A program made the position numbers and the translations under genes. DNA of 64,000 nucleotides from Kordiimonadales bacterium IMCC3096 (lineage in GTDB: Bacteria > Pseudomonadota > Alphaproteobacteria > Minwuiales > Minwuiaceae): positions 62,001 to 126,000 of the forward strand of contig CP018227.1 of the NCBI GenBank assembly GCA_016865035.1, read 5' to 3'. This document shows, in pieces, positions 1 to 64,000 of the stretch. A model generated the notes under the pieces. That model did not search any database and was not told the origin of the DNA. It worked only from the letters and a program-made list of their open reading frames with translations. Positions within the stretch are counted from its first letter, which is position 1. The number at the start of each line of letters is the position of its first letter.

Positions 1-675
1 CGGGTTGGCCAGCAGGGCCTCCCCCGTGTCCGTGAAGCGGTTCTCGCCCGTGACCAGCACGAACCCCCGGTCGGCGATGTTCAGTGCCTGACGCGCGTTC
101 TGTTCCACCATCAGGATGGCGATGCCGGTATTGCGGATCTCCAGAATGCGGTCGAACAGCTCATCCATGACGATCGGCGAAACACCGGCGGTCGGTTCGT
201 CCAGCATAAGCACGCTGGGCTGGGTCATCAGCGCCCGCCCGACCGCGACCTGCTGGCGCTGGCCGCCGGAAAGCTCGCCTGCCGCCTGCGCCCGCTTCTC
301 GGCCAGGATTGGGAACAGTTCAAACACCTGCTCCATCGTCACGCTGATGTCGTCGCGGCGCAGGAACGCTCCCATCTCCAGGTTTTCCTGCACGCTCATG
401 CCGGCGAAGACATTGCTGGTCTGGGGAACGAAGGCCATGCCCTGCTTCACGCGATCCTGTGGCGACAGGCCCGTGATGTCCGTGTCGCCCAGCCGGACCT
501 GACCTTCGCGCAGGTTCAGCATGCCGAACACGGCCTTCATGGCGGTCGACTTGCCTGCCCCATTGGGACCGACGATCACCGCGATCTCGCCCCTGTCGAC
601 CTCGATCGTGCAGCCACGCAGGATGTCCGCGCCGCCATAGCCCCCCGTCATTGCCTCGCCAATCAGGAAGCTCAT
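1..675 (-). CDS. livF: Branched-chain amino-acid ABC transporter ATP-binding protein LivF (3' end outside window)
   Basis: One of the two cytoplasmic ATPases that drive a LivFGHM-type importer for branched-chain amino acids or related small substrates. Reading the minus strand from the ATG at 675 gives MSFLIGEAMTGG, a Walker A GPNGAGKST near residue 40, the signature LSGGQRQ and a Walker B ending LMLDEPTAG, all typical of LivF. The start overlaps the livG stop in an ATGA, so the two are translationally coupled. The reading frame runs off the left edge after about 225 residues, close to the family's usual 230-240, so little is missing. The permeases livH and livM are not in the window. Substrate is inferred from family only. 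Confidence 0.9.
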   Translation of the reverse strand, partial: MSFLIGEAMTGGYGGADILRGCTIEVDRGEIAVIVGPNGAGKSTAMKAVFGMLNLREGQVRLGDTDITGLSPQDRVKQGMAFVPQTSNVFAGMSVQENLEMGAFLRRDDISVTMEQVFELFPILAEKRAQAAGELSGGQRQQVAVGRALMTQPSVLMLDEPTAGVSPIVMDELFDRILEIRNTGIAILMVEQNARQALNIADRGFVLVTGENRFTDTGEALLANP

Positions 676-1496
676 GCGTCCGTGGCCTCCCCGGTCGCGG
701 AGTCGGCCTGCCTGACCGGCTTGTTCTTCAGTCCCGTGCCCAGATAGGCCTCGATGACCTGCTCGTTCGACTTGACCTCTTCCGCCGTGCCTTCAGTCAG
801 CACCGTCCCCTCCGCCATCACGATCACCGGATTGCAGAGTCGGGAGATGAAGTCCATGTCGTGCTCGATCATGCAGAATGTGTAGCCGCGTTCCTGGTTC
901 AGGCGCAGGATCGCATCGCCGATGGTGTTGAGCAGGGTCCGGTTCACCCCTGCCCCGACCTCGTCCAGAAACACGATGCGGGCATCGACCATCATCGTCC
1001 GGCCAAGCTCCAGCAGCTTCTTCTGACCGCCCGACAGGTTGCCCGCAAGTTCCGTCGCCACGTGCCCCATGTTAAGGAAGTCGATCACGTCCTCCGCCTT
1101 CTCGCGGACACGCTTCTCCTCCTCCCGGATCTGCCGTCCGCGGAACCAGGCACCGATCAGGTTCTCCCCCGTCTGGCCGCCCGGCACCATCATCAGGTTC
1201 TCCAGCACCGTCAGGGTCGAGAACTCGTGGGCGATCTGGAACGTGCGCAGCACGCCCTTGGCAAACAGCTCATGCGGCTTCAGACCGGTGATGTCCTCAT
1301 CCGCCAGCCAGACACGACCGGATGTCGGGGGAAATGCACCGGCTATGACATTGAAGAGGGTGGTCTTGCCTGCCCCGTTGGGACCGATCAGGCCGGTGAT
1401 CGAGCCTTCGGCGATCTCCAGCGTGGCACCATTGACGGCGTGAACGCCGCCGAAATGCTTGTGTACATCCTCGACGCGGATCATGCGCGCCACCAA
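672..1496 (-). CDS. livG: Branched-chain amino-acid ABC transporter ATP-binding protein LivG
   Basis: The second ATPase of the LivFG pair, 274 residues, slightly longer than the usual 250-260. Visible features are Walker A GPNGAGKTT near residue 40, the signature LSGGQKK and a Walker B that reads IVFLDEVGAG. Most ABC ATPases have Pro after the catalytic DE; here it is Val, which should not block hydrolysis. The C-terminal stretch with EVIEAYLGTG is typical of the LivG family. The gene follows the binding-protein gene after a 96-base gap holding a GC-rich hairpin, and its stop overlaps the livF start. A start at the second Met, 12 bases in, is possible. Confidence 0.9.
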   Translation of the reverse strand: MVARMIRVEDVHKHFGGVHAVNGATLEIAEGSITGLIGPNGAGKTTLFNVIAGAFPPTSGRVWLADEDITGLKPHELFAKGVLRTFQIAHEFSTLTVLENLMMVPGGQTGENLIGAWFRGRQIREEEKRVREKAEDVIDFLNMGHVATELAGNLSGGQKKLLELGRTMMVDARIVFLDEVGAGVNRTLLNTIGDAILRLNQERGYTFCMIEHDMDFISRLCNPVIVMAEGTVLTEGTAEEVKSNEQVIEAYLGTGLKNKPVRQADSATGEATDA

Positions 1497-1542
1497 CCAT
1501 GCGGAATATTGAAAAACAAATGAGTATGCCCGCTCGTGAATG

Positions 1543-1572
1543 GGGAGGCCGCACGGAGCCGCGCGACCTCCC
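1543..1572 (-). terminator. GC-rich hairpin between binding-protein gene and livG
   Basis: GGGAGG (1543-1548) pairs with CCTCCC (1567-1572), with extra GC pairing inside and no T-run after it. It sits in the only sizeable gap of this minus-strand operon. Hairpins at this place in ABC operons often stabilise the upstream binding-protein message and reduce read-through to the ATPase genes. That role is an inference. Confidence 0.4.
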
Positions 1573-1592
1573 GCATCACGAATGGCCCAGGA

Positions 1593-2780
1593 TCAGCGGA
1601 TCGACTTGGTTTCGAACTTGCCGCCCTCGACTTCGAGCTCCTTGTAGGAACCGGAAGCCTCGCCAACGTCGGTCAGCTCGACATTGCTGGCGCCGACGTA
1701 GTCGACCTCGCCACCGCTGGCGAGAATCTTCAGCGCCTTGCCCAGCTCACCGGGATAGATGCGCTCACCCGGTGCGTTCGCGACATCCATCAGCTTGGCC
1801 TGGATGGCGGCACGATCCGGCGTACCGGCGGCCTGGATCGCCAGCATGATCAGCGCGGCGGCGTCATAGGACTCACCCCGGAACGGGCCGTCACCATCGT
1901 TGCCCGCGGCAGCGGAGACTTCCAGGAACTTCGCGGCACCCGGAGAGTCGCTGCCCGGCAGCGTCGCGACGGAACCGTTCAGGCCACTGCCGATGGCGTC
2001 GATCAGTGACTGGCCGACCATGCCGTCCGCCATGAAGAACATGTCATAGGCACCGGTATCGAGAGAGGTCTGGATGATGCCCTTGCCGCCCTGATCGACA
2101 TAACCGAAGACCACCAGTGCGTCGGCACCTGCCGCGGCCAGCGCCGCGACTTCAGCCGAGTAGTCCGCCTTGCCATCTTCGTGCGCGGCAGTGATCTCGA
2201 CCTTGCCACCCATGCCGGTGAAGGAGCTGCCGAAGGCGTCGGCCAGGCCCTTGCCGTAGTCATTGTTGGTGTAGGAAATCGCGACGCTCTTCACGCCCCG
2301 CTCCTTCACGATGGTGGCGAGTACCTGACCCTGACGGGCATCCGACGGGGCAACCCGGAAGAAATAGCCATTGTCGTCGATCGTGGTCAGCGCCGGAGAC
2401 GTCGCGGACGGCGACACCATCACCACCCCGTTGGGGACGGCAACATTGTTGGCAATCGCCGTCGTCACGCCGGAACAGTCGGCGCCGACGATGGCCGCCA
2501 CACCGTCGGACGTGATCAGACGCTCGGCCGCCGCGGTCGCGGCAGCCGCATCCACACATGTGGAGTCACCACGAACCGGCGTGACGGTTTCGCCATCCAG
2601 CAGCAGGCCGGAATCGGTTACTTCCTTCATGGCCTGTTCGGCACCCGCCGCCATCCCCGGCGTAAGGCTTTCAATCGGTCCGGTGAACCCCATGATAACG
2701 CCGAGCTTGATCTCGGCGGAGGCGGTGGTTGCCGCCAGAGCCATCGCCATAGCGGCGGAGGCCATCATGATCTTGCGCAT
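1593..2780 (-). CDS. ABC transporter substrate-binding protein, branched-chain amino-acid type
   Basis: Periplasmic binding protein that captures the substrate for the LivFG-driven importer. From the ATG at 2780 it has 395 residues. It opens with a signal peptide (MRKIMM, a hydrophobic Ala/Met core, then TASA before EIKLG, cleavage near residue 22). The mature part carries the periplasmic-binding fold type I: GVIMGFTGP near the start, VAAIVGADCSG and the NNDYGKGLADAF segment in the middle. An upstream in-frame ATG exists, but GGGAG lies about 8 bases before 2780 and the signal peptide begins there. The protein has several Cys residues (STCVD, ADCSG) that could form a disulphide. Substrate unknown. 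Confidence 0.88.
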   Translation of the reverse strand: MRKIMMASAAMAMALAATTASAEIKLGVIMGFTGPIESLTPGMAAGAEQAMKEVTDSGLLLDGETVTPVRGDSTCVDAAAATAAAERLITSDGVAAIVGADCSGVTTAIANNVAVPNGVVMVSPSATSPALTTIDDNGYFFRVAPSDARQGQVLATIVKERGVKSVAISYTNNDYGKGLADAFGSSFTGMGGKVEITAAHEDGKADYSAEVAALAAAGADALVVFGYVDQGGKGIIQTSLDTGAYDMFFMADGMVGQSLIDAIGSGLNGSVATLPGSDSPGAAKFLEVSAAAGNDGDGPFRGESYDAAALIMLAIQAAGTPDRAAIQAKLMDVANAPGERIYPGELGKALKILASGGEVDYVGASNVELTDVGEASGSYKELEVEGGKFETKSIR

Positions 2781-2885
2781 TTCATGCTCCCTGATTCCTG
2801 TTGCGTGCATGCGCCTGCGCGCACGTCACTGCTCAGGGACAGAGCTTCAACTTCACGTGGCCGGGGTCAAGCGAAAACCGGATCG

Positions 2886-3401
2886 TCAATCCTCCTCGGC
2901 AAGGCTGATCGCGCTCGAATAGTGGACACGTTTCATGATCAGATCGATCTCGCGTCCGGTACTGGAGAATGGCAGGTCCAGGCTCTCGAAGCGGATATGT
3001 CCCTTGTGCGCATGTACCATCTCGCCGAACGCCCGGATCGGTTTCCGGTGTTCCAGGTTCCAGCGATAGGAGCCGATTGCGGTATCGTAGAACTCGGGGC
3101 CATAGACGTCGTCCAGATACATTCCGCTGGAGTCCCGGGAGAGGCCGGTCGCAATGTCCGCACCAACCAGCTTGAACCGAAACCTCTCCGGTTCGTGTTC
3201 CACATCGATCAGCGCGATCCAGCCCAGGTGACCCTTCAGATCCCACGGCTCGAAATCCTTGCGCGCCGGCATCTCACGGTCGCCGCGCCAGCCATGCCAT
3301 CGTGCCAGCAGATCCCTCAGCGCCTCGAACTCGAAATTCAAGTCCGGATCAAGTGTCCGGTAGGATGCATAGCCCTGCGCATAGGATGTTTGTCGGGACA
3401 T
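2886..3401 (-). CDS. PAS-fold domain protein (PAS_5-like family)
   Basis: A 171-residue soluble protein. The pattern of an N-terminal helical part (LRDLLARWHGW) followed by GWIALIDVE, RFRFKLVGADI and SRDSSGMYLDDV matches the small single-domain PAS proteins (PAS_5-like) that are common in Rhodospirillales. I see no output domain, no membrane segment and no signal peptide, so it probably senses a small ligand or binds a partner. It lies alone on the minus strand, 105 bases upstream of the binding-protein gene. The role is not known. Family assignment is from sequence pattern only. Confidence 0.6.
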   Translation of the reverse strand: MSRQTSYAQGYASYRTLDPDLNFEFEALRDLLARWHGWRGDREMPARKDFEPWDLKGHLGWIALIDVEHEPERFRFKLVGADIATGLSRDSSGMYLDDVYGPEFYDTAIGSYRWNLEHRKPIRAFGEMVHAHKGHIRFESLDLPFSSTGREIDLIMKRVHYSSAISLAEED

Positions 3402-3462
3402 GGGATGACGGTAATCCTGTCACACCCCGACGTCAAAGAAGATACGCGCAGGCAGCAGTCCG

Positions 3463-4068
3463 TCAGACCGCCTCCATTGTGACGTAGCGGGGCAATGCCG
3501 CGATCCTGTCCAGCCAGCCACGGATCGCGGGATAGTCGGAGAGGTCGAAGCCCCCCTGGTACGCGACATGGGTATAGGCATAGAGGGACAGGTCGGCGAT
3601 GGTCGGTTGTCCGGCAACCATGAAGGACCGCTGATCCAGATGCGCCTCCATGACGCCGAGCGCGCGGTAACCCTCCTTCTCGCGGGCGGGAATCTGCCGA
3701 CGCTGTTCCTCGCTGATCGGACCATGCCGGGCCCAGGCACGCAGGACGGCCACATAGGGTTCATGGCTGTACTGTTCGAAGAACATCCACTGCAGCACCT
3801 CCGCCGTGTCACGTCGGCCTTCGGGCAGGAAGGCGCTGTCTGCCGCCAGATACCAGAGCAGCGCGTTGGATTCCCAGAGATAGCTGCCGTCCTCCAGTTC
3901 CAGCGCCGGGACCTTGCCGTTGGGGTTGCGGTGCAGGAACCCGGGGGTGCGGGTCTCGCCATGCACCGAGTCGATCTCAATACGCCTGTAGGGGATGTCG
4001 AGCAGGGCAAGCAGCAGCCTGACCTTGTAGGCATTGCCCGAGTCAGCATTGTCGAACAGGGTCAGCAT
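3463..4068 (-). CDS. Glutathione S-transferase family protein
   Basis: A 201-residue cytosolic protein with the two GST domains. The N-terminal thioredoxin-like domain starts MLTLFDNADSGNAYKVRLLL, with Ser10 in the usual catalytic-Ser position, followed by NPNGKVPALE and the glutathione-binding WESNALLWYL. The all-helical C-terminal domain contains the QPTIADLSLYAY N-capping box. It probably conjugates or reduces small electrophiles with glutathione; no specific substrate can be told. Upstream lies a small hairpin (GGAAGC 4086-4091 with GCTTCC 4097-4102). It is divergent from the flagellar cluster across a 279-base gap. Confidence 0.85.
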   Translation of the reverse strand: MLTLFDNADSGNAYKVRLLLALLDIPYRRIEIDSVHGETRTPGFLHRNPNGKVPALELEDGSYLWESNALLWYLAADSAFLPEGRRDTAEVLQWMFFEQYSHEPYVAVLRAWARHGPISEEQRRQIPAREKEGYRALGVMEAHLDQRSFMVAGQPTIADLSLYAYTHVAYQGGFDLSDYPAIRGWLDRIAALPRYVTMEAV

Positions 4069-4294
4069 CTCTCACCTCATGATGTGGAAGCGGCATGCTT
4101 CCCGGAGCCAGTTTTCGACGCCGCTCCCCAGCCCGCAAACGAGAAGTTCTGGGGCGTGCAGAAGAATTTCTTAACCACGAACCTGACGCAAATGACCCGG
4201 CAGATTGTGCCGATGAGGCGGCCCGGGGTTCCCTCCGCCACCGACAGGATCCAGTAATTATCTGATTTATCAGTAATATTTTTCTCGGCCAACA

Positions 4295-4310
4295 TGGCAC
4301 CGGCCTTGCG
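4295..4310 (+). promoter_or_regulatory. Sigma-54 promoter for fliK operon
   Basis: TGGCAC (4295-4300), five bases, then TTGCG (4306-4310) fits the -24/-12 consensus TGGCAC-N5-TTGC exactly in its ten core bases. Transcription would begin near 4321 and the fliK ATG with its ribosome site is at 4348. The ATG at 4294 lies inside the promoter, so it cannot be the real start. FlbD, a sigma-54 activator, is encoded at 13171. An AT-rich stretch lies just upstream (about 4247-4284) and includes CTGAT-TT-ATCAG (4262-4273). Confidence 0.75.
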
Positions 4311-4347
4311 AAGTCTGGCCCGAACCAAAGTCAGGATCGGGAACAAT

Positions 4348-5823
4348 ATGCAGCCGAATGTATTCTCCTCCGCCCCCAGCAGCAGCCCGGCGGTCGCGCT
4401 GAAGGCCAGCCAGCAGATGGGGGCCGCGAATGACGACAGCCGTCGTGCGAACGGCACCGATAAGCCATCGAAGTCCGAGTTCGCAAAGATGGTCAGCACC
4501 AAAGACAAGCCCGCAGAGACCAATGCACCCGAGAAGACCGCCAGCCCCCAGGCGACGAAGCCGGAAAAGGTGAATGCGGAAGCGAAGGCCGGGACCGAAG
4601 AGGAAGGTGCAAGGGCCACCGGGTCTGCCGGTACCGGATCCGCGACAGGTGCCGCTGAAGCGGAAGCCGCTGCGGACTCCGAGACCACCAGCAATGCCGA
4701 GGCCACCGTGGCCGAGGGCGCGGTTGTCGCCGACCAGGTCGAGACCGTTGTCGTCAGCGGAACCCCCGTCGCGACGGTCGCTGCATCCGAGAAGTCAGCG
4801 TCCGCTGGCACGAATGTGACCGAAGAGGCCGCGGTGACATCCGACGAAGTGCTGAAGCCGACCGGGAACACCGGGGGTGAGAAGTCCGCTGCGGCTGCTG
4901 CGGCCGATGTGACCGGTCAGCAGACCGCATCAGGGGCGGAAGCCGGCCCGACCACCGCGACACCAGGCGCTGAAGCCTCCCGGACGGGCGCCGCCACCGG
5001 AACCGCCACGGATGCGGCAGCCGCGCCTGCCCCATTGAAGGACCCTGCACAGGAAGCGCTGGCAGCGGCAAGGGCCGGATCCGGTGAAGCCGGCGCCGTG
5101 AAGGCTGGCGAGGCTGACGAAGCTGGCACCGGCGCCCGCGCCGTGGACCGGCCCGCAGCCTCCGGTGTTGCCACGGAAGATGCAGCGCGGATCAGCGCGG
5201 TCGAGGGTGCGGGGCGCGAAGGCGCAGCGGCGGATCCGGCGCGTGCCAACGCAACGGCCACCGCGACCGCCGCACTTGCGACGGCATCTCAGGGCGCCGG
5301 TGAACAGGTGCCCCAGACCAATGTCGCCGCCGTCAATGGACCGCAGGCGGTCCAGAGTACCGCTGCCGTGCAGCAGCTCGCCACGGCGGTGCCGCAGGCC
5401 CAGGTGCCTGACGCCGCGGTGCAGCAGCTCGCCGTTCATGTCACGCGTGCAGCCAAGGAAGGTGCCGATCGGATCGAGATCCAGCTCAAGCCCGCCGAAC
5501 TGGGCCGGGTGGATGTGAAGCTGGAGGTCGGACACGACGGCCGCGTCCAGGCGGTCGTGAGCGCGGAGCGGGCTGACACACTCGACCTGCTGCGCCGCGA
5601 CGTGCAGCAACTGGAACGCGCCCTCACCCACGCCGGGTTCAATACCGACAAGGACAGCTTCAGCTTTGCTGAACGCGGCGGCGAAGGGGGCCGGGGGACC
5701 GGTGGTCGCGGCGACGGTCAGGGCGACAGCGAACACGCCGCCAGTGATCAGCCCGCAGAATCCGCAAATGACAGTCGCAGACGCATGGCCATTGACCGGC
5801 CGGGCGTCGATGTGAAGGTCTGA
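4348..5823 (+). CDS. fliK: Flagellar hook-length control protein FliK
   Basis: FliK is exported through the flagellar type III apparatus, measures hook length and switches the export gate to filament proteins. The 491-residue product has about 350 residues of low-complexity Ala/Thr/Glu/Gly-rich sequence, as expected for the flexible ruler part. The conserved C-terminal switch domain follows, with IEIQLKPAELGRVDVKLEV and ADTLDLLRRDVQQLERAL. The start at 4348 is chosen because GGATCGGGAACA precedes it and the sigma-54 promoter lies at 4295-4310. It heads an operon with flgD (11-base gap) and flgE. Regulation by FlbD and sigma-54 is inferred. Confidence 0.88.
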   Translation: MQPNVFSSAPSSSPAVALKASQQMGAANDDSRRANGTDKPSKSEFAKMVSTKDKPAETNAPEKTASPQATKPEKVNAEAKAGTEEEGARATGSAGTGSATGAAEAEAAADSETTSNAEATVAEGAVVADQVETVVVSGTPVATVAASEKSASAGTNVTEEAAVTSDEVLKPTGNTGGEKSAAAAAADVTGQQTASGAEAGPTTATPGAEASRTGAATGTATDAAAAPAPLKDPAQEALAAARAGSGEAGAVKAGEADEAGTGARAVDRPAASGVATEDAARISAVEGAGREGAAADPARANATATATAALATASQGAGEQVPQTNVAAVNGPQAVQSTAAVQQLATAVPQAQVPDAAVQQLAVHVTRAAKEGADRIEIQLKPAELGRVDVKLEVGHDGRVQAVVSAERADTLDLLRRDVQQLERALTHAGFNTDKDSFSFAERGGEGGRGTGGRGDGQGDSEHAASDQPAESANDSRRRMAIDRPGVDVKV

Positions 5824-5834
5824 GGAGGAGAACG

Positions 5835-6512
5835 ATGGATCTGTCCGCCCTTGGGCTTTCAACCCTGCCTCAGGCTTCCGGCGCCGACTTCGCCGGGGCC
5901 AAGCTGGCAGATGATTTCGACACCTTTCTGACGCTGCTGACCGCCCAGTTGCAGAATCAGGATCCGCTGGAACCGATGAAGTCGGAGCAGTTCACCGAAC
6001 AGCTCGTCCAGTTCTCCAGTGTCGAGCAGCAGATCGCCACGAACGACAACCTGGAAACCCTGACATCGCTCGGCCTGGCCGGGCAGCAGGGTGCGCTGGT
6101 CAGCTTCATCGGCAAGAACATCGAAGGTGTCGGCAATCAGGCGACACTGTCCGACGGTCTGGCGAGCTGGAAGTTCGATCTGGAGGATGATGCCGACACC
6201 GTCTCGATCCTGATCACCAACTCGACCGGCAAGGCGGTCTTCAGCACCAAGCTGAATGACCTCGAAGCGGGCGCGAACAGCTTCAACTGGGACGGACGCG
6301 ACAATGCGGACAACGAACTGCCCGACGGTGACTACCGCATCTCCATCGGTGCCACGGACGAGGATGGCACTTCCGTCGCCTCCACCGTTCGCTCCAGCGG
6401 CCTGGTGGAGGGGGTCGAGATCGTCAACGGCGTTGCCCAGCTGCGCGTCGGCGGCAACATCGTCCCCGTGAACCAGGTGACTTCCGTCTCTTCGGTGCCG
6501 GCCCCCTCCTGA
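5835..6512 (+). CDS. flgD: Flagellar hook capping protein FlgD
   Basis: FlgD forms the temporary cap that guides polymerisation of FlgE into the hook. The 225-residue product has the conserved N-terminal segment DTFLTLLTAQLQNQDPLEPM and EQFTEQLVQFSSVEQQ, the hallmark of the family. The FLgD Ig-like/tudor part follows, with GANSFNWDGRDNADNELPDG. The ribosome site GAGGAGGAG is strong and lies just before the ATG. It is placed between fliK and flgE, the usual order in alphaproteobacteria. Confidence 0.95.
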   Translation: MDLSALGLSTLPQASGADFAGAKLADDFDTFLTLLTAQLQNQDPLEPMKSEQFTEQLVQFSSVEQQIATNDNLETLTSLGLAGQQGALVSFIGKNIEGVGNQATLSDGLASWKFDLEDDADTVSILITNSTGKAVFSTKLNDLEAGANSFNWDGRDNADNELPDGDYRISIGATDEDGTSVASTVRSSGLVEGVEIVNGVAQLRVGGNIVPVNQVTSVSSVPAPS

Positions 6513-6606
6513 CACCGCAACCGAACATGCCGAACCGCCAGAACGCCGGTCGGCCTGAATCTCAGGGCAAAAGGCCTCCCCTACTCTCTCCCTGGAGAAT
6601 TGAAAC

Positions 6607-7941
6607 ATGAGTATCATTGGTGCACTGCAGTCCGGCGTCTCAGGTCTGAACGCCCAGAGCCAGTCGATGAGCGTCATCGCCAACAACATCTCGAACGTCA
6701 GCACCGTCGGCTACAAGGCCAGCCGCACGGCCTTCTCCACCCTGGTCACCCAGACCGTTGCCGCAACGGGTTTCTCGACCGGTGGTGTGCGGGCGGAATC
6801 CCTGCAGCTCAACGACGTTCAGGGCCTGTTGCAGCAGACGTCCTCCGCCACCGACATTGCGATCAGCGGCGATGGATTCTTCGTCGTGAACAATGAAGCC
6901 GAACCCGGCGTCGCCACCGGCCAGTTCATGTTCACCCGCGCCGGACAGTTCGTGCCGAACGAGGAGGGTGACCTGTCCAATACCGCAGGCCTGTTCCTGC
7001 AGGGCTGGCCTATTGACGAAAGCGGCGACATTCCGAGCAATCGTACCGACCTGACTGTTCTGGAAACCGTCAATGTCCGCGGTCTGACCGGTTCAGCCGA
7101 GGCCACGTCGGAAATCAACCTGCGCGCCAACCTGCAGGCAACGCAGACCGTCAACGCGAATGTCGGTGCCTATGTCGCCGGTGACATGGCCGCCGGGACA
7201 TTCGAGCCCGATTTCCAGACCAGCGTGCAGATGTTTGACAGCCAGGGCGGCGTGCGCAACATGACCTTCAGCTATCTGAAGTCATCGACCCCGAACGAGT
7301 GGTTTACCGAAGTCCACGTCGAGCCTGTCGCGGACGTGGACATCGCGACCCATCCGAACGGTCTGGTCGCGTCCGGCACCACCGCCTTCAACAGTGACGG
7401 CACGATGGACATCGCCAACTCCACTGCCGCGCTCACCAGCCCGACCGTGACCTGGAACAGCAACCTCGGTATCGACGACTCGGTGCTGACCGTGAACTAC
7501 GGCAGCGATGGTCAGGCGGATGGTCTCAGCCAGTTCAACGGCACCTCCCGAATCATCTCCTCCGATGTCGATGGTGCTGTCTTCGGCGGCCTTGCCGGAG
7601 TCCAGATCGGTGACGACGGTATCGTCACCGCCCTGTTCGACAACGGCACGCGGGAGGATATCTTCAAGCTTCCCATCGCGACCTTCCCCAACGCCAACGG
7701 GCTTGAGGCCAAGACCGGCAACGCCTTCCTGGCCACCAATGACTCCGGCGACTTCAGCCTCAACGAGGCCGGAACCGGCAGCGCCGGCGTGGTCGCGGCC
7801 TCCGCCGTGGAAGGCTCAACCGTCGATCTGACGCGCGAATTCACCCTGATGATCGAAACCCAGCGGTCGTTCTCGGCCAACGGGCGCATCATCACCACAG
7901 CGGACGAGATGCTGAACGAGTTGGTCAACCTGAAGCGGTAA
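6607..7941 (+). CDS. flgE: Flagellar hook protein FlgE
   Basis: Structural subunit of the flagellar hook, 444 residues. The N-terminal rod/hook signature is clear (SGLNAQSQSMSVIANNISN and VGYKASRTAFSTLV), as is the C-terminal partner (EFTLMIETQRSFSANGRII and TADEMLNELVNLKR). These two ends form the coiled coil of the inner D0 domain. FLRFGE-type middle domains lie between. CTGGAG precedes the ATG by about 9 bases. A strong hairpin directly follows the stop, ending the fliK-flgD-flgE unit. Confidence 0.95.
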   Translation: MSIIGALQSGVSGLNAQSQSMSVIANNISNVSTVGYKASRTAFSTLVTQTVAATGFSTGGVRAESLQLNDVQGLLQQTSSATDIAISGDGFFVVNNEAEPGVATGQFMFTRAGQFVPNEEGDLSNTAGLFLQGWPIDESGDIPSNRTDLTVLETVNVRGLTGSAEATSEINLRANLQATQTVNANVGAYVAGDMAAGTFEPDFQTSVQMFDSQGGVRNMTFSYLKSSTPNEWFTEVHVEPVADVDIATHPNGLVASGTTAFNSDGTMDIANSTAALTSPTVTWNSNLGIDDSVLTVNYGSDGQADGLSQFNGTSRIISSDVDGAVFGGLAGVQIGDDGIVTALFDNGTREDIFKLPIATFPNANGLEAKTGNAFLATNDSGDFSLNEAGTGSAGVVAASAVEGSTVDLTREFTLMIETQRSFSANGRIITTADEMLNELVNLKR

Positions 7942-7947
7942 GTAGTT

Positions 7948-7978
7948 GAAATCGGGCGGTCATTGGCCGCCCGATTTC
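7948..7978 (+). terminator. Strong hairpin after flgE
   Basis: A perfect 12-base-pair stem: GAAATCGGGCGG (7948-7959) pairs with CCGCCCGATTTC (7967-7978) around a 7-base loop. It begins six bases after the flgE stop. There is no long T-run, but stem strength and place make it the likely end of the hook operon transcript, insulating sciP. Confidence 0.75.
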
Positions 7979-7993
7979 CGTTAACCAAATGAT

Positions 7994-8008
7994 TTAGAAG
8001 AAAATTAA
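7994..8008. promoter_or_regulatory. CtrA-like box upstream of sciP
   Basis: TTAG-AAGAAAA-TTAA matches the CtrA consensus TTAA-N7-TTAA with one mismatch. It lies in AT-rich sequence about 57 bases before the sciP ATG. In Caulobacter sciP itself is activated by CtrA, so a box here would fit a feedback loop. Confidence 0.5.
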
Positions 8009-8064
8009 AAGCCACTCCGTATCTTCGGAATCGTTCGCAAACGCCTACTCACATGGATGGACCG

Positions 8065-8352
8065 ATGTCAGATCGATACGAAACAAGACCCAGCGTGATC
8101 GGCCCCGACGGCCGGCCGCTGACGCTGGACGACTTGCCACCGCCCTCGACCACCCGCTGGGTGGCGCGGCGCAAGGCAGAAGTCGTGATTGCCGTTCGTG
8201 GTGGTCTGCTGACGCTGGAAGACGCCTGTCGCCGCTACACCCTGTCCGTGGAAGAATTCCTTTCGTGGCAGCGCGCGGTGGAACGGCACGGAATGGCTGG
8301 TCTTCGCGCAACCCGGCTGCAGGATTACCGCCCCATAACGGTGAACACCTGA
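8065..8352 (+). CDS. sciP: CtrA inhibitor SciP (DUF1153)
   Basis: SciP is a small helix-turn-helix protein that binds CtrA and DNA and blocks CtrA-driven transcription early in the Caulobacter cell cycle. The 95-residue product has the family's conserved blocks: VIGPDGRPLTLDDLPPP, RWVARRKAEVVIAVRGGLL and SVEEFLSWQRAVERHGMAGL. The start at 8065 is preferred over the in-frame ATG at 8053 because GGATGG lies just before it. It sits alone between the hook operon and the fliF operon; a flagellar neighbourhood is also seen in Caulobacter. A CtrA-like box lies upstream. Confidence 0.93.
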   Translation: MSDRYETRPSVIGPDGRPLTLDDLPPPSTTRWVARRKAEVVIAVRGGLLTLEDACRRYTLSVEEFLSWQRAVERHGMAGLRATRLQDYRPITVNT

Positions 8353-8484
8353 AGGAAACACGACAAGTCACACCAGGATACATGACCGACTGAAGACAGG
8401 TCCCAGGCGCGCAGAAGGCCGCCCCCTTCCGGATACAGACAGCCTTCGCCAGATTTCGTTGATCCCTTTCTTCCAGCTCCCTCG

Positions 8485-8501
8485 CCCGGTGACCAACCGG
8501 G
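8485..8501 (+). terminator. Possible terminator after sciP
   Basis: CCCGGT (8485-8490) pairs with ACCGGG (8496-8501) around a 5-base loop and is followed by six A and three T. It lies 133 bases after the sciP stop in the 274-base gap before fliF. The lack of a clean T-run makes this uncertain. The rest of 8353-8538 shows no gene. Confidence 0.3.
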
Positions 8502-8538
8502 AAAAAATTTCCCCCTACCCGGCAATTACTGCCCAGCG

Positions 8539-8553
8539 TTAACCCTGCCTTTA
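8539..8553. promoter_or_regulatory. CtrA-like box upstream of fliF
   Basis: TTAA-CCCTGCC-TTTA matches TTAA-N7-TTAA with one mismatch and lies about 75 bases before the fliF GTG. Early (class II) flagellar operons such as fliF are direct CtrA targets in Caulobacter, so position and sequence agree. Confidence 0.5.
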
Positions 8554-8626
8554 CGACCTTGGCACTACCGTCAGCCTGTCAGCGAAGACCCTCGCTGTGC
8601 CCAGACGCTGTCCACGGAGTGCCAAC

Positions 8627-10318
8627 GTGCAGGACATCTTTCGCAACCTCGGAGTGACCCGGCTGCTCATCATTGCCGGTATCACGCTCTCGGTCGTTGC
8701 CTTCTTCGTCTTCCTCGCCAGCCGTGTGGCCAAACCGGACATGGCCCTGCTCTACAAGGACCTGGAGTCCCGCGACGCCGGCAGCATCGTCGGCATCCTC
8801 GAAAGCCGCCAGATCCCGTTCGAGTTGCGTGGGGACGGCACCGAGATCTATGTCCCGCGCGATCAGGTCGCGCGGATGCGCATGGCCGCAGCGGAGGAAG
8901 GCCTGCCGCTCGGTGGCTCGGTCGGCTACGAGATCTTCGACAATACTGATTCACTGGGCACCACCAGTTTCGTGCAGAACATCAACCTGCTGCGTGCGCT
9001 GGAGGGTGAGCTGGCGCGGACCATCTCCTCCCTCGACGGTGTCGAGGCTGCGCGGGTGCACCTGGTGCTGCCCAAGCGTGAGGTCTTTGCCCGCCAGACC
9101 CAGCAGCCCAGCGCCTCCATCATGCTGAAGACCCGCGGCAACCTGGGTCGCGACCGGGTCGCCGCGGTGCAGAACCTCGCCGCCGCCGCAGTGCCGGGGC
9201 TGGAGCCGGGTCGCGTGTCCGTCGTCGACAGCCGCGGCAACCTGCTTTCCCGCGCGCTGGAGGATGGCGATGACCCGCTCACCGCTCCCACGGCCCTCCA
9301 GGAACTGCGTCAGGGGCACGAGCGCCGGATCAAGCGCGCGGTCGAGACCCTGCTGGAACAGACCATCGGCGCAGGCCGGGTCCGGGCCGAGGTCGCGGCG
9401 GAGATCGACTATGACCGCGTGACGACCAATCGGGAGAGCTATGACCCGGACAGCCAGGTCGTCCGCTCCACACAGATCCGCGAGGAACGCTCCAACTCCT
9501 CCGAAGGCAACCAGCAGGATGCGGTGACCGTCGCCACCAACCTTCCGGGCCAGAACGGTGCGCTGGGCGGCTCCGACAGGATTTCCACATCGGATGAATC
9601 GACGGAGGAGACCGTCAACTACGAGATCACCCGCGAGACCACGACCCAGGTGCGGGAGGCTGGCGTGCTGCGCCGGATCTCCGTCGCCGTGCTGGTCGAT
9701 GGTGTCTATGAGCCGAACGCGGAAGGTGTCGCGGAATATCGCCCCAGGACGGAGGACGAGATCGCGGAGCTGACCCGCCTGGTCCAGTCCGCCGTGGGAT
9801 ACGACGAGGATCGCGGTGACAGCGTGACGATCAGCAACCTTCGCTTCGCGGACATCGAGACTTCTTTCGAGGCCGCCGAACCCGAGTTCGCGGTCGCCGG
9901 ATTCACCAAGTCGGAGATCATGCGGGTCGCGGAGATCCTTGTCCTGGGTATCGTCGCGCTACTGGTCATGCTGCTGGTTGTTCGCCCGATGCTGAACCGC
10001 GTCCTGAGCGCCGGAAATCTCGATACCGGATCCGATACGATCGCCCTGGCAGGCGCAGGCGGGATGGGCGGTGGACAGGCCCGTATCGGCAGTGGCGGCG
10101 ATTACGCCATTGGCGGCGACGGATCAGGCGCAATGCCTGCCCTGTCCGACAGCCGGCCCTCCGGCACCGCGTTGCCCGAAAGGGAGTCGTCCATCGACAT
10201 CAATCAGGTCGAGGGCCGGGTGAAGGAATCCTCCCTCAACAAGATCTCCGAGATCGTCAACAAGCACCCTGAAGAGGCCGTCGCGATCCTTCGCACATGG
10301 CTCTATCAGGACCGCTGA
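8627..10318 (+). CDS. fliF: Flagellar MS-ring protein FliF
   Basis: FliF forms the MS ring in the inner membrane, the base on which the switch and export gate assemble. The 563-residue product has a first membrane segment near residues 12-32 ([18 protein letters not shown]), then YscJ/FliF ring-building domains ([34 protein letters not shown]). A second membrane segment ([19 protein letters not shown]) and a cytoplasmic tail that binds FliG follow. The GTG at 8627 is chosen because CGGAG lies 7 bases before it; a longer frame from 8597 has no ribosome site. It heads fliF-fliG-fliH-fliN and a CtrA-like box lies upstream. Confidence 0.93.
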
Positions 10319-10338
10319 GCAGGAAAAGGGACAGGACA

Positions 10339-11352
10339 ATGGCCGTTCTCGACTATCGCAACCTTTCCGGCTCCCAGAAGGCCGCGATCATGATCCTCTC
10401 GCTTTCCGACGAGAGCCTGGCACCCCTGTGGGAGATGCTGGACGACGAGGAAGTGAAGGAAATCTCCCAGACCATGGCCAACCTCGGCTCCGTGACGTCG
10501 GAGACCGTGGAGCGGCTGTTCGTCGATTTCGCCAACCAGATGTCCGCCGGTGGTTCGCTGGTCGGCAGCTTCGAGAGCGCGGAGCGGCTGCTTGGCAAGT
10601 CCCTGCCCCGCGAACGCGTCGAGCAGATCATGGAAGACATTCGCGGCCCCGCCGGTCGCACCATGTGGGACAAGCTGGGCAACGTGAACGAGACCGTTCT
10701 CGCCAACTATCTGAAGAACGAATATCCGCAGACCGTCGCGGTGGTTCTGGCCAAGATCAAGCCCGACCATGCGTCCCGCGTGCTTGCGGCCCTGCCGGAG
10801 GATTTCGCGCTGGAAGTCGTGGCGCGGATGCTGCGCATGGAATCGGTGCAGAAGGATGTGCTCGACAAGGTCGAGGAAACCCTGCGCATCGAGTTCATGA
10901 ACAACCTGGCGCGCACCAACCGCCGTGACAGCCACGAGATGATGGCGGAGATCTTCAACAATCTGGATCGCCAGACGGAGAACCGCTTCGTCTCCGCGCT
11001 GGAGGAACGCAACCGCGACTCGGCGGAGCGCATCAAGGCGCTGATGTTCACGTTCGAGGATCTCTCCAAGCTGGATCCGGCAGGTGTGCAGACCCTGCTG
11101 CGGGTCGTGGACAAGGACAAGCTGGGCATGGCGCTGAAGGGCGCCTCCGACACGCTGCGCGATCTCTTCTTCTCCAACATGTCGGAACGCGCGGCCAAGA
11201 TCCTGCGCGAGGACATGGAGGCCATGGGCCCCGTGCGGCTGCGTGATGTGGAAGCTGCCCAGATGGAGATGGTGAATGCCGCCAAGGATCTTGCCCAGAA
11301 GGGCGACATCATGATGGCGGACAACAAGGGCGACGACGAGTTGGTGTACTGA
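10339..11352 (+). CDS. fliG: Flagellar motor switch protein FliG
   Basis: FliG joins the MS ring to the C ring and meets the stator to give torque. The 337-residue product starts [20 protein letters not shown], has the middle EHPQ-like segment ([14 protein letters not shown]) and the charged C-terminal torque helix region (KIRE-type [19 protein letters not shown]). The ATG at 10339 follows AAGGGACAGGACA, 20 bases after the fliF stop. A longer in-frame start inside fliF (10297) is less likely. It is followed by fliH after one base. Confidence 0.94.
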
Positions 11353-11353
11353 C

Positions 11354-11986
11354 GTGGCTGAGAAGTTCCTCTTCGATCATGATTTCGACACCGGTGGCAG
11401 CATTCTGCACAAGCGCCAGAAGGCGGAGGTCTATGAGGCTGCCGACCTGGACGCCGCACGCGCCGAGGCCCTGGCCGAGGGCGAGCGGCGCGGGCGCCAG
11501 CTTGCCGGGCAGGAGGTGGAGGCCGCGGCCTCCGCAACGCTCGGCATGATCGCCAGCGGCATCGATGAATGCCGGATGACCCTGGGCGACATCGAGGCCC
11601 GACAGGCCAGGGAGGCCGCGCAGGTCGGCATCGCGATCGGCAGGCGTCTCGCCGAGACCCTGATCACCCGCTTTCCGGAGCGGGAAATCGAGAGTCTGGT
11701 GACCGGTTGCCTGAAGGAACTGCGCGACGAACCCCGCCTGGTGGTCCGCACGTCCGAAACCGTGGCGAACAACCTGCGCGACCGCATCGACCAGATGGCA
11801 ACGGGTGCCGGTTTTGCCGGTCGGGTGGTGCTGCTGCCCGATGACACGATGGGCCCCCAGGACGCGCGCGTCGAATGGGCCGACGGCGGCGCCAGCCGCG
11901 ACCATGCCGCAACCGAGGCAGCGATTGCCGAGGCAGTGGACCGTTTCCTTGACGAGAACGAACGCCAGAACGGCGGAATGGAGTAA
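11354..11986 (+). CDS. fliH: Flagellar export ATPase regulator FliH-like protein
   Basis: FliH binds the export ATPase FliI and tethers it to the C ring protein FliN. The 210-residue product starts at GTG 11354, one base after the fliG stop. It has a long Ala/Glu-rich helix (about residues 30-75) and the FliH/SctL-type C-terminal part with VGIAIGRRLAETLI and VVLLPDDTMGPQDARVEWADGG. Sequence conservation in FliH is low, so the call rests partly on place between fliG and fliN. fliI itself is not in the window. Confidence 0.8.
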   Translation: MAEKFLFDHDFDTGGSILHKRQKAEVYEAADLDAARAEALAEGERRGRQLAGQEVEAAASATLGMIASGIDECRMTLGDIEARQAREAAQVGIAIGRRLAETLITRFPEREIESLVTGCLKELRDEPRLVVRTSETVANNLRDRIDQMATGAGFAGRVVLLPDDTMGPQDARVEWADGGASRDHAATEAAIAEAVDRFLDENERQNGGME

Positions 11987-11992
11987 TTCGAG

Positions 11993-12349
11993 ATGGCTGA
12001 CGAAACCAACCTCGACCTGAATGAGATCAAGGATGAAGCCAACACCGGCACCGCCGTCGCGACCACCAGTGGCGATGAAGATGATGAGGATATTTCACGT
12101 ACTGCCAGTGACCTGGAGACCGTCTTTGATATTCCGGTTCAGGTTTCGGCAGTGCTCGGCCGGTCCCGGATGCAGGTCAGCCAGCTGATGCGCATCAGCA
12201 AGGGCGCGGTCGTGGAACTGGACCGGAAGGTCGGTGAGGCCATCGACATCTACGTCAACAACCGGCTCGTCGCGCGCGGTGAGGTCGTGGTCGTCGATGA
12301 CCGTCTCGGCGTGACCATGACGGAAATCATCAAGGGCAGTCGGGGCTGA
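11993..12349 (+). CDS. fliN: Flagellar motor switch protein FliN
   Basis: FliN builds the lower C ring that sets rotation direction and docks the export ATPase complex. The 118-residue product has an acidic tail (EDDEDIS) followed by the SpoA-like domain: FDIPVQVSAVLGRSRM, LMRISKGAVVELDRKVGE and VDIYVNNR-like IDIYVNNRLVARGEVVVVDD. Length is normal for FliN. It starts six bases after fliH and is followed by the MotA-like gene. Confidence 0.93.
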   Translation: MADETNLDLNEIKDEANTGTAVATTSGDEDDEDISRTASDLETVFDIPVQVSAVLGRSRMQVSQLMRISKGAVVELDRKVGEAIDIYVNNRLVARGEVVVVDDRLGVTMTEIIKGSRG

Positions 12350-12367
12350 TCCGGGGGGCTGTGGAAC

Positions 12368-13150
12368 ATGTTCGCACGCTTTGACTTTGCAACGCTGATC
12401 GGCCTGGTGGCGAGCGTCCTCGTGCTGGGCGGCGTCATCTGGCTGGGGGATGGTTTCAGGGCTTTCCTGAACCTGCCGTCCCTGCTGATCGTCCTCGGCG
12501 GCACGCTGGCCGTGACCCTGATCAGCTATCCGCTGGGCGATGTGCTGCGTACGCTGCCTGCTGTCTTCTCGATCATGTTCCGCCGCCTGCGCGACCCCTC
12601 CGAAGCGGCGATGCTGGCCGTGAAGCTGGCCGACGAGGCCCGCCGTCATGGCCATCTGGCCCTGCCCGCCAGGCTGCAGCGGGAGCGCAACGAGCCGTTC
12701 CTGCGCAAGGCCATGCAGCTTGTCGTCGACGACACGCCGACGCAGGAGATCGAACGCATCCTCAGCAACGATGTCGGCTCCCAGGTCCAGCGCGAGAAGC
12801 TCAGCGCCGCTGTCCTGCACCGCGCGGGCGAGATCGCCCCTGCGATGGGCCTGATCGGCACCCTGCTGGGCCTGGTCCAGATGCTGGGCCGCCTCGACAA
12901 TCCGACGGAGATCGGTCCGGCCATGGCCCTGGCCCTGCTGACCACCCTCTATGGCGCGATCCTGGCCAACATGGTCCTGCATCCGCTCGCCACCAAGCTG
13001 GAGCATCACGCGGAGGAGGAGGCAACGCTGAACCGCCTCTATGCCGCCGCCGCCCGCTCCATCAGTTGCAAGGAAAACCCGCGCCATCTCGAGGCGCTGA
13101 TCAACAGCCTGCTGCCGCCGCTGAAACGCGTCCGCTACTACGCAGCCTGA
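12368..13150 (+). CDS. MotA/PomA-type stator membrane protein without adjacent MotB
   Basis: A 260-residue membrane protein of the MotA/TolQ/ExbB family. The start (FATLIGLVASVLVLGGVIWLG, then NLPSLLIVLGGTLAVTLISY) resembles the PomA branch of stators. Later segments EIAPAMGLIGTLLGLVQML and AMALALLTTLYGAILANMVL are the pore-lining helices typical of the family. It is placed between fliN and flbD with short gaps, so it is made with the C ring. No MotB/PomB partner follows; the only motB in the window belongs to a second, different motA at 33959. It may pair with that MotB, with one elsewhere, or have a separate role. Confidence 0.8.
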   Translation: MFARFDFATLIGLVASVLVLGGVIWLGDGFRAFLNLPSLLIVLGGTLAVTLISYPLGDVLRTLPAVFSIMFRRLRDPSEAAMLAVKLADEARRHGHLALPARLQRERNEPFLRKAMQLVVDDTPTQEIERILSNDVGSQVQREKLSAAVLHRAGEIAPAMGLIGTLLGLVQMLGRLDNPTEIGPAMALALLTTLYGAILANMVLHPLATKLEHHAEEEATLNRLYAAAARSISCKENPRHLEALINSLLPPLKRVRYYAA

Positions 13151-13170
13151 CGCTCAAAGGAGAATACCAG

Positions 13171-14571
13171 ATGAGACTTCTGATCGTCGGTCCCCTGTCC
13201 GGACAGTTCGGTGCAGCCAGCAAGATCGCCATCCAGAATGGTGCCAAGGTGGCCCATGTGAACACGGTAAGCGACGCACTGGTGCAGCTTCGCGCCGGAC
13301 GTGGCGCGGACCTGGCCATGGTGGACGTGAAGCTGGATATCGGTGATTTCGTCACCCAGCTGATCAGCGAACACATCAACCTGGAGGTCGTGGCCTGCGG
13401 TGTCGGAAACGACACGGACGCCGCCGTCCGCGCCATCAAGGGCGGCGCCAAGGAATATGTGCCCCTGCCCCCGGACCCCGAGCTGATCGCGGCGGTGCTG
13501 AAGGCCGTGGCTGACGACGATACCGACCTGCTGTTCCGCGATCAGCGGATGCATGCTGTGATGAAGCTGGCCGACCAGATCGCCCCGTCCAACGCCTGCA
13601 TCATGATCACGGGCGAAAGCGGCACGGGCAAGGAAGTCATGGCCCGCCACATTCACCAGAAGGGCCGTCGCAGCGACAAGGCCTTCGTCGCGGTGAACTG
13701 CGCCGCGATCCCCGACAACCTGCTGGAATCGGAACTGTTCGGTCATGAGAAGGGTGCCTTCACCGGTGCCGTGACCCGCCGCGTCGGCAAGTTCGAGGAA
13801 GCGGACGGCGGCACCCTGCTGCTGGACGAGATCAGCGAAATGGATATCCGCCTGCAGGCCAAGCTGCTGCGCGCCATTCAGGAGCGCGAGATCGACCGTG
13901 TCGGCGGCTCCAAGCCGGTGAAGGTCGACATCCGCGTCATTGCCACATCGAACCGCGACCTGGTCGAGGAAGTCCGCCAGGGCAACTTCCGCGAAGACCT
14001 GCTCTACCGGCTCAACGTGGTCAACCTGGTGCTGCCGCCGCTGCGGGAGCGGCTGGAAGATGTCGCCCTGCTGGCCGACCACTTCGTGCGCAAGTACGCC
14101 GACGCCAATGCCGTCCCGCCGCGCCCCCTGTCCGCCGGCGCCCTGGCGGTTCTGAAGCGCCACGCCTGGCCGGGCAATGTGCGTGAGCTGGAAAACACCA
14201 TGCACCGTGCCGTGCTGCTGGCCACCGAGGACGAGATCGAGGAAATGGCCATCGTGCTGCCCGACGGCAGCCGCCCCGCCGCCACCCAGTCCCCGGTCGC
14301 CGTCGTGGCGGCCGCGACGGGTGGGGCCGCTGTCTCGTCCCTGCCCGTGGAGGGTGAGGACGCGGAAGCAGCGAACCTGGTCGGTCGCACGGTGGCGGAG
14401 GTGGAACGGCAGTTGATCCTGGAGACCCTGGATCACTGCCTCGGCAACCGGACCCATGCCGCGAACATCCTCGGCATCTCGATCCGTACGCTGCGCAACA
14501 AGCTGAAGGCCTACACGGAAGAAGGAATCCCCGTGCCCGGTCCCGGCGAGATGCGCCGCTACGCCGTCTGA
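13171..14571 (+). CDS. flbD: Sigma-54-dependent flagellar transcription activator FlbD
   Basis: Enhancer-binding activator for late flagellar genes, 466 residues. It has an N-terminal receiver-like domain (1-120), an AAA+ domain and a Fis-type DNA-binding end (NRTHAANILGISIRTLRNKL). In the AAA+ domain I see Walker A GESGTGKE (148-155), the sigma-54 contact loop GAFTGA (195-200) and Walker B GGTLLLDE (213-220). The receiver begins LLIVGPLS, lacking the acidic pair that binds metal in normal receivers, although Asp52 is in place. This fits FlbD, which in Caulobacter is governed by FliX. AGGAGA precedes the ATG at 13171. The likely targets in this window are the sigma-54 sites at 4295 and 44180. 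Confidence 0.9.
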   Translation: MRLLIVGPLSGQFGAASKIAIQNGAKVAHVNTVSDALVQLRAGRGADLAMVDVKLDIGDFVTQLISEHINLEVVACGVGNDTDAAVRAIKGGAKEYVPLPPDPELIAAVLKAVADDDTDLLFRDQRMHAVMKLADQIAPSNACIMITGESGTGKEVMARHIHQKGRRSDKAFVAVNCAAIPDNLLESELFGHEKGAFTGAVTRRVGKFEEADGGTLLLDEISEMDIRLQAKLLRAIQEREIDRVGGSKPVKVDIRVIATSNRDLVEEVRQGNFREDLLYRLNVVNLVLPPLRERLEDVALLADHFVRKYADANAVPPRPLSAGALAVLKRHAWPGNVRELENTMHRAVLLATEDEIEEMAIVLPDGSRPAATQSPVAVVAAATGGAAVSSLPVEGEDAEAANLVGRTVAEVERQLILETLDHCLGNRTHAANILGISIRTLRNKLKAYTEEGIPVPGPGEMRRYAV

Positions 14572-14621
14572 TCACCGAACGCCCTTCATGAAACCCCTTT
14601 CCGACATCCGAGGATCCTGAT

Positions 14622-16781
14622 TTGAGCGACCAGCTTCCGGCAGAACGCGGCAGCAGCGCAGTAGCGACGGGCAGCACCGGCGGAACAGGCAGCCCCTTCG
14701 GCGGCCCCGAAGCGCTTGGCCTGTTGCGCCAGCTCGCCCGGCGCGGCGACATTGCGCTGGCCCTGGGTGTCGTTGCCATCCTGGTTGTCCTGATCCTGCC
14801 CATGCCGGGCTGGTTGCTGGACTTCTGTCTCGCCATCTCCATCACCTTCTCGGTGATGGTGCTGATGACATGCCTGTTCATCCAGAAACCGCTGGAATTC
14901 AGTTCCTTCCCCACCGTGCTGCTGATTGCCACCATGATACGGCTGGCCCTGAACATGGCCTCCACCCGGCTGATCCTGTCGGAGGGGCACAATGGCACCG
15001 ACGCCGCCGGTCAGGTCATCGAAGCCTTTGGCAACTTCGTCATGGGCGGCAATTTCGTCATCGGCATCATCGTCTTCGCGATTCTGGTGATCGTGAACTT
15101 CGTGGTCATCACCAAGGGTTCCGGGCGCATCGCGGAAGTGGCCGCGCGCTTCACTCTGGACGCCATGCCCGGCAAACAGATGGCGATCGACGCCGACCTT
15201 TCGGCCGGCCTGATCAACGAGGACGAGGCCCGCAGCCGCCGCAAGGACCTGGAGGACGAGAGCACCTTCTTCGGCGCCATGGACGGTGCATCCAAGTTCG
15301 TTCGTGGCGACGCCATCGCCGGCCTGATGATCACCTTCATCAATGTCATCGGCGGCATCATCATCGGTGTCGCCCAGAACGACATGAGCTTCATGGAGGC
15401 CGGGCAGACCTATACCCTGCTGACCGTCGGTGACGGTCTGGTCTCCCAGATCCCGGCGCTGATCGTCTCCACGGCGGCCGGTCTGCTGGTCTCCAAGGCC
15501 GGTGTCTCCGGGTCTGCCGACAAGGCCCTGTTCCGTCAGTTCAGCGGCTATCCCGCGTCTCTCGGCATCTCCTCGTTCCTGCTTGTCGCCCTGTCGCTGC
15601 TGCCGGGCATTCCGCTCATTCCCTTCTGGATCCTGGCCGGTGCCGCCGGCTTCGGGGCCTGGACGCTGTACCGCAAGGGACAGCAGCCGACAGTCGATGC
15701 GGAGGTTGTGGATGGCGCCGAAGCCGCCGCCGCCGAGCCCGCCGAACAGCCCATCGCCGAGATCCTGGCCATCGACGACCTGCGGCTGGAGATCGGCTAT
15801 GGCCTGCTGAAACTGGTGGAGGGCGACACCAATGGTCCGAAGCTGACCGACCAGATCCGCGCCCTGCGGCGCCAGATCGCCACCGACATGGGCTTCGTCA
15901 TGCCCAGCGTCCGCATCCTCGACAACATGCAGCTCGGCGCGAACACCTATTCCATCCGCATCAAGGAAGTGGAAGCCGGTACGGGCGACGTCCGCGCCAA
16001 CAAGCTGATGGTGCTTGATCCCGCCGGCGGTGACATCGACATGCCGGGCGAGAACACGACGGAGCCTGCCTTCGGCCTGCCCGCCAAGTGGGTGGACGAT
16101 TCCCTGCGCGAAGAAGCCAGCTTCCGCGGCCTGACGGTGGTCGATGCCTCAACCGTGGTCACGACGCATCTGACCGAGGTGCTGAAGGATCACATGCCCG
16201 ACCTGCTGTCCTACGCCGAGACCCGGAAGCTGCTGGACGAGCTGCCTGACGCCCATCGCAAGCTGGTCGACGACCTGATCCCGAGCCAGATCAGTGTCTC
16301 CGCCGTGCAGCGCGTGTTGCAGAACCTGCTGGCCGAACGCGTCTCCATCCGCGATCTGGCGACGGTGCTGGAGGGCATCTCCGACGCCGTCGGCTTCACC
16401 AAGAATGTCAGCCTGATCACGGAGCATGTGCGCACCCGCCTGTCGCGCCAGATCTGCAACGCCAACCTGATGCCCGACGGCTTCCTGCCGCTGGTTACCC
16501 TCTCCCCCGACTGGGAAAGCGCCTTCGCGGAAGCCCTCGTCGGCCAGGGCGAGGAACGCCAGCTCGCCATGGCCCCCAGCAAGGTGCAGGAGTTCATCGG
16601 AGCCATTCGCATGACCTATGACCGGCTGGGCCAGCAGGGCCAGGACCCTGTACTGCTGACCAGCCCGGCCATCCGGCCCTTCGTGCGCTCCATCGTCGAG
16701 CGCATCCGCGGTGCGACCGTGGTAATGTCGCAGAACGAGGTGCACCCGAAGGTGCGCCTGCGTCAGTTGGCACAGGTCTGA
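14622..16781 (+). CDS. flhA: Flagellar export gate protein FlhA
   Basis: FlhA is the large membrane channel protein of the flagellar type III export gate. The 719-residue product has about eight hydrophobic segments from residue 40 on (DIALALGVVAILVVLILPMP, VVLIATMIRLALN-like VLLIATMIRLALNMAST). The FHIPEP-type loop ARFTLDAMPGKQMAIDADL follows, then the large cytosolic domain from about residue 370. I chose the TTG at 14622, because GAGGA lies 8 bases upstream and the frame before it is unsupported. It follows flbD by 50 bases and leads into flhF with a 6-base gap. Confidence 0.94.
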   Translation: MSDQLPAERGSSAVATGSTGGTGSPFGGPEALGLLRQLARRGDIALALGVVAILVVLILPMPGWLLDFCLAISITFSVMVLMTCLFIQKPLEFSSFPTVLLIATMIRLALNMASTRLILSEGHNGTDAAGQVIEAFGNFVMGGNFVIGIIVFAILVIVNFVVITKGSGRIAEVAARFTLDAMPGKQMAIDADLSAGLINEDEARSRRKDLEDESTFFGAMDGASKFVRGDAIAGLMITFINVIGGIIIGVAQNDMSFMEAGQTYTLLTVGDGLVSQIPALIVSTAAGLLVSKAGVSGSADKALFRQFSGYPASLGISSFLLVALSLLPGIPLIPFWILAGAAGFGAWTLYRKGQQPTVDAEVVDGAEAAAAEPAEQPIAEILAIDDLRLEIGYGLLKLVEGDTNGPKLTDQIRALRRQIATDMGFVMPSVRILDNMQLGANTYSIRIKEVEAGTGDVRANKLMVLDPAGGDIDMPGENTTEPAFGLPAKWVDDSLREEASFRGLTVVDASTVVTTHLTEVLKDHMPDLLSYAETRKLLDELPDAHRKLVDDLIPSQISVSAVQRVLQNLLAERVSIRDLATVLEGISDAVGFTKNVSLITEHVRTRLSRQICNANLMPDGFLPLVTLSPDWESAFAEALVGQGEERQLAMAPSKVQEFIGAIRMTYDRLGQQGQDPVLLTSPAIRPFVRSIVERIRGATVVMSQNEVHPKVRLRQLAQV

Positions 16782-16787
16782 TAGACG

Positions 16788-17786
16788 ATGCGGATCCGAA
16801 CCTTCACAGCGCGGTCCATGAGCGAGGCCCTGCGGCTCGTCCGCCAGGAACTCGGTCGCGATGCCGTCATTCTCGGAAACCGGGACGTCGCGGAGGGTGT
16901 CGAGGTCACCGCCGCCATCGATCCGACGGATGACCCGGTCATCGACACCTTCCAGGTCCGGGACCGTGATCTTGGCCCGAATGTGTTGCCTCTGGAAGTC
17001 AACGAGGACGAGGACCAGTTGCCGGAAGAAGCGGAGCGGCTGCTTCGCGCTGTTGCGTTTCACGGTGCCCCGCTGGAGGTCAACGAGAAGCTTTGCCGAC
17101 GTGCGGCAGAGGTCAATGACCCCTCACTGACAGTCTCTCTCGCGGCGGGAATGGAGCATGTGTTCCGGTTCAAGCCCTTTGGTCGCCCATCCGACAATGC
17201 CCTGGTCCTTGTTGGACCGCCGGGCGCGGGAAAGACCGTCGTTGCCGCCAAGTACGCGGTTGAATCGATATTGTCCGGTCGCCCCCTCAAGATCGCCACG
17301 ACGGATATCGAACGGCCGGGCGGCGAGATGAGGCTGATGGAACTGGCCGAGATCCTGGACAACCGGCCTGTCCGCCTGTCCCCTGGTCGCCGACTGGAAT
17401 GGTCCGGGCCACGCATCATCGACACGGAGGGAGTGAACCCGTTCGATGACGCCGACATCCAGAAACTGCGCGAGACCATCGAGATCAATGATGCGGAACC
17501 GGTACTGGTGCTGCCCGCCGGTGGCGACCCCTATGAATATGAGGACATCGCCTACGTCTTTGCGGAACTCGGTGTCACGCGACTGGTGGCGACCCGCATC
17601 GACACGGCACGCCGCATCGGCGGCATCCTGGCCGCCGCAGCGACCGGCCTCAGCTTTGCCGCTGCCGGTGCCTCCCCCGTCATCGCCGACGGTCTCTACC
17701 CTCTCACCCCGACCGCTCTGGCGCGCCTGATCCTGAATGACCCGGACGGCGCGGCGGAACTGGATGAAGTCAGGAAGCACGCATGA
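16788..17786 (+). CDS. flhF: Divergent FlhF-like SRP-family GTPase
   Basis: FlhF is an SRP-type GTPase that helps set flagellar position and number. The 332-residue product begins MRIRTFTARSMSEALRLVRQ and ELGRDAVILG, the standard FlhF N-terminus, and has a P-loop GPPGAGKTVVAAKYA. Other GTPase motifs are altered: the usual DTAGR is IDTEGVNP and the TKLD motif is TRID. Place between flhA and flhG supports the call. Whether it still hydrolyses GTP cannot be told from sequence. The flhG start overlaps its stop (ATGA). Confidence 0.85.
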   Translation: MRIRTFTARSMSEALRLVRQELGRDAVILGNRDVAEGVEVTAAIDPTDDPVIDTFQVRDRDLGPNVLPLEVNEDEDQLPEEAERLLRAVAFHGAPLEVNEKLCRRAAEVNDPSLTVSLAAGMEHVFRFKPFGRPSDNALVLVGPPGAGKTVVAAKYAVESILSGRPLKIATTDIERPGGEMRLMELAEILDNRPVRLSPGRRLEWSGPRIIDTEGVNPFDDADIQKLRETIEINDAEPVLVLPAGGDPYEYEDIAYVFAELGVTRLVATRIDTARRIGGILAAAATGLSFAAAGASPVIADGLYPLTPTALARLILNDPDGAAELDEVRKHA

Positions 17787-18595
17787 GCGACCAAACCATA
17801 CGCTCCCGCTCCAGCGACAAGGCCGCCACGCATCCGGAGGCCCTGTCGGGAAAGAAACTGATCACTGTCGCATCGGGCAAGGGCGGCGTGGGGAAGACCT
17901 GGTTCGCCATCACGCTGTCACATGCGCTGGCGCAGGCGGGCCGCAAGGTGCTGCTGTTCGACGGCGATCTGGGCCTCGCCAATATCGATATCCAGCTGGG
18001 CCTCAATCCCTCACACGACCTCAGTGAGGCAGTGCTGGGCACGAAACGCTTCGACGAGGTGGTCACGAAGTCACCCGAGACCGGATTCGACATGGTCGCC
18101 GGTCGTTCGGGCTCGGCCCGCATGGTCAACGTCCGCAACGATCAGATAAGCCTGCTGCGCCATGGACTGCTGGCCGCCGCACAGGTCTACGATCACGTCG
18201 TTCTGGACCTGGGTGCCGGTGTCGACCGCAGCATTCGCGGTCTCGCCGCCAATTCGGGACCAACGATGGTGATAACGACGGAAGAACCCACCGCGATCAC
18301 CGATGCCTATGCCCTGATCAAGCTGTTGCACGCCGACCGGCCGGGCGGCGACTTCCGCGTGGTGGTCAACATGTGCGGTGGCCGCGCGGAGGGGGAGCGG
18401 ACCTTCGCCAAGCTTTCGACGGCCTGCGAGAACTTCCTGAAGGTGAAGCCGCGGCTGGCCGGGATCATCACCCGCGACCCGAACGTCAACGACACGATCC
18501 GGCGACAGACACCGATGCTGAAACGGCATCCGCTCAGCCCCGCGTCGGAAGATGTTGCCCGGATCGCACGCAGCCTGCTCGCGGAGGGCCACTGA
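17783..18595 (+). CDS. flhG: MinD-like ATPase FlhG (FleN)
   Basis: FlhG works with FlhF to limit the number of flagella. The 270-residue protein has the deviant Walker A of the MinD/ParA group (ASGKGGVGKTW, with the signature Lys), the segment LLFDGDLGLANIDIQLGL, and VVLDLGAGVDRSIRGLA as the switch II region. The C-terminal end HPLSPASEDVARIARSLL may form the membrane-targeting helix. It is translationally coupled to flhF by an ATGA overlap and is the last gene of the flagellar run. A weak hairpin follows (GCCCGC 18608-18613 with GCGGGC 18628-18633). Confidence 0.9.
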   Translation: MSDQTIRSRSSDKAATHPEALSGKKLITVASGKGGVGKTWFAITLSHALAQAGRKVLLFDGDLGLANIDIQLGLNPSHDLSEAVLGTKRFDEVVTKSPETGFDMVAGRSGSARMVNVRNDQISLLRHGLLAAAQVYDHVVLDLGAGVDRSIRGLAANSGPTMVITTEEPTAITDAYALIKLLHADRPGGDFRVVVNMCGGRAEGERTFAKLSTACENFLKVKPRLAGIITRDPNVNDTIRRQTPMLKRHPLSPASEDVARIARSLLAEGH

Positions 18596-18650
18596 ACGGC
18601 CGATCCGGCCCGCACGCCTGCGAAAAAGCGGGCATGGCTGCTCACGCCGT

Positions 18651-18679
18651 TTGCATAGCATCCGGGCAGTCGCTATCTA
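18651..18679 (+). promoter_or_regulatory. Possible housekeeping promoter upstream of the TPR gene
   Basis: TTGCAT (18651-18656) and TATCTA (18674-18679) are 17 bases apart. Both hexamers match the consensus only partly, so this is a weak candidate, but a promoter is expected in this 125-base gap after the flagellar run. Confidence 0.3.
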
Positions 18680-18720
18680 GTGCGCTTGTTCTGATCCCAA
18701 GGTAACAGCAGGCGGCAGCG

Positions 18721-19374
18721 TTGAGCGACGATCTGATTTTCCGTGAGGTGGACGAAGATGTCCGCCGCGACCGTGCAACAGAGATGGCGCGCCGCTATGG
18801 CCCCTATGCGATCGCCGCCGTTGTGCTGGTGATCGCGGCCACCGCCGCAATCGTCGGCTGGCGCGAATATACCGCCGCCGAACAGCAGGCGCAGGGTGCC
18901 CGGTTCGAAGAGGCGATGATCCTGCTCGAAAGCGACAAACCTGCTGAGGCGGCAGAGATCTTCGAGGCTCTGGTCGCGGAGGGATCGGACGGCTATCGCG
19001 CCCTTGCCGGCCAGCAGGCCGCTGCCGCGCGTGCCGCAGCCGGAGATGACGCCGCAGCCCTGTCGGCTTTCGACCGCATCCGTCGCGATGACGACCTGCC
19101 CGCCGAACAGCGGGATCTGGCCGCGATCAAGGCGGCGATGCTGGCGCTGAAGACCGATGGTGCCGATGCGGCGACCGAACGACTGCAGCCGGTCATTGAT
19201 GGATCAGGCCCCTTCCGCGGCATGGCCCGCGAGGTCCAGGCCGCCGCGCAACTGACTGCGGGGGACAGGGCCGGTGCGATCGCCACCCTGAAGGATCTGA
19301 CCCAGGACGCCACATCAACTGCCGGCGTCAAGGCCCGCGCCGAACAGTTCCTGCGGGCGCTCGGGGCCGAGTGA
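18721..19374 (+). CDS. YfgM-like TPR membrane protein
   Basis: A 217-residue protein with a short cytoplasmic start, one membrane segment (about residues 28-47) and a periplasmic part rich in Ala and paired helices of the TPR_21 type (FEEAMILLESDKPAEAAEIF). YfgM proteins are periplasmic chaperone helpers associated with SecYEG/PpiD, and the gene usually lies just before bamB, as here with a one-base gap. The start is TTG at 18721 with a modest AGGCGGCAG upstream. The homology is clear by architecture and place, less so by sequence. Confidence 0.8.
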   Translation: MSDDLIFREVDEDVRRDRATEMARRYGPYAIAAVVLVIAATAAIVGWREYTAAEQQAQGARFEEAMILLESDKPAEAAEIFEALVAEGSDGYRALAGQQAAAARAAAGDDAAALSAFDRIRRDDDLPAEQRDLAAIKAAMLALKTDGADAATERLQPVIDGSGPFRGMAREVQAAAQLTAGDRAGAIATLKDLTQDATSTAGVKARAEQFLRALGAE

Positions 19375-19375
19375 C

Positions 19376-20713
19376 ATGCTTGCCCGTCACCCCTTCATCC
19401 GACTGGCTGCGGCGGGTGCGCTGGCGCTGACCCTTTCCGGTTGCGATACGGTCAGTGGCTGGTTCACGTCGGAAGAACCCCGGTTGCCCGGCGAACGGAT
19501 CTCGATCCTGGCGCTGGAATCCAAGCTGGAGCCGGAGCAGCGTGTGCAGGATCTGGAAGTCATCCTGCCTGCCCCCTTCGTCAATGCGGAATGGCCCCAG
19601 TCCGCCGGAACATCAAACGCCGCCATGCAGCATGTCGCACTTGGTCCGTCGCTGCAGCGTGTCTGGAGCGCTGACATCGGTGCGGGCGCGGATGGTGAGG
19701 AGCAGATCGTCTCCCGCGCGCTGGTTGCGGGTGGCCGCGTCTACACGATGGACTCCGAGGCCAAGATCACCGCGTTCAATGCCCGCACCGGGGAACGCAT
19801 CTGGCGTGTCGGTCTGGCACGTCGGGGCGAGGACCTGGGGGAGATCGGCGGCGGCATGGCCATTGGCGAGGGTCGCCTTGTCGTGGCAACCGCCTATGGC
19901 GATATCTACGCCATGGAGCTTGCGACAGGCCGCTACTACTGGCGCGGCAAGGTCGACGGCCCGGTACGCGGCGCACCGACCATCAGCAATGGCCGGATAT
20001 TCCTGCTCGCCTCCGAGAACCGGCTGTTCGCGCTGAGCATCGAGGATGGCTCCGAGCTCTGGCAGCACCAGGGCATCATCGAGGCGGCGGAGCTGATCGG
20101 TGCCCCTGCCCCTTCGGCGCAGGGCCCGTTCGTGCTGGCGCCCTATTCGTCCGGCGAGCTCTACACGCTGCGTGCTGATACCGGGCAGGCCCTCTGGTCG
20201 GACCAGCTTGTCCGCGCCCGGCGCATCACCCCGCTCGGCTCGATCAACGACCTGGACGGTCAGCCGATCATCGACGACGGCAAGGTCTATGCGATCAGCC
20301 ATGGCGGCTATCTGGCTGCCTATGATCTGCGTCAGGGCAATCGCCTTTGGGATCAGGACATGGCCGGCAGCGAGACCCCCTGGATCGCAGGTGGCTTCCT
20401 GTTCATCGTCACCAACGAGGCCGAGCTCGTGGCGCTCTCGACGCTGGATGGCGGCATCCGCTGGGTCACCCAGATGCCGAAGTTCACCGATGTGGAGGAC
20501 AAGCGCGGGCGCATCACCTGGGTCGGCCCGGTTCTGGCCGGTGATCGCCTGATCGTGGCGGGCAGCAATGGCGCCGTCTGGTCCATGTCCCCCTATGACG
20601 GTTCTGCCCTCGGAAGCATCAAGTTCTCCGACAGTATTTCGGTGGCACCCGTCGTGGCGGGGGAAACGCTGTACATAGTCACGGATGGCGGCGATCTCGT
20701 CGCCTATCGATAG
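19376..20713 (+). CDS. bamB: Outer-membrane assembly lipoprotein BamB
   Basis: BamB is an accessory lipoprotein of the BAM complex that inserts beta-barrel proteins in the outer membrane. The 445-residue product has a lipoprotein signal with lipobox LSGC (Cys23). It carries repeated PQQ-like propeller blades, for example YTMDSEAKITAFNARTGERIW, ALSIEDGSELWQHQG and YTLRADTGQALW. It follows the YfgM-like gene by one base and precedes der by 13, the conserved yfgM-bamB-der order of proteobacteria. Confidence 0.93.
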   Translation: MLARHPFIRLAAAGALALTLSGCDTVSGWFTSEEPRLPGERISILALESKLEPEQRVQDLEVILPAPFVNAEWPQSAGTSNAAMQHVALGPSLQRVWSADIGAGADGEEQIVSRALVAGGRVYTMDSEAKITAFNARTGERIWRVGLARRGEDLGEIGGGMAIGEGRLVVATAYGDIYAMELATGRYYWRGKVDGPVRGAPTISNGRIFLLASENRLFALSIEDGSELWQHQGIIEAAELIGAPAPSAQGPFVLAPYSSGELYTLRADTGQALWSDQLVRARRITPLGSINDLDGQPIIDDGKVYAISHGGYLAAYDLRQGNRLWDQDMAGSETPWIAGGFLFIVTNEAELVALSTLDGGIRWVTQMPKFTDVEDKRGRITWVGPVLAGDRLIVAGSNGAVWSMSPYDGSALGSIKFSDSISVAPVVAGETLYIVTDGGDLVAYR

Positions 20714-20726
20714 AACGGCCTGACTC

Positions 20727-22082
20727 ATGAGTTTCACTGTTGCCATCATCGGCCGACCCAACGTCGGCAAGTCCACGCTGTTCAACCGTCTGGTGGGCAA
20801 GCGACTGGCGCTTGTCGATGACCTGCCGGGTGTCACCCGCGACCGCCGGGAGGGCCTGGGCCATATCGCCCGGCTGGAATTCCGGGTGATCGATACCGCC
20901 GGTCTGGAGGATGTCTTCGACAACAGTCTGGAGGCGCGCATGCGCCAGCAGACCGAGCTGGCCCTGGCGGAGGCGGATGTCGCGCTTTTTGTCATCGATG
21001 CGCGCGCCGGGGTGACCCCGGTGGACCAGCACTTCGGCGACTGGCTGCGCCGCAGCGAGGTGCCGGTCATCGTCGTCGCCAACAAGTGCGAGGGCCGCGC
21101 GGGCGAAGGCGGCATCTATGACGCCTTCGGCATGGGTCTGGGTGACCCGGTCGCCATCTCGGCCGAGCATGGCGAAGGCATGGTCGATCTGCATGACGCG
21201 CTGCTGCCCTTCGCCCCGGACGACGACGGGGAGACGGTCGAGGACGACCCTGACAACAAGCCGCTGATGCTGGCCATTGTCGGTCGCCCGAACGCGGGCA
21301 AGTCCACCCTGATCAACCGGATCATCGGCCAGGAACGGCTGCTCACGGGGCCGGAGGCCGGCATCACGCGCGATTCCATCTCCGTCGACTGGGAACATGA
21401 AGGGCGCACCATCCGTCTCTATGACACCGCCGGAATGCGCCGCCGCGCCCGGGTGAACCAGAAGCTGGAAAAGCTCGCGGTTGCCGATGGCCTGCGCGCG
21501 GTGCAGTTCGCGGAGATCGTTGTCCTGCTGATCGATGCCACACAGCCGCTGGAACGGCAGGATCTGGTGATCGCGCGGCAGACGGAGGAAGAGGGCCGCG
21601 GCCTCGTCATCGGCGTCAACAAGTGGGACCTGGTGGAAGACGGCGCCGAGACCATGACGGAGATCCGCTACAAGCTGGAAACCCAGCTTGCCCAGATCAA
21701 GGGCGTCCCGATCGTCACTTTCTCGGCCCTGAAGGGGCGCGGCGTGGACAAGCTGCTGCCGACAGTCCTGAAGGCGGAGAAGGCCTGGAACCTGCGTGTC
21801 AGCACGGCGCGTCTGAACCGCTGGATCGAGGAAATGACCCGGAAACATCCGCCGCCGCTGGTGGACGGACGCCGGTTCCGCATCCGCTACATGACCCAGG
21901 TCAAGGCGCGTCCGCCGACCTTCAGCCTGTTCACGTCCTCCGGTGGTCAGTTGCCCTCGGCCTACGAGCGCTATCTGGTCAATGGCCTGCGGGACACGTT
22001 CGGGCTGCACGGCGTGCCGATCCGGATTATGCTGCGCAAGTCGAAGAACCCCTTCGCCAGTGAGGACGAAAGACGCCGATGA
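20727..22082 (+). CDS. der: Ribosome-assembly GTPase Der (EngA)
   Basis: Der has two GTPase domains in tandem and is needed for maturation of the 50S ribosomal subunit. The 451-residue product shows both P-loops, GRPNVGKS (9-16) and GRPNAGKS (186-193), each with its switch (VIDTAGLED and LYDTAGMRR) and base-recognition motif (NKCE and NKWD). A KH-like C-terminal domain ends at residue 451. NKCE in place of NKxD in the first domain is common in this family. The stop overlaps the start of the P450 gene in an ATGA. Confidence 0.96.
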   Translation: MSFTVAIIGRPNVGKSTLFNRLVGKRLALVDDLPGVTRDRREGLGHIARLEFRVIDTAGLEDVFDNSLEARMRQQTELALAEADVALFVIDARAGVTPVDQHFGDWLRRSEVPVIVVANKCEGRAGEGGIYDAFGMGLGDPVAISAEHGEGMVDLHDALLPFAPDDDGETVEDDPDNKPLMLAIVGRPNAGKSTLINRIIGQERLLTGPEAGITRDSISVDWEHEGRTIRLYDTAGMRRRARVNQKLEKLAVADGLRAVQFAEIVVLLIDATQPLERQDLVIARQTEEEGRGLVIGVNKWDLVEDGAETMTEIRYKLETQLAQIKGVPIVTFSALKGRGVDKLLPTVLKAEKAWNLRVSTARLNRWIEEMTRKHPPPLVDGRRFRIRYMTQVKARPPTFSLFTSSGGQLPSAYERYLVNGLRDTFGLHGVPIRIMLRKSKNPFASEDERRR

Positions 22083-23473
22083 TCGATGCGGTGGACCTGA
22101 GCAACCGCCCGCGCCAGCGCCATCCGGGCAAGGACCGGCGGCTGAGCGTGGTGGAGACCATCCGGACCATCCGCGACAACATCATCGAGGTCTATCCGCC
22201 CTACGTCTTCGACAAGGACTGCACCTTCCGCCGCATCGGGTTCCAGCCGTTCATCCTGGTGAACCGCCCGGACTGGATCCACGAGATCCTGGTGGAGAAG
22301 CCCGACATCTACACCAAGGGTCGTCTGAACCGCCGTATCCTGGGCCCTGCCCTCGGCAACGGCCTGCTGACGTCGGAAGGCACCTTCTGGCGCAGGCAGC
22401 GCCGCATCGCCGCTCCGGCCTTCCATTACAGGCGTCTGCGGGTCCTGGCCGACATCATGGCCGAATGTACCGAGGGGCTGATCGAACGCTGGGACGCCAT
22501 TGCCGACACCGGTCGCCATGTGGACATCGCGCAGGAGATGATGCGCCTGACCATGGAGATCGTGGCGCGGACCCTGTTTTCCCGCGATCTCGGAACCTCC
22601 ATCGATGAACTGGGCAAGGCCGTCGCGACCCTGATCAGCAGCTTCGGTCGGACGCCGGTGATCGAGATGCTGGGCCTGCCCGAATGGTTGCCGCGCATCC
22701 GAGACCCGGAGGCAAAGCGGGCACTGGCCACCCTGGACCGCATGATCCTCGACCTGATCGAGACCCGCCGCAGCGCTGCGGAACCGGGGGAGGATCTGCT
22801 GCAGATGCTGCTGGACGCGCGCGACCCGGAAACCGGCGAGGGCATGACCGATGCGCAGTTGCGCGATGAGGTCGTCACCCTGTTCGCCGCCGGTCACGAG
22901 ACGACGGCGCAGGCCCTGACCTGGGTGTTCTACCTGCTGGACCAGCACCCGGACGAGGATGCCCTGCTGCACCGGGAAGTGACACGGATGCTCGGGGAAC
23001 GGCGTCCCGGATTCGATGACCTGCACCCGCTGCAACGTACCCGCATGATCTTTGACGAGACGTTGCGGCTCTATCCACCGGCCTTTTCAATCAGTCGCTT
23101 CGCGGAGAAAGCTGACAGATTGGATGGAGAAGGTGGCGACGGACTGCTGGTGCCGAGGGGGGCCTATGTGACGGTCAGCCCCTACATCACGCACCGCAAT
23201 CCCCGGCTCTGGCCGGACCCGGAAATCTTCAACCCGGACCGGTTCGCCGACGAGAAGGTTCATGCCCGCCACAAGCACGCCTATTTCCCGTTCGGCGGCG
23301 GCCCGCGCATCTGCATCGGGTCCGGGTTCGCGCAGACGGAGGGACGGCTGGCGCTGGCCATGATCGCCCGGCGCTATCGCCTGCGTCTGAAGCAGGGCCA
23401 CCCTGTCATGCCACAGGGCATCGTGACGTTGCGTCCGCGCTTCGGTATGAAGATGAGCATAGAACGACGATAA
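22079..23473 (+). CDS. Cytochrome P450
   Basis: A 464-residue soluble P450 monooxygenase. The oxygen-activating I-helix motif is AGHETT (271-276), the ExxR pair is ETLR (327-330) and the haem loop is FGGGPRICIG with the ligand Cys412. The sequence looks nearer to the CYP4/CYP102-like fatty-acid hydroxylase group (PFGGGPRICIG, long N-terminus) than to the camphor type, but the substrate is not known. No redox partner gene is adjacent. It overlaps der by four bases, so it is likely read from the der transcript, an odd place for a P450. The CoA-transferase gene follows after 40 bases. Confidence 0.93.
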   Translation: MIDAVDLSNRPRQRHPGKDRRLSVVETIRTIRDNIIEVYPPYVFDKDCTFRRIGFQPFILVNRPDWIHEILVEKPDIYTKGRLNRRILGPALGNGLLTSEGTFWRRQRRIAAPAFHYRRLRVLADIMAECTEGLIERWDAIADTGRHVDIAQEMMRLTMEIVARTLFSRDLGTSIDELGKAVATLISSFGRTPVIEMLGLPEWLPRIRDPEAKRALATLDRMILDLIETRRSAAEPGEDLLQMLLDARDPETGEGMTDAQLRDEVVTLFAAGHETTAQALTWVFYLLDQHPDEDALLHREVTRMLGERRPGFDDLHPLQRTRMIFDETLRLYPPAFSISRFAEKADRLDGEGGDGLLVPRGAYVTVSPYITHRNPRLWPDPEIFNPDRFADEKVHARHKHAYFPFGGGPRICIGSGFAQTEGRLALAMIARRYRLRLKQGHPVMPQGIVTLRPRFGMKMSIERR

Positions 23474-23513
23474 GTGCGCGCTGCGGCGCCGCGATCCTGG
23501 GGAGGAATGCAAG

Positions 23514-24701
23514 ATGAGTGGTGTGTTGAGCGGTTACCGGGTGCTGGATTTCGGGCGCTATATCGCCGGACCCTATTGCGCCACCCTGCTGGCCGAGTTC
23601 GGTGCCGACGTGATCCGTATCGAGAAGGTCGCGGGATCGGAGGATCGCTACACCACCCCCGTGAACGGTGACGGCGGCGTCGGCGCCCTGTTCATGCAGG
23701 TCAACCGCAACAAGCGCGGCATGACGCTGAATCCGATGAAGCCGGAAGGTCGGGAGATCGTGGCGAAGCTGGTGGAGACCGCCGATGTGGTGGTGGCCAA
23801 CCTGCCGCCGCAGGGCCTGCTGGCCATGGGTCTGGACCTGGAAAGCCTGCGCAAGATCAAGAAGGACATCATCCTGACCACCGTCTCCGCCTATGGCCAC
23901 GGCGGTCCCTACAGCGACCGGGTCGGCTTCGACGGCATCGGCCAAGTCATGTCGGGCAGCACCTACATGTCGGGGTCCGAGGATCAGCCGGTGAAGTTCG
24001 CTGCCCCCTTCGTCGATTTCACCACCGCCATGATGTCCGCCATCGGCACGCTGGTGGCCCTGATGCACCGCGACAAGACCGGTGAGGGCCAGATGGTGGA
24101 GGGGGCGCTGGTGCGTTCCGCGCTCACCATCGGCAATGCGGCGCTGATCGAACAGGCCCTGACCGGCATCAACCGCAAGCCCACCCTGAACCGAGGCCAG
24201 ACCGCAGGCCCGACCGACATCATCCAGACCGGCGATGGCTGGATCATCGTGCAGGTGGTGGGCCGGCCGCTGTTCGAACGCTGGGCCGACATGGTCGGTC
24301 GCCCGGAACTGAAGGATGACCCGCGCTTCACCAGCGACCTCGACCGCGGCGACAATGGCGAGATCCTCTCGGAAATCGCGCGTGAACATGCGAAGGGGCG
24401 CAAGACCGTGGATGTGCTGGCCGACTACGCCGCCGCCTCCGTTCCCGCCGGTCCGATGCATTCACCGCAGCAGGCGCTGGACGACCCGCATATCCAGGCC
24501 ATGGGCTTCCTGCAGGGCGTCGAGTACCCGGATGTTCCCGCCCCTGCCCCGATCGCCTCCGCGCCGATCAACCTGAGCAGCACGCCCGGCGGTATCCGCC
24601 ACCGTGCACCGATGCTGGGCGAGCATACCGATCAGATCCTGGCCGACCTGGGCTATGGCGCCGACGTGATCGCCGCCCTGCGCGAGAAACGGGTCGTCTG
24701 A
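23514..24701 (+). CDS. CaiB/BaiF-family CoA-transferase
   Basis: A class III CoA-transferase of 395 residues that moves CoA between carboxylic acids through an Asp-bound intermediate. It has the family start LSGYRVLDFGRYIAGPYCATLL, the segment FGADVIRIEK and Asp168 in APFVDFTTA at the catalytic place. GGGGAGGAA precedes the ATG. The acid substrate cannot be told from sequence. Position after the P450 suggests the pair may act on one compound (oxidation then CoA activation); this is an inference. The gene converges with fxsA, only four bases away. Confidence 0.92.
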   Translation: MSGVLSGYRVLDFGRYIAGPYCATLLAEFGADVIRIEKVAGSEDRYTTPVNGDGGVGALFMQVNRNKRGMTLNPMKPEGREIVAKLVETADVVVANLPPQGLLAMGLDLESLRKIKKDIILTTVSAYGHGGPYSDRVGFDGIGQVMSGSTYMSGSEDQPVKFAAPFVDFTTAMMSAIGTLVALMHRDKTGEGQMVEGALVRSALTIGNAALIEQALTGINRKPTLNRGQTAGPTDIIQTGDGWIIVQVVGRPLFERWADMVGRPELKDDPRFTSDLDRGDNGEILSEIAREHAKGRKTVDVLADYAAASVPAGPMHSPQQALDDPHIQAMGFLQGVEYPDVPAPAPIASAPINLSSTPGGIRHRAPMLGEHTDQILADLGYGADVIAALREKRVV

Positions 24702-24705
24702 CCGC

Positions 24706-25182
24706 CTAACGCAGTTTCTCGCGGTCGGGATCGACCGTTTCATATTCGCCGTCGATGACCGGCCCGCTGCCATCGGGACCGCGGCGGGGTCCGCTGTGCG
24801 GTCCCTGCGCCGCGCTGGCGCGGACATGCACCTTCACCCGACTGGCGATGGAGACCGCGATAAGTCGCCGCAGCGGGGGCAGGAACAGCAGGAATCCGAT
24901 GCTGTCAGTCACGAAACCCGGCGTCAGCAGCAGCAGTCCCGCAGCGAAGATGCACAGGCCTTCGAACATCTCGAAGAGTGGCGGCTGTCCCTCCTCCATG
25001 CGCGCGCGGATGCGCCCGACGACGCCATATCCTTGTGTACGCAGCAGGATTGTCCCCGCGACACCGGTGACGATGACGATAGCCAGCGTGGGCCAGAGGC
25101 CGATCACGTCACCGGCCTGGATGAAGACCGCGATCTCGATGATCGGCATTGCAATGAAGAGAAGCAGGAATAGCAGGGGCAT
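24706..25182 (-). CDS. fxsA: FxsA-family membrane protein
   Basis: A 158-residue inner-membrane protein. It begins MPLLFLLLFIAMPIIEIAVF, followed by the FxsA core (GLWPTLAIVIVTGVAGTILL, then RTQG) and a third hydrophobic part LCIFAAGLLLLTPGFVTDSI. The C-terminal tail is charged. In E. coli FxsA overexpression relieves phage T7 exclusion by the F plasmid; the normal role is unknown. The start at 25182 fits the hydrophobic N-terminus of the family, though the ribosome site is weak. It is divergent from the Tim44-like gene, an arrangement common in alphaproteobacteria. Confidence 0.88.
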   Translation of the reverse strand: MPLLFLLLFIAMPIIEIAVFIQAGDVIGLWPTLAIVIVTGVAGTILLRTQGYGVVGRIRARMEEGQPPLFEMFEGLCIFAAGLLLLTPGFVTDSIGFLLFLPPLRRLIAVSIASRVKVHVRASAAQGPHSGPRRGPDGSGPVIDGEYETVDPDREKLR

Positions 25183-25280
25183 GGCTTGTTCGCGCGGTGT
25201 CCGCGGCCTATGTTGGTTGCAGTGAAGCCCGCAAGCGAGGGCAATCATCAACCCCCGGCGCACGCGCCAGTGAGTGGAAT

Positions 25281-25997
25281 ATGGGTAACGGATTCCCGAT
25301 TTTCGAGATTGTAATCTTCGGCATGATCGCAGCATTCCTGATTCTGCGGCTGCGGAACACGCTTGGCCGCCGCACGGGGCATGAGCAGGAGCACCCGCGG
25401 ACGCGTCTCGGGGGCCTGGGCACGAAGCCGTCCGAGGCATCTGACGAGCGCGGTGACAACATCATCGATCTGCCGGCCCGCGACGGCGTAAGGCGCGACG
25501 ACAGGCCGGAGGATGACATGCCACCGGCCGAGGACGCCTCACCGCTGGAGCAGGGCCTGTACGCGATCCGCAAGGCGGACCCGAACTTCGACCGCCGCAC
25601 ATTCGCCGACGGCGCACGCGGCGCCTACGAGATGATCGTGAATGCCTTCGCCGCCGGGGACAGGGATACGCTGAGGCCGCTGCTGGCCGAGAAGGTCTTC
25701 GGCAGCTTCTCCGCAGCCATCGATGCGCGTGAGGCCGCGAAACAGACGCAGGAAACCACGCTGGTCGGCATCAAGCAGGCGGAGATCGTCGAGGCGGAAC
25801 TGACCGATAGCAAGGTCGCGGAAGTGACCGTGAAGTTCGTTTCGAGCATGATCTCGGCCACAAAGGATTCGGAAGGACGCGTCATCGCAGGTGATCCGAA
25901 TGACGTGAACACGCTGACCGAGATCTGGACCTTTGCCCGCGACACGCGTTCCCGTGACCCGAACTGGGAACTGATCGCGACCCGCTCCGCGCACTGA
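25281..25997 (+). CDS. Tim44-like domain protein (TimA)
   Basis: A 238-residue protein with an N-terminal membrane helix (FEIVIFGMIAAFLILRLRNTL), a charged low-complexity linker to about residue 85, and a C-terminal Tim44/MRPL45-type domain (FADGARGAYEMIVNAFAAGD through DPNWELIAT). It is the bacterial relative of mitochondrial Tim44 and is anchored in the inner membrane; its exact partner is not settled. The ATG at 25281 follows GTGGA and starts the membrane helix. It is divergent from fxsA and precedes the oxygenase gene by two bases. Confidence 0.88.
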   Translation: MGNGFPIFEIVIFGMIAAFLILRLRNTLGRRTGHEQEHPRTRLGGLGTKPSEASDERGDNIIDLPARDGVRRDDRPEDDMPPAEDASPLEQGLYAIRKADPNFDRRTFADGARGAYEMIVNAFAAGDRDTLRPLLAEKVFGSFSAAIDAREAAKQTQETTLVGIKQAEIVEAELTDSKVAEVTVKFVSSMISATKDSEGRVIAGDPNDVNTLTEIWTFARDTRSRDPNWELIATRSAH

Positions 25998-25999
25998 TC

Positions 26000-27148
26000 A
26001 TGGATACATTGGCGGCGCCTTCAGCGCGTCTTCATCCTGGTGATCCCGCCCCGGATTTCACCGCGCCGTCAACTGTGAACCCGGCATTTCATTTCAATAC
26101 CATCGGCGGACACCGCGCGGTGCTCGTGTTCCTGAACGGGCCGGAACGCATTCAGGCACGCAGGGTTCTGGCTGCCGCACTGCCGTCACTGCGCTCCAAG
26201 GGTGTGCATGTCTTCGGCGTGGTGCCGGGGCCTGATGCGTCGGTCGCGGCTGACCAGGATGGCACCAACCTGCCGATCACGCTGTTCCGCGATGTCGATG
26301 GTGCCATTGCCCGACGGTTCCGCATGGTGAAGCCCCGGCAGGGGGAAACGCCGCCGAGTCTGCTGAACGGTGCCTATGTCATTGACGAGAGTGTCCGCAT
26401 CGTCGGCTTCCAGCCCCTCGCCCCGCTGGACTCGCTGGCGCAGCGCCTGCACGACATGCTGGACCACATTCCGCCCCGTGAACCGCCGGTCACCATCGAG
26501 CGGCAGGCACCTGTGCTGGTGGTGCCCAATGTCATCCCGCCGGAATTCTGTCGGCGGCTGATCAATTACTTCGAGAGCACGGGCGGTTCCGAGAGCGGCT
26601 TCATGCGTGAGGTCGACGGACGCACCGTCGGCATCATGGACAGCCGTTTCAAGCGTCGACAGGACTGCCTGATCGAGGATCAGGCCCTGCGTGCGGAGGT
26701 GCGTGACGCGATCAACCGTCGCCTCTGCCCGCTGATCTTCCGGGCCTTCAACTTCAACGCCACCCGTCTGGAACGCTATCTGGTCGCCTGCTACGACGAG
26801 AAATCGGGCGGTTTCTTCCGCGCCCATCGCGACAACACGACCAAGGGCACGGCGCATCGTCGCTTCGCGGTCACGATCAATCTGAATGCGGAGGAATACG
26901 ACGGCGGCGACCTGCGGTTCCCGGAATATGTCGATCACCGCTATCGCGCGCCGACAGGCGGTGCGGTGGTGTTCGGCTGTGGTGTGCTGCATGAGGCCAT
27001 GCCGGTCACACGCGGCACCCGCTATGCCCTGCTGCCGTTCCTGTTCGATGAGGAGGCGGAGAAACTGCGGGCGGCCAACCTCTCCTTCCTGGACAGCGAC
27101 CGCATCATCAATCTGAACGATCCGGCACCGGTGCTGCCAGCCGGATGA
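26000..27148 (+). CDS. Fusion of redoxin-like domain and 2OG-Fe(II) oxygenase (prolyl 4-hydroxylase type)
   Basis: A 382-residue protein with two domains. Residues 11-155 look like an AhpC/TSA redoxin (LHPGDPAPDFTAPST at the start), but the catalytic PxxxTxxC is missing: the place reads LNGPERIQARRVL with no Cys. Residues 170-350 form a P4Hc-type dioxygenase with iron ligands His276, Asp278 and His331 and 2-oxoglutarate-binding Arg341, so this half looks active. The substrate is unknown. It sits between the Tim44-like gene (2-base gap) and mltA (ATGA overlap), so it is co-transcribed with envelope genes. The redoxin half may serve as a substrate or partner-binding module. Confidence 0.82.
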   Translation: MDTLAAPSARLHPGDPAPDFTAPSTVNPAFHFNTIGGHRAVLVFLNGPERIQARRVLAAALPSLRSKGVHVFGVVPGPDASVAADQDGTNLPITLFRDVDGAIARRFRMVKPRQGETPPSLLNGAYVIDESVRIVGFQPLAPLDSLAQRLHDMLDHIPPREPPVTIERQAPVLVVPNVIPPEFCRRLINYFESTGGSESGFMREVDGRTVGIMDSRFKRRQDCLIEDQALRAEVRDAINRRLCPLIFRAFNFNATRLERYLVACYDEKSGGFFRAHRDNTTKGTAHRRFAVTINLNAEEYDGGDLRFPEYVDHRYRAPTGGAVVFGCGVLHEAMPVTRGTRYALLPFLFDEEAEKLRAANLSFLDSDRIINLNDPAPVLPAG

Positions 27149-28311
27149 GAATCGAAGGCACACGGCTGGCGGCGGCAGCGCTGATCCTGATCGCGGTCGC
27201 GCTGTTCGTTGGCGTGGTGCTGATGGTGCCCCAGCCACCGAAGATTCCCGACGCGAGTCATGCGTTGACCCCGGCGACGTTCGACGACCTGCCCGGCTGG
27301 AAAGCCGATGACGTTTCGGCGATCGCGCCTTCCCTGCTGCGCCAGTGCGCCCGCTGGAAATGGCGCAGGGGCGAACTGGCTGACGCCATGCGGCAGGTCT
27401 GCACCGATCTGAAAGACAATACCGGGCTGGACCGGGGCTTCATCGAGGCCCGGTTCGATGTCTGGGCGCTGCAGGCAGAGGGGCCGGGTCTGCTGACCGG
27501 TTACTTCGAGCCTACCTACGAGGGGAGACGACAGGCAGAGGCCGGTTTCCAGGTTCCGCTGCTGCCACGTCCGGACGATCTGATCGATGTGGACCTGGCA
27601 TCCTTCCGTCCTGACCTGAAGGGGACCCGTATCGCCGGTCGGCTGGAGGGACAGAAGCTGGTGCCCTATGCCGACAGATCGGCAATCCGCAGCGGCGCGC
27701 TGGCCGACACGGTCGATCCGATCTTCTGGCTCGCCGACCCGGTCGACCTCTTCTTCCTGCAGATCCAGGGATCCGGCCGCATTGCCCTGCCCGGCGGTGA
27801 GATCGCCTATGTGGGCTACGCCGCACAGAACGGTCACCCCTATCGCGCCATCGGTCGTGACCTGATCGCCAGTGGTGCGATCGCGCGGGCGGACATGTCG
27901 ATGCAGGCGATCCGGCAGTGGCTGGCCGCCAATCCGGTGGAGGCGGAGGCGATCATGGACCTCAACCCGTCCTACGTCTTCTTTCAGGAGCGGAAGGGTG
28001 TCACCGGTGCAATAGGCGCCGCCGGAACCCAACTGACACCGGGCCGCTCGATAGCCGTGGACCGGCGTGTCTGGACGCTCGGGTTGCCGATGTTCGTGGC
28101 CACAGAGGCGCAGGGATCCGACCCGGAGATCCATCGCCTGACGCTGGCCGAGGATACCGGCGGCGCGATCCGGGGACCGCGCCGCGCCGACCTGTTCCTT
28201 GGGCCGGGCGATGAGGCAGCCCGCCTGGCGGGCAGCATGAACCGCCCGCTGGATCTCTGGCTGCTCTATCCGAAAGGGCTGTTGCCGGAGAATGCGGTCG
28301 TGGCCGAGTGA
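27145..28311 (+). CDS. mltA: Membrane-bound lytic transglycosylase MltA
   Basis: MltA cleaves peptidoglycan glycan strands to 1,6-anhydro-muropeptides. The 388-residue product has an N-terminal hydrophobic segment (about 8-29), no clear lipobox, then the MltA core with GLLTGYFEPTYEG, IQGSGRIALPGGE and AYVGYAAQNGHPY. The 3D domain follows, with LTLAEDTGGAIRGPRRADLF, where the catalytic Asp of the family lies. It is anchored by the helix and not by a lipid. The start overlaps the oxygenase stop. The stop abuts the stop of the convergent NTF2-like gene with no gap. Confidence 0.93.
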   Translation: MRIEGTRLAAAALILIAVALFVGVVLMVPQPPKIPDASHALTPATFDDLPGWKADDVSAIAPSLLRQCARWKWRRGELADAMRQVCTDLKDNTGLDRGFIEARFDVWALQAEGPGLLTGYFEPTYEGRRQAEAGFQVPLLPRPDDLIDVDLASFRPDLKGTRIAGRLEGQKLVPYADRSAIRSGALADTVDPIFWLADPVDLFFLQIQGSGRIALPGGEIAYVGYAAQNGHPYRAIGRDLIASGAIARADMSMQAIRQWLAANPVEAEAIMDLNPSYVFFQERKGVTGAIGAAGTQLTPGRSIAVDRRVWTLGLPMFVATEAQGSDPEIHRLTLAEDTGGAIRGPRRADLFLGPGDEAARLAGSMNRPLDLWLLYPKGLLPENAVVAE

Positions 28312-28740
28312 TCAGGGCGCGAAGTCGATGACCACTTCGCGACGGCTGAACCGCCAGCCAGCCTCCGTCCGACGGAAGGTGTCCCGGTAGGCACCGACCA
28401 TTTCCGGCAGGGACGCCGGTCGGGTCCGCGCGTTCTCCGGATCATCGTGGCGGTAGAGGATCAGATAGACCGTCCCCGTTGCATTGTCCGCGTCCTGCAC
28501 GTCGATCAGCGCGTTGGAGCAGACGTGACGGGATCGGCGATCCTGATTGTCCTGGCGCTTCTGGAAGCTGTCGCGGATCGCATCGATCCCTTCGAAGGCC
28601 CGCCTGCCCGCCGCCCACACGCCATCATCCGTGAACAGGTCCGCGATCCTGGCCGCCGTACCGTGATCGACGAGGTGACAGTATTCCACCTGAAGCCTTT
28701 CACAGGCCCGCTCGATCAGCATCCGTTGCACATCATCCAT
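28312..28740 (-). CDS. NTF2-like (SnoaL-type) small protein
   Basis: A 142-residue protein of the NTF2/SnoaL fold. Signs are the N-terminal helix pattern RLQVEYCHLVDHGTAARIADLF, then TDDGVWAAGRRAFEGIDAIRD, HVCSNALIDV and a C-terminal GWRFSRREVVIDF. Members of this fold include cyclases, dehydratases, isomerases and ring-hydroxylase small subunits, so function cannot be read directly. Its gene is the last of a minus-strand operon after an aminotransferase and a dehydrogenase, overlapping the SDR stop by one base. It probably acts on the same metabolite. Confidence 0.75.
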   Translation of the reverse strand: MDDVQRMLIERACERLQVEYCHLVDHGTAARIADLFTDDGVWAAGRRAFEGIDAIRDSFQKRQDNQDRRSRHVCSNALIDVQDADNATGTVYLILYRHDDPENARTRPASLPEMVGAYRDTFRRTEAGWRFSRREVVIDFAP

Positions 28741-29459
28741 CAGGCAATCTCCCGCTTGAAGGTCACATTGCCTTCGTCGAACATCAGATATTCCTGCCGG
28801 TTCCAGAAGACCCGGCCGGTCTGGTCTCCGGCACCGGTCTCGACCATCCAGCGCGCCGTCGGATAGACATCCGCCGGATCCTGCGGTGCCTTCGGGTTCA
28901 TGCCCGATCGGGTCGGACCCGGGATCAGACCATTGATCCGCACGCCGGTCCCCAGCATCTCCCGCGCCGCCGTCCGCATCAGGGTATAGAGCCCGGCCTT
29001 GGAGGCCCCATAGGCACCGAAGCCCTTGCCCCCCGCCTCACCGGCCCGCGACAGCGTGTTGATGATGTGCCCGCCGCCCTGCTGCTGCATCAGCGGCATG
29101 GCCACCTGCATGGCCAGGAAGGGACCGACGAGATTCACCCGGATCAGCCGTTCGAAGTCCGCCGGGGCATGATCGACCAGCGGCGCGCGAACGCCGATGC
29201 CGGCATTGTTGAACAGCACATCCAGTCGCCCGAAGTGGCTCACGGCGAGCCCGATCATGTTGGCAACGGCTTCCGCGTCCGAAACATCGGCGACATGGGC
29301 CAGCAGCCTGTCGCCCTTCAGCGTCGCCAGCCCGGCCTCATCCACGTCAACCGCCATCACGCTGGCGCCATCGGCCAGAAAGCCCTCCACCAGCGCCTTG
29401 CCGATGCCGCTGGCTGCGCCCGTGATCAGGATGACCTGATCCGCGACACCGGTGCTCAT
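28740..29459 (-). CDS. Short-chain dehydrogenase/reductase
   Basis: A 239-residue classical SDR. The NAD(P)-binding TGAASGIG is at residues 13-20, NNAG near 84-87, and the catalytic set is Ser137, Tyr150 and Lys154 (YGASK). Asp38 after the second strand (VMAVDVDEAG) suggests NAD rather than NADP. The gene is coupled to the aminotransferase by an ATGA overlap and to the NTF2-like gene by one base. Substrate unknown; an alcohol or ketone related to the amine handled by the neighbouring aminotransferase is a reasonable guess. Confidence 0.9.
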   Translation of the reverse strand: MSTGVADQVILITGAASGIGKALVEGFLADGASVMAVDVDEAGLATLKGDRLLAHVADVSDAEAVANMIGLAVSHFGRLDVLFNNAGIGVRAPLVDHAPADFERLIRVNLVGPFLAMQVAMPLMQQQGGGHIINTLSRAGEAGGKGFGAYGASKAGLYTLMRTAAREMLGTGVRINGLIPGPTRSGMNPKAPQDPADVYPTARWMVETGAGDQTGRVFWNRQEYLMFDEGNVTFKREIA

Positions 29460-30826
29460 GCCATGGCCTCCCGCGCCCTGGGGGCGAAGTCGTCCAGCGC
29501 CTGCGTCAGCAGTTCCATGATCATGTCGATCTCTCCCTCCGTCACGTTCAGCGGCGGCGTCACCAGGAAATGGTCACCCCGCAGTCCGCCGAGCATACGC
29601 CGGGAATAGATGATCAGCCCCCGGTCGTAGCATGCCTGGGCAATGGCACTGCCGGCACCGAGTTCCGGCGCGAAGGGAATGCGCCTGTTCCTGTCCGCCA
29701 TGACGTCGAAGCCGAGCATCAGCCCCTTGCCCCGCACTTCGCCGATGAAGGGGAACCGTTCCACCAGCCCCTCCAGCCGGGCCTTCAGAACCGTCCCCAT
29801 GGCCGCCGCGTTGGCGATCAGGTCGTTGTCCATCAGCACGTCCAGCACAGCCAGACCGGCCGCGCAGGCCAGCGGGCCGGCTGAATAGGTGTGGCCATGG
29901 GCAAAGCCGCCCGAATCCTCCACCAGGGTCACCAGGTCACCGCGCGCCATGACGGCCCCCAGCGGCACGTAACCGGCGGCCAGCCCCTTTGCCATGGCGA
30001 CAATGTCCGGGTTGGCGGGCCAGTGCTCCGCCGCGAGATACTTGCCGGTGCGCCCGGACCCGCACATGACCTCATCATAGATCAGCAGCAGGCCATGCCG
30101 GTCGCAGATGTCGCGGATGCGCTGGTAATAGACATCCGGCGGCGTCAGGGCGCCCGTGGCCGCGCCACCAACCGGTTCGACGATGAACGCCAGCACCGTC
30201 GATGGCCCCTGATTGATGATCTCCGTTTCCAGTTCGTCGGCGAAGGCCAGCGCGGCCTCATCCTCCGAGACACCCTCCGCCCGCTCGACCACGAAGGGCG
30301 CGCGGATCTTCGGCTGGTTCGGCATCATCGGCGCGAAGGGAGCGAACATGTCCGGGTCACCGGTCAGCGACAGCGCCCCGAGGGTGGAGCCGTGATAGGA
30401 CGGAATGCGGGAAATGATCTTGTGCCGCGTCCCCTCCCCGCGTGCCACGGCGACCTGCCGGGCCAGCTTGATCGCACCTTCCACGGCCTCCGAGCCGCCG
30501 GAGCAGAAGAAGGCCCGCGTCAGGCCTTTCGGCGCGCCCAGCGTGGCCAGCCGGTCCGCCAGCCGCTCCGCCGGGCCATTCTTGAAATGCGAGCGAAAGG
30601 CGTAGCAGATGTCGTCCATCTGCGCCTTCAGGGCATCGATCACATACTGGTTGCCGTGGCCGACATTGGTGGTCTGCGGGCCGCAACTGGCATCAACGTA
30701 GCGACGCCCCTCGTCGTCCCAGATGAAGATGCCTTCGCCGCGTCGGGCAATGGGGCGATCCTCTGTCGGCCAGAAGAACATGGAGGACGGCTCGTTCCGC
30801 CCCTGTCGCGAATTCATCTCGTTCAT
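29456..30826 (-). CDS. Class III PLP-dependent aminotransferase
   Basis: A 456-residue aminotransferase of the omega-amino-acid/beta-alanine-pyruvate group. I see FFCSGGSEAVEGAIKLAR (phosphate-binding part), SYHGSTLGALSLTG, LLLIYDEVMCGSGRTG with cofactor Asp251, and MAKGLAAGYVPLGA with the PLP Lys280. The ATG at 30826 is chosen because AGGAG lies 8 bases before it; a longer frame to 30973 is not supported. It is the first gene of an operon with an SDR and an NTF2-like protein. The amine donor is not known. It is divergent from the DUF898 gene. Confidence 0.9.
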   Translation of the reverse strand: MNEMNSRQGRNEPSSMFFWPTEDRPIARRGEGIFIWDDEGRRYVDASCGPQTTNVGHGNQYVIDALKAQMDDICYAFRSHFKNGPAERLADRLATLGAPKGLTRAFFCSGGSEAVEGAIKLARQVAVARGEGTRHKIISRIPSYHGSTLGALSLTGDPDMFAPFAPMMPNQPKIRAPFVVERAEGVSEDEAALAFADELETEIINQGPSTVLAFIVEPVGGAATGALTPPDVYYQRIRDICDRHGLLLIYDEVMCGSGRTGKYLAAEHWPANPDIVAMAKGLAAGYVPLGAVMARGDLVTLVEDSGGFAHGHTYSAGPLACAAGLAVLDVLMDNDLIANAAAMGTVLKARLEGLVERFPFIGEVRGKGLMLGFDVMADRNRRIPFAPELGAGSAIAQACYDRGLIIYSRRMLGGLRGDHFLVTPPLNVTEGEIDMIMELLTQALDDFAPRAREAMA

Positions 30827-30971
30827 TGCCAGCTCCTGCAAGTGTCGTGCGCAGAACTTACGCCCGGCCAGGGCATGGCGCCAGACGTCGGACAAGACAA
30901 TTGCCAGTTCCGCCCCCCACACATAACGTGTCCCAGGCAAGGAAATACAACTACAGCATGGCAGGGACGAC

Positions 30972-32156
30972 ATGAACGAGGATGACAGGCGGGGCTGGCC
31001 CGAACCGGTGCCACCGCAGGAGCCATCGGCACCTCAGGTCGCCCCGGTTGAAGCGGACGGGGGCGGGACAGGCAACAGCCTGGAACTGAAATTCTCCGCG
31101 ACCCGGACGCAGTTCCGGAAACTGGTCCTGCGCCAGATGCTGATGATGGTCGCCACCTTCGGCGTATACTGGTTCTGGGCGCGGACCAATGTGCGACGCT
31201 TCATCTGGGGGCACCTCTCCCAGGGCGGCAGCCGCCTGGAATACAGCGGCCGGGGCATGGAGCTGTTCCTGGGATTCCTGATCGTCGGCGTGGCACTGGC
31301 GCTGGCGTTCTGGATCATCCAGTTCGCGATCCTCGCGATCGCGGGCCCGCAGTTCGCGCCCTTTGCATGGCTGCTGACGCTTTATCCACTGCTGGGCATC
31401 CTGGGTGTCATCGCGATCTACCGGCGCCATCGCTACATGATCCGCCGTACAAGCTGGCGCGGTATCCATTGCAGCCTCAGCGGTTCCACTGGGGGCTATC
31501 TCGGCCGGATCATCGTGCCGCTGCTGGCGACCGTGGTCACACTCGGCCTCGCCCTTCCCTGGGTGACAATCACGATCCAGCGCTATCTGGTGAGCAACAT
31601 GTCGCTGGGCAGTGAACGGTTCACCTACCACGGCTGGGTGGGCGACATCTTCGGTCGCTGGGTACTCTGCTGGCTGCTGATGCCGCTGACGGGCGGACTC
31701 GCACTGGCATGGTGGCGCGGGTTCACGACCCAGTACATGCTGCGCCAGACCCGGCTCGGCTCTCTCGGCTTCTCCTCAGATATCCGCCCGATCCGGTTCG
31801 TCAGCATCTACTTCTTCGGCGGGCTCTTCGCCGGACTGATCGTCTACGGCATTTTCTTCGTGATCTTCAGCATCATGTTCGCCGGTGGCTCCTTGCCAAT
31901 GCCAGGACAGGAGGGGGCGTTCGACGTCGGACAGCTCGTGCTGTTTGCCATCCCGTACATGCTTTTCATGGTCATCATCGGTCCGATCTCCTATTCGGCG
32001 TACCTCTATTTCGTCGAATACCCGACCGTCGAGTATGTCTTCGAGACCACGACCATCGTCGGTTCGATGGATATCGAGAATATCGTCCAGGTCGCAGATG
32101 CGGACAGGGGTGCGGGCAGCGGACTGGATGCGGTACTGGGAATGGATGGTATCTGA
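30972..32156 (+). CDS. DUF898 (YjgN-type) multi-pass membrane protein
   Basis: A 394-residue inner-membrane protein with a soluble Pro-rich start (1-35), then repeated hydrophobic segments. The family signature is visible twice: FWARTNVRRFIWGHLSQGG with the nearby YSGRG, and a later RYLVSNMSLGSERFTYHG. I count about seven hydrophobic stretches. The function of the family is unknown. The M48 protease gene follows after 24 bases; YjgN-like and M48 genes are often paired, so they may work together in envelope quality control. AGGGACGAC precedes the ATG. Confidence 0.85.
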   Translation: MNEDDRRGWPEPVPPQEPSAPQVAPVEADGGGTGNSLELKFSATRTQFRKLVLRQMLMMVATFGVYWFWARTNVRRFIWGHLSQGGSRLEYSGRGMELFLGFLIVGVALALAFWIIQFAILAIAGPQFAPFAWLLTLYPLLGILGVIAIYRRHRYMIRRTSWRGIHCSLSGSTGGYLGRIIVPLLATVVTLGLALPWVTITIQRYLVSNMSLGSERFTYHGWVGDIFGRWVLCWLLMPLTGGLALAWWRGFTTQYMLRQTRLGSLGFSSDIRPIRFVSIYFFGGLFAGLIVYGIFFVIFSIMFAGGSLPMPGQEGAFDVGQLVLFAIPYMLFMVIIGPISYSAYLYFVEYPTVEYVFETTTIVGSMDIENIVQVADADRGAGSGLDAVLGMDGI

Positions 32157-32180
32157 GCAGGTTCGAAGTAGCGTGAGAGC

Positions 32181-33275
32181 ATGAGTTTCCCGGCAATCTA
32201 TCTGGACGGCGTCTCGGCGCGGGAGCAGGCGGTGGAGATCGGCATCTCCCACGCCGGACTGACCTTCCAGGTGGCGGGCATGCCCTGTTTCTGGTCAGCA
32301 GACGAACTGGAGCTGATCGACCTGACGGACGGCGGCACCCGCCTGCGGCTGCGCCACGCCAGCATGCCGAACGCCCGGCTGCTGGTCACGGAAGATGGTG
32401 CGGTGGCCAGGCTGCACGAGACCCTGCCGCAGGTGTTCGGCAATCGCCGCGGCGGCATCCGACGCGACCTGAAGCGGCTGGCCATCGGCACGGCAGGGGT
32501 CTGTGTCGGCGTGCTGGTGATCCTGACCGCATTGCCGCTGCTCGTCGGCGTGCTCGCCTCCCTGGTTCCGGTCTCCACAGAACGGGAGTTCGGTCGGGAG
32601 GCGGAGAGGAGCATCGCGCTGATCCTGCCCGAAGTCCGCCGGTCCTGCGTCAGTCCAGAGGGACTGGAGGTCTTGCAGCGCATGACGGATGACTTGCTGG
32701 CAGGGCTGGATCTTGACCCCAAACCGCACGTCCGGGTCGTTCCGGACGGGCTGGTGAATGCCTTCGCCCTGCCCGGCGGCCAGATCATCCTGTTCGAGGG
32801 GCTGATCAGGAATGCGCAGTCACCGGAGGAGATCGCCGGCGTCCTGGCGCACGAGATCGGCCACGTGGCCTACCGCCATGGTGTGGAACAGGTGATCCGC
32901 GACAGCGCCCTCGCCGCCATATTCTCCATCATTGCGCCAGGCAATGTCGGCGGTACCGGCGGACAGTTGGCAGAATTTCTCGCCAGCCAGTCCTATGGAC
33001 GCGACGCCGAACGTCAGGCAGATCGTTTCGCGGTGGAGCGGCTCAATGCCCTGGACATCCGGGCTGATGGCATGATCGCCTTCTTCGACCGGACTGCCGG
33101 CGACCCCGGACGGGACGGATGGGGCGTGGGTCTGCTCTCCTATCTGCAGAGTCACCCGGGAGCTGAGGACCGCGCCGCCGACATCCGGGCCAGGGCGACG
33201 GGAACCCGACCGATCCTGGACGCACGGGAATGGACGGCGCTGCGGCGCATCTGCCGGAAGGTGGAGGAAAGCTGA
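32181..33275 (+). CDS. M48-family membrane metallopeptidase
   Basis: A 364-residue zinc protease. The zinc motif is HEIGH (His224, Glu225, His228) in VLAHEIGHVAYRH, and the third ligand is probably the Glu of DAERQADRFAVE. There is one membrane helix near residues 103-128. The N-terminal 90 residues form a small domain seen in proteins of this kind paired with YjgN (DUF898). The protease domain should face the periplasm, though orientation is inferred. It is co-transcribed with the DUF898 gene and converges with the flavin reductase gene. Confidence 0.9.
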   Translation: MSFPAIYLDGVSAREQAVEIGISHAGLTFQVAGMPCFWSADELELIDLTDGGTRLRLRHASMPNARLLVTEDGAVARLHETLPQVFGNRRGGIRRDLKRLAIGTAGVCVGVLVILTALPLLVGVLASLVPVSTEREFGREAERSIALILPEVRRSCVSPEGLEVLQRMTDDLLAGLDLDPKPHVRVVPDGLVNAFALPGGQIILFEGLIRNAQSPEEIAGVLAHEIGHVAYRHGVEQVIRDSALAAIFSIIAPGNVGGTGGQLAEFLASQSYGRDAERQADRFAVERLNALDIRADGMIAFFDRTAGDPGRDGWGVGLLSYLQSHPGAEDRAADIRARATGTRPILDAREWTALRRICRKVEES

Positions 33276-33283
33276 GCCAAGCC

Positions 33284-33769
33284 TCAGCCCGCAATCTCCG
33301 CGTACCGGCCCTGGAAGTAGAGCAGTGGCGCAGCACCCTCTGCCTGGTTCAGATGCGTTACCCGACCGATGATGATGATGTGATCGCCACCATCATGCGT
33401 GGCCTCCGCGACGCACTCGAAGCTGGCAATGGCGCTGTCCAGCATCGCACAGCCATTGTTGCCGGCCTGCCATTCGAAGGGAATGTCGGCGAACTTGTCA
33501 TCGGCCTTGGAGGCGAAGTGGTTTGATTCCGCCTGCTGACCAACGCCCAGAACGTTGACGGCAAACGGCTTCCCCGCGCCGAAGGCATCGGCACAGTTGG
33601 CACGCCGGTCGAGGCTGAACAGGACCAGCGGCGGCTCCAGGGAAACCGAGTTGAAGGAATTGACCGTCAGGCCAACCGGTCGACCCTTCGCATCCAGAGC
33701 AGTGATCACCGTGATCCCGGTGGCAAAGCACCCCATTGCATCACGCATCTCGCGCGGCGTTACCGTCAT
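33284..33769 (-). CDS. Flavin reductase family protein
   Basis: A 161-residue FMN-binding split-barrel reductase, which supplies reduced flavin to a partner monooxygenase. Typical blocks are MRDAMGCFATGITVITA, GLTVNSFNSVSLEPPLVLFS and FAVNVLGVGQQ. A late His-Asp pair (ATHDGGDHIIIIGRV) is also typical. The ATG at 33769 follows TGGGGAG by six bases and is preferred over a TTG 12 bases upstream. No flavin-dependent monooxygenase gene lies next to it, so the partner is unknown. Confidence 0.9.
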   Translation of the reverse strand: MTVTPREMRDAMGCFATGITVITALDAKGRPVGLTVNSFNSVSLEPPLVLFSLDRRANCADAFGAGKPFAVNVLGVGQQAESNHFASKADDKFADIPFEWQAGNNGCAMLDSAIASFECVAEATHDGGDHIIIIGRVTHLNQAEGAAPLLYFQGRYAEIAG

Positions 33770-33891
33770 GGCGCTCCCCAACCCATAAGCAGATTCATCG
33801 AACAGGGACGGAGTTTACCAATTGCATCCGCGCGGAAAACCCTGCCCCGCCGGAATAATTCGCTCGGCGGCCATGCGCAACGCTGTCTTCG

Positions 33892-33906
33892 CTAACGTGA
33901 TCTTAA
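33892..33906. promoter_or_regulatory. CtrA-like box upstream of motA
   Basis: CTAA-CGTGATC-TTAA matches TTAA-N7-TTAA with one mismatch and lies 52 bases before the motA ATG. Together with the boxes at 7994 and 8539 it makes three such sites, all before flagellar or cell-cycle genes in this window. Confidence 0.45.
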
Positions 33907-33958
33907 CCGCAATGGCGGCAATCTGCGGGCCGGTGCAAAAAAAGCGGCGGTAGATTCA

Positions 33959-34816
33959 ATGTTCTTCATCATCGGTGTTCTGGTGGTTATTGGCTCGGTT
34001 CTGGGTGGCTACCTGCCTCACGGCAGCTTTGCCGTGCTGGTCCAGCCCCTGGAAGTCCTGATCATCTGCGGGGCGGCGTTTGGTGGTTTCATCATCTCCA
34101 ACCCCAAGACCGTGATCTTCGGCGTGTTCAAGTCCATCGGGAAGATCCTGAAGGGACAGCCCTACAACAAGGCAGCCTATGTCGAACTGCTGACCATGCA
34201 GTACACGATCTACAAGCTGGCCAAGGCCAAGGGCATGCTGGCGCTGGAAGCACATATCGAGGATCCGGAGAAGAGCTCCATCTTCTCCGCCTTTCCGAAC
34301 TTCATGAAGAACCATCACGCGGTCGAATTCGTGTGCGACTACCTGCGCCTGATGACCATGGGCACGGAGAATGCACACGAGATGGAGGCGCTGATGGATG
34401 AGGATATCGAGACCCATCACCATGAACAGCACGCCATCGCCTCTGCCGTGACAACAGTGGGCGACGGCCTTCCGGCCTTCGGCATCGTTGCCGCCGTGCT
34501 GGGCGTCATCGTGACCATGAGCAGCATCTCCGAACCGCCCGAGGTGCTGGGCGGCCTGATCGGCGCGGCGCTTGTGGGTACCTTCCTCGGCATCCTGCTC
34601 GCCTATGGCTTCGTCGGCCCGATGGGCAAGAACCTGGAGAACTATGCGGAGGCCGAGGGCAAGTACTACCAGTGCCTGAAGGCCGGCATGCTGGCCTATC
34701 TGAATGGCTACGCCCCGGCCGTGTCCGTCGAGTTTGCCCGCAAGACGCTCTACAGCCACGAACGCCCCAGCTTCAGCGAACTCGAGGAAGCCGTCGAGAA
34801 CGCGCCGAAGATCTGA
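33959..34816 (+). CDS. motA: Flagellar motor stator protein MotA
   Basis: MotA forms with MotB the proton channel that drives flagellar rotation. The 285-residue product has the E. coli-type pattern: two N-terminal helices (FFIIGVLVVIGSVLGGYLP and LEVLIICGAAFGGFII), a long cytoplasmic loop with VEFVCDYLRLMTMGTENAHEM, and two C-terminal helices (PAFGIVAAVLGVIVTMSSI and LIGAALVGTFLGILLAYGFV). It differs clearly from the PomA-like protein at 12368. The motB gene follows after 45 bases. A CtrA-like box lies upstream. Confidence 0.94.
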   Translation: MFFIIGVLVVIGSVLGGYLPHGSFAVLVQPLEVLIICGAAFGGFIISNPKTVIFGVFKSIGKILKGQPYNKAAYVELLTMQYTIYKLAKAKGMLALEAHIEDPEKSSIFSAFPNFMKNHHAVEFVCDYLRLMTMGTENAHEMEALMDEDIETHHHEQHAIASAVTTVGDGLPAFGIVAAVLGVIVTMSSISEPPEVLGGLIGAALVGTFLGILLAYGFVGPMGKNLENYAEAEGKYYQCLKAGMLAYLNGYAPAVSVEFARKTLYSHERPSFSELEEAVENAPKI

Positions 34817-34861
34817 TCCGAGACCCTCTCAACCTCTTCCACCTGACAGCAGCCAGGGACC

Positions 34862-35893
34862 ATGTCCGAACATCCGCAACCGATCATCATCAAGAAAATC
34901 GTCAAGGGCGGTCACGGTCATCATGGCGGTGCCTGGAAAGTGGCCTATGCCGACTTCGTGACGGCCATGATGGCGTTCTTCCTGTTGCTCTGGCTGCTGA
35001 ACGTGACCACCGACGAACAGAAGAACGGCATCGCCGACTACTTCGCCCCTGCCGCCGCATCCCAGTCCACGTCCGGTTCGGGCGGTGCGCTGGGTGGCCA
35101 GACCATGGTCCGCGAAGGGTCACGCATCTCCGACAACGGCCTGCCCACCGTCGTTGTCTCCGTCGGCGACATCGAGGACGAGAAGGACAGCCACGAGGAC
35201 GGGAAGAAGTTCGACCCCTCCGGCGACGAGGTGGACGAGGAAGGCATCTCGAACAACGACGAGTCCGTGTCAGGCTCCGAGCGCGGGCGCAAGGGCACGC
35301 CGGGTGAGGACGACATTGCCGAGGCCCTGGCCCGGCGGGAGCAGGAAAACTTCAACGAGGCGATGGACGCCATCGAGGACGCCATCGAGCAGGCGCCCCC
35401 CGAGCTGAAGGAACTGGCGGAGAACCTGATGGTCGACATGACCGATGAAGGGCTGCGTATCCAGCTGGTTGACCAGGGCGGCCGGTCCATGTTCCCGAAG
35501 GGCAGTTCCTCGCTGGAAGGTCATGCCTCCGAACTGCTGCGCCTGATTTCCGGCGTCGTCACCACCCTGCCGAACAAGATCAAGATCACCGGCCACACGG
35601 ACGCCACGCCCTATCGGTCCACCAACGGCTACGGCAACTGGGAACTGTCGGCTGACCGGGCGAACGCAAGTCGTCGCGCCCTGATCGCGGTCGGCGTTCC
35701 GGTGCACCGCATCGATCAGGTCACCGGCAAGGCTGACCAGGAGCCCCTGATGCCGGAAGACCCCTATGCCGACTCCAATCGCCGCATCAGCATTGTCCTG
35801 ATGCGCGCCGCCAACCTGGCCCTGCCCCAGGCACCCGTCGATGCGCTGAAGAAGATGGGCCTGTCCGTTGCGGGCGAACGCGAAGGCGGCTGA
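34862..35893 (+). CDS. motB: Flagellar motor stator protein MotB
   Basis: MotB anchors the stator to peptidoglycan and carries the proton-binding Asp. The 343-residue product has a short cytoplasmic tail and one membrane helix starting AWKVAYADFVTAMMAFFLLL, where Asp31 is the proton site. It ends with an OmpA-type domain (KIKITGHTDATPYRS, WELSADRANASRRAL). Between the helix and the OmpA domain lies a strikingly acidic stretch (about residues 100-160, with EDEKDSHEDG, GDEVDEEGISNNDES). This is longer and more charged than in E. coli MotB and may affect the plug or wall reach. It is in an operon with motA. Confidence 0.94.
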   Translation: MSEHPQPIIIKKIVKGGHGHHGGAWKVAYADFVTAMMAFFLLLWLLNVTTDEQKNGIADYFAPAAASQSTSGSGGALGGQTMVREGSRISDNGLPTVVVSVGDIEDEKDSHEDGKKFDPSGDEVDEEGISNNDESVSGSERGRKGTPGEDDIAEALARREQENFNEAMDAIEDAIEQAPPELKELAENLMVDMTDEGLRIQLVDQGGRSMFPKGSSSLEGHASELLRLISGVVTTLPNKIKITGHTDATPYRSTNGYGNWELSADRANASRRALIAVGVPVHRIDQVTGKADQEPLMPEDPYADSNRRISIVLMRAANLALPQAPVDALKKMGLSVAGEREGG

Positions 35894-36022
35894 CACCGCA
35901 CCTGCCTGCACCCGGGCATTGCGCCACAGCAGCCGCGACCTGACGTCCTGCCCCCTTGGTCATGAACCACAGGCCCGCCATATGCGTATTGTGTTCCCGT
36001 AACGGAATGGGGCGAAAGCGCG

Positions 36023-37366
36023 ATGGCGAACGACCGGAATTCGATTGGCGGGCAGGTGATGCGGTATGCGCGCGTCGGTCGTTCCGTGGGCGGACTGGCT
36101 GCCAAGCTGGCCGGTGAGCGGTATCTGGGCATGGAGATCGATCGCAATGTCCACGCCCAGGATCTGCGGGCCGCGCTTGGCGGACTGAAGGGTCCGCTGA
36201 TGAAGGTGGCGCAGATCCTGTCAACGATCCCGGAGGCTCTGCCGAAGGAATACGCGCAGGAACTCTCGCAACTGCAGGCGGATGCACCGGCGATGGGCTG
36301 GGCCTTCGTCAAGCGGCGCATGATGACCGAACTCGGCCCGGGCTGGCAGAAGCAGTTCGCCAGCTTCGAACGCGAGGCCAGCGCGGCGGCGTCCCTGGGG
36401 CAGGTCCACCGCGCCACCGGACACGATGGTGCCGACCTTGCCGTGAAACTGCAGTATCCGGACATGTCATCGGCCGTGGAGGCGGACCTGCGGCAGCTGA
36501 AACTGATCTTCTCCATCTATCGGCGCTACGACAGTTCCATCGACACCAGCAATATCCATACGGAGATCGGGGACCGCCTGCGGGAGGAACTGGACTATCG
36601 CCTGGAGGCCAGGCACATGCGCCTCTACCAGGAGATGCTGTCGGGCGAGGACGGGGTCCATGTGCCGACCGTCGTACCTGATCTGTCGACCGACCGTCTG
36701 CTGACCATGAGCTGGCTGGACGGACAGCGCCTGATGACCTTCGCCGAGGCGCCGCAGGAAGTGCGCAACGCCATTGCGCAGAACATGTTCAGGGCCTGGT
36801 ACGTGCCCTTCTATTACTACGGCGTCATCCACGGTGATCCGCATCTGGGCAACTACACGGTGCGCGACGACCAGACGATCAATCTGCTGGACTATGGCTG
36901 CATCCGCACGTTCCAGCCGAAGTTCGTGCAGGGGGTCATCGACCTCTATTGCGCCCTGCGCGACGGCGATGAGGCCCTGGCGGTACATGCCTACGAAAGC
37001 TGGGGCTTCGGTGGCCTGACGAAGGAGGTGATCGAGACGCTGAACCTCTGGGCGGCCTTCGTCTATGCGCCGCTGCTGGAGGATCGCGCCCGGCGGATCC
37101 AGGAATTCGGCGACGATGGCGTCTACGGCAAGGATGTGGCGGAAAAGGTGCACCGGCAGCTGAAGGAACGCGGCGGGGTCACGCCACCGCGGGAGTTCGT
37201 CTTCATGGACCGCGCGGCCATCGGGCTGGGCGGCGTCTTCCTGCACCTGAAGTCGGAGATCAACTGGTACCGGATGTTCCATGACCTGATCGAAGGCTTC
37301 GATGTGGACAGTATGGCCAGGCGTCAGAAACAGGCATTCGGCGAGGCGCAGGTGCCCCTGCCCTGA
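36023..37366 (+). CDS. ABC1/UbiB-family atypical kinase (COQ8-like)
   Basis: A 447-residue member of the ABC1/AarF/UbiB family, related to COQ8, which supports ubiquinone synthesis. I see the QKGQ-like region GLKGPLMKVAQILSTIPEALP, the Ala-rich nucleotide loop in SAAASLGQVHRATG, the lysine motif LAVKLQYP, and the catalytic-type GVIHGDPHLGNY followed by LLDYGCIRTF. The KxGQ motif reads MKVAQ, so its key Gln is kept. No C-terminal membrane segments are clear. It is a single gene converging with the glycosyltransferase gene; other ubi genes are not nearby. Confidence 0.88.
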   Translation: MANDRNSIGGQVMRYARVGRSVGGLAAKLAGERYLGMEIDRNVHAQDLRAALGGLKGPLMKVAQILSTIPEALPKEYAQELSQLQADAPAMGWAFVKRRMMTELGPGWQKQFASFEREASAAASLGQVHRATGHDGADLAVKLQYPDMSSAVEADLRQLKLIFSIYRRYDSSIDTSNIHTEIGDRLREELDYRLEARHMRLYQEMLSGEDGVHVPTVVPDLSTDRLLTMSWLDGQRLMTFAEAPQEVRNAIAQNMFRAWYVPFYYYGVIHGDPHLGNYTVRDDQTINLLDYGCIRTFQPKFVQGVIDLYCALRDGDEALAVHAYESWGFGGLTKEVIETLNLWAAFVYAPLLEDRARRIQEFGDDGVYGKDVAEKVHRQLKERGGVTPPREFVFMDRAAIGLGGVFLHLKSEINWYRMFHDLIEGFDVDSMARRQKQAFGEAQVPLP

Positions 37367-37379
37367 GCCGGTGACCGGT

Positions 37380-38579
37380 TCAGGCCGTGCCGGTCAGTTC
37401 CCGATAGACGGAAATCGTCCGCTCGCACATCAGCGTCTTGGTGAAATTGGCCGCGATATGGGCCACCGCGCGGCTTGCCAGCGCATCGCGCGCATCCTGA
37501 TCCAGCGCGACGGCGGTCTCCACGGCCTCCGCCAGTTGGACAGCATTGTCGGGGTCGACCCACCAGCCCGTCTCCCCCGGCACGACCGTCTCCATGGCGC
37601 CGCCGATGCCGGTCACCACGGTCGGACGTCCCATGGCCTGTGATTCGACCGCGACACGGCCAAAGGCCTCAGGCTCCACCGACGTGGACGCCACGACACT
37701 GGCCAGAGCATAGGCAGCCGGCATGTCGCGACAGGTGCCGACGAACCTCACCCGCCCCTCAACGCCCAGGCGCTGTGCCAGGCGGCGGAGTTCCAGCTTG
37801 TAGGCTTCATGCCCGACATCGCCCCCGGCGAACACGACAACCGAGTCCTGATCGCGCAGCAATGCCAGTGCTTCGATCATCACACGCTGGCCCTTCCAGC
37901 GGACCAGCCGTCCCGGCACCAGGATGACCGGCGCACCTGCGGGCACGGCCCAGGCCTCGGCGAGCTGTATCTTCCGGGCCGCGGAGACGGTGGAAATATC
38001 GAACTGGGCCAGATCGACACCGCGCGGAATCATCCGGATGCGGTCGTCGGTCAGGTCCGGCGCGACCTGGCGCAGATAGTCCCGGATGAAGTCGGACGTC
38101 GCGATCACGCGATCGCCGCGAAACATCACGCTGTTGTAGGCACGCTTGGCGGCATTCTGGCCGTTGTAGGGTCCGTGAATCGTGGTCACGAAAGGTGTCC
38201 CGGTGCGGCGCGCGGCGTAGAACGCGCTCCAGGCCGGGGCGCGTGACCGCGCATGCACGATATCGACCTTCTCCGCCACGATCAGGCGGGCGAGTTGGCC
38301 GATATTGCGCCACATCACCAGCGGATTCTTGGATCGCATGGGCAGCAGCACATGCTCGCCGCCGCCGCGTTCCACCTCCTGCACCATGTGCCCGCCGGAA
38401 GATGCAACGATGGCCCGATGGCCCGCGACGGACAGGGCCGTGACCATGTCGGCGGTGCCACGCTCCACGCCCCCGGTCACCAGCGCGGGCAGCACCTGCA
38501 GCACGGTCAGCGGGCGGCTGGCGGCAGGCCCGGTCTGTGTCGGGTTGCCCGGTTCGTGGATCGGTGGTTCGCTTGTCAT
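37380..38579 (-). CDS. GT4-family glycosyltransferase
   Basis: A 399-residue retaining glycosyltransferase with GT-B fold. The N-terminal half has TVLQVLPALVTGGVERGTADMV, with the acceptor-side GGVERG loop, and DIVHARSRAPAWSA. The C-terminal donor domain has ILVPGRLVRWKGQ and the E-x7-E region EPEAFGRVAVESQAMG. It probably adds a sugar to lipopolysaccharide or another surface glycan, as such proteins do; donor and acceptor are unknown. It is divergent from the hydrolase gene with only 25 bases between the starts. Confidence 0.9.
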   Translation of the reverse strand: MTSEPPIHEPGNPTQTGPAASRPLTVLQVLPALVTGGVERGTADMVTALSVAGHRAIVASSGGHMVQEVERGGGEHVLLPMRSKNPLVMWRNIGQLARLIVAEKVDIVHARSRAPAWSAFYAARRTGTPFVTTIHGPYNGQNAAKRAYNSVMFRGDRVIATSDFIRDYLRQVAPDLTDDRIRMIPRGVDLAQFDISTVSAARKIQLAEAWAVPAGAPVILVPGRLVRWKGQRVMIEALALLRDQDSVVVFAGGDVGHEAYKLELRRLAQRLGVEGRVRFVGTCRDMPAAYALASVVASTSVEPEAFGRVAVESQAMGRPTVVTGIGGAMETVVPGETGWWVDPDNAVQLAEAVETAVALDQDARDALASRAVAHIAANFTKTLMCERTISVYRELTGTA

Positions 38580-38604
38580 GTAGTCACTGGGCTAGGAGAC
38601 GAGA

Positions 38605-39369
38605 GTGCCGAACGCGCCGAAAGAACTGTCGCGACACGACGGAGAAACCATCGCTTATCATCATACCACCGGAAAGACACCTGGCATCATCTTCTGCGGG
38701 GGTTTCATGTCCGACATGGGTGGCACCAAGGCCCTGGCGCTGGAGGAGCATTGCCAGGCCAACGGTCTCGGGTTCGTGCGTTTCGACTATCTCGGACATG
38801 GCGAGAGCTCCGGCAGTTTCGCGGATTCGGGCTGCATCAGCCGCTGGACGGAAGATGCCACCGCGGTTCTTGATGAACTGACAACGGGACCGCAGATCAT
38901 TGTCGGATCTTCCATGGGGGGATGGGTCATGCTGCGCCTGGCGCTTGCACGCCCGGAACGCATTGCCGGTCTGATCGGCATCGCACCGGCCCCGGACTTC
39001 ACGACCTGGATTTGGGAGGAACTGGGAACGGCGAATCAGCAGACCCTGATGGCGGACGGACTGGTGCGCGTTCCCTCCGAGTATGATCCGGAAGGCTATG
39101 TCATCACGCGAAGACTGATCGAGGACGGGCGCGCCTGTCATCTGCTGGATGACGGCACACTCGGCGTCGATGTACCCGTGCGGCTGCTGCATGGCATGGC
39201 CGACCCGGACGTGCCATGGCGGCATTCGCTGCGAATCGCGGAGGCGCTGCGGTCGACCGACGTGCGCATCCACTTTGTGAAGGCGGGCGATCACCGGCTG
39301 TCGGAGCCGGGTGACCTTGATCTCCTCCGCGCCACAGTCGACGAACTGGTGCAGACCGTGGGCGGCTGA
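38605..39369 (+). CDS. ABHD10-like alpha/beta hydrolase
   Basis: A 254-residue alpha/beta hydrolase. The nucleophile is Ser103 in VGSSMGGW, the acid lies in LLHGMADPDV and the His in AGDHRLSEP. The oxyanion region FCGGFMSDMGGTKA and the segment GFVRFDYLGHGESSG are characteristic of the ABHD10 group, mitochondrial S-depalmitoylases and acyl-glucuronidases that are close to alphaproteobacterial proteins. The start is GTG at 38605 after TAGGAGACGA. The gene converges with the RTX gene, eight bases between stops. Substrate unknown. Confidence 0.85.
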   Translation: MPNAPKELSRHDGETIAYHHTTGKTPGIIFCGGFMSDMGGTKALALEEHCQANGLGFVRFDYLGHGESSGSFADSGCISRWTEDATAVLDELTTGPQIIVGSSMGGWVMLRLALARPERIAGLIGIAPAPDFTTWIWEELGTANQQTLMADGLVRVPSEYDPEGYVITRRLIEDGRACHLLDDGTLGVDVPVRLLHGMADPDVPWRHSLRIAEALRSTDVRIHFVKAGDHRLSEPGDLDLLRATVDELVQTVGG

Positions 39370-39377
39370 GACCGAAA

Positions 39378-42300
39378 TCACATCAGGAACAGCAGGTTGT
39401 TGTCCTGATCGAACACTTCGTAGGCGCCCTGCGCGGCGTCGTAGAGCATGGAGGCATTGACGCCGCCCAGGCCGTCCGACAGGTCGATCTGGGTCACGAC
39501 CGTCTCGTCGAAGGTGACCGACCCGGCGCCGGCGGGGAACTTCGCCGTCCAGCTGCCGTCGCCATTGTCGATGAAATCGACATCGTCCAGTCCGACACTG
39601 CCGTCGGCACCTTCCAGGATCAGCCGGTTGCCGATATCGACATCATTGATGACGTCGTTGTTCGATGAACTGTCGCTGCCCGCCCTGAACAGGAAGGTGT
39701 CGAAGCCTTCGCCACCATCCAGCAGGTCATCGCCCTGGCCGCCTTCCAGCGTGTCGCCGCCCAGACCACCGAACAGCTGATCGTCGCCATTGTCGCCCAG
39801 CATGCGGTCGAAGCCGTCGTCACCGAACAGGGTGTCGAAGCCACCGTCGCCGTGCAGTTCATCATCGCCGGCACCGCCGGTGATGAGGTCGCGGCTGGTG
39901 CCGCCACCGATCGTGTCATTCCCGGCGCCGCCGTCCAGCGTGTCCTTCCCGCTGCTGCCGAACACCATGTCGTCGCCGTCGCCGCCGATGACACTGTCCG
40001 CGCCCGAGCCACTGTTGACGAAGTCATTGCCGGCACCCGCGTCAACCACGTCATCGTCGGAATTGGCAAAGACCACATCGTCGCCGTCACCGGCGTTGAT
40101 GGTATCCTTGTTGATACCGCCGTCGATGTAGTCACTGCCCGCGCCACCTTCGATCAGGTCCGCACCGCCGCCGCCGACCAGCGTATCGGCCTCGACACCG
40201 CCGATCAGCGTGTCATTGCCGCCTTCGCCGAAGGCCTCGTCAGCACCTTCGCCAACCGAGACGAAGTCATTGCCCTCGCCTGCCAGCACGAAATCGTCGC
40301 CAAGACCGCCGAAGATCTGGTCATTGCCGGACCCGCCGCGCAGTTCGTCCGCGCCGTCTCCGCCGTCGAGGGTGTCATCACCGGTCTCGCCTTCCAGCGT
40401 GTCATCGCCCGCATCACCGGAGATCACATCGTGCAGGTGGCCACCGCGAACCAGATCAGCGCCCTCGCCTGCCGTGATGGTGTCTGAACCACCAAGACCG
40501 GAGATCGTGTCATTGCCCGCGCCACCATCGACCGAGTCATTGCCCGGGTCGGCATTGACGAAGTCATCACCGATACCTGCCGTGATCCGGTCGTCGCCGG
40601 TGCCGCCGCGCAGGCGGTCATTGCCGTCGCCGCCGTCCAGCGTATCGGCACCGTCACCGCCACGGACCGTGTCGTCGCCTGCACCACCATCGACCAGGTC
40701 ATCACCTTCCTCGCCATCAGCGAAGTCGTTTCCGGAACCGCCGAAGAGCTGGTCGTTGTCGGTACCGCCGCGCAGGTTGTCCGCACCGGCACCGCCGATC
40801 AGCGTGTCATCGTGAACGTCGCCACGCAGGCTGTCGTCACCGTCGCCGCCATCCAGGCTGTCATGGCCGGTCAGGCCGAGAAGACTGTCATTGCCGGCGC
40901 CACCAAAGGCCGTGTCGTTCTGGCCGCCTGTGTTGAGCGTGTCGTTGCCTTCTCCACCAAACAGCAGGTCATTATCGAAATTGCCCTGCAGCAGGTCATC
41001 GCCAAGGCCGCCGGTGACGGTATCGTTGCCGCCCGAGCCGAACAGCGTGTCCTCGCCATCACCACCGGTGACGGTGTCGTTGCCGAGTTCACCGCGCAGG
41101 TTGTCGTTGCCTGCGCCGCCGATCATGGTGTCGGCACCATCGCCACCGCGTGCCTCGTCGTCGCCGTCACCGCCGTCCAGAACATCGTCATCGGCACCGC
41201 CACGCAGCAGGTCCGCACCGGCACCGCCGACAAGACTGTCTGCCCCGGCATCACCACGCAGGGTGTCATCGTCATCACCGCCGTCCAGGGTGTCACCACC
41301 CTCGCCGCCGATCAGGATGTCATTGCCTGCTTCGCCGAGCACATGGTCGTCCTGGCTGCGACCGGTGATCTGGTCGTTACCGCCGCCAGCGGCAAAGATG
41401 CGTACATTGCCATCCTCGCGGTCCGACAGGGACACGGTGTCATCGCCGCCCAGCGCGGCATCCGTCGTGCCCTCCAGGAAGTCCGACGTGTCGATGGCAT
41501 CAAAATCGACGTTGTTGTTGCCTTCGGTGAACAGGGGCTCCGGATCGGGTTCCGGTTCCGGCTCGGTCACACCCAGCACGGTTTCCACGTCGGTGAGCTG
41601 GAACACGTTCTCGCCCACGGTGACCGTTCCGGCCTCCGCGTCATAGACCGCGCCATCGACACCGGAGAAATCCACCGTGTCGTTGCCGGTGCCGCCGAAG
41701 ATCTCGCCACCGCCGGAACCGGCGATGAACAGGTCATCGCCATGGCTGCCGGACATCACATCACGGCCTTCGCCGCCGATGATGGTGTCGGCGCTGGAGC
41801 CGCCGGAGATGGTGTCATTGCCTGCACCGCCGTCCAGGACGTTCTCGCCCGAACTGGCGGAGATGACGTCATTGCCGGCACCGCCGCGGACAGTGTCATT
41901 GTCGCTGCCAGCCTCGATGGAATCGGCGCCGTCGCCACCGTCGATCACATCGGCCTGGGAGCCGCCGTCGATGGTGTCGTCGCCGGCACCGCCTTTGATC
42001 GTGTCCGCGCCGTCCTCGCCATGGATCTGGTCGTTGCCGTCGCCGCCGTCGATCACATCGTCCTGCGATCCGCCGTTGATGGTGTCACCACCGGTGCCGC
42101 CGTCGATCACGTCCGCGCCATCCTCGCCGCGGATCTGGTCATTGCCGTCACCGCCACGAATCGTGTCGTCCTGCGACTGACCGTTCAGCGTGTCATTGCC
42201 TGCGCCACCGTCCAGCTCGTCGGTACCGCTGCCCCCCAGCAGGCTGTCGTCGCCATCGTCACCGAAAAGCGTGTCATCGCCGCTCTGGCCGTTGATGGTG

Positions 42301-44102
42301 TCGTTGCCCGCACCGCCGCTGATGGCATTGTTCAGGTGGTCGCCGTTCAGATTGTCGTCCGTACCAGCGTCGGTCTCCTCACCGCCGACGGTGAGGGAGG
42401 AAAGCGATACGGACTCCTTGCCAAGACCACCCTTCTCCGCATCCTTCTCATCGGTGAAAAATTGCTGACCGGCCTTGATCTCCGCCATTTCAAATGTCAG
42501 CAGCAAGGCGATCTCGGTGCCATCGGCAGTCTCGCCGACCGCAGTCAGGTAGCCGGAATCGGCGTCACCGCTCTCGCTGTTCGAAACACCGATCTTTGCG
42601 TCAAAGACTTCGATCACAGCACCGTTCTCGTCGGTGAAGCTGAAGTCGATCTTCTCCTTCGAATCCAGCGTCTGCGGGTCCTTGTCATTCTCCGCGACGA
42701 TCTTCAGGTTGCTGACGGAGCCCGAGTCCACATCCGCAATGTGGAAATCGTCCTTGCCATCCTTTGCATCAATGTTCTTGCCGCTCGCGTAGCTGAACGT
42801 GGCATCGATCCGGCCGCTGACCATATCCTTGTCGTCCTTGTCGTCCTTGTCGTCCTTGTCGTCCTTGTCGTCCTTGTCGTCCTTGTCGTCCTTGTCGTCC
42901 TTGTCGTCCTTGTCGTCCTTGTCGTCCTTGTCGTCCTTGTCGTCCTTGTCGTCCTTGTCGTCCTTGAGGGACACACCGAGCACTTCCTCGATATCTTCCA
43001 GCGTGAAGACGTTGCCGCCTGCGGAAACCGTATTGCTTTCCGCGTCGAACACCGCGCCATCCACATCAGAGAAATCAACAGTGTCCTTGCCGGATCCGCC
43101 AGAGATCACACCCCCGCCTTCGCCTGCGATGAACAGGTCATCGCCGGAACCACCATAGAGTTCGTCCTGGCCTTCACCGCCCGCCAGGGTGTCATCGCCG
43201 GAATCCCCGAACAGTGTGTCGTCACCGGCATTGCCGCTCAGCTTGTCATTCTGCGCCCCGCCATCAGCGACGTCATCGCCCTCGCCGCCCTCGATGGCGT
43301 CCTCACCACTGGCACCGAGCAGCGTGTCAGCGCCCGCGTCACCGCTCAGGGTGTCGTCCTGGGATTCACCTTCCAGCAGGTCATCGCCATCGCCACCGGA
43401 CAGTTCGTCCTCGCCGCTTGCGCCGAACAGGGTGTCGTCACCAGCCGCACCCTCAAGGGTGTCATTGCCGCTTTCACCCTTGATCTCGTCATTGCCGGCG
43501 GCACCTTCGATGTCATCATCCTCGTAGTTGCCGCTCAACTTCTGGTCATCAACCTTCTCGGCCTCTTCCTCGACGGGTCCGACCCTGTTGCCGCGATCCC
43601 GGCTCGGAGCCCGGAGTTCAGGTTCTTCAGCGGCGGGCTCCGGCTCCTCCACGCCAAGTGACGAAATGGAAACGGATTCCTTGCCCTCGCCAGCCTTCTC
43701 GGCATCCTTCTCGTTGGCAATGAAGGCCTGCCCCGCTTCAATGCTCTCTACATCAAAGGCCACCAGCAGGGCGATCTCTTCCCCGTCTGCGGTCTCACCC
43801 ACGGCGGCCAGGAACCCGGTATCGTCGGCACCATCGGCACTCGTGGAACGTTCGACCTTTGCGTCGGTCACACTGACCGTCTCGCCACGCTCATTGACGA
43901 AGCTGAAATTGATCTTCTCGCCGGAATCAAGCGTCTGCGGATCCTTGTCGTCTGCAGCCTCAATGCGCAGCTTGCTTACCGACGTGGAGGAAACATCGGC
44001 CTGGTGAACCTTCAGCTTGCCGTCCTTGGCATCAACGTTCTTCCCCGTCGCATAGGAAAATGCCGCGTCGATCTCACCGGTGATCATGTCCTTGTCGGCC
44101 AT
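39378..44102 (-). CDS. Giant RTX calcium-binding protein with duplicated N-terminal domain
   Basis: A 1574-residue very acidic protein, predicted to be secreted by a type I system and fold outside the cell on binding calcium. The layout is: N-domain A (about 1-150), RTX nonapeptides (about 190-335), a perfect KDD repeat (380-424) and N-domain B (425-575). Further RTX repeats, an EPEPEPDPEP linker near residue 845, a last long RTX block (to about 1470) and a C-terminal tail without repeats follow. N-domains A and B are near copies: about 50 of their first 78 residues are identical by eye. RTX units are of the GGxGxDxx type. There is no N-terminal signal peptide, as expected for type I export, but no type I genes lie nearby. 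GGAGG stands 5 bases before the ATG at 44102. A sigma-54 promoter lies upstream. Confidence 0.88.
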   Translation of the reverse strand: MADKDMITGEIDAAFSYATGKNVDAKDGKLKVHQADVSSTSVSKLRIEAADDKDPQTLDSGEKINFSFVNERGETVSVTDAKVERSTSADGADDTGFLAAVGETADGEEIALLVAFDVESIEAGQAFIANEKDAEKAGEGKESVSISSLGVEEPEPAAEEPELRAPSRDRGNRVGPVEEEAEKVDDQKLSGNYEDDDIEGAAGNDEIKGESGNDTLEGAAGDDTLFGASGEDELSGGDGDDLLEGESQDDTLSGDAGADTLLGASGEDAIEGGEGDDVADGGAQNDKLSGNAGDDTLFGDSGDDTLAGGEGQDELYGGSGDDLFIAGEGGGVISGGSGKDTVDFSDVDGAVFDAESNTVSAGGNVFTLEDIEEVLGVSLKDDKDDKDDKDDKDDKDDKDDKDDKDDKDDKDDKDDKDDKDDKDDKDMVSGRIDATFSYASGKNIDAKDGKDDFHIADVDSGSVSNLKIVAENDKDPQTLDSKEKIDFSFTDENGAVIEVFDAKIGVSNSESGDADSGYLTAVGETADGTEIALLLTFEMAEIKAGQQFFTDEKDAEKGGLGKESVSLSSLTVGGEETDAGTDDNLNGDHLNNAISGGAGNDTINGQSGDDTLFGDDGDDSLLGGSGTDELDGGAGNDTLNGQSQDDTIRGGDGNDQIRGEDGADVIDGGTGGDTINGGSQDDVIDGGDGNDQIHGEDGADTIKGGAGDDTIDGGSQADVIDGGDGADSIEAGSDNDTVRGGAGNDVISASSGENVLDGGAGNDTISGGSSADTIIGGEGRDVMSGSHGDDLFIAGSGGGEIFGGTGNDTVDFSGVDGAVYDAEAGTVTVGENVFQLTDVETVLGVTEPEPEPDPEPLFTEGNNNVDFDAIDTSDFLEGTTDAALGGDDTVSLSDREDGNVRIFAAGGGNDQITGRSQDDHVLGEAGNDILIGGEGGDTLDGGDDDDTLRGDAGADSLVGGAGADLLRGGADDDVLDGGDGDDEARGGDGADTMIGGAGNDNLRGELGNDTVTGGDGEDTLFGSGGNDTVTGGLGDDLLQGNFDNDLLFGGEGNDTLNTGGQNDTAFGGAGNDSLLGLTGHDSLDGGDGDDSLRGDVHDDTLIGGAGADNLRGGTDNDQLFGGSGNDFADGEEGDDLVDGGAGDDTVRGGDGADTLDGGDGNDRLRGGTGDDRITAGIGDDFVNADPGNDSVDGGAGNDTISGLGGSDTITAGEGADLVRGGHLHDVISGDAGDDTLEGETGDDTLDGGDGADELRGGSGNDQIFGGLGDDFVLAGEGNDFVSVGEGADEAFGEGGNDTLIGGVEADTLVGGGGADLIEGGAGSDYIDGGINKDTINAGDGDDVVFANSDDDVVDAGAGNDFVNSGSGADSVIGGDGDDMVFGSSGKDTLDGGAGNDTIGGGTSRDLITGGAGDDELHGDGGFDTLFGDDGFDRMLGDNGDDQLFGGLGGDTLEGGQGDDLLDGGEGFDTFLFRAGSDSSSNNDVINDVDIGNRLILEGADGSVGLDDVDFIDNGDGSWTAKFPAGAGSVTFDETVVTQIDLSDGLGGVNASMLYDAAQGAYEVFDQDNNLLFLM
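42831..42965 (-). repeat. Perfect 9-base tandem repeat, 15 copies, coding (Lys-Asp-Asp)15
   Basis: The plus-strand unit GTCGTCCTT occurs 15 times in a row without a single change, and a further half unit (TCCTT, 42826-42830) precedes it. Read in the RTX gene it gives AAG-GAC-GAC, residues 380-424. Because the unit is a multiple of three, gain or loss of copies keeps the frame, so copy number may vary between strains. Confidence 0.97.
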
Positions 44103-44410
44103 CAGGGCCTCCGCTCTACCTTGGCGATCATGTGCCACCAGAGGGCCACGACCAGATGAAAAACACGTGAATGCTGCGACGCAACAGCCGTGCCAGTCTC
44201 AAATGTGCCCCCACAAGGAAGAAACCAAGCAAAATCAGCGATGATCAAGATTTCGCGTTTCATAATGAGACACCATGCGATGTCCGTCACGGTGCGGACG
44301 TGCACCTTCGGGACAGCTAGATGCGCACACGATGTCCAGTCAGTTGCGCACACCTCCCCTGTGTCGCATTCTTTGATACGAGAGAACATGTTGGGGAGCG
44401 ACGAAACAGG
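44103..44410. other. Divergent control region between RTX and acyl-CoA dehydrogenase genes
   Basis: This 308-base gap holds no credible gene. Apart from the sigma-54 site at 44180-44195 it contains an interrupted inverted repeat (GTCCG 44282-44286 with CGGAC 44295-44299, plus CAC/GTG inside) that could bind a regulator. It is less GC-rich than the neighbouring genes. The promoter for the plus-strand gene was not identified. Confidence 0.6.
44180..44195 (-). promoter_or_regulatory. Sigma-54 promoter upstream of the RTX gene
   Basis: On the minus strand the bases read TGGCAC-GGCTG-TTGC-G, a match to the -24/-12 consensus TGGCACR-N4-TTGC in every fixed base. Transcription would start near 44169, leaving a leader of about 67 bases before the ATG at 44102. 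The element closely resembles the one before fliK. Confidence 0.7.
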
Positions 44411-46177
44411 ATGAATGCGCCAGTTATCGATACGAGCATCAGCGCTGCTAAACTGGCACGGGACGTACGGGGTCAGAATTTCTTCGAGATTGACCGGTCA
44501 CTCCAGTCATTGCTGAAGATCTATTGCCCGGATTCCCTGCGGGAGCACATGTGGCCGCACTGGCAGCGCCTCGGCGAGGTCGCGGGCGGCTCGCTCGATG
44601 AACTGGCCGATATCGCCGAACGGCACCCGCCCCGGCTGCACTATCGCGACCGGTTCGGTCGGGACCAGGAATGGATCGAATATCATCCTGCCTATCGTGA
44701 CATGGAACGGGTCGCCTTCACGGAGTTTGGCCTGCACATGATGAGTCACAGGCCCGGCGTGCTGGACTGGCCGGAAACCGTTCCGGCAATCGCCAAGTAC
44801 GCCTTCACCTATCTGTTCGTGCAGGCAGAATTCGGCCTGATGTGTCCGGTCAGCCTTACAGACACCGGCCTGGCCATGCTGCTGAAGTTCGGCGATGCCG
44901 CAATCCAGGAGAATTTTGCCGACCGCATCGCCGTACAGGACGCGGATACCATGCTGCGCTGTTCGCAGTTCATGACGGAGAAGGCCGGTGGTTCGGACGT
45001 CGGTCTGGTCGAGACCATTGCGCGGCAGGAAGACGGCGGATGGCGCCTCTATGGCGAGAAATGGTTCTGCAGCAACACCGATGCGGATGTGGCATTGCTG
45101 CTGGCCAGGCCGGAGGGGCGCGGCGCAGGAACGCGCGGGCTTGGCCTGTTCGTGATGCCGAAGACCTTGCCGGACGGCAGCCGTAACAACTACCGGATCA
45201 TGCGGCTTAAGGACAAGCTGGGCACCAATTCCATGGCATCGGGAGAGATCGTCATGGAGGGCGCGCAGGCCTGGGTGGTCGGCGATGTGGAGGATGGCAT
45301 CCACCAGATGATGGCGCAGGTGAACCTCTCCCGTCTCAGCCACGGTGTGCGGGCTGCCGCCCTCATGCGGCGGTGCCTGAACGAGGCTCTGGTCGCCGCC
45401 GAGTCCCGCACGGCCTTCGGCCAGCAGGTCGCCGACATGCCGCTGGCGCAACGGCAACTGATGAAGATGATGGTGCCGACGGAGCAGTCGCTGAGCATGT
45501 ATGCCTACGCGGCCCAGCAGATGGACGCGGCCAAGGCCGGGGACAAGGCTGCGGAAACCCGCCTCAGGATCGTGACGCCGCTCTACAAGTTCCGCGCCTG
45601 TCGCGACAATCCGGGGGTGGCAACCGCGTCGATGGAGATGCGCGGCGGCAATGGATACATCGAGGACTTCGTCAATCCGCGCCTGATACGCGACTCGCAG
45701 ATCGGGCTGCTCTGGGAGGGGACGAGCAACATCAATGGTCTCGATGTCCTGACCCGTGCGGTCGCGAAGGTAGGGGCACACACTGCCCTGGCGGCAGACA
45801 TCAGCGAGCGGCTTGCCGCCAGCAATGCCCTGCCCCCGGCGCTGCGCGACGCGGCGGGCGACTGCCTCGACCGCGCCACGGCCATGGCCGACGAAGTTGC
45901 ACGCCGGGGTGACGAGACCCAGGCCCGGCGGGTTTCCAGCGCGCTGTATCACAGCGTGACCGCCTCCCTGATGGCCTGGGAAGGGGCGACGCTCGGGTCC
46001 CGTGGAGAAGACGCCCGCCGCCTGCTGCTGGCGCGCATGGTGATCGATCACCGGCTGAAACCATCGGACCCGCTTTCGACGGAGGATGGCGCATTCAACC
46101 GTGCCGCGTCTGCCCGCCTGCTGGACACGGCACCGGTATCCCTGGCGGAAGCATCTGAAATGCTCCTGCTGCCGTGA
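44411..46177 (+). CDS. AidB-like acyl-CoA dehydrogenase
   Basis: A 588-residue flavoprotein of the acyl-CoA dehydrogenase superfamily, AidB branch. The N-terminal 90 residues resemble the extra domain of this branch (FFEIDRSLQSLLKIY, AERHPPRLHYRDRFG). FAD/substrate motifs are SQFMTEKAGGSDVG, GEKWFCSN, RGGNGYIEDF and LWEGTSNINGLDVL. E. coli AidB protects DNA from alkylation, but most relatives are metabolic and unproven. The ATG at 44411 is chosen because the homology begins there; a longer frame from 44321 is unsupported. A histidine kinase gene overlaps its stop (GTGA), an uncommon pairing. Confidence 0.88.
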   Translation: MNAPVIDTSISAAKLARDVRGQNFFEIDRSLQSLLKIYCPDSLREHMWPHWQRLGEVAGGSLDELADIAERHPPRLHYRDRFGRDQEWIEYHPAYRDMERVAFTEFGLHMMSHRPGVLDWPETVPAIAKYAFTYLFVQAEFGLMCPVSLTDTGLAMLLKFGDAAIQENFADRIAVQDADTMLRCSQFMTEKAGGSDVGLVETIARQEDGGWRLYGEKWFCSNTDADVALLLARPEGRGAGTRGLGLFVMPKTLPDGSRNNYRIMRLKDKLGTNSMASGEIVMEGAQAWVVGDVEDGIHQMMAQVNLSRLSHGVRAAALMRRCLNEALVAAESRTAFGQQVADMPLAQRQLMKMMVPTEQSLSMYAYAAQQMDAAKAGDKAAETRLRIVTPLYKFRACRDNPGVATASMEMRGGNGYIEDFVNPRLIRDSQIGLLWEGTSNINGLDVLTRAVAKVGAHTALAADISERLAASNALPPALRDAAGDCLDRATAMADEVARRGDETQARRVSSALYHSVTASLMAWEGATLGSRGEDARRLLLARMVIDHRLKPSDPLSTEDGAFNRAASARLLDTAPVSLAEASEMLLLP

Positions 46178-47262
46178 CACAACCTGTTGCAGAACTGACA
46201 GAAGCAGAGCGCCGCGACATCAAGGCCGTCGATAACGGTTTCGGGCGCTTTGCCAGATACCTCGTGACCCGTTTCGGTGCCGTCAGGAGCTTGATGCTGG
46301 CGACGGTCGCGATCACGGTCGTTACATTTGTGACCTGTCTGGTCTCCTATGAAATCATCGGCCTAGACTACCTCGGCAACCCGATATCCGTGGTGATGCC
46401 GATTGTCATGCCCATCGTCACGGCGTTCCCGACCACCCTCATCATCCATCGTCTTGTTGCCGCAACCATGGCACGTGAGCAGCAGGGGCTGCGCCAACAG
46501 GCGGCACTCCGCGCCGCGGCAGACGAATCCGCCTTCCATCGTGCCCGTGCGGAAAGGACCAGCAAGGCCACTTCGGATTTCCTGGCCAGCATGAGCCACG
46601 AGCTGCGGACACCGCTGAACGCCATCATCGGCGGCGCCGACATGATCAGGAACCAGTCCCTGGGGCCCGTCGGCGACGAGAGGTACCTGCAGACGGCGGA
46701 GGACATTTCGTTCGGCGGAATGCACCTGCTGCAGATGATCAACACCATCCTTGATCTCGCGAAGCTGGAGAGAGGTGCCCACACCTACCAGATGGAGGAA
46801 ATACCCGTCGGCGAGATCATCGAGAACGCGGTCCGGATCGTCCGTGGGCAGGCGGAGCAGGCCCGTATCGCGATCGAGTTCACGACACCGCCCGAGCAGA
46901 TGCAGATCATCTGTGATGACCAAGCAATGCGTCAGGTGATGCTGAACCTGCTCTCCAACGCCATCAAGTTCTCCCCTGCCGAAAGCACGGTGCACGTCGA
47001 TGCGGTTGAGGAGCCGGACGGGCGGATCTTCATACGCGTTGCCGATTCCGGGTTCGGCATCCCGAAGGACCAGCTTGACGACATCTTCGAGCCTTTCGTG
47101 CAGGTAGACAGCGTGCGAACACGCTCCCAGCAGGGCACCGGACTTGGCCTGGCCCTTGTCCGCACGATGGTCGAACAACAGGGTGGACAGGTGTTTGTCG
47201 AGAGCACGCCCGGCCATGGTTCGGTGTTCAGTCTTGCTTTCGAGGCCGCTGCAAAGGTTTGA
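46174..47262 (+). CDS. Membrane sensor histidine kinase
   Basis: A 362-residue kinase with two membrane helices (about 40-60 and 68-90) joined by a very short periplasmic loop, so it probably senses a signal in the membrane or cytoplasm. The H-box is SHELRTPLN (phospho-acceptor His near residue 147). The N-box is LLSNAIKFSP, G1 is DSGFGIP and G2 is GTGLGLAL. The helix after the H-box (GPVGDERYLQTAEDI, HLLQMINTILDLAKLERG) resembles PleC/DivJ-type kinases. Start is GTG, overlapping the stop of the acyl-CoA dehydrogenase. No response regulator gene is adjacent. Confidence 0.9.
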   Translation: MTQPVAELTEAERRDIKAVDNGFGRFARYLVTRFGAVRSLMLATVAITVVTFVTCLVSYEIIGLDYLGNPISVVMPIVMPIVTAFPTTLIIHRLVAATMAREQQGLRQQAALRAAADESAFHRARAERTSKATSDFLASMSHELRTPLNAIIGGADMIRNQSLGPVGDERYLQTAEDISFGGMHLLQMINTILDLAKLERGAHTYQMEEIPVGEIIENAVRIVRGQAEQARIAIEFTTPPEQMQIICDDQAMRQVMLNLLSNAIKFSPAESTVHVDAVEEPDGRIFIRVADSGFGIPKDQLDDIFEPFVQVDSVRTRSQQGTGLGLALVRTMVEQQGGQVFVESTPGHGSVFSLAFEAAAKV

Positions 47263-47360
47263 CAGCCGGTCGCGGCCCGATCAAAAGTCCCCTCACGGCG
47301 AATTCACGCCCAATCAAGATTCCCGCTTGCAAAGCGACAACTGAACCGCAAGGCGCCACC

Positions 47361-49625
47361 ATGAGCGATGACCGCAACCGAAGCCTCAACCAGGAGGCAC
47401 TGATCTTCCACTCCACCGGACGTCCGGGCAAGATCGAGGTGGTGGCCACAAAGCCGATGGCAACCCAGCGGGATCTCTCACTGGCCTACAGCCCCGGGGT
47501 CGCGGAACCCTGCCGGATCATCCATCGCGACCCGAACCAGGTCTATGACTTCACGGCCAAGGGCAATCTGGTCGCTGTCATCTCCAACGGCACGGCCGTG
47601 CTGGGTCTTGGTGACCTCGGCCCCCTCGGCTCCAAGCCGGTGATGGAGGGCAAGGCGGTCCTGTTCAAGCGCTTCGCCGATGTTGACGGCATCGATGTCG
47701 AGCTCGATTCCACGGACGTGGACGAGATCATCGCAACCGTCCGCGTGATCGCCCCGACCTACGGCGGCATCAACCTGGAAGACATCAAGGCGCCGGAATG
47801 CTTCGTGATCGAACAGCGGCTTCGGGAGCTGCTCGACATCCCGGTGTTCCATGACGATCAGCATGGCACGGCTATCATCGCCGCCGCCGGCCTGATCAAT
47901 GCCTGCGCGCTGACAGGCCGGAAACTTTCCGACGTGCGCATGGTGGTGAACGGCGCGGGCGCGGCCTCCATCGCCTGCATCGAACTGGTCAAGGCCATGG
48001 GCGTCGGCGTCAACAACGTGGTCATGTGCGACTCCAAGGGCGTCGTCTATCGCGGCCGCGAAGAAGGCATGAACCAGTGGAAGTCGGCCCATGCGGCGGA
48101 GACGGATGCCCGCACGCTGGAAGATGCAATGGTCGATTGCGACGTGTTCTTCGGACTGTCGGTGGCGGGGGCCGTGACCAAGAAGATGGTCGCCTCGATG
48201 GCCGACAATCCGGTGATCTTCGCGATGGCCAACCCGGACCCCGAGATCACGCCGGAGGATATCGCCGAAGTCCGCTCCGACGCCATCGTGGCAACCGGGC
48301 GGTCCGACTATGCCAACCAGGTGAACAATGTCCTGGGCTTCCCGTATATCTTCCGCGGCGCGCTGGATGTCCGCGCGACAACGATCAACGAGCAGATGAA
48401 GATCGCCGCCGCGGAGGCCCTGGCCGACCTGGCGCGGGAAGACGTGCCCGACGAGGTCGCGCGCGCCTATCGCGGCACACGGCTGCAGTTCGGACCGGAA
48501 TACATCATCCCGACACCTTTCGACCCGCGCCTGATCTCCGCCATCCCGCCGGCAGTCGCCGAGGCCGCGATGGCCAGCGGCGTGGCACGCAAGCCGATCG
48601 TGGACATGGAGAACTATGTCAACGAACTGCGCGCGCGCCTCGACCCGACCTTTGGCGTGCTGCAGCTGATCTTCGATGAGGTTCGTGCCAATCCGAAGCG
48701 GGTTGTCTTCGCGGAGGGTGAGGAAGAGAAGGTCATTCGCGCCGCGATGGCCTTCAAGCAGGAAGGCTATGGCACACCGGTGCTGATCGGCTATCCGGAG
48801 CGGGTGCAGGAGATGATCCGCGACATGGGTCATGACCCTGACGAACTCGAGATCGTCAGTGCCCGGGATTTCGACAATCGCGAAACCTACTACGACTTCC
48901 TCTATGCCCGCTGGCAGCGCCGCGGGCTGCTGTACCGCGATTGTCAGCGGCTGGTGAACACCGACCGCAACGTGTTCGCCGCCTGCATGGTTGCCAATGG
49001 CGACGCCGACGCGATGGTCACCGGCGTCACACGGCGTTTCTCCTTTGCCTACGAGGACGTCCGGCGGGTCATCGACCCGCGCCAGGGTCAGCGGGTGTTC
49101 GGTTTGACCATGCTGCTTTCGCGGGGACGCACCGTGTTCATCGCTGACACGACAGTGCACGAACTGCCGACGTCCGTGGAGCTTGCCGACATCGCGGTCC
49201 AGGCTGCGGCCATGGCACGCCAGATGGGGCATGAGCCGCGCGTCGGTCTGGTTTCCTACTCGACATTCGGCAATTCGACCCACGTCACGTCCGACAATAT
49301 CCGTGGTGCCGTGTCCCTGCTGGATTCCCGGGAACTGGACTTCGAATATGATGGCGAGATGTCGGTGGATGTCGCGCTCAACCCCGAACTGATGGAACTC
49401 TATCCGTTCTCGCGGCTCTCAGGTCCGGCGAATGTGCTGATCATGCCGGGACTGCAGTCCGCCAATATCGCGGCCAAGCTGCTCCAGTCCCTCGGTGGCG
49501 CGACCGTGCTCGGTCCGCTGCTGGTCGGCCTGTCCCACCCGGCGCAGGTGGTGCCGATCGGGTCCTCCGTTTCCGACCTGGTCTCTGCTGCGGCGCTGGC
49601 AGCCTATGACGCGGGCAAGAACTGA
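47361..49625 (+). CDS. maeB: NADP-dependent malic enzyme with phosphotransacetylase-like domain
   Basis: Oxidative decarboxylation of malate to pyruvate with NADP, linking the TCA cycle to gluconeogenesis and NADPH supply. The 754-residue product has the malic-enzyme part (residues 1-430; [36 protein letters not shown]). A phosphate-acetyltransferase-like domain (about 440-754; [15 protein letters not shown]) follows, which in this family is regulatory and binds acetyl-CoA. The length matches MaeB (about 760). The ATG at 47361 is where homology begins; a longer frame to 47259 would overlap the kinase gene. Confidence 0.94.
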
Positions 49626-49778
49626 CACGGCATCTCCACAGGCGTCCCCGGTCGGGACAGCCTGTGGATACTCTTGTGGCTGCTGGCACCAAATGCCTAA
49701 ACGAAAAGGGAAATATCCGGATCAGCAACATGCTGGCTGTTAGGACTCCCTTTACCGCTGTCACCGCATAGTTTGGAA

Positions 49779-52010
49779 ATGAGTGCGTCACACCCCCATA
49801 CCCCGACCGGTTCGGAGGCGGAAATCCCTCACGATTTCCTGGCTGGTGTGCGCCATTTCTGGTCCCGCAGGCCGATCCACACGTCAGTGATCCTGCTGCT
49901 CGTCACGCTTGCCGGTGCGGGCTTCGTGGCGGTTACCTATCGCTGGGCCGGATCGTTCGAGGCACAGGTTGCGGCGGGCGTCGTTGCATCCGTCTTCGGG
50001 TTCGGGGTCGCCGTCGCATTCTGGATGACCAGGCGGCGCCAGTTGACGACCGCGATGGTTACCCGGATGGGGGTACTGGTCGATGGGCTGGCCCTGTTCA
50101 GCCACAATGATCAGCTGATAACCACCCCCACCGGCGTGCTGAAGGGATTCCCCAGTCTGGACCGCCTGCCTTTCATCCAGCGGATCACGGAGCAGGCGCG
50201 AACCGTGGGTGTCGGCGCCGATCAGGCCATGCCCTCCCCGGAAGCGTCATCCGTTCTGGTCCGGAAGTTCCTGCGTGGCGACCTGCATGAAATCAGGCTG
50301 GAACTGCATGACGGACGTACCCTGGACCTCGGCCAGGTGTTTCTGGACGACGGACCGCGGATGCTGATCGCCCGCGACATGACCGAGGCAACGCAGCGCG
50401 AACGCGCACTCCGCGACAGCGAAGCCCGCTATATCCGCCTGACGCAGATTGCTTCCGACTGGGTCTGGGAAACCGATGCCAACCACCGTTTCGTTTCCGT
50501 CTCGGGCCGGTTCGAGCAGATCACCGGTGTCCCGCCGCAGAGCCTGATCGGCAAGCGCTTCATCGAGGTCTCGGACCTGCGGCGCGATCCGGCAGTCGTG
50601 CGCGACCTGCAGCGCCTGATGCGCGAGCATGAGCACTTCAGTGACGTCACCTGTCCCCTCAAGCTCGTGGGCAAGCATGGGCCGGTCCAGTTGCGGCTCG
50701 CCGCGCATCCGATGCACGACAGCACCGGACGCTTTCTCGGGTACCGCGGCGTCGCCGCCGACATCACGCGGCAACGCATGGCCGAGTCCGATGCAGAGAG
50801 CGCGCGGCGATCCGTCAAGGACGCCATCGCCGCCGCATCCGAAGGTATCGCGCTCTTTGCCAGCACGGGGCAGTTCCTGATGTGCAACCGGACGCTGGCC
50901 AACGCCTTCGCACCGGCCGGCCACCTGCTGAGGACGGAAGGCACCCTGGACGAGATCGTCGCGGGACTGTTCGACGCCCGTCTGCTGAACATGCCCGAAG
51001 GCATGGGCGCACTCGCGCGCCGGCGGATGATGGAAGAACTGCGTCGCGGCGACCTGCGTCGGGAGTTCTCGGGGGCCAAGGGGCGCTGGTACCGGGTGGC
51101 AGCGAACAAGACTGCCGACGACGGCCTGGTGCTGATCTTCTCCGACATCACCGAGATGAAGAAGCATGAGGCCACGCTGGCCGCGCGCATCGAGGAACTG
51201 CAGCAGACAAAGACCAAGCTGACCGAGCAGAAGGAAACCCTTTCCCGCTTCGCCGACAACCTGGCCGTGGCCCGGAACGAGGCGGAGGCCGCCAGCAGGG
51301 CAAAATCCGAATTCCTTGCCGCCGTCAGCCACGAATTGCGCACCCCGCTGAACGCCATCATCGGCTTCTCCGAAGTCATGAGCGCGGAGTCCTTCGGCCC
51401 TCTCGGCACGCCGAAGTACAAGGACTACGCGGGCGACATCCTCGATTCCGGGCAGCACCTGCTGGGTCTCATCAACAATATCCTCAACCTCTCCAAGGCG
51501 GAGGCGGGCAGCCTGACGCTCAGCCCGGAGCCGATCGATATTGCCGAGGTCATTCAGATATCCGCGCGCATGGCCTGCCCGCACAACATGGGCACGGATC
51601 TGGAGATCCGGGTGGAACCGGACATCGGTGAGGTCATGGCCGACAGCCAGAAGCTGAAGCAGATCCTGATCAACCTGATCTCCAATGCGGTCAAGTTCAC
51701 ACCGGCCTCCGGCAGCATCAGCGTGGTCGCGGAACGTATGGACAATGGGTTCCGCATTGCGGTCAGCGACACCGGCATCGGCATGCGGGCGGAAGACATT
51801 CCCCAGGCGCTGACTGCATTCCGCCAGATCGACAGTTCGCTGGGTCGCAAGTACGACGGGACCGGCCTTGGCCTGCCTCTCGCCAAGAAGTTCACCGAAC
51901 TTCACGGCGGCTCCCTGACCATCGAGAGTGCGCTGGGCGAGGGCACGACCGTCACGGTCTATTTCCCGGAACGCGGCGCGACTGCCGAGGACGCCGCAAG
52001 GGTCGCCTGA
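49779..52010 (+). CDS. PAS-domain sensor histidine kinase, PleC/DivJ-like
   Basis: A 743-residue kinase. It has two membrane helices near the N-terminus (about 38-55 and 68-85), two or three PAS-like domains (YIRLTQIASDWVWETDANHR near 215 and a second near 350), a coiled coil (LQQTKTKLTEQKETLSRF) and the catalytic core. H-box is SHELRTPLN, N-box LISNAVKFTP, G1 DTGIGMR and G2 GTGLGLPL. The GFSEVMSAESFGPLG segment after the H-box is typical of PleC/DivJ, kinases of the CtrA network in Caulobacter. The ATG at 49779 has a weak ribosome site; a TTG two codons earlier is possible. No regulator gene is adjacent. Confidence 0.9.
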   Translation: MSASHPHTPTGSEAEIPHDFLAGVRHFWSRRPIHTSVILLLVTLAGAGFVAVTYRWAGSFEAQVAAGVVASVFGFGVAVAFWMTRRRQLTTAMVTRMGVLVDGLALFSHNDQLITTPTGVLKGFPSLDRLPFIQRITEQARTVGVGADQAMPSPEASSVLVRKFLRGDLHEIRLELHDGRTLDLGQVFLDDGPRMLIARDMTEATQRERALRDSEARYIRLTQIASDWVWETDANHRFVSVSGRFEQITGVPPQSLIGKRFIEVSDLRRDPAVVRDLQRLMREHEHFSDVTCPLKLVGKHGPVQLRLAAHPMHDSTGRFLGYRGVAADITRQRMAESDAESARRSVKDAIAAASEGIALFASTGQFLMCNRTLANAFAPAGHLLRTEGTLDEIVAGLFDARLLNMPEGMGALARRRMMEELRRGDLRREFSGAKGRWYRVAANKTADDGLVLIFSDITEMKKHEATLAARIEELQQTKTKLTEQKETLSRFADNLAVARNEAEAASRAKSEFLAAVSHELRTPLNAIIGFSEVMSAESFGPLGTPKYKDYAGDILDSGQHLLGLINNILNLSKAEAGSLTLSPEPIDIAEVIQISARMACPHNMGTDLEIRVEPDIGEVMADSQKLKQILINLISNAVKFTPASGSISVVAERMDNGFRIAVSDTGIGMRAEDIPQALTAFRQIDSSLGRKYDGTGLGLPLAKKFTELHGGSLTIESALGEGTTVTVYFPERGATAEDAARVA

Positions 52011-52151
52011 CCCATCGCACCTGCCCCGACGTCAGCCCCGCAGCATCGCGCATGCCCCCTGCCCGTCAAAGCTGGCTTACAGGCAGGCAAACCCGCGCTA
52101 TCCTTGCGGCAATGATCGCGTGAAATCGCGTGTGCCTGGGGAGGATCAGTC

Positions 52152-53255
52152 ATGGATTACCGTCCGATATCAGCGGACTCGCACATCACGGAGCCGCCGG
52201 ACTGCTATACTGCGCGCATCGACCGGAGCTGGAAGGACAAGGCGCCGCACATCGTGCATGACGCCAAGTTCGGTGACGTGTTCGCCATCGACGGGATGAA
52301 GAAGCCCATTCCGATGGGCCTGATCGCAGCGGCCGGGCGCGACCCGAAGGACCTGCGTTTCGGCGCGGACAACTACAAGGACCTGCACCCCGGGGGCTGG
52401 GATCCCGTGCAACGGCTGAAGGATCAGGACCGTGACGGCGTCTATGGGGAGATCATCTATCCTTCCGTCGGCATGATGCTCTGCAACCACCCGGACTTCG
52501 ACTACAAGAAGGCCTGCTTCGACGCCTACAACCTGTGGCTCCAGGAGTTCTGCGATCCGGCGCCGGGCCGCCTGTTCGGCATGGCACAGCTCGCCATGCG
52601 TTCCGTCGATGAAGGCATCGAGGAACTGCGCAAGGCCCGGGAGATGGGGTTCCGCGGTGTCATGATGCCGGGCAATCCCCAGGTCGAGGACTATGACTCG
52701 GAGGTCTACGGCCCGTTCTACGAGGCTGCGGTCGACCTCGGCATGCCGCTGTCGTTCCACATCCTGACCAGCGGCTCCGACCAGGTGGGCCGCACGCGCG
52801 GCGCCAAGATCAATTCATTCCAGTCCATCATTCGCGGCTGCCAGGACATTCTGGGCATGATGATCTTCGGCGGCGTCTTCGATCGTCACCCGGATCTGAA
52901 GGTGGTCTGTGTGGAGGCGGATGCAGGCTGGGCGCCGCACTGGATGTACCGCGCCGATCATGCCTACAAGCGCCATCGCTTCTGGCTGACCTGCGCCGAG
53001 CTGGAACGGATGCCGTCCGATTACTTCAAGGAGAACATCTATCTGACGTTCCAGGACGACTGGTCGGCGCTGAAGGCCAAGGACGAAATGAACACGGACC
53101 GCCTGATGTGGGCCAACGACTTCCCGCATTCGGACTCCACCTGGCCCTGGAGCCAGGACCTGCTGGCCGAACACACGAAGGGTCTGACCGCGCACGAGAA
53201 GCGGCGGATCCTGCATGACAATGTGCGGGAACTCTACAATCTGCCCATGAACTGA
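52152..53255 (+). CDS. Amidohydrolase family 2 protein
   Basis: A 367-residue TIM-barrel hydrolase or decarboxylase of the amidohydrolase 2 group. It begins PISADSHITEP, the typical metal-site start in which Asp9 and His11 are candidates. Further blocks are GFRGVMMPGNPQ, FGGVFDRHPDLKVVCVEADAGW and DRLMWANDFPHSDSTWPWS, with the conserved late Asp. Relatives include ACMSD-type decarboxylases and cyclic-amide or ester hydrolases. It is 141 bases after the kinase gene and is followed by the D-aminoacylase gene, so it may be part of one catabolic unit. Substrate unknown. Confidence 0.88.
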   Translation: MDYRPISADSHITEPPDCYTARIDRSWKDKAPHIVHDAKFGDVFAIDGMKKPIPMGLIAAAGRDPKDLRFGADNYKDLHPGGWDPVQRLKDQDRDGVYGEIIYPSVGMMLCNHPDFDYKKACFDAYNLWLQEFCDPAPGRLFGMAQLAMRSVDEGIEELRKAREMGFRGVMMPGNPQVEDYDSEVYGPFYEAAVDLGMPLSFHILTSGSDQVGRTRGAKINSFQSIIRGCQDILGMMIFGGVFDRHPDLKVVCVEADAGWAPHWMYRADHAYKRHRFWLTCAELERMPSDYFKENIYLTFQDDWSALKAKDEMNTDRLMWANDFPHSDSTWPWSQDLLAEHTKGLTAHEKRRILHDNVRELYNLPMN

Positions 53256-53302
53256 TCGCGGCGACGTCACCAACTTGTCGAACGGCTGGGGAGGCCTGAA
53301 CG

Positions 53303-54985
53303 ATGCTGGATATCAAGATCACCAATGCGCGGATCGTCGACGGCACGGGCGCACCGTCGCGCCAGGGCAGTGTCGGCATCCGCGACGGCAAGGTTGTCGC
53401 GTTGGGTTCCGTCGATGGCGAGGCCACGACGACAATCGACGCGCAGGGCCATGTCGTCGCCCCGGGCTTCGTCGATATCCATACCCATTATGACGCCCAG
53501 GTCGTCTGGGACCGGATGATGACCATCAGTCCCTGGCATGGCGTCACGACGGCGGTCATCGGCAATTGCGGCTTCGGCGTCGCCCCGACCCGCCCCGCCG
53601 ACCGGGATCTGATCGTCCGCACGCTGGAGAAGGTGGAGGGGATGAGCGTCGATGCCCTGAACGCCGGACTTGGCGACTGGGGCTTCGAGAGCTTTCCCGA
53701 GTACATGGATGCGCTGGAGGCGCAGGGAACCGCCATCAATCTCGGCGTCCTGTTCGGCCATACGCCGCTGCGGCTCTACGTCATGGGGCTGGATGCGACG
53801 GAGCGCGCCGCGACCGACGACGAACTATCCACCATGCGCGGGCTGTTCGCGGAGGGGCTGGAGGCCGGTGCGCTGGGCTTTGCCACGTCGAAGGCCGTGA
53901 CCCACACCGGTTTCGAAGGCCGCCCCGTACCCAGCCGCCTGGCGACTTTCGAGGAAATCCTCGGCCTCGCCTCCGTCATGGGCGAGCAGAAGACCGGTCT
54001 GATGCAGGCCACCATCGGGCGAGACCTGTTCCTGGACGAGTTCGAGAAGATCGCGCGCGCCACAGGGCGCCCGATCTCCTGGACCGCCCTGCTGGCCGGT
54101 GTGTCGCTGGCGGAGGGGGATCACATGGATCAGCTCCGCCGCTCCGCCGACCTGAACGCGCTGGGCCTGCCGATCTACCCGCAGGTGACGCCGCGCGCCC
54201 TGATGTTCGAACAGCAGTTCAGCGCGCCATTCATCTTCGAGCCCATGTCGATCTTCCGCGATGTGCGCGGCGCGGATCATGAGGGCAAGAAACGCATCTA
54301 TGCCGACACGGCATTCCGCGATGCCTTCCGTCACAAGATGGACGGCAACGCGAAACCGACCTTCATCCGGTCCTTCGAGAAGACCATCATTGCCGATGTG
54401 CCGGGCGCGCCGGAACTGTCCGAGCGGCTGCTGCGGGAAGTCGCGGCGGAACGGGGCGTGGCGATGACGGACCTGATCCTCGACCTGTCGCTGGAAACGG
54501 ATCTGGAAGCGCGTTTCCGGATGCCGGTGGCAAATCACGAGGAAGACGAGGTCGAACCGCTGCTGAAGGATTCCTCCACCGTCATCGGTCTCTCGGATGC
54601 CGGCGCGCACGCCAGCCAGCTCTGCGATGCCTGCCTGCCGACCTGGCTGCTGGGCCGCTGGGTGCGGGAAAAGGGCGTGTTCTCTGTCGAGGAAGCAGTG
54701 CGGATGCTGACCAGCCGCCCGGCGGAGGTCTTCGGCATCACCGACCGCGGCACCCTGGCCGAGGGTCGCCCTGCCGACATCGTGATCTTCGATCCCGAAA
54801 CGGTGGGCTGCGGCCCGATCCAGCGGGTGCATGATTTCCCCGCCGGAGCCGACCGGCTGGTGGCGGATGCCTTCGGCATCGACGCCGTCATCGTCAATGG
54901 CACCCTGCTGCGCCAGTCCGGCCAGGACATGGTGGATACCGCCGGTGCCCTGCCCGGCAAGCTGCTGCGCAACGGCCACGCCTGA
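53303..54985 (+). CDS. D-aminoacylase / N-acyl-D-amino-acid deacylase family protein
   Basis: A 560-residue zinc hydrolase of the amidohydrolase 3 group. The metal motif is HTHYD (His60, His62) in FVDIHTHYDAQVVWDRM, followed by VIGNCGFGVAP, whose Cys is a zinc ligand in D-aminoacylases. Later parts are GLSDAGAHASQLCD with the catalytic Asp and GTLAEGRPADIVIFDPETVG. The family cleaves N-acyl-D-amino acids, but many members act on other cyclic or acylated amides. It lies between an amidohydrolase and a carboxyltransferase, with gaps of about 50 bases, so an operon is likely. Confidence 0.9.
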   Translation: MLDIKITNARIVDGTGAPSRQGSVGIRDGKVVALGSVDGEATTTIDAQGHVVAPGFVDIHTHYDAQVVWDRMMTISPWHGVTTAVIGNCGFGVAPTRPADRDLIVRTLEKVEGMSVDALNAGLGDWGFESFPEYMDALEAQGTAINLGVLFGHTPLRLYVMGLDATERAATDDELSTMRGLFAEGLEAGALGFATSKAVTHTGFEGRPVPSRLATFEEILGLASVMGEQKTGLMQATIGRDLFLDEFEKIARATGRPISWTALLAGVSLAEGDHMDQLRRSADLNALGLPIYPQVTPRALMFEQQFSAPFIFEPMSIFRDVRGADHEGKKRIYADTAFRDAFRHKMDGNAKPTFIRSFEKTIIADVPGAPELSERLLREVAAERGVAMTDLILDLSLETDLEARFRMPVANHEEDEVEPLLKDSSTVIGLSDAGAHASQLCDACLPTWLLGRWVREKGVFSVEEAVRMLTSRPAEVFGITDRGTLAEGRPADIVIFDPETVGCGPIQRVHDFPAGADRLVADAFGIDAVIVNGTLLRQSGQDMVDTAGALPGKLLRNGHA

Positions 54986-55034
54986 CCCGATCGTTCAAGA
55001 ACCTGAAACCAAGCCTGCTGGAGATACCCGCCAA

Positions 55035-56600
55035 ATGACGAAAGACTGGTCGCCCGAACTCGAAGAACTGGAAACCCGCAAGCGCATGGCGCGGGGCATG
55101 GGCGGCCCCGACAAGGTGGCGCGGCAGCATGCCGGCGACCGCCTGACGATCCGGGAGCGGATCACCGGGCTGGTGGACGATGGCAGTTTCCAGGAGGTCG
55201 GCTCCATCGTCGGGCGCGGCGAGTATGACGCCGACGGCAATCTGGTTCACCTGATGCCCAACAACTCCGTCACCGGGCGCGGCCTGATCAACGGGCGCCA
55301 GGTGGTGGTGACCGGCGATGACTTCACGGTGCGCGGCGGTTCCGCCGATGCCACCAACAAGGGCAAGGCGCTGCATCCGGAGCAGATGGCGCGGGAAATG
55401 CGGATGCCGATCATCCGCATCATCGAAGGCTCCGGCGGCGGCGGTTCGGTGAAGACCATCGAGACCACGGGCCACGCCAACCTGCCGGGCGGCTGGGGCC
55501 AGTCCTTCGGGGCCGAACAGCTGATGATCAACATGGGCGAAGTACCGACCGTCGGCCTGGGTCTCGGCTCCGTCGCTGGCCTGGGTGCCGCGCGACTGGC
55601 CGCCACCCACTTCTCCGTCATGCGCAAGGACGTGGCCGCCATGTTCGTGGCCGGGCCGCCGGTCGTGAAGGGTATCGGCCAGGATCTGACCAAGCAGGAA
55701 CTGGGCGGCTGGCAGATCCAGCTTGCCGCCGGTGGCGTGGACAATGCCGTGGATACGGAGGAGGAAGCCTTTGAACAGGCACGCCGCTTCCTGTCCTACA
55801 TGCCCTCCTCGACCGATGATCTGCCGCCCCGCGCGGAGTGCGACGACCCCGTCGACCGGCGGGAGGAAAAGCTGTTCAGGATCGTGCCGCGCGACATCCG
55901 CAAGGTCTATCGCATGCGCTCCATCATCGACGCGGTGGTGGACAAGGGCAGTTTCTTCGAGATTGCACCGCTGTTCGGGCGTTCCGTCATCAGCGGCCTG
56001 GCGCGGCTGGACGGCTGGCCGGTCCTGCTGCTGGCCAGTGACCCCTACGTCTATGGCGGGGTCTGGACCTCCGACGCCTGCCAGAAGGCCGTGCGCATGG
56101 TGGACATGGCGGAGACCTTCCACCTGCCCGTGGTCTACCTGTGTGACTGCCCGGGCTTCCAGGTCGGGCTGGAGGCAGAACAGCGCGGCACCATCCGCCA
56201 CGGCGTCCGCGCGATGGCGGCGATCGAGCAGACGACGACACCCTGGTGCACCATGATCATCCGCAATGCCTTCGGCGTCGCCGGTGGCGCACATGCGCCG
56301 TCCAACCGCTATGTCACGCGCTACGGCTGGCTGTCAGGCCGCTGGGGCTCCCTGCCGCTGGAGGGCGGGATCGAGGCCGCCTACCGCGCCGACCTGGATG
56401 CGGCGGAGGATCCGGAGGCCGAACTGGCCGCCATCACCGACCGTCTGAACAAGCTGCGCTCCCCGTTCCGCACGGCGGAGACCTTCGCCATCGAGGAAAT
56501 GATCGACCCCCGAGACACCCGCCCGCTGCTCTGCGACTTCGCCAACATGGTCGCACCGGTCCGTGGCCGCCAGGAAACCCGCATGTGGGCCCGTCCCTGA
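55035..56600 (+). CDS. Acyl-CoA carboxylase carboxyltransferase subunit
   Basis: A 521-residue carboxyltransferase beta subunit of the type that carboxylates acyl-CoA from carboxy-biotin. It shows both crotonase-like halves: HAGDRLTIRERITGLVDDG and MPIIRIIEGSGGGGSVKTIE in the first, and FQVGLEAEQRGTIRHGVRAM with IRNAFGVAGGAHAP in the second. No biotin carboxylase or biotin-carrier gene is present in the window, so its partner must be elsewhere. The true start at 55035 follows CGCCAA with a weak ribosome site; a longer frame overlaps the D-aminoacylase gene. The acyl-CoA substrate is unknown. Confidence 0.88.
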   Translation: MTKDWSPELEELETRKRMARGMGGPDKVARQHAGDRLTIRERITGLVDDGSFQEVGSIVGRGEYDADGNLVHLMPNNSVTGRGLINGRQVVVTGDDFTVRGGSADATNKGKALHPEQMAREMRMPIIRIIEGSGGGGSVKTIETTGHANLPGGWGQSFGAEQLMINMGEVPTVGLGLGSVAGLGAARLAATHFSVMRKDVAAMFVAGPPVVKGIGQDLTKQELGGWQIQLAAGGVDNAVDTEEEAFEQARRFLSYMPSSTDDLPPRAECDDPVDRREEKLFRIVPRDIRKVYRMRSIIDAVVDKGSFFEIAPLFGRSVISGLARLDGWPVLLLASDPYVYGGVWTSDACQKAVRMVDMAETFHLPVVYLCDCPGFQVGLEAEQRGTIRHGVRAMAAIEQTTTPWCTMIIRNAFGVAGGAHAPSNRYVTRYGWLSGRWGSLPLEGGIEAAYRADLDAAEDPEAELAAITDRLNKLRSPFRTAETFAIEEMIDPRDTRPLLCDFANMVAPVRGRQETRMWARP

Positions 56601-56656
56601 GATCGGGACCGTACATGCACACCAGCGCCTGAGCCGTCTCACTCCCCACTCACGCC

Positions 56657-56732
56657 GTGCCCGGACTTGATCCGGGCACCCAGAGTGCCGCGCGAGCGTC
56701 GGAGACTGGGCTCGCGGATCAGGTCCGCGAGC
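56657..56732. repeat. Pair of perfect hairpins in a convergent gap
   Basis: GTGCCCGGA (56657-56665) pairs with TCCGGGCAC (56671-56679) around CTTGA. GCTCGCGGA (56710-56718) pairs with TCCGCGAGC (56724-56732) around TCAGG. Both stems are 9 base pairs without mismatch. The first resembles the GGACTTGATCC-type palindrome scattered in many alphaproteobacterial genomes. It lies between convergent stops and may end both transcripts. Confidence 0.7.
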
Positions 56733-56756
56733 ATCGTGGGGAAGTGTTGGCGGGAC

Positions 56757-58004
56757 CTACGAAACCCGCCCCGCTTTCTCCAGCATGGCACGGAGCAGGA
56801 CGTTGCCGCCTGCGTGGATCCACTCCGGCTTGGCGTCCTCGACTTCGTTGTGGCTGATGCCGTCGATGCAGGGGATGAAGATCATCGACGTGGGCGCGAC
56901 GCGGGAGATGTAGCAGGCGTCGTGACCGGCGCCGGAGACGATTTCCCGCGACGAATAGCCAAGCTCCGCAGTGGCGCGGGCCACGGCCTCGACGCAGGAG
57001 CGGTCGAACGGCACCGGCGGGGAATGCCAGATCTCCTCGACATCCACCTCGACCCGCGACCGGTCCGCGATCTCCGCCACGCCTGCGCGCATCTGGCGGT
57101 CCATGGAGAGAAGCTGATCCGCATCCGGATGACGGAAGTCGATGGTCAGGAAGACATGGCCGGGAATGACGTTCCGGCTGTTCGGGTGCACCTGCATCAT
57201 GCCGACCGTGGCACAGCCGACGGGGCCGTGATCCAGCCCCACCCTGTTGACCAGGTCGACGATCCGGGATGCCCCCAGCAGGGCGTCCTTGCGGATCGGC
57301 ATCGGCGTCGGCCCGGCGTGGCTTTCCTGACCGGTGATGTTCAGTTCGTACCAGCGCTGGCCCTGGGCGTCGGTGACGACACCGATCTCCTTCTCCTCTG
57401 CCTCCAGGATCGGCCCCTGCTCGATATGGGTCTCGAAGAAGGCGTGGATGGCGCGGCCACCGACCTCCTCCGGCCCGGCATAGCCGATGCGTTCCAGTTC
57501 CTCGCCCATGGTCTTGCCGTCCACGTCAGCGCGGCTGAGGCCATATTCCAGATCGAAGGCTCCGGCGAAGACGCCGGAGGCAACCATGGCAGGCGCGAAA
57601 CGGGAGCCTTCCTCATTGGTCCAGACCACGGTCTCCACCGGATGTTCGGTGGCGATGTCCAGGTCATTCAGGCTGCGGATGACCTCCAGCCCGGCAAGCA
57701 CCCCATAGACCCCGTCGAACCGGCCACCGGTGGGCTGCGTATCCAGATGACTGCCGGTCATGACCGGCGGCAGGTCATCATTGGTCCCGGCACGACGGGC
57801 AAAGATGTTGCCCATCCGGTCGATGCGGATGGTGCAGCCTGCCGCCTTGCACCACTGAACGAAAAGATCGCGACCTTCCCGGTCGAGATCGGTCAGGGCA
57901 AGGCGGCAGTTGCCGCCCTTTTCCGTCGCTCCGATCTTCGCCATCTCCATCAGACTGTCCCAGAGACGGTCACCATTGATCGCCAGATTATGCCCATCGT
58001 TCAT
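56757..58004 (-). CDS. Zn-dependent hydrolase, N-carbamoyl-L-amino-acid hydrolase/AllC family
   Basis: A 415-residue metal hydrolase of the M20 superfamily, in the group of beta-ureidopropionase, allantoate amidohydrolase and L-carbamoylase. Metal residues are His86, Asp97 and Glu131/Glu132 in MTGSHLDTQPTGGRFDG and WTNEEGSRF. The dimer-domain segment ITGQESHAGPTPM is also clear. These enzymes release ammonia and CO2 from N-carbamoyl or ureido compounds. AGGAGG lies 6 bases before the ATG at 58004. The thiolase gene lies upstream on the same strand, across a structured 128-base gap. The exact substrate is not known. Confidence 0.9.
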   Translation of the reverse strand: MNDGHNLAINGDRLWDSLMEMAKIGATEKGGNCRLALTDLDREGRDLFVQWCKAAGCTIRIDRMGNIFARRAGTNDDLPPVMTGSHLDTQPTGGRFDGVYGVLAGLEVIRSLNDLDIATEHPVETVVWTNEEGSRFAPAMVASGVFAGAFDLEYGLSRADVDGKTMGEELERIGYAGPEEVGGRAIHAFFETHIEQGPILEAEEKEIGVVTDAQGQRWYELNITGQESHAGPTPMPIRKDALLGASRIVDLVNRVGLDHGPVGCATVGMMQVHPNSRNVIPGHVFLTIDFRHPDADQLLSMDRQMRAGVAEIADRSRVEVDVEEIWHSPPVPFDRSCVEAVARATAELGYSSREIVSGAGHDACYISRVAPTSMIFIPCIDGISHNEVEDAKPEWIHAGGNVLLRAMLEKAGRVS

Positions 58005-58053
58005 GGTCCGCCTCCTGGTTTTGTCATTTGACCGTCCCTCCCCTCTCCCCTTC

Positions 58054-58090
58054 CCGGCCACACAAGGGAGAATCCCTGTCGGGTGGCCGG
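58054..58090. repeat. Nested palindrome between thiolase and carbamoylase genes
   Basis: CCGGCCAC (58054-58061) pairs with GTGGCCGG (58083-58090), and AGGGA/TCCCT pair inside. The structure fills much of the gap and could terminate the thiolase transcript or mark a REP-like element. Confidence 0.55.
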
Positions 58091-58132
58091 CTGGGTAAGA
58101 GGGATGGCACCGCCAGCCCTACAAGATCACTC

Positions 58133-59323
58133 TCAGTGCGTCAGTTCCAGCGCCATGGCCGTCGCTTCGCCACCGCCGATGCAGATGCCGGCGATGCCGC
58201 GCTTCATGCCGTGGGTCTTCAGGGCATTGATCAGCGTGACCAGGATGCGCGCGCCGGAGGCCCCGATGGGATGGCCCAGCGCGCAGGCCCCGCCATGCAC
58301 GTTCACCCGCTCCACATCCAGCGCCAGCTCGTGAATCGCCGCCATGGGAACAACGGCAAAGGCCTCGTTGATCTCGTAGAGGTCGACCGTCTTCGGATCC
58401 CAGCCGGTCTTCTGGTACAGCTTGTTGATCGCATGCACCGGCGCGGTGGTGAACCAGCCCGGTTCCTGCGCATGGCTGGTGTGGCCGATGATCCGGGCCA
58501 GCGGGGTCAGGCCGCGCTTCTCGGCCTCCGACTGGCGCATCATGACCAGAGCGGCGGCACCATCGGAGATGGAGGAGGAATTGGCGGGCGTCACCGTGCC
58601 GTCCTTGCGGAAGGCGGGCTTCAGCGTCGGGATCTTGTCCAGGTTGGCATTGCGGGGCTGTTCGTCACTGTCGATGGTCACCTCCCCCTTGCGGGTCATC
58701 AGGGTCACCGGAGCGATCTCGTCGGCAAAGCCGCCGCTTTCCTGTGCGCCCTGCGCGCGCTTCAGGCTGCGGATCGCGTACTCGTCCTGCTGTTCGCGGG
58801 TGAACTGATAGGCCTCCGCACAGTCCTCCGCGAAGGTGCCCATCAGACGGCCCTTGTCGTAGGCGTCCTCCAGCCCGTCGAGGAACATGTGGTCCTTCAC
58901 CTCGCCATGACCCAGTCGCATGCCGCCGCGTGCCTTGGGCAGCAGGTACGGCGAATTGGTCATGCTCTCCATGCCGCCCGCGACCATGATGTCGTTCACA
59001 CCGGCCAGCAGCATGTCGTGGCTGAACATCGCCGCCTTCATGCCGGAGCCGCACATCTTGTTGATCGTCGTGCAGTTGGCGGCATCGGGAATGCCCGCGC
59101 CCTTGGAAGCCTGGCGCGCCGGGGCCTGCCCCTGACCCGCCGGCAGCACGTTGCCCATGATCACTTCGTCGATGTCATCGCCGCTGACGCCAGCGCGCGC
59201 GAGGGCAGCGGCAATCGCCGTGCTGCCGAGGCTGGAGGCGACCTCGCCCCCCAGTTCGCCCTGGAAGCCACCCATCGGTGTCCGGGCCATACCAACAATG
59301 ACGATCGGGTCGGTGCTGCTCAT
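58133..59323 (-). CDS. Acetyl-CoA C-acyltransferase (thiolase)
   Basis: A 396-residue thiolase that either condenses two acyl-CoA units or cleaves 3-ketoacyl-CoA. Catalytic residues are Cys91 (INKMCGSGMKAA), His351 (CALGHPIGASGA) and Cys381 (GICIGGGEAT). The length is typical of the family (about 393). GGAG lies 10 bases before the ATG at 59323, which begins MSSTDPIVIVGMARTPMGGF; an earlier in-frame ATG is less likely. It is divergent from the GT2 gene across a 197-base gap, which contains the palindrome GCGGCGCGCCGC (59397-59408). Confidence 0.94.
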   Translation of the reverse strand: MSSTDPIVIVGMARTPMGGFQGELGGEVASSLGSTAIAAALARAGVSGDDIDEVIMGNVLPAGQGQAPARQASKGAGIPDAANCTTINKMCGSGMKAAMFSHDMLLAGVNDIMVAGGMESMTNSPYLLPKARGGMRLGHGEVKDHMFLDGLEDAYDKGRLMGTFAEDCAEAYQFTREQQDEYAIRSLKRAQGAQESGGFADEIAPVTLMTRKGEVTIDSDEQPRNANLDKIPTLKPAFRKDGTVTPANSSSISDGAAALVMMRQSEAEKRGLTPLARIIGHTSHAQEPGWFTTAPVHAINKLYQKTGWDPKTVDLYEINEAFAVVPMAAIHELALDVERVNVHGGACALGHPIGASGARILVTLINALKTHGMKRGIAGICIGGGEATAMALELTH

Positions 59324-59520
59324 GATCTGATGCTCCATGAAGAATTTCTGCTCCATGATCTAGCGCGTGCGGCGGGGCTTGGAAACCTCCGGCGCGGCGG
59401 CGCGCCGCAGTCATGCTTCCGGCGCAAGCGATGGACGGGGGGGCGGAAATCTGCGATGAGACCCGCTTTGCCCCTGCCGGGCACTTCACTGATCTGGCCA
59501 TCACACCGGACCCGCACCCG

Positions 59521-60267
59521 ATGACCACCTTCGCGGTCGTGATCCCCGCCATGAACGAGGCTGGCAATATCGGCCACCTGGTGACGGAGATCGACGACGT
59601 TCTGAAAGACACGCCCCCCGTTGCGATCATCGTTGTCGATGACGGCTCCGACGATGCAACGGCTGAGGAACTGCGGCAGACCATGACCGCGGTGCCGCGC
59701 CTGCGCGTGCTGCGCCACCAGGTCCGGTCCGGCCAGAGCGCTGCCGTGCGCAGCGGTGTCCGCGCGGCGGTGGAGGCAGAGGTCATCATCACGCTGGACG
59801 GCGACGGACAGAACCCGCCCCCCGACATTCCGGCCCTGCTGACACGGCTGACCGACACGACCCGGCCGCACGTCGGGCTGGTCAACGGCTGGCGGGTCGG
59901 ACGGAAGGCGACGGGCAGCCGCCGCTTCGCGTCCCGCGCCGCCAATGCCATCCGACAGGCCGTGCTGCGCGACGATTGCCCCGACTCGGGCTGCGGGCTG
60001 AAGGCCTTCCGCCGGGCCGACTATCTGGAACTGCCCTTCTTCGCCACCATGCACCGCTTCATGCCGGCGCTGTTCAGGCTCTATGGCCATGACGTGGCCA
60101 CGGTGGAGATCGGCGACCGGGACCGCTCTGCGGGGCAGTCCAAGTACACCAACTGGAAGCGGGCACTCGACGGCATCGTGGATCTGCTGGGCTTTGTCTG
60201 GCTGCGCTATCGTGCCCGCAACCCGGGCGCAACCGAGGTCACCCGCAGCGACGGAGGCGGTGCATGA
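59521..60267 (+). CDS. GT2-family glycosyltransferase (dolichol-phosphate-mannose synthase type)
   Basis: A 248-residue GT-A fold transferase. It begins FAVVIPAMNEAGNIGHLV, with VVDDGSDDATAEEL as the first nucleotide-sugar motif and LDGDGQNPP as the DXD-like metal motif. The C-terminal region SAGQSKYTNWKRALDG is usual in the DPM1/ArnC-like group without membrane segments. The enzyme probably loads a sugar onto undecaprenyl phosphate, which the GT39 protein downstream would use. The start at 59521 has no clear ribosome site; a longer frame from 59413 is possible. The next gene overlaps by four bases. Confidence 0.85.
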   Translation: MTTFAVVIPAMNEAGNIGHLVTEIDDVLKDTPPVAIIVVDDGSDDATAEELRQTMTAVPRLRVLRHQVRSGQSAAVRSGVRAAVEAEVIITLDGDGQNPPPDIPALLTRLTDTTRPHVGLVNGWRVGRKATGSRRFASRAANAIRQAVLRDDCPDSGCGLKAFRRADYLELPFFATMHRFMPALFRLYGHDVATVEIGDRDRSAGQSKYTNWKRALDGIVDLLGFVWLRYRARNPGATEVTRSDGGGA

Positions 60268-60578
60268 TCGACCTGGTCGCCAACTGGTGGGACCGCATGA
60301 CCGGGATCGAGGTCTGGCTGTTCATCTTCGGCCTGTTCGCGCAGAGCATGTTCTTCATGCGCTTCCTGGTGCAGTGGATCGTGACGGAGCGGGCCCGCAA
60401 GTCGGTGGTGCCGGAGGCCTTCTGGTACTTCTCCATCACCGGCGGCGTCCTGATGTTCACCTATGGCATCCTGCGGGAGGACCCGGTGATCATGCTGGGC
60501 CAGACCACGGGCATCGTCATCTACAGCCGCAACCTCTACTTCATCCGCCGCGACAAGCGCCGGGCCAGCGCCGGTTAG
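60264..60578 (+). CDS. Lipid-A-disaccharide synthase N-terminal-like (LAB_N) membrane protein
   Basis: A 104-residue membrane protein with three hydrophobic segments. FGLFAQSMFFMRFLVQWIVTE, PEAFWYFSITGGVLMFTYGI and the end YSRNLYFIRRDKR define the LAB_N domain, found at the N-terminus of some lipid-A proteins and as a free-standing small protein beside DPM-type transferases. Its biochemical role is unknown. It overlaps the GT2 gene in ATGA and stands 8 bases before the GT39 gene, so the four genes form an operon. Confidence 0.88.
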   Translation: MIDLVANWWDRMTGIEVWLFIFGLFAQSMFFMRFLVQWIVTERARKSVVPEAFWYFSITGGVLMFTYGILREDPVIMLGQTTGIVIYSRNLYFIRRDKRRASAG

Positions 60579-60585
60579 CGGTCGC

Positions 60586-62238
60586 ATGAGCCCGCAGAGC
60601 CTGCTTGACCGCATCGGTGACTGGTCCGCCGCCCTGCGCTACGGCCTGCTGACAGTGATCGCGCTGGCGTTCTTCCTGCCCGGCCTGTTCAGCCTGCCGC
60701 CCATCGACCGCGACGAGAGCCGCTTCGCCCAGGCATCGAAGCAGATGGTGGAGACCGGCGACTACATCGACATCCGCTTCCAGGGGGAGCCGCGCCACAA
60801 GAAGCCCGCCGGAATCTACTGGGTACAGACGCTGGCCGTCCATCTGACGGGCATCCGCGACGAGATCTGGGTCTACCGGATGCCGAGCCTGCTCGCTGCC
60901 GTCGCATCGGTCCTGCTGACCGCCTTCATCGGGGGGCTGCTGTTCACGGGCGGTGTGGGCTTCGGCGCGGGACTGGTCATGGCCAGTTCCATCCTGCTGA
61001 ACGTGGAGGCACGCACGGGCAAGTCCGATGCGCTGCTGCTGGCCTGCATCCTGGGCGCGCTGGCCTGCATACTGGTGGCACTGCGCCGACGTGGAGGCAA
61101 CGGTCCCGCCCATGGCTTCTGGGCGCTGGCTGGCGCCGGGTTCATGGTGAAGGGACCGATCCTCTTCCTGCCGGTCATCGGCCTCGCCATCGCGCAGACC
61201 TGGCTGACACGCGGTGTCGGCTGGATACGCGACCTGAAACCCCTGACCGGTATCCCGCTGTTCCTGATCGTCGCCCTGCCCTGGTACATCGCCATCATCA
61301 TCATCAGCGACGGCGGTTTCCTGGCCGAGTCGGTGGGCAAGGACATGATTGCCAAGGTCGCGGGCGGGCAGGAGAGCCATGGTGCGCCGCCGGGCCTCTA
61401 TCTGGCGCTGGCCAATGTCACCTTCTGGCCCTTCTCCTTCCTCGGCCTGCTGGCACTGCCCTGGATCTGGCGCAGCCGCCGCCGGGCGGAGGTGCTGCTG
61501 CTGCTCGGCTGGGCGCTGTTCACCTGGATCGTCTTTGCCGCAACGCCCACAAAGCTCGCCCATTACGTCCTGCCCGCCTACCCGGCGCTGGCCATCCTGG
61601 CGGTGGCGGCGCTGCATGATGTGGATGCCCGCGCCCCCCGCTGGTGGCAGGTCGTGGTGATGGTGCTCTGGGGCCTTGTCACGCTGGCGCTTGCCGGGGC
61701 CATGCCGTTCGTGGCCGACGGCGCAGGTGTGTCGCTGGGCATCTGGCATTTTGCGGGCATTCTGCTGATCCCGGCCCTCTGGCTGGGTCTGTCGTTCCTC
61801 CGGGGCACACGGCGCAGTGGCGGGCAGCTTGCGGGCATCCTCGTCGCCGCCATCCTGTTCTCGGGTGTGGTCTTCGGACGGTTCCTGCCGGGGCTGGACC
61901 CGGCGTTCGTCTCACCGCGCCTGGCTGATGCTTTCGGCCGCGTTGCCACCTGCCCGCAACCGCATCTGATCAGCGCCGGGTTCAACGAACCCAGTCTGGT
62001 GTTCCTGACCGCGACGGATACATACCTGACCCACGCGGAAGGTGCGGCGGCAAGGCTGCTTTATGGCACGCCCTGCCAGATTGCTGCCGTCGAGGCCCGA
62101 CTGCAGGGTGATTTCCTTGACCGCATCGCGGCTGCCGGTGCAAGAGTTGAGAAACTGGATGAAGTTCAGGGCTTCAACTATGCCAAGGGCAAGACAGTGA
62201 GCATTTCCCTCTACCGACTGGCGGGGCCGGCCCAGTGA
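60586..62238 (+). CDS. GT39-family (ArnT-like) membrane glycosyltransferase
   Basis: A 550-residue integral membrane transferase that moves a sugar from a polyprenyl-phosphate donor to a periplasmic acceptor, in ArnT the lipid A. The first periplasmic loop has the catalytic-type PPIDRDESRFAQASKQM (Asp43, Glu44), and KKPAGIYWVQ is also typical. About ten hydrophobic segments follow, and there is a small soluble C-terminal part (about residues 440-550). The donor could come from the GT2 protein at 59521. Acceptor and sugar are unknown. The PAP2 gene overlaps its stop. Confidence 0.88.
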   Translation: MSPQSLLDRIGDWSAALRYGLLTVIALAFFLPGLFSLPPIDRDESRFAQASKQMVETGDYIDIRFQGEPRHKKPAGIYWVQTLAVHLTGIRDEIWVYRMPSLLAAVASVLLTAFIGGLLFTGGVGFGAGLVMASSILLNVEARTGKSDALLLACILGALACILVALRRRGGNGPAHGFWALAGAGFMVKGPILFLPVIGLAIAQTWLTRGVGWIRDLKPLTGIPLFLIVALPWYIAIIIISDGGFLAESVGKDMIAKVAGGQESHGAPPGLYLALANVTFWPFSFLGLLALPWIWRSRRRAEVLLLLGWALFTWIVFAATPTKLAHYVLPAYPALAILAVAALHDVDARAPRWWQVVVMVLWGLVTLALAGAMPFVADGAGVSLGIWHFAGILLIPALWLGLSFLRGTRRSGGQLAGILVAAILFSGVVFGRFLPGLDPAFVSPRLADAFGRVATCPQPHLISAGFNEPSLVFLTATDTYLTHAEGAAARLLYGTPCQIAAVEARLQGDFLDRIAAAGARVEKLDEVQGFNYAKGKTVSISLYRLAGPAQ

Positions 62239-63794
62239 GTGCGAACCGGCTGGAACAGATGGGCGCGGCGACCCGCGACCGCAGTGCGGGACGCTGGCTG
62301 CTGCCCTGGCAGATCGCCGTCTACGAACTGATCCTGACCTTTGCCGTCGTCGGTTCCTACGGCCTGGATGTCTGGATCCGGGGCCAGGTCCTCGCCAGCG
62401 ACAGCCGCGCCATTCTCGCCCTGCAGGTCCTGGGCGACGTGGGCAACAGCAAGTGGGGCCTGGTGACAGGCGGCTGCGTCGTCTTCGGCGCGCTGGTGCT
62501 CCGTTCCGCCAGCATCAGGCCCGCGCGCCGGGCACTGTACGGCTGGGATGCCTCGGCGGCGGGCTACGTCGTGGCCTCGATCGCCATTTCCGGCATTCTG
62601 ACCAACGTCTTCAAGATCATCTACGGGCGCGCCCGGCCCCGCTACCTGGCCGAGGGCGAGACCGCCGACTGGAGCCTGTTCGCCTTTGACTGGAGCCACC
62701 AGTCCTTCCCTTCCGGCCACACCACGACCCTGTTCGCCTTCGCCGTGGCCATGTGCTTCCTGCTGCCCCGGTTCCGGGTCTGGCTGATCGCCTTCGCCGT
62801 CATCGGCGGATTGGCGCGGATCGCAGTCAATGCCCACTTCCTGTCCGACGTGATCGCCGGTGCCGCCATGGGCGGTTTCATCGCCTGGTGGCTGAGAGGG
62901 TTCCTGGCACGGCGCAACTGGGTGTTTCGCGTGCGCCAGGACGGCACGATCAAGCGATTGCCGATCGGCCGCTGGTGGCTGGCGCGCCCTGCCGGTCCGG
63001 CATCCGCCGGCCCGCTGCTGCCCATTGACGGCGGCTCCCGCCTCACCCGCTATCGGCGCTACTGCCTGGCACTGGCTTTCCTTCTGGCACCGCTGGCCCT
63101 GTTCACGCCGCTGGACCGGATCGCCGCCCGGATGTTCCACCTGCAGGGCAATGAATTCTGGCTGACCGATTCCATCGCCGGGGACGTGTTTCACGACATC
63201 CTGCGCCCCACCTTCTACTGGCTGCTGGTCGCCATCGCGCTGGGCCTGACCGCGAACGGGTTCCGCAAGCGCTGGCGGCGGAAGGCTACCGCGCGGCGGC
63301 TGTTCTATGTGCTGGCCGTCTTCGGCATCGGCGTCGGCCTGGTCACCAACCTGCTGCTGAAGGACCAGTGGGACCGCCCGCGCCCGCTGCACACGGTCGA
63401 GTTCGGCGGGGAGCAGCAGTACCAGCCCGCGCTGATCCCGACGCACGGCTGCGCCCGCAACTGCTCCTTCGTCTCCGGCGATGCCAGCGCGGCATTCGCC
63501 ATGATTGCCCTGCCCATCGCCTTCGCCGCAGGACGCCGTCGCCGTCGCCTGATGCAGGCGGCCCTGTGGTTCGGGGTGGCCATCGGGCTGATGCGCATGT
63601 TCAACGGCTCCCATTACCTGTTCGATGTGACCTATGCCGGGCTGATCAACGTCTGGATCGCGACCGCGCTCTACCCCGTCATCATGCGCGCCCGCCCGGG
63701 CAGCCTGCGCCGCTGGGGACGCGACAGCCGCGCCGCCGTGCATGACTTCGGACGGATGCTGGGGCGGTTCTGGCGGCGTTGCCGCCACGGCTGA
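62235..63794 (+). CDS. Double-domain PAP2 membrane phosphatase
   Basis: A 519-residue membrane protein with two PAP2 phosphatase domains in tandem. Domain 1 has K127-x6-RP (KIIYGRARP), PSGH (159-162) and R195-x5-H201-x3-D205, so all catalytic residues are present. Domain 2 keeps K376-x6-RP and R454-x5-H460-x3-D464, but the PSGH motif reads VSGD (413-416), with Asp replacing His. Related single-domain proteins remove phosphate from lipid A or undecaprenyl pyrophosphate. Its place after GT2, LAB_N and GT39 genes suggests it clears phosphate from lipid A or recycles the carrier. GTG start, overlapping the GT39 stop. Confidence 0.85.
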   Translation: MSANRLEQMGAATRDRSAGRWLLPWQIAVYELILTFAVVGSYGLDVWIRGQVLASDSRAILALQVLGDVGNSKWGLVTGGCVVFGALVLRSASIRPARRALYGWDASAAGYVVASIAISGILTNVFKIIYGRARPRYLAEGETADWSLFAFDWSHQSFPSGHTTTLFAFAVAMCFLLPRFRVWLIAFAVIGGLARIAVNAHFLSDVIAGAAMGGFIAWWLRGFLARRNWVFRVRQDGTIKRLPIGRWWLARPAGPASAGPLLPIDGGSRLTRYRRYCLALAFLLAPLALFTPLDRIAARMFHLQGNEFWLTDSIAGDVFHDILRPTFYWLLVAIALGLTANGFRKRWRRKATARRLFYVLAVFGIGVGLVTNLLLKDQWDRPRPLHTVEFGGEQQYQPALIPTHGCARNCSFVSGDASAAFAMIALPIAFAAGRRRRRLMQAALWFGVAIGLMRMFNGSHYLFDVTYAGLINVWIATALYPVIMRARPGSLRRWGRDSRAAVHDFGRMLGRFWRRCRHG

Positions 63795-63908
63795 AATCTG
63801 CCGATCTGCGACAGGATATGATTGCGCATTTGCCATTCCAGTAATAATGTTGCGCGCACTGCTCGGCCCGGAGCATCTTTCTGACCAGTTTCGTTTACAG
63901 GGACTTCC

Positions 63909-64000
63909 ATGCAGCGTGTAAAGCTTGACGAGATCGACCGGAAGATCCTCTCGGATCTGCAGGCGGATGGCCGGATGACAAACGTTGAACTGGCCCGTCG
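63909..64000 (+). CDS. Lrp/AsnC-family transcription regulator (5' part only)
   Basis: Only the first 30 residues are inside the window. They read MQRVKLDEIDRKILSDLQAD followed by GRMTNVELARR, the start of the winged helix-turn-helix of the Lrp/AsnC group, with the usual DEIDRKIL beginning. These regulators answer to amino acids and often control neighbouring transport or catabolic genes. It lies 114 bases after the PAP2 gene in its own region. The effector domain is outside the window, so its ligand cannot be judged. Confidence 0.85.
   Translation, partial: MQRVKLDEIDRKILSDLQADGRMTNVELAR

Follow-up and report, generated by a model that had tools for sequence, protein, structure and literature searches.

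A peroxiredoxin-fold domain lacking the peroxidatic cysteine is fused to a 2-oxoglutarate/Fe(II) oxygenase domain in an alphaproteobacterial protein family

The window, meaning the whole 64-kb stretch of DNA that was analysed, encodes a 382-amino acid fusion of a peroxiredoxin-fold domain without the peroxidatic cysteine and a 2OG-Fe(II) oxygenase domain (26000..27148, + strand). This description is based on the open reading frame, Pfam, and an alignment of 92 full-length family members. Pfam assigns residues 13-131 to AhpC-TSA (E 5.6e-10) and residues 262-345 (26783..27034, +) to 2OG-FeII_Oxy_3 (E 5.1e-12), both above the curated cut-offs, and residues 1-183 contain no cysteine, in agreement with the preliminary description of a cysteine-less redoxin domain fused to an oxygenase. 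The gene product is presumably a cytoplasmic Fe(II)/2-oxoglutarate-dependent oxygenase, most likely of the PKHD or prolyl-lysyl hydroxylase type. The N-terminal domain appears to have lost its peroxidase chemistry and to have been kept for its shape, and it would dock a substrate or partner or hold the enzyme together. Our guess is that the substrate is a protein. A cytoplasmic hydroxylase of this type, with an inert N-terminal domain for docking or assembly, is the best explanation, and we give it an even chance of being correct. As judged from the sequences, the protein has two domains, the peroxidatic motif has been lost in the members examined, the iron and 2-oxoglutarate residues are intact, both halves are under purifying selection, and the location of the gene is not conserved.

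The oxygenase half retains the residues expected to bind iron and 2-oxoglutarate. His276 and Asp278, the expected first two iron ligands, lie in the sequence His276-Arg277-Asp278 (26825..26833, +) and are each found in all 92 members. The expected third iron ligand, His331 (26990..26992, +), is found in 91 of the 92, and Arg341 (27020..27022, +), expected to bind 2-oxoglutarate, in 92. These four residues had been picked out earlier in the window protein, and all four are indeed present. Arg277 and Glu309 are also invariant among the 92 members, as is Cys184 at the start of the oxygenase half (26549..26551, +). With the HxD...H triad and the 2-oxoglutarate arginine inside a 2OG-FeII_Oxy domain, the protein falls by sequence within the 2OG-Fe(II) oxygenase superfamily.

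The closest relatives of the oxygenase half are hydroxylases. The nearest solved sequences are PiuC (9ghl) and procollagen lysyl hydroxylases, and the nearest NCBIfam models are those of PKHD-type dioxygenases, although the scores are far under their cut-offs. The best model gives 40.5 bits against a cut-off of 143, which places the protein outside the PKHD-type (PiuC/YbiX) equivalog. Foldseek matches of the oxygenase half, obtained with a model of moderate confidence, include human PHD2 (8rut; E 2.8e-7, TM to target 0.58) and the Pseudomonas putida P4H-EF-Tu complex (4iw3; E 5.2e-7, TM 0.65). The AF2 model is weak around the active site, with a mean pLDDT of 52 for residues 271-280. The preliminary description proposed a prolyl-type hydroxylase acting on envelope or translation proteins. 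Kinship to hydroxylases is supported (PKHD and lysyl hydroxylases by sequence, PHD2 and the Pseudomonas prolyl hydroxylase PPHD among the fold matches), while the tie to the envelope is not.

The main rival to a protein hydroxylase is a small-molecule oxygenase, with a role like that of PiuC and CciO in iron uptake. As proposed for PiuC, YbiX and CciO, the substrate would be an iron chelator or other metabolite, and the N-terminal domain would be a structural cap. Among solved structures, those of PiuC match the sequence of the oxygenase half best (E 2.9e-7; by profile E 4.9e-8). CciO, the Caulobacter homologue of PiuC, contributes to iron uptake, perhaps by acting on a siderophore, according to excerpts of PMC12004947. 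Since the closest solved relative is PiuC, the substrate of the fusion protein may be small. On the other side, the score is far below the PKHD cut-offs, and the genome carries a separate PF13640 gene (G000:C1:502549) that could be its PKHD enzyme. The same excerpts state that the genes of CciO homologues commonly adjoin a TonB-dependent receptor gene (PMC12004947), whereas the direct neighbours of the fusion gene are timA and mltA, and no TonB receptor is found among the annotated window neighbours (22079 to 32153). On balance a small-molecule substrate is possible but rather unlikely. A screen of neighbouring genes for a TonB/iron link gave 6 of 80 family loci and 0 of 71 controls, a count that is unusable and a p value that is worthless because the four queries were taken from the family loci themselves and only one was a TonB receptor (the others were a PAS histidine kinase, a PD-(D/E)XK nuclease, and a YdbH-like protein). 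That single receptor matched only its own place, showing that the screen was insensitive.

The fusion is widespread in Alphaproteobacteria, and the pairing of its domains has been kept across many of them. With a threshold of E 1e-30, a profile built from 18 members finds the family in at least 88 of 387 genomes of the class, or roughly a quarter of the sampled Alphaproteobacteria. In the phylum it is found in at least 22 of 397 genomes, all of them either the window's own genome or Alphaproteobacteria. These frequencies are lower bounds because the genome search can miss genes; the PF13640 search skipped the window's own fusion gene although Pfam finds the domain. Both domains are spanned in 115 of the 124 matches listed in the class-wide profile search (counted by hand as matches whose model coordinates run from 60 or earlier to 340 or later), so the pairing is not a chance one, and some of the other nine places are at contig ends, such as those in G173 and G656, which start at base 1. 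The named relatives are from Minwuia, Sphingomonadaceae, Caulobacter, and Qipengyuania, and there are also unclassified alphaproteobacterial MAGs. Rhizobium leguminosarum WSM1325 has one member too (RLEG_RS32355). One genome, G104, has five copies at the E 1e-30 threshold. For the alignment, incomplete sequences were removed at one stage (10 of 69 non-redundant members) and 4 more segments were skipped later, leaving the 92. Viral contigs contain no relative, phages gave a single weak match confined to the oxygenase part, and eight plasmid records matched, two of them with the full fusion. Broken copies also occur: an intact member lies beside a copy split by a stop codon at L109:5888-8061, and one family gene is broken into two frames at G513:C3:440390-441465 (L063, L191).

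Both halves of the protein are maintained by selection. Across six Minwuia pairs, dN/dS ranges from 0.08 to 0.15 in residues 1-165 and from 0.03 to 0.09 in the remainder (Nei-Gojobori; synonymous sites are close to saturation in the three pairs that include L033), showing that the dead domain is under purifying selection. Outside Minwuia the N-terminal domain is 21-29% identical to that of the window protein, versus 50-60% for the oxygenase half (12 relatives each). This lower conservation is as compatible with a loose scaffold as with a site for docking.

The genes around family members do not point to a substrate in the loci examined. Neighbourhood genes were called with a home-made ORF scorer rather than a trained gene finder, and among 87 family loci and 71 controls no gene cluster recurred in most loci. 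Clusters absent from the controls, noticed after the fact, encode a glutathione S-transferase (6 loci), an Ala_racemase_N protein (5 loci), and a further protein (5 loci). The glutathione S-transferase-like gene is in stretches L079, L153, L168, L172, L174, and L178 and in no control; three of these six loci are from one genus, so the association may reflect shared descent.

An association with type I secretion appeared in the first 40 loci and was gone in 40 further ones. In this reading the fusion protein would be a modifier of proteins secreted by type I systems, such as RTX proteins. In the first sample, RTX, HlyD or close ABC matches lay in the stretches around 8 of 40 loci and in 1 of 40 controls (one-sided p 0.014). 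In one locus (L098) an ABC-HlyD-TolC set runs into the fusion gene. In another (L100:7897-17001) the family member is about 3 kb away from the gene of an animal haem peroxidase that carries RTX repeats and has 1647 aa inside the stretch. The idea was born from this same sample, however, and in the second sample none of 40 loci and 1 of 31 controls had such a match, for a pooled one-sided p of 0.07. The first sample holds the near-duplicates L070 and L071, L072 and L073 share one setting, and its only positive control (L130) is from the same genome as a positive locus (L092). The second sample consists mostly of more divergent members, and its controls number 31 because 9 of the 40 intended stretches did not exist. 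As an account of the family this reading is improbable, and the link may hold in one sub-branch.

The placement of the gene, with an envelope gene on either side, appears to be a local coincidence and no guide to its function. Upstream is a TimA/Tim44-like protein gene (25284..25997, +; Pfam Tim44 E 2.5e-49; NCBIfam NF033779) and downstream is an MltA-like lytic transglycosylase gene (27145..28311, +; Pfam MltA E 5.4e-58, 3D E 3.3e-20), and both are outside the proposed function. The timA reading frame stops at 25997, 2 bases before the ATG of the fusion gene, and the stop codon of the fusion gene (27146-27148) overlaps the mltA start at 27145 by 4 bases. The spacing is thus as the preliminary description reported, and the fusion gene of Minwuia may ride on the timA-mltA transcript. 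Further out, from 22079 to 32153, Pfam identifies P450, CoA-transferase, FxsA, SnoaL-like, SDR, aminotransferase, and DUF898 genes. At 22079-24698 the cytochrome P450 gene has a family III CoA-transferase gene close behind it, and fxsA and timA are downstream of both.

The same order, timA - fusion - mltA, is found in five of the seven Minwuia genomes, namely G000, G165, G653, and G067 and, split over two contigs, G651. On the other hand, timA and mltA are direct neighbours without the fusion gene in G650 and G652 of the same genus and in G649 of a related genus in the same family, with 40, 40, and 29 bases between the matched timA and mltA stretches. Another genome of the family, G245, has no fusion family member and no MltA match. 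The fusion copy of G650 and G652 is elsewhere in the genome, adjoining DUF2126 and transglutaminase genes. At L070:7988-16064 and L071:694-8770, in Minwuia genomes other than that of the window, this kind of different fusion copy is followed by DUF2126/transglutaminase, CP-ATP-grasp/Alpha-E, and another transglutaminase gene (Pfam on L070). In a quick tree, which has only SH-aLRT support and many open forks, a single branch (support 100) unites the four complete proteins linked to timA, and the G650/G652 pair falls in a different part of the tree. The bare pair in some genomes and the separate position in the tree suggest that the gene was inserted there in one lineage or lost in others. Because the bare pair is also found in the related genus, insertion is preferred, and the Minwuia gene probably entered a timA-mltA pair that was already there.

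Relatives in other genomes are scattered. They adjoin amidohydrolase, DnaJ, sulfotransferase, MAPEG, GTP cyclohydrolase II, leucyl-tRNA synthetase, and many other genes. In one sub-branch (L171:4456-8182 and L175:4764-8496) leuS follows the fusion gene on the same strand at a distance of about 90-100 bases. By hydropathy alone, the window protein has no apparent signal peptide or membrane segment. Among the 92 family members, the N-terminus is strongly hydrophobic in one, and a hydrophobic stretch of 19 residues occurs at any position in four. An envelope-linked hydroxylase acting with TimA and MltA would explain the tight spacing and the order shared within the genus, but the bare timA-mltA pairs, the location of relatives beside unrelated genes, and the lack of a signal peptide by hydropathy make it very improbable. 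The functional tie to envelope genes drawn in the preliminary description is therefore abandoned, all the more since that description had itself named random placement in relatives as evidence against it.

The N-terminal domain has the peroxiredoxin fold without the peroxiredoxin active site. A profile of 14 N-terminal domains searched against the PDB ranks peroxiredoxins first (2ywn, E 2.8e-12). An AF2 model built on 10 sequences, one of them partial, has a mean pLDDT of 69, and in VIA-align its residues 8-167 (26021..26500, +) match 9a4d_B (Z 19.1, rmsd 2.7, 149 aligned) and 5enu_B (Z 18.7). Structure prediction, which the preliminary description had called for, thus recovers the fold for this half; the PDB matches in VIA-align span mainly residues 8-167 and say little about the oxygenase half. 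An AF2 model from the single sequence was dropped (pLDDT 31.6). In the profile alignment with 2ywn, Ala53 (26156..26158, +) is at the position of the peroxidatic cysteine, a column that varies within the family. The active-site threonine and proline positions correspond to Arg50 and Asn46, read across by hand to the window protein from the family profile. The N-terminal domain of the window protein being entirely cysteine-free, no other cysteine there replaces the peroxidatic one, which had been a stated concern. The PxxxT/SxxC motif is found in none of the 92 full-length members, suggesting that the dead domain is an old feature of the family.

Two of the 92 members, L101 and L159, have a cysteine at the old peroxidatic column, both without a threonine or serine three residues before it, and many others have a cysteine somewhere in the domain. 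At L159:7129-8208 the cysteine is kept and aspartate replaces the threonine, and the sister L158 has alanine at the cysteine position. The L159 stretch around this cysteine resembles what we take to be the ancestral motif of PrxQ proteins, and it is consistent with descent of the family from a working peroxiredoxin. A redox-sensing role that persists in the domain, through a different cysteine or through binding of peroxide or a thiol partner, would accord with the retained fold and these scattered cysteines, but it is scarcely credible given that the window protein has no cysteine in residues 1-183 and that the full motif is missing from all 92 members.

Overall, a cytoplasmic hydroxylase with an inert N-terminal domain remains the preferred reading, and the docking role of that domain is plausible. 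To our knowledge, few bacterial protein hydroxylases have known substrates. With its near-invariant active site and its conserved but dead redox domain, the family lends itself well to the search for a new hydroxylation, and it could show how a peroxiredoxin becomes a binding module. The window also warns against assigning function from an operon position that arose locally. No study of a peroxiredoxin-oxygenase fusion was found among the matches listed in the open-access literature, which is weak evidence of absence.

The two halves of the protein resemble different known systems. Residues 8-167 share the fold of BCP/PrxQ and AhpE peroxiredoxins (9a4d, 5enu, 2ywn), including a G-D-x-A-P-x-F-like start and an aligned conserved Asp98, but the window protein has lost the peroxidatic cysteine and the Pro/Thr motif and is fused to an oxygenase. 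The oxygenase half shares its iron and 2-oxoglutarate residues with its best sequence match, the PKHD-type proteins PiuC, YbiX, and CciO. These are stand-alone proteins of about 225 aa, while the window protein falls far under their family cut-offs and has no TonB receptor gene beside it. PPHD (4iw3), which hydroxylates EF-Tu according to excerpts of a review (PMC4543633), and human PHD2 (8rut) appear among the Foldseek matches with the predicted fold of the oxygenase half, but they are only 15-17% identical and have no peroxiredoxin domain. The RefSeq proteins WP_102115373.1 (49% identity) and WP_012760540.1 (40%) are of the same two-domain family; they have another genomic setting and are named '2OG-Fe(II) oxygenase' after the oxygenase half only.

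Collagen prolyl 4-hydroxylase with protein disulfide isomerase (PDI) also joins a thioredoxin-fold partner to a P4H-type catalytic domain, as described in excerpts of PMC9676403. By the same excerpts, the PDI cysteines form inter-subunit disulfides (PMC9676403), which the cysteine-free domain of the window protein cannot do, so the precedent is partial. It is doubtful, though conceivable, that this is an old alphaproteobacterial family of enzymes that hydroxylate proteins and use the inactivated peroxiredoxin to recruit them, so that a single bacterial chain would parallel the pairing of prolyl hydroxylase with PDI. In the collagen enzyme PDI is a separate subunit with active cysteines, while the window protein combines its cysteine-free domain and its oxygenase in one chain.
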